Shown here piece by piece: positions 1-24,325 of a stretch of 24,325 nt of DNA. Both the position numbers and the translations under genes were made by a program. The notes under the pieces were generated by a model, which saw only the letters and a list, made by a program, of their open reading frames with translations, was not told the DNA's origin and ran no database searches. The DNA comes from a virus: positions 1-24,325 of the IMG/VR virus record IMGVR_UViG_3300032116_001280; one strand, written 5' to 3'. Position 1 is the first letter of the stretch; every line of letters starts with the position of its first letter.

Positions 1-1018
1 CAACTAGACCCAACTTAAGAAGCATATCTAATTTTACGTCTACAGATTCTTCAGAAGTTTTCTTCTTCTTTTTCTTTGCTTCTACTAGGATTGATTCACT
101 CAAAGCAGTTGCTGCTGTATCTCTTGAGATAAGACTAGCTAGATTCTTATTAGATAAGATAATATCTAACATATCTAAACAGAAGTCAATAATTGCTCTC
201 TGATCTAATTCTGTCTTAATTGCTTCTTCGTCTTCACCTGATTCAAGATAAGCCTTAATAGCATTATAGACTCTATTTTGATCTGCAGTTTTATTTGCGA
301 ACTTATTAATTAATCTTGGACGAATAATTGTTCTTAATACAGCAATCTTTTTCTTTGCTTCTGGACTAACTTCTTTTGGTTCTTTTTCTGGTTCTTCTTC
401 AGGAACAGTTGTCAACTTACCTAGAGCAGAAAGAATAATTTCTTTGAGTGAGTCGTAATCATATACTCTTTCGTTGTCGATACCTTCAATTTTCTTACCA
501 TTTAATTGTAGAGAAACAACACCAGACTTAGGATCTTCCCAATCAACGGTTAGAGTATCGGTTCCAACTTTAATTTCATAACCAACAAGATTTTCAACAT
601 TATCTGGCATATTAAAAATGGCGTCGTCTAAATCAGATTGCGAAAATTCTTCATTGATGTAATCACCAATATCATCTAACATAACTGATATTGCTCTTTT
701 GATATCAAACTCTAATCCAGCTGTACCGAAAAATTTAGTTAATTTTCCGTTTATAATTAATCCATCTTTCTTAGGAGAAAGAGAAACCGTAGCACCGTCG
801 ATTTTGATTTCTTCTCCGCCCAATAGAGAATCGATATGGTCTTTATGATCTTCTTGTTCAGTAATATACGAAAGAATTAAATTATCGCATAGTACATTTA
901 AAGATTCGAGAATCTGTTCGCTATCTTCGCTTTTTATGGATAATTCCTTGGCTTCTTGAATCAAGAGCTCAGAGTGTTCCATCTTTACTTTTCTTGAAAA
1001 ATCTGAAAATTTTTGCAT
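1..1018 (-). CDS. Unrecognised acidic late protein, C-terminus cut by window edge
   Basis: An open frame starts at the ATG at 1018 (MQKFSDFSRKVKMEHSELL) and runs for about 339 codons without a stop to the left edge, so the C-terminus is missing. I do not recognise a family. The protein has an acidic and helical start, a middle part with alternating strand-like segments (residues about 60-140), a Glu/Pro/Lys-rich linker near 165-180, and a Lys-rich stretch near residue 320. Two segments fit the T4 prohead-protease consensus L/I-x-E|A: I-Q-E|A near residue 22 and L-V-E|A just before the Lys run. It is the last gene seen in the late block that begins at 5482. A virion or prohead role is an inference from position and these motifs only. 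Confidence 0.8.
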   Translation of the reverse strand, partial: MQKFSDFSRKVKMEHSELLIQEAKELSIKSEDSEQILESLNVLCDNLILSYITEQEDHKDHIDSLLGGEEIKIDGATVSLSPKKDGLIINGKLTKFFGTAGLEFDIKRAISVMLDDIGDYINEEFSQSDLDDAIFNMPDNVENLVGYEIKVGTDTLTVDWEDPKSGVVSLQLNGKKIEGIDNERVYDYDSLKEIILSALGKLTTVPEEEPEKEPKEVSPEAKKKIAVLRTIIRPRLINKFANKTADQNRVYNAIKAYLESGEDEEAIKTELDQRAIIDFCLDMLDIILSNKNLASLISRDTAATALSESILVEAKKKKKKTSEESVDVKLDMLLKLGLV

Positions 1019-1032
1019 TTTTGTACCTATGC

Positions 1033-3336
1033 CTATTTATTTAAATGCTTGAAGAATTCAATTTGACTTAGTCTCTTCGTTGCTTTCTTTTTAGATGTGT
1101 ATGGACCACCTAATTTTTTCTTACCATCTTTAGAGAAGATGAAATATTTCTTATCTTTCTTAACGATCTTTTCTTCTATCTTTTCTTCATCGACTATATT
1201 TCTATATAATTTTTTTATTATAGAAGGTTCTTTAAGGGAGTTTCTAAGTCGTCTTAGGGTATCGTCTCTTTTTACTATTTCTCGTCTATCTTTTTTATTA
1301 CCTTTTAATGTCCTCAAAAACCAAGATATTTCGTCTGGAAGATTAATATTCTCACCAAAAACATCTTTTTTAATTCCACGAACTATACTATTAATAATAT
1401 TTTCTACACCCTTCACAATACGATCTTTATCATTTGGAAGATACCCATATATCTCTAATTTTTTGGGAGTTTTTTTCTCTATAAAAAATTTCAACCATCC
1501 ACTTTGTAATGCTTGGTATTCATATATATTTGGAAGAATATTTGAATGGGAATACTCATTTTCTTTGCTATCTTTTTGTTCTTTTGTAGGAAAAACTAAA
1601 TTTCCATCTAGATCTATCCATCCCCAATAAGTGTAATATTTACCCATTTCGAAAAATTCAGCTAGATGATCTTCAGATAACTGTGAAAAGGTCTTTTTAG
1701 ATAACAAATAATATTTCTTATCTTTCTTTACGATCTTCTCTTCGATCTTCTCTTCGCTATAATGAAAATAATCATAAATTGCTTCCATATTGTGTGCTGA
1801 AACAGAAATCTTATCCTGCATCCAAGCATCTAGTTCAGATTGATTCTGTATGTAATTAAGAGCATCTGTTGCAAGATCAATTATCTTCTTTAATTGACCA
1901 GAAGCCATTTCTATTTCGTAATCCATTTTTTGTTCCTTGATACTTTCTTCTAATCCATACACTTTCTTGATATCAGTCAAAAATGACCCCCATTTCTCTC
2001 CAGAAATTGTATGCATTTTCCCTTGCGGTTTCTCGAATTCGAAAAGGTAACCTTCTAACTTTCTATGTTTATTAATTAAACGCTCTATGGATTTGTAGAT
2101 TGTAATTTTATCTAACAAATTCTTTGTGTTAAACATTAGATTATCATAATCCACTAACCAACGAACCCAACCTTTTTTAGTAACTGAAAATTCAGTTTCT
2201 AATGGGCCAAGATCGAATTTATTCTTTTCTGCTAATCTTCTTAGAATTGAAGTGTGTGTTTTATCGCTTTCGATTGGTCCAATAATTTCTCCTGTTGGAG
2301 CAATCCAACCCCAATCTAGATATTCGTACATATGAGCTTCATTTAGATATCTTCTCGCTTTCTTCGCAAGATCAGCATCCGCTGTTTTCCAAGTTTTTCC
2401 TTTTGTTACGAAAGAGTTAACTCTTGCAAATGCCCAGGCTGACTGGGAAGCACCTGGTCTGTGTCCTGTAACCCAAGCAGCCATACCACGATTATAGACT
2501 TGCTTTAATATACCATAAGGAATGCCTGTCGATTTTGATTTTTTCTTCAAGGCAGTAATAGATCTAGATTCACCAAACATTTGTTGATATTTCTTATTAT
2601 ATTGCGATGGTCTTGTCTCAGACTTAGCATCTCCAGGAACTTTTTCTGCTTTAGAGTATTCGGCTTTTGTGTATGGATACTTACCCAATTTGACCCAAAA
2701 TCTCTTTCTCTTTCCAGCCGTTGATTTAGATAATCCTGCACGATATTTCTTAGGCATATAGACTTCTTTAAGAACTTCGTCAAATAAGTCTTTCACATCT
2801 TCTAGATTTGCATTAGGATAAAGATCTTTTAAGATAATCTTTTTTGTTTTTTCATCTGCATCTTTATACATCTTTCTTATTGCTGAAGCAGAAGTTACAA
2901 TCTTTCCAGCAACTTTAAATTCCAAAATTGGAGTGATGTATATGTATGCGTGTTTTGCGAACGGAACCATTTCAACATCTGGTGTCCACTTCTGAAAATA
3001 ACCAGGAGATCCATCTTTCTTTGTATATGTGAATCTATCTGCGTCTTTTTCTGACACGCCAAATACTAAGAAATCTTTTTCTTTGTCGAATTTCTTCGTA
3101 ACTTCAATAGCAACATAAGGCGATTTAACTTCAACAAATGAATTTTCTGGTATACCAGCAGCAATTGCTAATGTTTTTTTCTTCTCAAATGGAAATGGTC
3201 TTTCTGCTGTATATCCAGTTGAAACCATAAATGCTTCTGAACTGGGGAATGCATCTTTAAGAGCATTAAAAGAAGCAACATGTCCAGCGTGTGGAGGGTG
3301 AAAACCGCCAGGGAATATTACTATTGTTTTAGCCAT
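1033..3336 (-). CDS. Multidomain protein: HxGH nucleotidylyltransferase plus phage DUF modules
   Basis: Residues 1-160 form a nucleotidylyltransferase of the HxGH superfamily: the nucleotide-binding motif is HPPHAGH at 13-19, and TSASAIR at 148-154 stands where the family has its ISSTxIR-type motif. The substrate cannot be deduced. Residues about 193-330 resemble a recurrent phage domain that I believe is DUF5824 (GIPYGILKQVYNRGMAAW), recalled from memory. Residues 340-460 and 570-710 carry two copies of a WGWI-G-HSxIL-GW module. Residues 471-528 look like the QLKKI...AWMQDKI helical segment common in T4-like phages, and 719-765 like the LGGPYTSKKKA tail module. The start is ATG at 3336, with AGGAAGG upstream in the end of the previous gene, which lies 7 bases away. 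The second WGWI module looks like an in-frame insertion (see findings). Confidence 0.9.
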   Translation of the reverse strand: MAKTIVIFPGGFHPPHAGHVASFNALKDAFPSSEAFMVSTGYTAERPFPFEKKKTLAIAAGIPENSFVEVKSPYVAIEVTKKFDKEKDFLVFGVSEKDADRFTYTKKDGSPGYFQKWTPDVEMVPFAKHAYIYITPILEFKVAGKIVTSASAIRKMYKDADEKTKKIILKDLYPNANLEDVKDLFDEVLKEVYMPKKYRAGLSKSTAGKRKRFWVKLGKYPYTKAEYSKAEKVPGDAKSETRPSQYNKKYQQMFGESRSITALKKKSKSTGIPYGILKQVYNRGMAAWVTGHRPGASQSAWAFARVNSFVTKGKTWKTADADLAKKARRYLNEAHMYEYLDWGWIAPTGEIIGPIESDKTHTSILRRLAEKNKFDLGPLETEFSVTKKGWVRWLVDYDNLMFNTKNLLDKITIYKSIERLINKHRKLEGYLFEFEKPQGKMHTISGEKWGSFLTDIKKVYGLEESIKEQKMDYEIEMASGQLKKIIDLATDALNYIQNQSELDAWMQDKISVSAHNMEAIYDYFHYSEEKIEEKIVKKDKKYYLLSKKTFSQLSEDHLAEFFEMGKYYTYWGWIDLDGNLVFPTKEQKDSKENEYSHSNILPNIYEYQALQSGWLKFFIEKKTPKKLEIYGYLPNDKDRIVKGVENIINSIVRGIKKDVFGENINLPDEISWFLRTLKGNKKDRREIVKRDDTLRRLRNSLKEPSIIKKLYRNIVDEEKIEEKIVKKDKKYFIFSKDGKKKLGGPYTSKKKATKRLSQIEFFKHLNK
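1034..1041 (-). promoter_or_regulatory. Candidate late promoter (AATAAATA variant)
   Basis: The minus strand reads AATAAATA, one base from the T4 late -10 octamer, 16 bases upstream of the ATG at 1018. It overlaps the stop region of the preceding gene, so it may be chance in AT-rich DNA. Confidence 0.35.
1143..1755. repeat. Pair of 46-bp direct repeats inside the 767-residue gene
   Basis: Bases 1143-1188 and 1710-1755 match at all but about four positions. They encode the same peptide, EEKIVKKDKKY with flanking residues. The offset is 567 bases, exactly 189 codons, so the segment between them is in frame. Confidence 0.85.
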
Positions 3337-3343
3337 TTGTATC

Positions 3344-5302
3344 TTAGAACCTTCCTTTTGCTGATCTAAAATTTGGATTGATTAATTTGTACCCGGATTT
3401 GGTAACATATCCTTCACCACCTGGAAGAGAATCAACTTCAAATTTAACACCACCCAAAATACCTTCATTTGTAGACTTATCTAGTTGTTCTATAAGAGAT
3501 ATCTTGACATCATATATTTGTCTATAAATTTTCCAGAAAACTTCCCAACTTTGCGGTTTTTCAGAAATTACTGTTGTTATTTCTTTCTTTCTACTTTCAG
3601 TTAATTTGGATGACGATAGCCAATCATTAAACGAAAGATCACCATCAGATTTACCAAAAGCTATTGAATATGTGTAAAGATTTTCTTTAAATGATTCGTT
3701 TGACATTTTTGGAGAAGAATAATTTGCAATCTCATCGATCTGATTCTTTTTAGAATTTATGGTATTCTTAATAAGAGTCATTTGCTTTATTAAATTTCTA
3801 GATTCATTATTCTTCTTAATATAAGTTGTTCCAACAACAATTAAATCCGGATTGTTATTCATTTTTCCAATATATGAGTCGTCATACGAATCAAGATTTT
3901 CATCGCCAATGTTTGTTACAGTACCATGTGTTGTAACCATACTCTTTGCTCTTTTAATTTTCCCGCCAAATGCATTTGGCGTAAGAACATACTTAACTTT
4001 ATTAGGAGTAAAGAAATAATTTCCAGCTTTATCTTGCGGTGGAGTAGAAGAAAACATAATATCGCCTTTGAAGAATATTCCTCTAAATTCTTTTGTGTTA
4101 GGAACAGCTCGTTCAAAAATATCCCACAACTTCATATACATATCAGATAATTCTTTTCTCTTGTTATAAAATTCTTGATCCGTATCTGTTGCAGATTTTT
4201 TACCAGTTGATATTATATCTTTTTCTAAATCAGATTTAGAAGATACAATTTTCTTTCTCCATTGAGCCTGAGGTAATAATAAAAAGTTACCCAAATTATC
4301 TCTACCCCAATAAATTGCAGTAGAACCATCCCATTTAATTGACACTTCATCTGTATTGTCCGCAATACTAATCATCTCGTTTAATACATCTATCGCACCT
4401 GAAGTTCCCTCAACGATTAACATATCTTCTACGTGTTGATATTGCCTACCAACTGCTTCATTTATAGATTCTGTTAAACTAACATTATAAACTTTAACGA
4501 AAGTTTCTTGTGCTTGTTGTGTTAATTTTCCAAAATCTTCAGGAATATTTTTATTGATGTAATCAACTATTGTTTCTACATATCTTAGATCTTTACCAGA
4601 AGCAGAATTATCTAATAACAATTCTGCAATAAAATCTGGATCTTTACCATGTCCGATTACTGAATTTGTATTTGGATTATCATATATTAGAGTTGCATTA
4701 GTTAAAGGATCAACTAAACCAAATTTATAACTATATTTAAGTCCTCTTGCTCTGGCCATAGAAGCTAATAGAATATTTCTATGAACTCCCTTAAACTTAG
4801 AATCTTTCTTACCACCAGCCATCGAAAATGCTTGCCAGATTAAATTATCTGAAAACATAAAATCAACTTGAACGAATCCATTTTCGGCCGAACCATTTAT
4901 TGGAAATCTAAAATGAACATTATCTCCAGATGACATAATATATCCATCAGTTTTCTTTTTGGTGTTGATGATATCTGCTTGTTCTATACCGTTTTTTAAG
5001 CACCAAGATTTTAATCTTTGAATTAATTCTTCTTTAGTTATTTCGTTTTCGTCAACGAATAAATCTAAATCCCCAGAATCATATTTTCTTCCAGTAGTAC
5101 CCAACCATTTCTTAGGAAAATCATCATCACCTTTATCTACTGTGAAATCTAACCCTGTTATTTTTTCTATAAGAGAAATAGTTGATGGAATATCTTTTTG
5201 TAAAATTCTTTTTGTTAAGGAACCTTCTTGGTTTTTGAAGACATTTCCACCTTCGAATAAAAGGGATTCAAATATAGATAAGAAAGATTTAAACGACAAC
5301 AT
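3344..5302 (-). CDS. Fusion of pol-beta-type nucleotidyltransferase and polynucleotide-ligase-like domain
   Basis: The start is ATG at 5302, which shares its A with the TGA of the upstream gene (TGATG); a TTG one codon earlier is possible but less likely. In the 652-residue protein, GDLDLFVD near 77-84 and VQVDFMF near 144-150 fit the two- plus one-aspartate catalytic site of pol-beta nucleotidyltransferases. Residues about 285-650 have ligase-type elements: IKWDGS near 322-327 fits motif I (K-x-D-G, adenylated lysine), FRGIFFKGDIMF near 407-418 sits where motif III is expected, and EGYVTKSGYKL near 630-640 fits motifs IV and V. Whether it seals DNA or RNA, or only binds nucleotide, is not shown. 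The N-terminus (MLSFKSFLSIFESLLFEGG) holds L-F-E|G, a possible prohead-protease site. Related phage proteins may be filed as DUF6267 (from memory). Confidence 0.85.
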   Translation of the reverse strand: MLSFKSFLSIFESLLFEGGNVFKNQEGSLTKRILQKDIPSTISLIEKITGLDFTVDKGDDDFPKKWLGTTGRKYDSGDLDLFVDENEITKEELIQRLKSWCLKNGIEQADIINTKKKTDGYIMSSGDNVHFRFPINGSAENGFVQVDFMFSDNLIWQAFSMAGGKKDSKFKGVHRNILLASMARARGLKYSYKFGLVDPLTNATLIYDNPNTNSVIGHGKDPDFIAELLLDNSASGKDLRYVETIVDYINKNIPEDFGKLTQQAQETFVKVYNVSLTESINEAVGRQYQHVEDMLIVEGTSGAIDVLNEMISIADNTDEVSIKWDGSTAIYWGRDNLGNFLLLPQAQWRKKIVSSKSDLEKDIISTGKKSATDTDQEFYNKRKELSDMYMKLWDIFERAVPNTKEFRGIFFKGDIMFSSTPPQDKAGNYFFTPNKVKYVLTPNAFGGKIKRAKSMVTTHGTVTNIGDENLDSYDDSYIGKMNNNPDLIVVGTTYIKKNNESRNLIKQMTLIKNTINSKKNQIDEIANYSSPKMSNESFKENLYTYSIAFGKSDGDLSFNDWLSSSKLTESRKKEITTVISEKPQSWEVFWKIYRQIYDVKISLIEQLDKSTNEGILGGVKFEVDSLPGGEGYVTKSGYKLINPNFRSAKGRF

Positions 5303-5454
5303 CAATTTGATTCCTCTAGAGTAATCTTTATAATATATTCTTTTTTATCTCTTTTAGATTTTGCGATTCCTTCTACAACTAATTTCTTAATAATATCCAT
5401 ATAGTATTTGTATAGATTTAAGTCGTTTGGTTTTGTGGCTAGATTAATTGTCAT
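5302..5454 (-). CDS. Unrecognised 50-residue late protein
   Basis: I chose ATG at 5454 (MTINLATKPNDLNLYKYY) over a TTG 12 codons earlier, because the latter would start inside the terminator/promoter region. AGGAG lies 11 bases upstream of the ATG. The protein is mostly helical and Lys-rich, with a strand-like end (KEYIIKITLEES). No family is recognised. It is the first gene after the TATAAATA promoter at 5475-5482, and its stop overlaps the ATG of the nucleotidyltransferase-ligase gene, so the two are probably translationally coupled. Confidence 0.65.
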   Translation of the reverse strand: MTINLATKPNDLNLYKYYMDIIKKLVVEGIAKSKRDKKEYIIKITLEESN

Positions 5455-5474
5455 CTTAGAAAATACTCCTAAGT

Positions 5475-5482
5475 TATTTATA
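5475..5482 (-). promoter_or_regulatory. T4-type late promoter
   Basis: The minus strand reads TATAAATA, an exact match to the T4 late -10 element. It lies between the terminator at 5496-5514 and the ATG at 5454, facing the left-hand late block. Confidence 0.8.
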
Positions 5483-5495
5483 AAAAACAAAAAAA

Positions 5496-5514
5496 GGGAC
5501 TCTTTTTGAGTCCC
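5496..5514 (-). terminator. Intrinsic terminator for the leftward small-gene operon
   Basis: GGGACTC and GAGTCCC form a perfect 7-bp stem around a 5-base loop. On the minus strand it is followed by a run of seven T. It ends transcription from 5541-7179 and separates it from the late promoter at 5475. Confidence 0.9.
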
Positions 5515-5540
5515 TTCAAATACTAATTACAAAGATGTAT

Positions 5541-5879
5541 TTAGTTGTTATGTAAATCTATCCCAAAACCATTATGTAACCAAAAGTTTTCTATCCAGTT
5601 TAATATTTCTTCAATAGAAGAAAAATCATTATCAGAAAATTCTACTGTAATTTCTTTCCCATTGGCGTTAAATCTAATAGAGAAACTAATTGCAATCCTA
5701 TTATATCCTTCAGGAAAAACGTAGTAATGTGCATCGACGAAGTATTTAATTTTTTCGGTATTGTTATCAACAACTTTTAATTGAAAGAATCTATCCGCCA
5801 ATTTATAGAGATTTTTAGAATTCAGGGGGATTGGCCACTCCCTAAATCCGGATCTCAGAAGTTCCAAATCCTTAGTCAT
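5541..5879 (-). CDS. Unrecognised 112-residue protein
   Basis: The frame starts at ATG 5879, two bases after the stop of the previous gene, with GAGG about 10 bases upstream. The protein looks like a compact alpha/beta fold: a helical start (MTKDLELLRSGFREW), strand-rich centre (YYVFPEGYNRIAISFSI), and a helical, aromatic-rich end (ILNWIENFWLHNGFG). No catalytic motif is visible and I recognise no family. It is the last gene of the leftward early-type operon, directly before the terminator at 5496. Confidence 0.75.
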   Translation of the reverse strand: MTKDLELLRSGFREWPIPLNSKNLYKLADRFFQLKVVDNNTEKIKYFVDAHYYVFPEGYNRIAISFSIRFNANGKEITVEFSDNDFSSIEEILNWIENFWLHNGFGIDLHNN

Positions 5880-5881
5880 CT

Positions 5882-6064
5882 TTAATCAACCTCATCAAAT
5901 GCGTTGATCCCACAATTAAATGTGAACGCAAGCGCAGAATGAAGTTGCGATGAGAATACACTAAACTTAATATTCTCATCTTTCGAATCGATCAAATCAT
6001 CGAAATTAAGAAATTTTGATGCAGCTTCATTAATACATTTAATGCGATATTCTTTTAAAGACAT
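5882..6064 (-). CDS. Unrecognised 60-residue protein
   Basis: ATG at 6064 is preceded by AAGGAT eight bases upstream. The frame overlaps the end of the upstream gene by 10 bases and stops two bases before the downstream start, which is typical of tightly packed phage operons. The sequence (MSLKEYRIKCINEAASKF) is a short soluble protein with two cysteines and no recognisable motif. Confidence 0.65.
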   Translation of the reverse strand: MSLKEYRIKCINEAASKFLNFDDLIDSKDENIKFSVFSSQLHSALAFTFNCGINAFDEVD

Positions 6065-6255
6065 GTAAAATAATCCTTATCTATCTCCCACTCTTCAATA
6101 TCATATTCGTGGTATCTCATCTTAGACCCATCTATTTTGTCACGAAAAATCGATGCCTTTTCATGTGAAGAAAATATACCTAAATTATTAGAAGAACTGC
6201 CAAAAGAACCGTCACCATAATTTACATAACCGAATAAAACGAAAATTTTTCCCAT
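6055..6255 (-). CDS. Small 66-residue protein, possibly DUF7336-like
   Basis: The start at ATG 6255 has AGGA about 10 bases upstream. The layout is VLFGYVNYGDG, then LGIFSSHEKA, then YDIEEWEID. This strand-strand-helix-strand pattern, with a 'GIFSS..KA' helix start and 'IEEWEID' end, resembles small phage and bacterial proteins that I recall as DUF7336, without a known function. It is the first gene downstream of the strong promoter at 6310-6338, with a leader of about 48 bases. Confidence 0.7.
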   Translation of the reverse strand: MGKIFVLFGYVNYGDGSFGSSSNNLGIFSSHEKASIFRDKIDGSKMRYHEYDIEEWEIDKDYFTCL

Positions 6256-6309
6256 ATTATAAAGTTCCTAAGTCATATCTAAACCATACCATCAAACCGC
6301 AACATACTT

Positions 6310-6338
6310 ATTATAACTGATTCTTTCTAAGAAGTCAA
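6310..6338 (-). promoter_or_regulatory. Sigma70-type promoter for the 6255 gene
   Basis: On the minus strand TTGACT (6338-6333) and TATAAT (6315-6310) are separated by exactly 17 bases. It sits in the gap between the genes at 6342-6575 and 6055-6255. Confidence 0.85.
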
Positions 6339-6341
6339 GGT

Positions 6342-6575
6342 TTAATTCTTTCTATAGAGAACTTTTAATTCGAAAGGAAAATAAAAAATTAAACTGTCTC
6401 TTACATACTCTGAATTCGTGTTAACATAGACTTCATGTTCAATCCAATCTTCAGGTTTATTTCCTATGTATTTGATATACTTGATCTTTCGAATACGACC
6501 AACTAGCTTTTGTTTACTCTTAACGATTGGATTTGGATGTTTTATTTCAACGATATCACCAATTCTTAGATTCAT
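6342..6575 (-). CDS. Unrecognised 77-residue SH3-like basic protein
   Basis: ATG at 6575 follows GGAG at nine bases. The start MNLRIGDIVEIKHP, the middle KLVGRIRKIKYIKY and strand-rich rest with 'VYVNTNSEYVRDSLIFYFPFELKVLY' suggest a small five-strand barrel like those of SH3 or KOW proteins. That is a fold guess from pattern only. It has its own candidate promoter at 6611-6642. Confidence 0.7.
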   Translation of the reverse strand: MNLRIGDIVEIKHPNPIVKSKQKLVGRIRKIKYIKYIGNKPEDWIEHEVYVNTNSEYVRDSLIFYFPFELKVLYRKN

Positions 6576-6610
6576 ATTACTTTACTCCAATTCTTAGTCG
6601 GTATACACCT

Positions 6611-6642
6611 ATTACAACTTCCTCTGACTTTTGAAATGTCAA
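6611..6642 (-). promoter_or_regulatory. Candidate sigma70-type promoter with long spacer
   Basis: On the minus strand a perfect TTGACA (6642-6637) is followed 20 bases later by TGTAAT (6616-6611). The spacer is longer than ideal. The stretch aligns with the promoter at 6310-6338 if three bases are gapped, so it looks like a relative of it. Confidence 0.45.
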
Positions 6643-6646
6643 GCGT

Positions 6647-6967
6647 TTAAATATTTTCGAAAATGACTTCCAGAAACGAATTGGCAACTTTAAGACCATA
6701 TTTATGTTGGCTCATAATCTCCATGAATGATACATCCCCACAAATAAATTCTTCAAAATCATCTTCGCTTAAAGTAGAGAGAGCATAATTTGCACTCAAA
6801 AGATCTTCTTCGGTGAAGGAAACAATCGTGAAATTGTTTGAATATGCATCGTACAATTTATAGGAATTCTTTACAGTATAGGACTTCGTCGAACGAAGAT
6901 CGTTATCAAGACGAAGAAAATTGATCGCTTTCAGAAGCCAGGGGAAATTTTCAGAAGTGATTTTCAT
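6647..6967 (-). CDS. Unrecognised 106-residue acidic protein
   Basis: ATG at 6967 follows AAGGA at ten bases. The sequence starts MKITSENFPWLLKAINFLRL and ends with a hydrophobic helix (GLKVANSFLEVIFENI). The middle has 'SFTEEDLLSANYALSTLSEDDFEEFICGD', acidic and probably helical. There is no recognisable motif. It follows the 7179 gene by 17 bases and is probably co-transcribed with it. Confidence 0.7.
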   Translation of the reverse strand: MKITSENFPWLLKAINFLRLDNDLRSTKSYTVKNSYKLYDAYSNNFTIVSFTEEDLLSANYALSTLSEDDFEEFICGDVSFMEIMSQHKYGLKVANSFLEVIFENI

Positions 6968-6984
6968 TTTAAATAATTCCTTTA

Positions 6985-7179
6985 TTAATAGGCGATTAAT
7001 TCAAGTTCAGAAACAAACGTCCATCGATGACCATTATAAGGATCAAAATAGATTTGAGCCACATCCAATCCTGAGTCGTCGAAATTCTTCTCAATCATCA
7101 CGACAGTCGCATTATTATCAGAGACTGGCTGCCAGTTTTTCCAACGAACAACCGAACCAACTTTTATTTCATTAACCAT
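6985..7179 (-). CDS. Unrecognised 64-residue SH3-like protein, possibly leaderless
   Basis: The frame starts MVNEIKVGSVVRWKNWQ and ends 'YNGHRWTFVSELELIAY'. Five short strands with a turn at 'NGHRW' suggest a small beta-barrel; no family is recognised. ATG at 7179 has no Shine-Dalgarno sequence. It lies six bases after a -10 box (TATACT), so the mRNA is predicted to begin at the ATG. No other ATG lies in frame. It is the first gene of the leftward operon. Confidence 0.7.
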   Translation of the reverse strand: MVNEIKVGSVVRWKNWQPVSDNNATVVMIEKNFDDSGLDVAQIYFDPYNGHRWTFVSELELIAY

Positions 7180-7185
7180 ATATTC

Positions 7186-7214
7186 AGTATAGCGTACCAG
7201 CGACCAGAACGCAA
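7186..7214 (-). promoter_or_regulatory. Sigma70-type promoter, leftward, leaderless arrangement
   Basis: On the minus strand TTGCGT (7214-7209) and TATACT (7191-7186) have a 17-base spacer. Six bases separate the -10 box from the ATG at 7179, so +1 falls on or next to the start codon. Confidence 0.75.
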
Positions 7215-7221
7215 TATTTTA

Positions 7222-7356
7222 TCGAAAGAATATTCCCTTTGTTTTGAATGACTTACTGCAAGTCGTTGATTCTAAAGAGAATAAAGTCTCGAAAAGAATA
7301 TTCCTTTTGTTTTCAATGACTTAGCGCAAGTAACTGAAAATAAAGGGAATATAGTC
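7222..7356. repeat. Two tandem 67/68-bp repeats, each an imperfect inverted repeat
   Basis: Copy 1 is 7222-7288 and copy 2 is 7289-7356, directly adjacent. Each starts TCGAAA(A)GAATATTCC and ends in A-rich DNA plus GTC. Copy 2 holds 25-bp arms (7298-7322 and 7328-7352) with about four mismatches and a loop AGCGC. Copy 1 holds 23-bp arms (7232-7254 and 7260-7282) with seven mismatches and a loop ACTGC. Together they fill the space between the two divergent -35 boxes. Confidence 0.85.
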
Positions 7357-7367
7357 GCAAAAAAACT

Positions 7368-7395
7368 TTGCTTCTGGCTTTGGATACGCTATAAT
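7368..7395 (+). promoter_or_regulatory. Sigma70-type promoter, rightward, leaderless arrangement
   Basis: TTGCTT (7368-7373) and TATAAT (7390-7395) have a 16-base spacer. Six bases separate the -10 box from the ATG at 7402. The segment from GATACGC to the start codon and beyond resembles the leftward promoter at 7186-7214. Confidence 0.75.
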
Positions 7396-7401
7396 GGTTC
7401 T

Positions 7402-7662
7402 ATGGTTAACGAAGCGCAGATGAAAGTGATTCTTGATAAAATTGCGGTTTCCAGAACTCGCAATGTGGACAACACTGAATGGGTTGAACTTCTTGCCCAA
7501 CGTGCAGGTTGTGTGACAGAGATACTTATTCTCCAACAGACCATTGCAAATTTGGACCTCAAGAATGAAGTTGAGCACAAAACCTATCAAATTCTTGATG
7601 CAAAAGTTCGGAAAATTAATGCGAAGATTATCTCGATTAATCGGAAACTGAGGATCTACTAA
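7402..7662 (+). CDS. Unrecognised 86-residue helical protein, possibly leaderless
   Basis: The frame starts MVNEAQMKVILDKIAV and is almost wholly helical. Residues about 40-86 show heptad-like spacing of Ile/Leu, suggesting a coiled coil. ATG at 7402 lies seven bases after TATAAT and has no Shine-Dalgarno sequence. The alternative ATG at 7420 (residue 7) has none either. The first codons, ATGGTTAAC, nearly copy those of the divergent gene at 7179. Its stop overlaps the next ATG by one base (TAATG). No family is recognised. Confidence 0.7.
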   Translation: MVNEAQMKVILDKIAVSRTRNVDNTEWVELLAQRAGCVTEILILQQTIANLDLKNEVEHKTYQILDAKVRKINAKIISINRKLRIY

Positions 7663-7877
7663 TGCGCAAAACTTTTGATGTATCGCTTGTTCGGGAACGA
7701 GTCAATAAGATGTTGGATACTTCGACTTGTTCGCCAGAGACTAGATTCGGTATGATTGCTGTTCTTGAAATGATTCTTCATGAATCCGGGAACTACAAAG
7801 GATTCAATAATATCCTTGAAGGGCAAATCTGCAGCTACAAGGAACAGCCGGACGATTCCAGGCGGCTATATTACTAG
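7662..7877 (+). CDS. Conserved-type small phage protein, 71 residues
   Basis: ATG at 7662 overlaps the previous stop and has GAGG eight bases upstream. The sequence runs MRKTFDVSLVRERVNKML, then TRFGMIAVLEMILHESGNYKGF, and ends DDSRRLYY. I have the impression that the pattern 'R.GM...LE..LHE.GNY.GF' with a 'DDSRR.YY' end recurs in small phage proteins. No function is known to me. Confidence 0.75.
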   Translation: MRKTFDVSLVRERVNKMLDTSTCSPETRFGMIAVLEMILHESGNYKGFNNILEGQICSYKEQPDDSRRLYY

Positions 7878-7887
7878 GAGAAATTTT

Positions 7888-8100
7888 ATGTCAGAAGCAT
7901 GCGAGCGTTGGGTTTCTGTATGCGAAACCATAAAGAAATGGTTCGGGAAAGATGCGAAGTATATAATTCAAGAGATGGAATATTGTAATTTAAATGAGTC
8001 CTGGACTTTCGAATATGCGGCACCATTCGATCAAACAGGAAGGATGGTGAGATATCATGTTTCCAAATGGGATGGAAATATTACTTTCTTCGAGGACTAA
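7888..8100 (+). CDS. Unrecognised 70-residue protein
   Basis: The start is set by AGGAG seven bases before ATG 7888. The same frame is open further upstream but would overlap the previous gene by about 100 bases without a ribosome site. The protein (MSEACERWVSVCETIKKWF) has a helical Trp-rich start and a strand-rich end (SWTFEYAAPF, RYHVSKWDGNITFFED). No motif is recognised. It ends one base before the next ATG. Confidence 0.7.
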   Translation: MSEACERWVSVCETIKKWFGKDAKYIIQEMEYCNLNESWTFEYAAPFDQTGRMVRYHVSKWDGNITFFED

Positions 8101-8101
8101 T

Positions 8102-8293
8102 ATGTTTAATCAAAGACGTGAAAATCATCTTAGATCAACATCATACAATATGCCGGATAATAATCGAGAACGGCATCTAAAACATCCAGCATGTAGTGTG
8201 AATACAGTAAGGCAATATCGTCAAACTCTTAATATTAAGAGAAGTTATCCTCGTACTATTTTTGATAAAGTACTTTCTTGGTTTAATATTTAA
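8102..8293 (+). CDS. Unrecognised 63-residue basic protein
   Basis: ATG at 8102 is preceded by GAGG at six bases, inside the last codons of the upstream gene. The protein is rich in Arg, His and Asn (MFNQRRENHLRSTSYN) with a hydrophobic end (TIFDKVLSWFNI). No family is recognised. It abuts the deaminase-like gene with no gap. Confidence 0.6.
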   Translation: MFNQRRENHLRSTSYNMPDNNRERHLKHPACSVNTVRQYRQTLNIKRSYPRTIFDKVLSWFNI

Positions 8294-8719
8294 ATGAATT
8301 CGGATCTGCGTATTATAAGAAATTTCTCTCTTCTTAAGGAGATTGCAATATCTACTCCGAAAATTTCCGGAGCGAAGGTTGCTGCTGGTATTCTCCTTAA
8401 GAATAAGTTTATCTCGTTTGGAGTAAACTCTTATAAGACGCATCCTATCCAGGCTAAATATGCAGCAAATGCATTGGCAATTCATCTTCATGCCGAAATT
8501 GCAGCAATTAAGAATGCGATGTATCATATCGAAGTTCAAGATTTTCAGAAAGTTACTCTTCTTATTTGTCGTGTAAAGATCGATATTCCGACAGGTAAAT
8601 ATATCTACGGAATGGCGAAACCTTGTGCTGGTTGTCAACGTGCAATCTTGGAGTTTGGAATTAAAAGAGTTTGGTATTCGTTTGACGAAGAGCAGTTTAT
8701 AAGGTATAATAGTAATTAA
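8294..8719 (+). CDS. Cytidine/deoxycytidylate deaminase-family enzyme
   Basis: The zinc-site signature of the cytidine deaminase superfamily is present: HAE at residues 66-68 (zinc ligand His and catalytic Glu) and PCAGC at 110-114 (two zinc-ligand Cys). The end 'AILEFGIKRVWYSF' is the usual strand-helix after that motif. At 141 residues it is near the size of a single-domain deaminase. The likely role is deamination of a pyrimidine nucleoside or nucleotide in the phage dNTP supply, but the substrate cannot be told, and T4 gpcd similarity is not obvious. There is no clear Shine-Dalgarno sequence. The last 40 bases hold a promoter for the next gene. Confidence 0.85.
   Translation: MNSDLRIIRNFSLLKEIAISTPKISGAKVAAGILLKNKFISFGVNSYKTHPIQAKYAANALAIHLHAEIAAIKNAMYHIEVQDFQKVTLLICRVKIDIPTGKYIYGMAKPCAGCQRAILEFGIKRVWYSFDEEQFIRYNSN
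8682..8710 (+). promoter_or_regulatory. Sigma70-type promoter inside the deaminase gene, driving uvsE
   Basis: TTGACG (8682-8687) and TATAAT (8705-8710) have an exact 17-base spacer. The expected +1 (8717-8719) falls at or within two bases of the ATG at 8719, again giving a leaderless or nearly leaderless mRNA. Confidence 0.75.
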
Positions 8720-9612
8720 TGATCTATCCTTCATATTGCTGCATTAATCTTACTCTTCAAGAGAAGTATGGTTACACAACAAACAGAACTATGCGTAAGG
8801 CAACTTTCGAAGAAAAGGGAGTTCCTTATGCATCTTCCCTGGCAAAACAAAATGTTTGTGATCTTCTAAAGATCTTAGAATGGAATGTTGTAAATAATAT
8901 CAAAGGATTTCGCATTACATCGAATCTTTTTCCTTGGGCTTCTGAGTATTCTTTGGTAGATCTCCCTGACTGGGAGGAAATTTCTAGGACACTTAAGAGT
9001 TGCGGCGATCTCGCAAAAGAGAGAAATCTTAGATTATCGGCTCATCCTGGTGAGTTTGTAAAGTTGGCTTCTACAAAAGAAAATGTAGTTCTTTCTTCTA
9101 TTAAAGACTTAGAGATTCATTCAGAGATTTTTGATGTAATGGGTTTAGAAGCATCTCATTGGAATCCTCTTAATATCCATGTTGGTATGAAGTATTCTGA
9201 AGTAACTTCTAAGAGATTCGTAGATTCTTTTTCAAGACTTTCGGAAAATCTACAGAAGCGATTGGTAGTCGAAAATGATGATAAAGAATCTTCGTACTCT
9301 GTTCTAAAGTTATATGAGGATATCTATCAAGAAATAAATACACCGATTACATTTGATTATTTTCATCATGATTTTCATGATGATGGTTGGTCAACTGGAG
9401 AAGCATTCCTCTTAGCATATTCTACCTGGGACACAACTCCTCTCTTTCATTACTCAGAGAGTAAAGCACTACACGAAGGAATTAATGTAAATCCAAGAGC
9501 ACACTCAGATTTTATCAAAAAATATCCAGATAATTTTGGGTTCGACATTTATCTGGACATCGAAGCAAAAAAGAAAGAATTAGCATTAGATTGTATGATT
9601 ATTGGAGAATAA
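8719..9612 (+). CDS. uvsE: UV-damage endonuclease, UvsE/UVDE family
   Basis: The 297-residue protein has UVDE family landmarks in order: CCINLTL at 7-13, FRITSNLFPW at 64-73, SAHPGEFVKL at 107-116 (family SxHPxQF), NIHVGMK at 152-158, VENDD at 184-188, FDYFHHDFH at 212-220, HYSE at 244-247 and HSDFI at 262-266. These supply the metal-binding His, Glu and Asp of the TIM barrel. The enzyme nicks 5' of UV photoproducts to start repair of phage DNA in the cytoplasm. ATG 8719 shares its A with the deaminase stop (TAATG). AAGG upstream is far (about 14 bases), while an internal promoter points at this start. T4 itself uses the unrelated DenV for this job. Confidence 0.93.
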   Translation: MIYPSYCCINLTLQEKYGYTTNRTMRKATFEEKGVPYASSLAKQNVCDLLKILEWNVVNNIKGFRITSNLFPWASEYSLVDLPDWEEISRTLKSCGDLAKERNLRLSAHPGEFVKLASTKENVVLSSIKDLEIHSEIFDVMGLEASHWNPLNIHVGMKYSEVTSKRFVDSFSRLSENLQKRLVVENDDKESSYSVLKLYEDIYQEINTPITFDYFHHDFHDDGWSTGEAFLLAYSTWDTTPLFHYSESKALHEGINVNPRAHSDFIKKYPDNFGFDIYLDIEAKKKELALDCMIIGE

Positions 9613-9613
9613 T

Positions 9614-9775
9614 ATGAACGTAACAGTAAATAACGGATTATTTAATCTAGGAACACAAGAGAATATCTTTGCACGAATCAAGTTCTCAGAAGAGAACTTT
9701 GATGATATTCTTTCTCTTTTCTTAGATCTTTCTGATAAAGAAAAGAAGAAGATTCGTAAGATTAGGTTTGAGTAA
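9614..9775 (+). CDS. Unrecognised 53-residue protein
   Basis: ATG 9614 follows GGAG at six bases, in the last codons of uvsE, and the stop shares a base with the next ATG (TAATG). The sequence runs MNVTVNNGLFNLGTQENIF with an acidic middle and a Lys-rich end (DKEKKKIRKIRFE). No family is recognised. Codon use and packing match its neighbours. Confidence 0.65.
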   Translation: MNVTVNNGLFNLGTQENIFARIKFSEENFDDILSLFLDLSDKEKKKIRKIRFE

Positions 9776-9939
9776 TGACTAAATGGATTTGTTCTTTTTA
9801 TTGTGGTGAAGATAGATCTATCTTTATGCGTGATTATGTTGTCGAAGCATCGACGCCATTCGATGCCTCAAGAATTGTAGAATCTTTGTATAGTGGAAAT
9901 AAATACTTCAGATGGAGTTCTATACCAAGAACGAAATAA
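9775..9939 (+). CDS. Unrecognised 54-residue protein
   Basis: ATG 9775 overlaps the upstream stop and has AGG eight bases before it. The sequence (MTKWICSFYCGEDRSIF) has two cysteines, 'DYVVEASTPFDASRIVESLY' as a strand-helix unit, and a basic end (WSSIPRTK). The unit resembles small phage proteins of unknown role that read like a beta-alpha half of a larger fold. No function is assigned. Confidence 0.6.
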   Translation: MTKWICSFYCGEDRSIFMRDYVVEASTPFDASRIVESLYSGNKYFRWSSIPRTK

Positions 9940-9941
9940 CT

Positions 9942-10121
9942 ATGGAAAAATTTAATTACTGTATAACAACAAATTGGCCAGAAAATAATATGTTGAGTGT
10001 ATATCGTGTTCATAATAGAGATGTCCATTATGGAAATATAAAAGATGCGGAATATCTATTAGATTATGTTAAATACCAAAGTCCTGGCAAATCATGGCGA
10101 ATAGTTAAACTCTTGGTGTAA
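9942..10121 (+). CDS. Unrecognised 59-residue protein
   Basis: ATG 9942 was chosen because it lies two bases after the previous stop; ATG 9912 in the same frame would overlap the neighbour by 28 bases. Neither has a good ribosome site. The protein (MEKFNYCITTNWPENN) has a strand-like start, 'IKDAEYLLDYVKYQ' as a helix, and ends SWRIVKLLV. The layout is like the 54-residue neighbour (strands, then an acidic helix), but identity is too low to call them paralogues by eye. Confidence 0.6.
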   Translation: MEKFNYCITTNWPENNMLSVYRVHNRDVHYGNIKDAEYLLDYVKYQSPGKSWRIVKLLV

Positions 10122-10144
10122 ATAACGAAACAAACGGAGTTTAT

Positions 10145-10732
10145 ATGAGCACAAAGAAATCGAAAGGCGAGAATAGTTCAATCGAGATACCTTCATTATA
10201 TTATTCCTTCGAAGGAAGTGGATATTGGTTATTGAACGAAGAAATAGATCCGTATTCAACTGGAGATGCTATTAAGTATATTGTCGAAAGAAATGTAAAT
10301 CTTGCAGATCAAAAGACAGAAATTAGATTACTTATTAATTCTCCTGGCGGCGATTTAGCTTGTGCTAATGCCTTAATTGATATTATGAAAGGATCTAAAA
10401 TTCCAATCTCAACATTTGGATTGGGAATTATTGCATCAGCAGGATTGGCGATATTTATCGCAGGAGAAAAAGGTCGTAGATTTATTACACCTAATACCTC
10501 GATTCTATCTCATCAATTTTCGTGGGGATCTTTCGGAAAAGAACATGAGTTATATGCAAGAAATAAAGAGTTCGAACTAACAACTCAGAGAATGTTGGCA
10601 CACTATAAAAAGTGCACTGGAATGCCGGAAAAGAAAATTAAAGAAATTCTCTTACCTCCACATGATGTGTGGTTATCTGCAGAAGAAGCTGTACAGTATG
10701 GAATTGCAGATAAAATTGTTGAGTGGTATTAA
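10145..10732 (+). CDS. ClpP-like serine protease (family S14)
   Basis: The 195-residue protein matches ClpP in length and layout. LLINSPGGD at 62-70 is the ClpP 'INSPGG' strand-turn. The triad appears intact: Ser98 in IIASAG, His123 in ILSHQF, and Asp174 in PHDVWLSAEEA, followed by the family's 'SAEEA..YGIAD' helix. It is a cytoplasmic protease fold; ClpP forms heptameric rings, and no Clp ATPase is visible here. Targets are unknown. GGAG precedes ATG 10145 by eight bases. It is the last gene of the rightward operon. A prohead-maturation role is less likely, since gp21 is present and this gene is in a non-late operon. Confidence 0.9.
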   Translation: MSTKKSKGENSSIEIPSLYYSFEGSGYWLLNEEIDPYSTGDAIKYIVERNVNLADQKTEIRLLINSPGGDLACANALIDIMKGSKIPISTFGLGIIASAGLAIFIAGEKGRRFITPNTSILSHQFSWGSFGKEHELYARNKEFELTTQRMLAHYKKCTGMPEKKIKEILLPPHDVWLSAEEAVQYGIADKIVEWY

Positions 10733-10739
10733 AGAAAAA

Positions 10740-10758
10740 GGGAGGCCAAAAGCCTCCC
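10740..10758. terminator. Bidirectional intrinsic terminator between convergent genes
   Basis: GGGAGGC and GCCTCCC form a 7-bp stem around the loop CAAAA. T-rich DNA follows on the plus strand and A-rich DNA precedes it, so it can stop the protease operon from the left and the late transcript from the right. Confidence 0.85.
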
Positions 10759-10783
10759 AAACTTTATTTAAAATGTAAATTAA

Positions 10784-11185
10784 TTAGTCAAAATTTTCTT
10801 TTGGAACAAATTTAGATGCGCCCAATTTAACTGTTTTGGATTTACTATTATACCAATGCGGCATTTCGCCATCTTCGCTACCAAAAAAATTCCAGACTTG
10901 ATAATCTCCATATTGTTTAATATGCGCTTCTACAGCATCTTTAAATTCTTGATTTATTTTACCGTTATCTTTTATATCTTTAAAGATTGGCATAACATTA
11001 TTCTTGAAGTCTTTTCTAGCATCATCATTACTAGGTGCTTCTTCTAATTCTTCTTCATCAATTCCATCGCCATTCATTTCTTTAATCACTTCCTCAACAA
11101 CACTTCTGATGTAGTTTCTTAGTTCAGAATCGTTTGATTCTGTAATAACTTGTTTGTATGCTTCTGTAAATTTTGTGTAATCCAT
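10784..11185 (-). CDS. Possible prohead-targeted internal protein, 133 residues
   Basis: The protein starts MDYTKFTEAYKQV, identical to the start of the 375-residue protein encoded just upstream, and the likeness continues through 'LRNYIRSVVEEV'. After an acidic linker (GIDEEELEEA, residues 41-50) a different domain follows (60-133, with YQVWNFFGSEDG). L-E-E|A at 47-50 fits the gp21 cleavage consensus, as does F-T-E|A at 6-9 more loosely. T4 internal proteins share a short N-terminal capsid-targeting peptide (MKTYQEFIAE) cut at E|A, so packaging into the prohead is a reasonable inference. ATG 11185 follows AAGGA at six bases. The C-terminal domain is not recognised. Confidence 0.8.
   Translation of the reverse strand: MDYTKFTEAYKQVITESNDSELRNYIRSVVEEVIKEMNGDGIDEEELEEAPSNDDARKDFKNNVMPIFKDIKDNGKINQEFKDAVEAHIKQYGDYQVWNFFGSEDGEMPHWYNSKSKTVKLGASKFVPKENFD
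11147..11185. repeat. 39-bp perfect repeat, copy at start of 133-residue gene
   Basis: Bases 11147-11185 are identical to 12378-12416, including third codon positions. The repeat covers the first 13 codons of both genes and ends at the ATG. Confidence 0.95.
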
Positions 11186-11288
11186 ATACCTTCCTTTATT
11201 CTCCTAATTATTCTCCGTATACCAAAATACAACTATATATTATTAATCGAGCCTTCTATGAGTCCGGATCTTTAAGTTTAAGAACATA

Positions 11289-12416
11289 TTAATTTCTCTT
11301 ATCTTTTAGATATCTTTGAGCCCAAGTTTCTGGATTAGGATCTTTAAGAATTAATGTTGCATAACTCAATGCAGCCCCAGGGTCGTTTGCTATAGCATCT
11401 TCTCCCTTCGGAAATGGTCCTTTAAGAATAACCGCAGCATACTTATGTGAAGATGGTCCATCTTTTGATATAGCATCTTCTCCCTTCTCAAATCTACCTT
11501 TAAGTACCCACCAAGCATATAAAATTGACGACTCGGGATCTTTAGCAATAATATCTTCTGCTTCTTTAAACGGTCCTTTTATAACAGCTTCAGCATAATT
11601 AACTGCTGATTTTGCTGATTTTTGAGCAATTATCATATCTTCTAATTCAGGATTTCGTTTACCAGCTTTCATAGCAAGTTTTGTTAAGTAATATATATCT
11701 TTCTTCGAATTTATTTCTCTCTGTTTTTGTATATAACCTAAATTATCTCTTACACCTTTCACAAGATCATCAAATTTAAGTTTAGTTTGTTTTTCAAATT
11801 GAATTTGTTTTAATTTTTTATCTTTTCTATCGAAAAATTCTGTTTTATTAAGTTTGTCAAGATGTAATGCTGCAGCCCATTTATCTTTGGTCTCGTTTTT
11901 CTTAATACAATACACTAGAATTATTTCTGCTTCGTAGAAATATTGAGAGAAATGAGATTGATCTTGCTTTGTGACACACCAATCAGTACCTGAACCACGA
12001 TAACAGCTAGTTCTATGATTTAATGGGACTATAATTAGCCATTCTGAATCATCACGTAGAATTACTTCATCTAATGTAGTTTTATACTCTTGCGCTTTTT
12101 CTTTTTGTTTCGTTAGAGAAAGAATCTGCGAACTAAATTCTTTCCAATCTTTCTGAGCATCGATATCTTTAAGATTACCTTTAAATGTGTTCTTATTATC
12201 TCTATGAAAAGCTAAGATTTTCTTGACTTCTTCTGGCTCTGCTCCTTGATCAAGAAATCTCTTTTCTGATGTTTTGTAATCTTCTTCTAAAAATTTTAAA
12301 TATTGTTCATTTCGAACTTCTTCCACAATATCTCTAACTAATTTCCTGAGTTTTGAATCGTCATTCGATTGGACCAAAACTTGTTTGTATGCTTCTGTAA
12401 ATTTTGTGTAATCCAT
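11289..12416 (-). CDS. Protein with shared N-terminal cassette, 'WC' domain and 26-residue repeats
   Basis: Residues 1-37 match the start of the 133-residue neighbour (MDYTKFTEAYKQV, then LRKLVRDIVEEV). Residues about 90-215 hold 'IIVPLNHRTSCYRGSGTDWCVT', a pattern I have seen in T4-like phage proteins with no known function. Residues 274-375 are four tandem copies of a 26-residue unit starting at Tyr 274, 300, 326 and 352, of the form YAxxVLKGPFxKGEDAIAKDP; the last copy is degenerate. Such helical repeats occur in many phage and bacterial proteins. ATG 12416 overlaps the stop of the upstream small gene (TAATG). A role as a packaged internal protein is inferred from the N-terminus. Confidence 0.85.
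   Translation of the reverse strand: MDYTKFTEAYKQVLVQSNDDSKLRKLVRDIVEEVRNEQYLKFLEEDYKTSEKRFLDQGAEPEEVKKILAFHRDNKNTFKGNLKDIDAQKDWKEFSSQILSLTKQKEKAQEYKTTLDEVILRDDSEWLIIVPLNHRTSCYRGSGTDWCVTKQDQSHFSQYFYEAEIILVYCIKKNETKDKWAAALHLDKLNKTEFFDRKDKKLKQIQFEKQTKLKFDDLVKGVRDNLGYIQKQREINSKKDIYYLTKLAMKAGKRNPELEDMIIAQKSAKSAVNYAEAVIKGPFKEAEDIIAKDPESSILYAWWVLKGRFEKGEDAISKDGPSSHKYAAVILKGPFPKGEDAIANDPGAALSYATLILKDPNPETWAQRYLKDKRN
12378..12416. repeat. 39-bp perfect repeat, copy at start of 375-residue gene
   Basis: Second copy of the repeat at 11147-11185, with no mismatch over 39 bases. Identity drops immediately beyond it. Confidence 0.95.
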
Positions 12417-12580
12417 TATTCTTCTCTACCTTCGGATGCTTCTAATATCCAAAGAATATCTATCTTTGATATTTCCGCACCATACTTCTCTTTAATCTTA
12501 GTTTGAATTCTCTCAAGATCTCTTTTATCTGACTCAGAGATAATGTTAAGATAATCTTGTTTAAAAGAATTTAGATTCAT
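12416..12580 (-). CDS. Unrecognised 54-residue helical protein
   Basis: ATG 12580 opens MNLNSFKQDYLNIISESD, followed by 'LERIQTKIKEKYG' and 'ISKIDILWILEASEGREE'. The stop shares a base with the ATG of the 375-residue gene, which suggests coupling. It starts 10 bases after the stop of the endonuclease gene, and no clear Shine-Dalgarno sequence is seen. The layout is like small core or accessory proteins of T4-type phages, but no family is assigned. Confidence 0.6.
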   Translation of the reverse strand: MNLNSFKQDYLNIISESDKRDLERIQTKIKEKYGAEISKIDILWILEASEGREE

Positions 12581-12589
12581 ATTCAATCT

Positions 12590-13405
12590 TTATTTATTAA
12601 TTTTAGATTTTCTACCAGGAATAAAGTTAGAAGGGGTTGGGTCTTGCAATGGATTGATTCTTATAACTTCTGAGGTTTCTGGATTATGGAACCATTTGGT
12701 GCCAAAACTTGGATTATTTTCTTTAGATTTGGCTTTTGACATCTTTTTCTTTTTCTCTTCAGATGGTTTGGAATTCTTTTCTGATATCTTTTTCTTAGTT
12801 TCTTCTGAATGTTTCTTACCATATAATGGATGGTTTTCGCCTTTTCTCATCTCAGATAATTTCTTTTTAGTTTCGTCAGAAGCAACCATACCAGTGTGGA
12901 TTAATGATAATTTTTTCTTAGTTTCTTCAGTATGTGTTTTACCTGTATTAGCTAATGCAATCTTCTTTTTATGTTCCTCAGATTTAGGAATACCTTTATA
13001 CTTTCCTTTTCTATTCTCAGACATTTTTCTTCTTGTTTCTTCAGAATGGTTCTTACCATAGATAGGATTTTCCTTTCCTTGTAAAGCACGTCCAAAGTAA
13101 CCATTAGCTACAGCAAGCGATTCATTAAAATACATAGAAGATTTCACAACAGATAATTTCTTTTGAAAGAATAATTCTTTCTCGAAGGCTTCTTCTCTTG
13201 TATTGTGTTTTGTGATTATTATTGTTTTGAATAGATGAGGATTATTAATTACTTCTTGTTTATAGATATCTTTATATTTCTTAGATTGTATAGTTCCATG
13301 ATAACCTTTTATTATCTTAGAAACAGAAGTTGATCCAATATAAAATGGAGGGAGTTTGTTACCTTTGTAGATTGTAAGGTAAGTACAATAAATAGTATTA
13401 GACAT
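12590..13405 (-). CDS. GIY-YIG homing endonuclease with NUMOD3 repeats
   Basis: Residues 1-95 form the GIY-YIG nuclease: the strands around Tyr9 (YLTIY) and FYIGS at 21-25, the Arg/Lys-rich helix (YHGTIQSKKYK), and a Glu in 'EEAFEKELFF' as the expected metal ligand. Residues 110-240 hold about seven NUMOD3-type DNA-binding motifs, S/T-EE-xxKKxS separated by GK/GxxNP. The end (WFHNPETSEVIRI) is a DNA-binding tail common in this group. It is a free-standing mobile endonuclease downstream of gp23, as T4 seg genes are. ATG 13405 follows GAGG at seven bases. The first motif is YLT/YIG rather than exact GIY, which is common. Confidence 0.92.
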   Translation of the reverse strand: MSNTIYCTYLTIYKGNKLPPFYIGSTSVSKIIKGYHGTIQSKKYKDIYKQEVINNPHLFKTIIITKHNTREEAFEKELFFQKKLSVVKSSMYFNESLAVANGYFGRALQGKENPIYGKNHSEETRRKMSENRKGKYKGIPKSEEHKKKIALANTGKTHTEETKKKLSLIHTGMVASDETKKKLSEMRKGENHPLYGKKHSEETKKKISEKNSKPSEEKKKKMSKAKSKENNPSFGTKWFHNPETSEVIRINPLQDPTPSNFIPGRKSKINK

Positions 13406-13433
13406 ATGCTAACCTCGTATTAGTATTTGTTTA

Positions 13434-13467
13434 GAGGATAAGAGATGTTACTAGCATTCTTATCCTC
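13434..13467 (-). promoter_or_regulatory. Leader hairpin of the GIY-YIG gene, possible RNA switch
   Basis: On the minus strand GAGGATAAGA (13467-13458) and TCTTATCCTC (13443-13434) form a perfect 10-bp stem with a 14-base loop and no T-run after it. The loop bases ATGCTA (13457-13452) are complementary to TAGCAT at 13411-13406, directly before the ATG. Confidence 0.65.
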
Positions 13468-13471
13468 ATTT

Positions 13472-13479
13472 TATTTATA
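13472..13479 (-). promoter_or_regulatory. T4-type late promoter of the GIY-YIG gene
   Basis: Exact TATAAATA on the minus strand, between the gp23 terminator and the endonuclease ATG, which is 66 bases downstream. Expected transcripts would start close to the first base of the leader hairpin. Confidence 0.8.
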
Positions 13480-13506
13480 TAAATTTGAAATTTTGGAATA
13501 AAAAAA

Positions 13507-13524
13507 GGGAACCCGAAGGTTCCC
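13507..13524 (-). terminator. Intrinsic terminator after gp23
   Basis: On the minus strand GGGAACC-TTCG-GGTTCCC forms a 7-bp stem with a UUCG loop, followed by a run of T. It lies 24 bases past the gp23 stop. Confidence 0.95.
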
Positions 13525-13547
13525 TTAATTGATTTAAATACTCTGGT

Positions 13548-14801
13548 TTAGAGAATATTTTTAATTTTAACGAGCCTATAATAATCATTTGATGTTGCAG
13601 CTAGAGTTGCTCCATCGCCACCTAGTGGGTTTGATACCATACCATAGCGGGTTTTAAAACCTATTTTTGGTTGGAAAGTATCTGGATCAACTGCACGAAC
13701 CATTTGTAGCGGAACGTATGGGCAATAGAATAGACCTGCGTCATATGCATTTGTACCCTTATAACCAACAACCATAACATCCGAGAATGTGGTAGCGGCT
13801 GTTGAGAAGTAAGGATCAACATACACCTTATAGCGACCATTTAGAATACCAGCAAAAGTATTGCCAGTATCATCAACATTTAGGTCGGTTGATAGAGCAG
13901 GAGTATAATCTAGCTTACCAGCCATTGCTAGAGCAGAAGCAACGTCAGAAGAGCAAACAATAATGTTACCCTTTCCTCTACGAGTTGTCTTTGCAATAGT
14001 ATTAGCTTCACGCTCAACGTGGAACATTAGACCCTTGAATCTTTCGACTGACCAACGACCGTCAGAGTCAACGTCTAGGTCAAAGAATCCAGCAGTTGTG
14101 GTTCCGGTAGCAGCACCAGCCTTAGCAATCTTGTAAAGAGTACGAACAACTTCACGATTGATTTCGGCAGTGATTTCTGTTGATAGAATATTGCTTAGTT
14201 CTGACTCGGCATCTAGACCGTGAACAGTCTTTAGATCTTGAGCTAGTTCTAGCGAGTATTCTGCCTTTAGTGCACGAGTCTTCGCCTCAACAGTTACTTT
14301 CTCGATTGAGAAGCCCATGTTAAGAGGAGAGAAACCTTCACCAGCAGCAGTAGTTAGACCAGTACCAAAGGTTCCTAGAGAACCACCAGATTGGAATACA
14401 TCAGCTTGGTGTGTACCAGTTCCGGCGAAGTCGGTGTCGGCTTCGTTGAATAGAGCTTCGGTTGAAGTTAGAGGACCAGTTGCGCCTGAACCATACTTTG
14501 ACTTCATGGCGAAGATAAGACCTGTTGGCATGTTCATTGGTTGAACGCCGCAGATATCATAAGCCATTAGGTTTGGTTGAGTTCTACGAACTAGAGCAAT
14601 TAGAACCGGATCAAACTTATCGACGTTACCCATTACGTTTGCTGGTGTACCAGCTTCCATAATTAGCTTTCTTGATTCGGATAAGGCGTTCTCTTGATTC
14701 TCTAGTAGAATCGCTGTTACTTGCTTTCTGTAAGCATCTTTGATTTGAGGTAATTCTGGGTGTTCTAGAATCGCCTTCCATTTGTTTTGTAGATTAGACA
14801 T
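13548..14801 (-). CDS. gp23: Major capsid protein, T4 gp23-like
   Basis: The 417-residue protein shows the gp23 layout: helical propeptide 1-49, then I-M-E|A at 47-50, the expected gp21 cut, followed by GTPANVMGNVDKFDPVLIALVRRTQPNL and 'AYDICGVQPMNMPTGLIFAM'. The rest has the HK97-fold core ('SLELAQDLKTVHGLDAESELSNIL'). T4 gp23 is about 521 residues, so a domain is absent; shorter gp23 versions occur in other T4-superfamily phages. Cleaved hexamers build the head. ATG 14801 follows AAAGGAG at six bases. It has its own late promoter at 14833 and a strong terminator after it, consistent with very high late expression. Confidence 0.97.
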   Translation of the reverse strand: MSNLQNKWKAILEHPELPQIKDAYRKQVTAILLENQENALSESRKLIMEAGTPANVMGNVDKFDPVLIALVRRTQPNLMAYDICGVQPMNMPTGLIFAMKSKYGSGATGPLTSTEALFNEADTDFAGTGTHQADVFQSGGSLGTFGTGLTTAAGEGFSPLNMGFSIEKVTVEAKTRALKAEYSLELAQDLKTVHGLDAESELSNILSTEITAEINREVVRTLYKIAKAGAATGTTTAGFFDLDVDSDGRWSVERFKGLMFHVEREANTIAKTTRRGKGNIIVCSSDVASALAMAGKLDYTPALSTDLNVDDTGNTFAGILNGRYKVYVDPYFSTAATTFSDVMVVGYKGTNAYDAGLFYCPYVPLQMVRAVDPDTFQPKIGFKTRYGMVSNPLGGDGATLAATSNDYYRLVKIKNIL

Positions 14802-14832
14802 ATTTCTCCTTTAAAGAAACAATTTATATTCT

Positions 14833-14840
14833 TATTTATA
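14833..14840 (-). promoter_or_regulatory. T4-type late promoter of gp23
   Basis: Exact TATAAATA on the minus strand, 31 bases upstream of the gp23 ATG. Confidence 0.85.
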
Positions 14841-14845
14841 AAAAA

Positions 14846-16081
14846 TTAAAACTTGAGATTTTTAGTAATAGCATTTGCATAAAGAGACATTACAGGATTT
14901 TCAGCCAGAACTTCTTCTGATTCTGATTTTTCATTTAATGCGTCTTCAGTTAGATTCTTCTTTGAAGTCTTAGTTGAAACTTCGAAAGCATTCTTAGCAA
15001 TTTCTCTTAGATCTTGTTCATAAGATGACTTGTTTTCGAATGTTACGCTTTCAACTAACTTCTTGAATCTTTCCTTTTGTACAACAGTTAAATCTTTGGA
15101 AACGCATTCAAAGATATTGTTCTTAACTTCTTTTTCGACTCTGTTCTTGTAAGCAATAGTCTTAGAAATTTGTTCATTTAATTGGTGTTCGTAAGTTTCT
15201 TTCTGTTCAGAAATTTGAGCTTCAAGATCTTGAATCTTAGCATTTAGTTCTTCAGTTGGATTCTTTCCTTCTGGAACTTCGATATTGTGTTCAGTTAGAA
15301 GATTCTTTGCACCATTAAAGAATGATTCTAGGATCTCTAATTTTAAACCTTGATCAACTGCTAACTCATTTTCTTCAACCCAAGATTCAGCAATATAAGT
15401 TAGATACTTATCTACAGAATCAACAACTGATTCGTAAACTTCAATTGCTTCTTCCGTTTCTTCTTCCTTCATTGGTTCTTCTTCAGTTGTAGATACTTGA
15501 GAAGTTTCTGCTTTCTTCATATCTTTAACTGTTGAGATAAGTTTATTGGCTAGACCAGCATCATCGGCGATCGCTTTAAGAATCAAAATAATATTTCCGA
15601 ATGCATCATCCGCAATGGCATTTCCTTCGATATCAGATAAAGTGGCTTGTAATGATCTTACGAAAGCTGCTGGATTTACACCTAGAGCTCTTAGAACTTT
15701 AAGCATCTCTGGATCCATAGCTAATTCTTTGGGATCAACTCCTTCAATTCCATCAGCTTCATCAACGATCTCAGATTCTGATTCAAGAGTAACAATTTCT
15801 TCGTCTTCTTTAATACCTGCTGTTTTCATAACACCCTTTGCGATTTCGTGCGCCTTTCTGATAGTGGATTTTTTAAGAGGTGGTTTATCGCCAGTCATTT
15901 GCATTGCTTTCGCAGTTCCTACAGCATATGCTGAGCCTGGTGTATCTACTGGCCCCATTCCCATTTTTTCTTCAATCTTCTTTTGAACTGCATCTTCGAA
16001 AACTGTCTTTAACTGTTCCTTAAACTCAGGAGTTAAATCCATACCTTCGAAGAGAGAATCAAATGTGTTTTGATTATCCAT
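14846..16081 (-). CDS. gp22: Prohead core scaffold protein, gp22-like, enlarged
   Basis: Position between gp21 and gp23 and the C-terminal half identify it. 'YLTYIAESWVEENELAVDQ' (about 227-245), 'LEILESFFNGAKNLLTEHNIEVPEG' and the long coiled coil 280-360 match the gp22 pattern. It forms the inner scaffold that gp21 later degrades. L-F-E|G at 10-13 and L-A-E|N at 392-395 fit gp21 sites. It is 411 residues against about 269 in T4: residues about 45-215 seem to be an extra part with 'TGDKPPLKKSTIRKAHEIAKG' split over 63-83 and a second helical unit (120-190), then an acidic linker. ATG 16081 follows AGGAG at eight bases. Confidence 0.92.
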   Translation of the reverse strand: MDNQNTFDSLFEGMDLTPEFKEQLKTVFEDAVQKKIEEKMGMGPVDTPGSAYAVGTAKAMQMTGDKPPLKKSTIRKAHEIAKGVMKTAGIKEDEEIVTLESESEIVDEADGIEGVDPKELAMDPEMLKVLRALGVNPAAFVRSLQATLSDIEGNAIADDAFGNIILILKAIADDAGLANKLISTVKDMKKAETSQVSTTEEEPMKEEETEEAIEVYESVVDSVDKYLTYIAESWVEENELAVDQGLKLEILESFFNGAKNLLTEHNIEVPEGKNPTEELNAKIQDLEAQISEQKETYEHQLNEQISKTIAYKNRVEKEVKNNIFECVSKDLTVVQKERFKKLVESVTFENKSSYEQDLREIAKNAFEVSTKTSKKNLTEDALNEKSESEEVLAENPVMSLYANAITKNLKF

Positions 16082-16108
16082 TAATTCTTCTCCTATATCT
16101 ATATTTCT

Positions 16109-16116
16109 TATTTATA
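16109..16116 (-). promoter_or_regulatory. T4-type late promoter of gp22
   Basis: Exact TATAAATA on the minus strand, 27 bases upstream of the gp22 ATG and just past the gp21 stop. Confidence 0.85.
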
Positions 16117-16120
16117 AAAT

Positions 16121-16765
16121 TTACAATTTTGAAAGAAAATCTTTGAAAATAGTTATCTTAGTTTCTGGAAGAGATATAGATGTTGAGTTATCAATTTGTT
16201 TCTTCCATTCTTCAATTTGAATTTCTTTAAATCTACCATTCTCATAAACCCACTCTCTTGATTCCATAACAGCTTCAACAAAGGCTTCTTGTGCCGAAGG
16301 ATCAGCAACAATATCAGCAGCAGTCATAATCTTATAATCTGGCTGAACAATTGAATAACCACCATCTTGAGATAATGATCCTAATCCTCTTGTAGAAACA
16401 CCAAGAGTGCAATCCGCATCAATAAATGCCTTTACAATATTTCCGTTTGGTGTATCTAAGATTCTTGCCTTACCAATAAAATTATTACCATCAGGAGTTA
16501 AAGAAACAATAAGATGCGAAACTTTATCGAGATTAATTGTTGGATTTTCTGGGTGACCTAATTCACCGAATGCTCTATTCTTAGAAACATATTCTTCGCA
16601 GTATCTGGACACTTCTTCAGTCATCCATTCTTTCTTGTACTTTCTGCCGTTTCTATTTGCTTTTTCGCATTGAATAAAGATACCTTCGATGAAATATTTC
16701 TTAGCACCTTCAACTGCTTCTGAGATTATTTTAACTTCTTGATTTACTTCTCTTAGTAGTTTCAT
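16121..16765 (-). CDS. gp21: Prohead core protease, gp21-like
   Basis: The 214-residue protein has the signature of the herpes-assemblin-like prohead protease. GELGHP at 67-72 supplies catalytic His71 and GVSTRG at 122-127 supplies Ser124; 'ADIVADPSAQEAFVEAV' (150-166) follows as in the family. Residues 'FIEGIFIQCEKANRNGRKY' start the fold. I-S-E|A at 14-17 is a likely self-cleavage site removing the N-terminus. It cuts scaffold, capsid and internal proteins at L/I-x-E sites during head maturation. ATG 16765 overlaps the stop of the upstream basic protein by four bases (ATGA). Confidence 0.95.
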   Translation of the reverse strand: MKLLREVNQEVKIISEAVEGAKKYFIEGIFIQCEKANRNGRKYKKEWMTEEVSRYCEEYVSKNRAFGELGHPENPTINLDKVSHLIVSLTPDGNNFIGKARILDTPNGNIVKAFIDADCTLGVSTRGLGSLSQDGGYSIVQPDYKIMTAADIVADPSAQEAFVEAVMESREWVYENGRFKEIQIEEWKKQIDNSTSISLPETKITIFKDFLSKL

Positions 16766-17031
16766 TTGTACAATCCTGCTCTTTTTCCTCTGGTTATAGA
16801 TATCTTTCTTTTTCTTAAAATTGAAGATAATTTAGCTGCTCGCTTTCTTACTGACTTCTTTGCTGATAATTTTCTTCTTCTCTTTTCAGCAGGTGACATC
16901 TTTACTATCTTTTTACCGCTTACTTTAAATCCTGCTTTTGCGGATTTAATTTTCTTTCTCTGAATCTTACCGCCACGCACACGATCATATCTAATCTTCT
17001 GACCCATCTTAACTGTTTTTTCGTTAAGCAT
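16762..17031 (-). CDS. Very basic small protein next to gp21, candidate core protein (gp68 position)
   Basis: The 89-residue protein is dominated by Lys and Arg: 'GGKIQRKKIKSAKAG', 'MSPAEKRRRKLSAKKS', 'KRAAKLSSILRKRKIS'. It sits where T4 has gp68, and T4-type phages often carry a short basic protein just before gp21, so a prohead core or DNA-associated role is likely; sequence alone does not prove homology to gp68. The start may be ATG 17031, which overlaps the upstream stop (TAATG), or ATG 17007 (MGQKIRYDRVRGG); neither has a strong ribosome site. It overlaps gp21 by ATGA. Confidence 0.8.
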   Translation of the reverse strand: MLNEKTVKMGQKIRYDRVRGGKIQRKKIKSAKAGFKVSGKKIVKMSPAEKRRRKLSAKKSVRKRAAKLSSILRKRKISITRGKRAGLYK

Positions 17032-17450
17032 TAGCTATATTGACCAACCTTGGTAAATCCTGAAGTCTTTTCTACTTTCATAATAATGGTATAAGGATCA
17101 GCTGTAGTAGAAGTAAGAAGAATAGTTGAATCTGCCCCTGGTGCTGAATTAGTAATCTTAGTTTGATAATCTCTGTAAAGATCTAATCTTCCTGATCCAT
17201 CGAAGTGTCCAATTAATGCATCTGTTGAACCATTGAAGTATAAAGAAATTTTATTAGTACCTGTAATAGACCAATCAATCTTTTCAATAGAAACAATGGC
17301 AACACCAATTGTATTTGCAAATCCTGTTGCGCCGATTGGTCCAGTTGCGCCTCCGGGATGTAACACGAAAGTTAAAGTTTCTGCTGCAGCACCAGATATT
17401 TGTATAACAGCTGAATTTTCGTCTTGTTTAAGAATTGTAGTTGTAGCCAT
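17031..17450 (-). CDS. Unrecognised 139-residue beta-rich structural candidate
   Basis: The protein starts MATTTILKQDENSAVIQISG and is rich in Thr, Gly, Ser and Ile with strand-like segments throughout. A short collagen-like run GGATGPIGATG lies at 28-38. 'SLYFNGSTDALIGHFDGSGRLDLY' and 'STILLTSTTADPYTIIMKV' look like beta-sandwich strands. It sits inside the head-gene cluster between the gp67-like gene and the basic protein, which has no match in the T4 order, so a head decoration or fibre role is a guess. ATG 17450 follows AAGG at nine bases. Confidence 0.75.
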   Translation of the reverse strand: MATTTILKQDENSAVIQISGAAAETLTFVLHPGGATGPIGATGFANTIGVAIVSIEKIDWSITGTNKISLYFNGSTDALIGHFDGSGRLDLYRDYQTKITNSAPGADSTILLTSTTADPYTIIMKVEKTSGFTKVGQYS

Positions 17451-17461
17451 TTATTATGCCT

Positions 17462-17617
17462 TTATAAACTCTTAGAGATTTCTAATTTCTTCTTTTCAAG
17501 AATATCGTGTATCTTTTGTGATACAATTGAATCTACTAATGGTTTAATAGAATTTGGTTTATTATCTTTTGATAGCTCAATAATTTTTTGGATCTTTTCT
17601 CTTTGTGAAGTTGTCAT
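17462..17617 (-). CDS. Short prohead core protein, gp67-like
   Basis: A 51-residue frame (MTTSQREKIQKIIELSKDN, then KPLVDSIVSQKIHDILEKKK, ending LEISKSL) lies between portal and gp21, where T4 has gene 67. The pattern 'I...I.....L.EKK.EI..S.' matches the N-terminal helical part of gp67-type core proteins. The long acidic tail of T4 gp67 is missing. ATG 17617 follows AGGA at eight bases. The gene ends 11 bases before the next start. Confidence 0.75.
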   Translation of the reverse strand: MTTSQREKIQKIIELSKDNKPNSIKPLVDSIVSQKIHDILEKKKLEISKSL

Positions 17618-17627
17618 TTTATTATTC

Positions 17628-19151
17628 CTATACTTCTGGAGTTATTTCTGTTCCAATTTCTTCTCCACCTAGTTCTGGAGAAAATGTGTCAGTTGGTTGT
17701 TCAGCTTGAGGTTCTTCTTTCTTTTCTTCTTTATCTTTCTTTATTTCTGCTATTTCTTCTTCAGATAACTTCAAGAAATTCTTCTTGATATAATCTGGTG
17801 AGAAATAATCATCACCTAAACCAATAGCAGTTGAAGCTAATTCCATTCTTCTTGTCTGAATTTCTGCTTCGTTGTATTCTAAGAAGTGAGAATCTTTTCT
17901 GAAATCGTAGAAGATATTATTCTTAATATAAGCATCCCATTCATCAACAGTTACAATATTCTTAAGAATTAATTGCTTTCTTAATAGATCTGTAAATAGA
18001 ATAGCAAATCTATTTCTTAATCTCTTAATAAACTTTGTAAACTTAACTTCTTCTCTGTCGATTTCTGTTGCTCTACCTGTATTAAATGTAGAACCAGCTG
18101 TAAGTCTTGTGTTTGGAACGTGTAGGGCACGATATAATCTCTTTTGGAAATACTCGACATCGCCCATCTCACCTAAATTCTGTCCACCAGGTAGAGTTGA
18201 AATATCTGTTGACTTACCATCGTCGCCAACGGGAATCCAATAATCTTCAAGAATTGATAAAGTTTTTGCGTCATCACGTAAATCGCCTGTTACAGAATCA
18301 TACACAATCTTATTTCTGAACTTATTCATCAATCCATTTACATATTGTTCAGCTTTAATCTTTGGAAGCCCACCAGTTCCTACTTTAAAAATTCTTCTTT
18401 CGGGGGCACGTGCTAGACGATAGATAACAGTAGCATCTTCTAACATTCGCAATTGATTGTAAGGTTTAATTGCTTTATGTAGATAAGAAATAATAACTGA
18501 CTTATTTCTATAATCAATTAATCCTGAGTTTGCCGACGCAACAGAATCTGCCGGAATATTCACGTTATTGTAGACATAATATTCTTTAACTGGTTTTTGA
18601 ATTTTTACACCACGTTTCGAATATTCGTCTTTTACTTCTTTAATCTTATTAATATCTCTAGGATCCATATATCGCAATTCTTGGATCCCATCTTTAGTAT
18701 TTTTTGCATCAATTACAATATTGAAATAAATTCTTCCATCGATATACCATCTCTTAAAGATTTCATACGCATTAGCATTAAAATCTAGAAGATTTAAAAT
18801 GTTATCAAATTCACCAGAAATAACTTCTTTCACTTCTTCGCTGAAAGGTAACTTATCTAATACAATTCCGACTGGGGACTCTGCTCCATCCCCAGTCACA
18901 ATTGCTTCGTTAATAATTTCATCAATTGCCGACTCAATATCAGATTGAAGAGATAATTCTCTATACTTATTAATTAAGAGTTTGGAATCCGATGTACCAA
19001 ACTCTAAATTATAAGCTGTGTTGATGAACCCGCCGCTTGTTGTTACAATCGTGGCGCCATCGTCGTCAATGGGAGTAACAGGAGAAATTAATTCTTTCTC
19101 CTCGTCAACTCCTTTTCTCTTAATCGTGAAACCAAAGAAATCAAACGGCAT
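17628..19151 (-). CDS. gp20: Portal vertex protein, gp20-like
   Basis: The 507-residue protein matches the portal of T4-type phages in size (T4 about 524) and in motifs: 'LSLQSDIESAIDEIINEAIV' near 69-88, 'RWYIDGRIYFNI', 'LRYMDPRDI', 'RLARAPERRIFKVGTGGLPK' and 'KDDAKTLSILEDYW'-like text at 'LRDDAKTLSILEDYWIPVG', then 'LPGGQNLGEMGDVEYFQKRLYRAL' split across 315-340. It forms the dodecameric ring through which gp17 pumps DNA. The C-terminus is a charged Lys/Glu stretch. ATG 19151 follows AAGGAA at eight bases. It is 12 bases from the tail tube gene. Confidence 0.97.
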   Translation of the reverse strand: MPFDFFGFTIKRKGVDEEKELISPVTPIDDDGATIVTTSGGFINTAYNLEFGTSDSKLLINKYRELSLQSDIESAIDEIINEAIVTGDGAESPVGIVLDKLPFSEEVKEVISGEFDNILNLLDFNANAYEIFKRWYIDGRIYFNIVIDAKNTKDGIQELRYMDPRDINKIKEVKDEYSKRGVKIQKPVKEYYVYNNVNIPADSVASANSGLIDYRNKSVIISYLHKAIKPYNQLRMLEDATVIYRLARAPERRIFKVGTGGLPKIKAEQYVNGLMNKFRNKIVYDSVTGDLRDDAKTLSILEDYWIPVGDDGKSTDISTLPGGQNLGEMGDVEYFQKRLYRALHVPNTRLTAGSTFNTGRATEIDREEVKFTKFIKRLRNRFAILFTDLLRKQLILKNIVTVDEWDAYIKNNIFYDFRKDSHFLEYNEAEIQTRRMELASTAIGLGDDYFSPDYIKKNFLKLSEEEIAEIKKDKEEKKEEPQAEQPTDTFSPELGGEEIGTEITPEV

Positions 19152-19163
19152 CAGAAATATTCC

Positions 19164-19706
19164 TTATTCTGTTATCACTGGCGGATTTTGTGAATAATTA
19201 GTTTCCCACCAATCGTATTGGAAAGTTACTGTAAATTCTTCAATAGCATCATTAGATTCCCATGATACGTCAATTGCAGAAATATCCGACGGCCATAAAC
19301 CTTCAAATTTATATTGTTGTAGCAATTCACCTTGACCTCGTTTACCGTATTGATTTACAAGTGCAAATGCTTTGTAGGTGTTATTTGGTTTTGTTTTGAT
19401 ATTGCTAACGTGAGTATTTATTTCACTCATCCATCTTTCGAAAGAATTTCTAACCTTAAATGTTTCTTCGTTGATAACCGTTACAGTCCACTCAGCGAAA
19501 GTTTGATCACCTTGTACTTTAATTTTTCTTCCGAAATAAGGAACTTCGATAATTCCTAATGTTTTACCTGGTAATTGAGCCGATTTGCAATGAAAACTGA
19601 AATCTCTTGTAGGTACTCCTGGATAACTAATGAAGGCTTCGAATAAAGTAGGTCTCGCACCTTCTTTAACTAAAGCTCCCTTAAAATCGTTTAAATTAAA
19701 TGGCAT
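19164..19706 (-). CDS. gp19: Tail tube protein, gp19-like
   Basis: The 180-residue protein (T4 163) has the expected start MPFNLNDFKGALVKEGARP, then 'LFEAFISYPG', 'FHCKSAQLPG', 'PYFGRKIKVQGDQTFAEWTVTV' and 'FERWMSEINTH', ending in 'TFQYDWWETN'. These are hallmarks of contractile-tail tube proteins that stack as hexamers inside the sheath. ATG 19706 has only a distant AGGA (13 bases). It lies after the HNH gene; in T4 gp19 directly follows gp18. Confidence 0.97.
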   Translation of the reverse strand: MPFNLNDFKGALVKEGARPTLFEAFISYPGVPTRDFSFHCKSAQLPGKTLGIIEVPYFGRKIKVQGDQTFAEWTVTVINEETFKVRNSFERWMSEINTHVSNIKTKPNNTYKAFALVNQYGKRGQGELLQQYKFEGLWPSDISAIDVSWESNDAIEEFTVTFQYDWWETNYSQNPPVITE

Positions 19707-19729
19707 ATGATTTACTTAATCCTTTATTC

Positions 19730-20500
19730 TTATTTATTCGTTAGAATATTTGTACAACTCGCACCTTTACTTCTGTTTAATTTCCAAGGTAAAAGTTGTA
19801 AATTCTTTATGTCAGAACACTCTTCGATTGAAATATCGTTATCGAAACAATATTTAATTGATTTTATATGATCTAATTGATAACCACCATCAACACCACA
19901 CAGAGTTCTATTATAATTATTTGGGTTTATAATTTTTATATTATTTTCATAATTTTTTTCAGTTAAAATTCTAACTTTTGAAGAATATTCTTTAAATTTC
20001 GTCTTATTTGGATTCCAATTTGGATGGTCTTTTCCAGAAAAATGTTTTAAATTTAAAGTCCATTTTTCAATTAATTCTGGATTATTTCTTATCCACTCTG
20101 AATGTTTTCTGCCAGTTTCTTTGGCAATATATTTTCCACGATCTGTCTGATAAAAATCTTTTGTATCTTCGCTTTTCTTTAATCTGTATTCTTTAGTAGT
20201 AACAGTTTTCTTCATTTTTTCGTTAGCATTTTTGAGAATACACTTACCACAATATTTAATTCTTTCTTCAAATTCATATAATCTTCCTATTGGTTGTGTG
20301 TATAATTCATTGCAGTTATCACATTCTAAAGTTACTTTTGTACAATTGCATTTTAATTGGAATGCTTGTATTTGTGTAATTTCAATTATTTGTTTTTTCA
20401 CCACAGTTGGGTGCATTTGTCTAATTTTCATTAGATTTCTTGCCCCAACTGTGACATTGACATTATGATTCAAAATCATATAATTCTTAGAATTGTCCAA
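19730..20500 (-). CDS. HNH-type endonuclease with zinc-ribbon cysteines, between gp18 and gp19
   Basis: The HNH core is at the C-terminus: 'YQLDHIKSI' (Asp210-His211), 'DIKNLQLLPWKLNRSKG' (Asn233, Asn242). Upstream lie Cys pairs CNC at 51-53, CDNC at 60-63 and CGKC at 84-87, likely zinc-binding. 'WNPNKTKFKEYSSKVRILT' links the two. It is a free-standing homing endonuclease inserted in the tail operon. The start is uncertain. TTG 20498-20500 has AGGA five bases upstream but overlaps gp18 by 14 bases; ATG 20479 avoids overlap but has no Shine-Dalgarno sequence and lies in a small hairpin. Residue numbers here count from the TTG. Confidence 0.88.
   Translation of the reverse strand: MDNSKNYMILNHNVNVTVGARNLMKIRQMHPTVVKKQIIEITQIQAFQLKCNCTKVTLECDNCNELYTQPIGRLYEFEERIKYCGKCILKNANEKMKKTVTTKEYRLKKSEDTKDFYQTDRGKYIAKETGRKHSEWIRNNPELIEKWTLNLKHFSGKDHPNWNPNKTKFKEYSSKVRILTEKNYENNIKIINPNNYNRTLCGVDGGYQLDHIKSIKYCFDNDISIEECSDIKNLQLLPWKLNRSKGASCTNILTNK
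19731..19738 (-). promoter_or_regulatory. Candidate late promoter of gp19 (AATAAATA variant)
   Basis: The minus strand reads AATAAATA 25 bases upstream of the gp19 ATG. It overlaps the last codons of the HNH gene and differs from the exact octamer by one base. Confidence 0.45.
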
Positions 20501-22439
20501 TAATTTCCTGGAATTCCACTCCAGTGCGCACGCTTACGAAATTAAGTTGTATATAATTTATCGAGCGAGCTGGTTTCACATAGATGTCTCCAACGAATGA
20601 ATTAGAATCGATTACTTGTGGAGTGTTATTTGTTTCGTCGCAAACAACCTTAAAGTCATAGATTCCTCTTCTACCTTGTACATCTCTTAGATAAGGTTCT
20701 ACTAGACCCACAAATTGTGCACGAGTAAATTCGTCATTTAATTCGAATAAAGAAAATTTAGATGCAGTTGCAATTGCCTTTTCTAAGACAATGAACAATC
20801 TACGAACATTGATTCTATCGAATGCTGACGGCTTAGATAGAAGTGTCTTATCGCCAAATAGAACTGTTCCTTGTGCTGGGAAAGATACTACAGGATTCAC
20901 ACCAATTGAATATAGATCATCTCTATCTGCTTTGCTTGGATTCCATGCCAACCTAACAACATTCTTAATATTTCCTCTGTTGAAACCTGCTGGTGAGAAC
21001 CATGGATCATTAGTTTGGTCTGTTCTTGCACATAGACCAGCAATATCTCCATTTAAAGGAATCCAACGATAGACATCGTTATACTTATCATATTGATACT
21101 TCCATCCGGAATCAATTACAGCATAAGAAGACGAAGGTAGAGCATTTCTATAAGTTTCGATATCTGTATATTCTTGACCACTATTGTCAACAACTGCAGT
21201 CTTGTTAGGAGATAAGAAAGCAATTGCATCCTTTCTAACTTCAGCAATTGAATTAATTAGATAAGTTCCTACAGTTGAATTTGCATCAGCACCAATAATT
21301 AGATTTACATCAATTTCATCTGGATCTGCAAATAAATCATATCCTGATTGAATCTCACCAGATGTTAATACGTTATCATCAACACCATCTGTTAGGGAGA
21401 TTGTTGAAGGAGTATTTAGAAGATCGAAAGAACTACCAGAGAATCCAGTTGCTGTATTTCCCCAATCAGCACCAGCTGATGGATGATTGCCCCACCAAAT
21501 ATATTGAGACTTATTGTTAATAACATTTACATAATAATTAGTTTCGCCAGTTTCAGTCTTAGCATCTGATGCCTTAGAAACGAAAGGATATTTTTCTAAT
21601 ACTGATCCAGCAGTTCCTGTAATCACACCATCTTCATCAACAACAATAATATGCAATTCATCGTTTACACCTGGTCCAGTCGCACCAATAACATAAGCAG
21701 ATGTGCTCGGTGCAACATTAAATTGTGAAGCATATGCCCAACCAGTATACGAACCGCTATCTACCATTGAAACTTTTAATGAATTACCAACGACACCTGG
21801 ATATTTTGCAATCCACTCACCAGCAGAAGAAACGCTACCTGAAGTGTAATTTTGTTCGTAATCTGTCTCATTCTTAACAACAGTTACATTTGCTAGAGAT
21901 GCTGTAATCGAAAAATTTGTTGTGAAACCAGTTGCGCCTGAAATAGTAACAGTTGGTGCTGATGTATATCCGCTACCTGTATTTGTTAGTGAAACTGCTG
22001 ATACAATTGCTCCAGTTGCACCACTATAAGCTAGAGTTGCTGAACCGATAGCACCTGAACCAGAACCACCAGTGAATGTTAAAGAATAAGATCCTGGGGC
22101 CATATTATTTGTAACACCAGCATTAGCGATTGTCAACCCTGTAATTTTAGTTGCATCGCTTTTTGCATTTCTTGCACTGGTCCCGACATTTCTTACAACT
22201 TTTAGGTTACCTGAATATTGTAAGAAGTTTGCTGCAGAAAAGAAAGTATTTGCTGTATCGTTATTTGGCTTAAAGAAAGTATCTTTTAATTTTACTTCCG
22301 ATGAAATTGTTCTAACTTCTAATACTGGACCCCATTGAAATGGACCAGCGATTGCTCCAATTGAACTCGCAACCGCAGGAACCGTGGTTGTCAAGTCAAT
22401 TTCTGAAATATTTACGCCTGGACTAAGCTGAAAAGCCAT
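20487..22439 (-). CDS. gp18: Tail sheath protein, gp18-like
   Basis: The 650-residue protein (T4 659) opens MAFQLSPGVNISEIDLTTTV, the classical contractile-sheath start, with 'AIAGPFQWGPV' after it. The conserved C-terminal half includes 'RLAWNPSKADRDDLYSIGVNPVV', 'GTVLFGDKTLLSKPSAFDRINVRRL' and 'TRAQFVGLVEPYLRDVQGRRG' (segments of 20 residues or fewer are quoted in part elsewhere). Residues about 103-182 are Gly/Ser/Thr-rich with 'GSGYTSAPTVTISG', a beta-repeat common in phage structural proteins, and look like an inserted surface domain. ATG 22439 follows AAGGAG at seven bases. Confidence 0.97.
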   Translation of the reverse strand: MAFQLSPGVNISEIDLTTTVPAVASSIGAIAGPFQWGPVLEVRTISSEVKLKDTFFKPNNDTANTFFSAANFLQYSGNLKVVRNVGTSARNAKSDATKITGLTIANAGVTNNMAPGSYSLTFTGGSGSGAIGSATLAYSGATGAIVSAVSLTNTGSGYTSAPTVTISGATGFTTNFSITASLANVTVVKNETDYEQNYTSGSVSSAGEWIAKYPGVVGNSLKVSMVDSGSYTGWAYASQFNVAPSTSAYVIGATGPGVNDELHIIVVDEDGVITGTAGSVLEKYPFVSKASDAKTETGETNYYVNVINNKSQYIWWGNHPSAGADWGNTATGFSGSSFDLLNTPSTISLTDGVDDNVLTSGEIQSGYDLFADPDEIDVNLIIGADANSTVGTYLINSIAEVRKDAIAFLSPNKTAVVDNSGQEYTDIETYRNALPSSSYAVIDSGWKYQYDKYNDVYRWIPLNGDIAGLCARTDQTNDPWFSPAGFNRGNIKNVVRLAWNPSKADRDDLYSIGVNPVVSFPAQGTVLFGDKTLLSKPSAFDRINVRRLFIVLEKAIATASKFSLFELNDEFTRAQFVGLVEPYLRDVQGRRGIYDFKVVCDETNNTPQVIDSNSFVGDIYVKPARSINYIQLNFVSVRTGVEFQEIIGQF

Positions 22440-22495
22440 TATTTTTCTCCTTAATTAATGGAAGATTATCTCTTTCGAATTTAGAATTCTTCACT

Positions 22496-22503
22496 TATTT
22501 ATA
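22496..22503 (-). promoter_or_regulatory. T4-type late promoter of gp18
   Basis: Exact TATAAATA on the minus strand, 56 bases upstream of the gp18 ATG, between the gp17 stop and gp18. Confidence 0.85.
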
Positions 22504-22522
22504 AAATTATCATTCTCTAGAA

Positions 22523-24103
22523 TTAGAATAACCAAGAATTGTCTGTATTTTCGCTTTCTTTTCCATCTGAAACCCAGAAAGAAAGAACTTCGCTCTCTTG
22601 TGTTTCTTCCATAAGACTTAAACGCAAGTCTGAATTAGTAATATCTTTAAAGAAAGGTTGATTTACAGCCCAAGAAAATAGAACAAGAGACATAACTAAA
22701 TCGTCATGCTTTCCACTTTCAGCCGTCCATGTATTATTTTTATTAACGAAAGTGTAAAATTCCATTATGATTTTATCCGTGAAATTTACTAATTTATTCT
22801 CTTCAATTAGTGTTTTGAGTATATAAGAACCTAATCTTTTAACTTGTGAGGTCATCTCAACACCTAATTTGTAACTTTTACCAAAAGAATTTCTTAATTC
22901 TTGACCTTTTTTACCCTGTGAAGTTGTGAAAATGTTTTCGTATTCTAAATCATAGAAACAAGATTCTGCCACAGTTTGACCAACTGTGTTTCTTTCTATT
23001 AGCAAGAAAGCACCATTATATTTCTTTGCCATCTCAACAATTACATTTGACAAAAGTATTGGTCGGATATTATTATCTCGATAAGTGCAAACAATTTTAT
23101 ATGGATAAGTTGTGACGTCAATTACAATTCCAACAGAATAATCTTCTCCGACTCCTCTTGAAGAGTCAACAGTTATAACGTAATTGTGTCCTTCTTTCGG
23201 TTCTTCAAGAATCGTTTTAGTTTCATCTGCTCTAATAGGTTCTTCCCAAGTAAGAGTTTGAAGAACGTGACCTGCAATTAGAGTATTAGATGAACCTAAG
23301 AATTCGTTACCATATTCTTGTCTAAATCCATGTTCACCGAGTATTTCAAGCTGAGATATCTTCCAATTTTCATCTCTACCTGGAACCATATCCCAAGATA
23401 TTTCGAATGGAGTAAAGTCGTTCTTTCGTTCTTTTGCATCCTTAAACAACTTATGGAAAAGATTTAATCCGTGTGGTGTGGAAGAAATTGCTATCTTAGT
23501 AGAGGCTCCGGAAGAGATAGTAGGAAATACAGACTTGAAAAATTCTACGTCATTATCTACGAATGCAAATTCATCAAGTAGCAGAAAATTTACTGAGTAT
23601 CCTCTGATCCCATCAGAAGAAGTTGCTGCTGCGATAATTCTTGAATCATTACCAAATTCAATAGATCCTTTATTAAGAGTCTTTGTTCCAGGTTGTAAAA
23701 AGAAAGGAACTCTTTCTAATGCGGCAATAATTCTTGCTAAAATTTCTCTAGCAATAGGTGCTTTATTTGCAAGAATTGCGATTGTTTTATCTGGATTAAA
23801 TAAGGCATACCACAAAATAAAAGCAGCAGTTGTTATTGTTTTTCCAGATTGTCGACTACTTAATATAATTGTTTTGTTATTTTCGTGTAATGATCTAATT
23901 AATTCTTTCTGATAACCACGCAATTTAAATTTAATGAATCCTTTATCTAGGGCATTAATCTCAACATAATTCTCAATAAAATATACTGGGTCTTGAGAAC
24001 ATTTAACATATTCTTTAATCTGATCTGGAGAATATTCTTCTTGTAATTCTGTTTTCTTTATCTTTGGGTTTAAATAATAATTCTTAATATCAGACATCTT
24101 CAT
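22523..24103 (-). CDS. gp17: Large terminase subunit, gp17-like (ATPase and nuclease)
   Basis: The ATPase has Walker A SSRQSGKT at 82-89, Walker B FLLLDEF at 173-179 with catalytic Glu178, and coupling motif ISSTP at 206-210. The RNase-H-like nuclease has Asp313 (VITVDSSRG), Glu370 (LLIER) and Asp467/468 (GKHDDLV). This motor packages DNA through the portal and cuts at headful. It is 526 residues against 610 in T4. ATG 24103 and ATG 24097 (residue 3) are both possible; AGGA is one base from the first and about six from the second, so the second may be used. The start overlaps the gp16 end. Confidence 0.97.
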   Translation of the reverse strand: MKMSDIKNYYLNPKIKKTELQEEYSPDQIKEYVKCSQDPVYFIENYVEINALDKGFIKFKLRGYQKELIRSLHENNKTIILSSRQSGKTITTAAFILWYALFNPDKTIAILANKAPIAREILARIIAALERVPFFLQPGTKTLNKGSIEFGNDSRIIAAATSSDGIRGYSVNFLLLDEFAFVDNDVEFFKSVFPTISSGASTKIAISSTPHGLNLFHKLFKDAKERKNDFTPFEISWDMVPGRDENWKISQLEILGEHGFRQEYGNEFLGSSNTLIAGHVLQTLTWEEPIRADETKTILEEPKEGHNYVITVDSSRGVGEDYSVGIVIDVTTYPYKIVCTYRDNNIRPILLSNVIVEMAKKYNGAFLLIERNTVGQTVAESCFYDLEYENIFTTSQGKKGQELRNSFGKSYKLGVEMTSQVKRLGSYILKTLIEENKLVNFTDKIIMEFYTFVNKNNTWTAESGKHDDLVMSLVLFSWAVNQPFFKDITNSDLRLSLMEETQESEVLSFWVSDGKESENTDNSWLF

Positions 24104-24325
24104 TCCTATTACCCTTTAATAACTTCTGAAGTTCAGCAGTTGATGTCAAAAAAACATTATTATTTTGAGTATTATTAATTGTTTCGGCGACGGAATTCTT
24201 CTTTTCTTTCGCCGAAATGTCAGCCAAGTTTTTTGCAACATCGGCTGTTGTTTTAATAAGATTAGCAACTACCTCATATGCACGTGGTGATTCGGATGCT
24301 TTGGCAAAGTCCAGTAGATTATCCA
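24090..24325 (-). CDS. gp16: Small terminase subunit, gp16-like, C-terminal part
   Basis: A frame entering from the right edge ends at TGA 24092-24090, overlapping the gp17 start by 14 bases. About 77 residues are visible: DNLLDFAKASESPRAYEVVA, 'NLIKTTADVAKNLADISAKEKK' in two helices, an Asn/Thr-rich linker, and 'TAELQKLLKGNRNEDV'. 'SPRAYEV...LIKT' followed by a coiled coil is the gp16 pattern. gp16 forms the oligomer that regulates gp17 during packaging. The N-terminus lies outside the window. Confidence 0.9.
   Translation of the reverse strand, partial: DNLLDFAKASESPRAYEVVANLIKTTADVAKNLADISAKEKKNSVAETINNTQNNNVFLTSTAELQKLLKGNRNEDV

Follow-up and report, generated by a model that had tools for sequence, protein, structure and literature searches.

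A leader shared by unrelated head-operon proteins of a T4-like phage is a probable capsid-targeting propeptide

Adjacent genes in the head operon of a T4-like phage begin with versions of one N-terminal leader, and in related phages the same leader, about 36 residues long, precedes proteins that fall into ten cargo clusters. The interpretation favored here, with a probability of roughly 0.78, is that this common N-terminal part acts as a capsid-targeting propeptide and that the coding sequences following it are interchangeable cassettes for internal proteins of the phage. Throughout, the window denotes the whole stretch of DNA that was analyzed, 24,325 nucleotides of IMG/VR record IMGVR_UViG_3300032116_001280.

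Three leader genes adjoin the head genes

Profile searches of the ORFs assigned the window to the head and tail-tube genes of a T4-like phage, in the order terminase, sheath, tube, portal, gp67-like protein, gp21, gp22, gp23, a GIY-YIG/NUMOD3 endonuclease, three leader genes, and a convergent ClpP-like gene (Table 1). By gp23, the closest named phage is Pelagibacter phage HTVC008M (62%). Among 44 aligned relatives of gp23, nearly all have a propeptide site of the form (L/I/M)xE. Two tandem 68-base units that are 79% alike (7225-7360) lie immediately ahead of the first plus-strand genes. The homing endonuclease located between gp23 and the leader array is not part of the leader system. Such a gene, also found after gp23 in contig L213 (L213:13951-14589), varies among relatives and is missing in contig L215; thus, the gene is gained and lost at this position, which in T4 is occupied by segD.

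A preliminary description of this DNA reported that two adjacent genes share an identical 5' end, and this identity was confirmed over 39 bases. Both copies, on the minus strand, read ATGGATTACACAAAATTTACAGAAGCATACAAACAAGTT, encoding MDYTKFTEAYKQV. Among exact direct repeats in the window, this one is the longest, the second longest having 19 bases. The identity begins exactly at the ATG, and the two genes differ in the bases immediately ahead of it, so that the repeat is not a shared ribosome-binding region. The weaker likeness that had been described up to about residue 36, followed by unrelated proteins, was borne out as well, with 25 of ~40 residues identical. A third leader gene had been missed: a 54-aa gene whose first 17 residues align with the leader without gaps and which, being almost devoid of cargo, is possibly a remnant cassette. 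When 2,480 other non-redundant N-termini were scanned, only two scored equally, namely, the 54-aa gene and a leader gene of a related phage. Two further IMG/VR contigs of this virus have the same leader-gene structure.

Table 1 Features of the leader genes and the neighboring head genes (↓, predicted cut; positions refer to the window)
Feature	Position	Strand	Remarks
133-aa leader protein	10784..11185	-	Acidic cargo, residues 38-133, pI 4.7
Predicted border site IKE36↓M37, 133-aa protein	11075..11086	-	(L/I/M)xE here in 17/19 leaders
Full leader, 133-aa gene, residues 1-36, MDYTKFTEAYKQVITE↓SNDSELRNYIRSVVEEVIKE↓	11078..11185	-	Homologous to related-phage leaders over ~36-50 residues
Predicted gp21 site ITE16↓S17, 133-aa protein	11135..11146	-	I(T/S)E↓S in 18/19 leaders
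39-base leader copy, 133-aa gene (MDYTKFTEAYKQV)	11147..11185	-	Identical to 12378-12416
375-aa leader protein	11289..12416	-	GxxTxWC-family body, then degenerate repeats; phrog_28193/phrog_17056
Predicted gp21 site LEE45↓D46, 375-aa protein	12279..12290	-	Start of own family's conserved body; L43 and E45 invariant with 5 aligned SCTP-2 paralogues
Full leader, 375-aa gene, residues 1-36	12309..12416	-	First gp21-type site lost (LVQ↓S)
39-base leader copy, 375-aa gene	12378..12416	-	Identical to 11147-11185
54-aa gene, third diverged leader MNLNSFKQDYLNIISES... (MNLNSFKQDYLNIISE↓S)	12416..12580	-	Almost without cargo
GIY-YIG/NUMOD3 homing endonuclease between gp23 and leader array	12590..13405	-	PF07460, E = 6.6e-36
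gp23 major capsid protein	13548..14801	-	phrog_138; propeptide site LIME↓AG
gp22 scaffold protein	14846..16081	-	PF25623, phrog_237
gp21 prohead protease, presumed leader cutter	16121..16765	-	PF03420, E = 3.6e-34; phrog_207, E = 1.3e-74
Gap downstream of gp20	17451..17627	-	1-2 leader genes here in related phages; none in the window

The same leader precedes ten cargo clusters in related phages

The preliminary description had interpreted the repeat as a modular leader grafted onto different cargo domains and had proposed a search of relatives for further proteins with the same leader. An exact and degenerate DNA search for MDYTKFTEAYKQV had no matches outside contigs of this virus, and a profile built from the two window leaders alone found no further members. 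One more leader emerged when the N-termini of related phages were scanned by position; it belongs to the closest relative (L006; gp23 87% identical), where it precedes an unrelated body in a gene between gp20 and gp21. In a BLASTP comparison of the 133-aa protein (P0003) with this L006 protein (P0004), the match was confined to the first 51 residues (49% identity; E = 1e-11). Once the L006 leader was included in the profile, seven further contigs were reached. The resulting 19 non-redundant leader proteins comprise 10 cargo clusters, so that the search came out in favor of a modular leader: placement of the same ~36-residue leader on different cargos is observed directly in related phages.

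In these T4-like phages, up to four leader copies are found per contig, immediately following gp23 and in the gp20-gp21 interval, and gp21 is encoded in seven of the eight contigs with the leader. All copies but one are located among head genes. A 76-kb contig contained no convincing leader copy away from the head-gene sites, and in HTVC008M no such leader occurs in the vicinity of gp23. The single copy outside the head genes (L216:7646-8077, minus strand) lies between PhoH-like and exonuclease-like genes, with PhoH/UvsW-type neighbors, on a 14.7-kb contig that carries neither gp21 nor gp23.

The cargos are diverse. Pfam searches detected no convincing domain in any of them (DUF5600 in one, at E = 1.6e-5, was just under the cutoff), and most are acidic. 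The 133-aa cargo has one homologue, within the leader array of a related phage, L214, where the body (46% identity) recurs behind that phage's own version of the leader; leaders thus track the phage and cargos the cassette. Neither the 133-aa protein nor this homologue produced a significant tblastn match in named phages, and the AlphaFold model of the 133-aa protein (pLDDT 48) was too poor for a fold search. In another relative, a single protein (L213:9031-9858, plus strand) joins two cargos that are separate elsewhere, and one cluster unites both cargos through this fusion. The protein reads as if two cassettes had been joined and the second leader lost in frame.

A 39-base identity that extends even to synonymous sites, next to a homing endonuclease, could be a functionless scar of a recent partial duplication or of homing or recombination. 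We regard this as extremely improbable: at the protein level, the leader is conserved among phages and on many different cargos, and the L215 array has no homing endonuclease beside it. Furthermore, conserved leader residues often differ at the third codon base between phages, which indicates that selection acts on the protein.

Predicted gp21 cleavage sites and putative capsid targeting

In T4, the prohead protease gp21 cuts after L/I-X-E (PMC9026906). The motif I(T/S)E↓S occupies residues 14 to 17 in 18 of the 19 leaders, the exception being the 375-aa protein, and (L/I/M)xE marks the leader-cargo border in 17 of the 19; a motif this short is common, occurring with the E at positions 8 to 20 in 12% of other ORFs. 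The 375-aa protein possesses neither the residue-16 site (LVQ↓S) nor the border site. The prohead targeting suggested in the preliminary description is thus backed by gp21-type sites at residue 16 and at the border, by a gp21 gene, and by location among the head genes. Given that these sites are kept and coincide with the gp21 gene and the head-gene location, capsid targeting is well supported, and we strongly infer from the sequences that the leader directs its proteins to the capsid and is removed by gp21. The comparison that had been drawn with the T4 leader MKTYQEFIAE reduces to an analogy: similarity to the MKTYQEFIAE-type leader is not above background, with local scores reached by 6 to 33% of unrelated N-termini. 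The leader would accordingly be a functional parallel of the T4 capsid targeting sequence (CTS), with no detectable sequence kinship.

AlphaFold models of both the 133-aa and the 375-aa proteins contain two leader helices, residues 4 to 16 and from residue 20, at middling to low confidence. Such helices would be compatible with a front end that is never cut and is unrelated to the capsid, serving instead in structure or interaction, for example, as a helical tag for docking or oligomerization. This is quite unlikely, considering that gp21-type sites are kept at two fixed places, that the genes are located among head genes, and that the GxxTxWC family described below carries T4-type leaders in parallel.

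If the front end is a capsid-targeting propeptide, the two short leader helices would bind the prohead core, and gp21 would cut at two places, after I(T/S)E16 and after the (L/I/M)xE at about residue 36; these motifs are observed, and the cutting is predicted from them. In the 375-aa protein, the second cut would fall at LEE45 instead. The freed cargo would stay in the head and, by analogy with T4, may be injected with the DNA; the leader proteins would then be packaged internal proteins delivered into the host. Recombination would keep the leaders alike within one phage, with cassettes being gained, lost, and fused as a result.

The 375-aa protein belongs to the GxxTxWC family

The 375-aa protein is a member of the GxxTxWC family (phrog_28193/phrog_17056; E = 9.9e-25 and 3e-24), named for a motif in which G141, T144, W146, and C147 are invariant in 33 sequences; hundreds of its relatives were found in viral contigs. 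The N-termini of this family are mostly T4-type leaders, such as MKFISILLKE↓GRKEDLKKKY, MRVTEFIAE↓GYKEV, and MNLLEKYIRLLLIE↓SRVDD. The pattern (L/I/M)xE↓[GSADNT], with the E at positions 8 to 20, is present in 46 of 61 members, compared with 183 of the 1,520 other ORFs at these loci. A gp21 gene is encoded in 21 of the 32 contigs with a member; the remainder include many short fragments. AlphaFold models indicate that the family's bodies are large and folded, with blocks of pLDDT >90. A comparison of the 375-aa model with solved folds returned no Foldseek match at E < 1, and the best VIA-align hit (Z 5.2) covered the N-terminal helices only.

The 375-aa protein is not the plain combination of leader and cargo that the preliminary description took it to be, because the gp21-type site belonging to its own family is located at residue 45, downstream of the shared module. 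Since the LxE is invariant at this place in the five aligned SCTP-2 paralogues, the shared 36-residue module was added ahead of an older leader site. The protein has in common with its relatives, for example, the paralogues of Salicola phage SCTP-2, the conserved body and the LxE before (S/D)YK. It differs from them in its front end: the relatives mostly have a leader of 9 to 22 residues, and within the family the 36-residue module stands in front only in the 375-aa protein.

Multiple paralogues of this family can occur in one genome. SCTP-2 has seven, and a 92.7-kb contig (L177 and L184-L188) likewise has seven, several of them in tandem, with nearly the same 14-residue leader. In two paralogues of the latter contig, 42 of 42 leader bases are identical, and the bodies are 52% alike, an independent parallel to the repeat in the window. 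In G001, another phage with a member of this family, MRxxEFIxE-type leaders stand ahead of several different bodies. A 258.9-kb contig (L189-L201) carries N-termini of the MRxxEFIxE or MKIxELxE type on about 10 different proteins, one of which resembles a HAD-type phosphatase (MKIIELIE↓SKQLDKGKPTVFVDMDGVLADLF). The LRxxIRxxxEE half was also considered as a common phage motif and was rejected on ~2,000 ORFs.

Gain and loss of cassettes

In contig 3300031951_002766, which is 99.8% identical to the window, the 54-aa gene is directly followed by the 133-aa gene, with one leader at the join and no 375-aa gene; the contig ends 127 bases past the leader start. Contig 3300031857_001946 ends 127 bases short of the distal end of the other copy of the leader. 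The largest assembly k-mer for such metagenomes is usually 127. If that value applies here, both contig ends are the branch points expected from coexisting forms with and without the 375-aa gene. These observations suggest that the two forms coexist, as leader-leader recombination would give, and contig 3300031951_002766 is probably the deletion form, an assembly error at this place being still possible.

Long exact runs between leaders were also found elsewhere (98 and 53 bases in L212, 81 in L214, and 97/99 in L213), with cargo similarity at background. A precedent for turnover of such genes exists in T4, from which ipIII is lost through recombination under selection (PMC9391042). The recombination step is supported by the repeats, one fusion, and one probable deletion form; with leaders kept alike by recombination, cassettes could be gained, lost, and fused through them, and we infer that recombination is the cause of cassette turnover. 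More tentatively, and at somewhat less than even odds, the leader repeats may be the joints of a cassette platform in the head operon, at which recombination adds, deletes, or fuses cargos and so gives each phage population a changing repertoire of packaged effectors that probably act against host defenses, with the leader representing an undescribed class.

Comparison with known systems

The T4 internal proteins Ip1-3 are injected inhibitors of GmrSD restriction enzymes that have no homology beyond the leader, and more T4-type internal proteins have been found in related phages through searches with the leader sequence (PMC12373910). The system described here resembles that of T4 IPI-III and Alt in the short N-terminal leader on unrelated bodies, the (L/I)xE cleavage motif, the presence of gp21, and accessory cargo that varies among relatives (PMC9026906, PMC12373910). 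As for the T4-type CTS class, the shared leader on unrelated mature parts, the L/I-x-E motif, and the gp21 gene were all found. A small basic mature protein like those of T4 IPI-III was not, the 133-aa cargo having a pI of 4.7 and the 375-aa cargo a pI of 8.8 but a large size. The leader is also longer (~36 residues with two predicted sites, against ~10 with one site in the T4 CTS), most leader genes lie beside head genes whereas the T4 ip genes are elsewhere, and the cargos are mostly acidic whereas T4 IPs are basic (pI 9.0 to 9.7).

Acidic cargos in most members, head-operon genes that in some cases lie close to where T4 has genes 67/68, and several (L/I/M)xE sites per protein would also fit prohead core (scaffold) components like T4 gp67/gp68, incorporated into the core through the leader and then broken up by gp21 rather than delivered as effectors. 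This alternative is unlikely. Core components would be expected to be conserved between related phages, yet these cargos differ among phages, and one of them is probably dispensable; the large folded bodies of the GxxTxWC family likewise argue against it.

Two further systems are comparable with the proposed capsid-targeting leader. Proteins gp53 and gp54 of Salmonella phage SPN3US have identical 15-residue N-termini and protease motifs and are otherwise diverged (PMC5694885); unlike the proteins studied here, which have unrelated bodies and the motif (L/I/M)xE, their bodies are paralogous (34% identical), and the motif is AxE. In the packaging signal of phage P1 DarB, the N-terminal ~30 residues suffice for entry of a reporter into the head (PMC9024508). 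That signal is described for DarB alone, whereas here one leader is common to many proteins.

As a second leader class, unrelated to that of T4, the leader would provide a search key for uncultured T4-like phages, to which HTVC008M is the closest cultured phage by gp23. The ten cargo clusters, nearly all without a convincing Pfam match, are candidate packaged effectors, and gain or loss of cassettes by way of the short leader repeats can be tested directly. Finally, two other proteins in the window have N-termini reminiscent of leaders: that of a DUF6267 protein (3344-5305, minus strand), MLSFKSFLSIFESLLFE↓GG, resembles a leader of the T4 type and has an LFE site of the gp21 type, and that of the protein at 2-1018 (minus strand), MQKFSDFSRKVKMEHSELLIQE↓AKEL, is another possible leader, with an IQE site.
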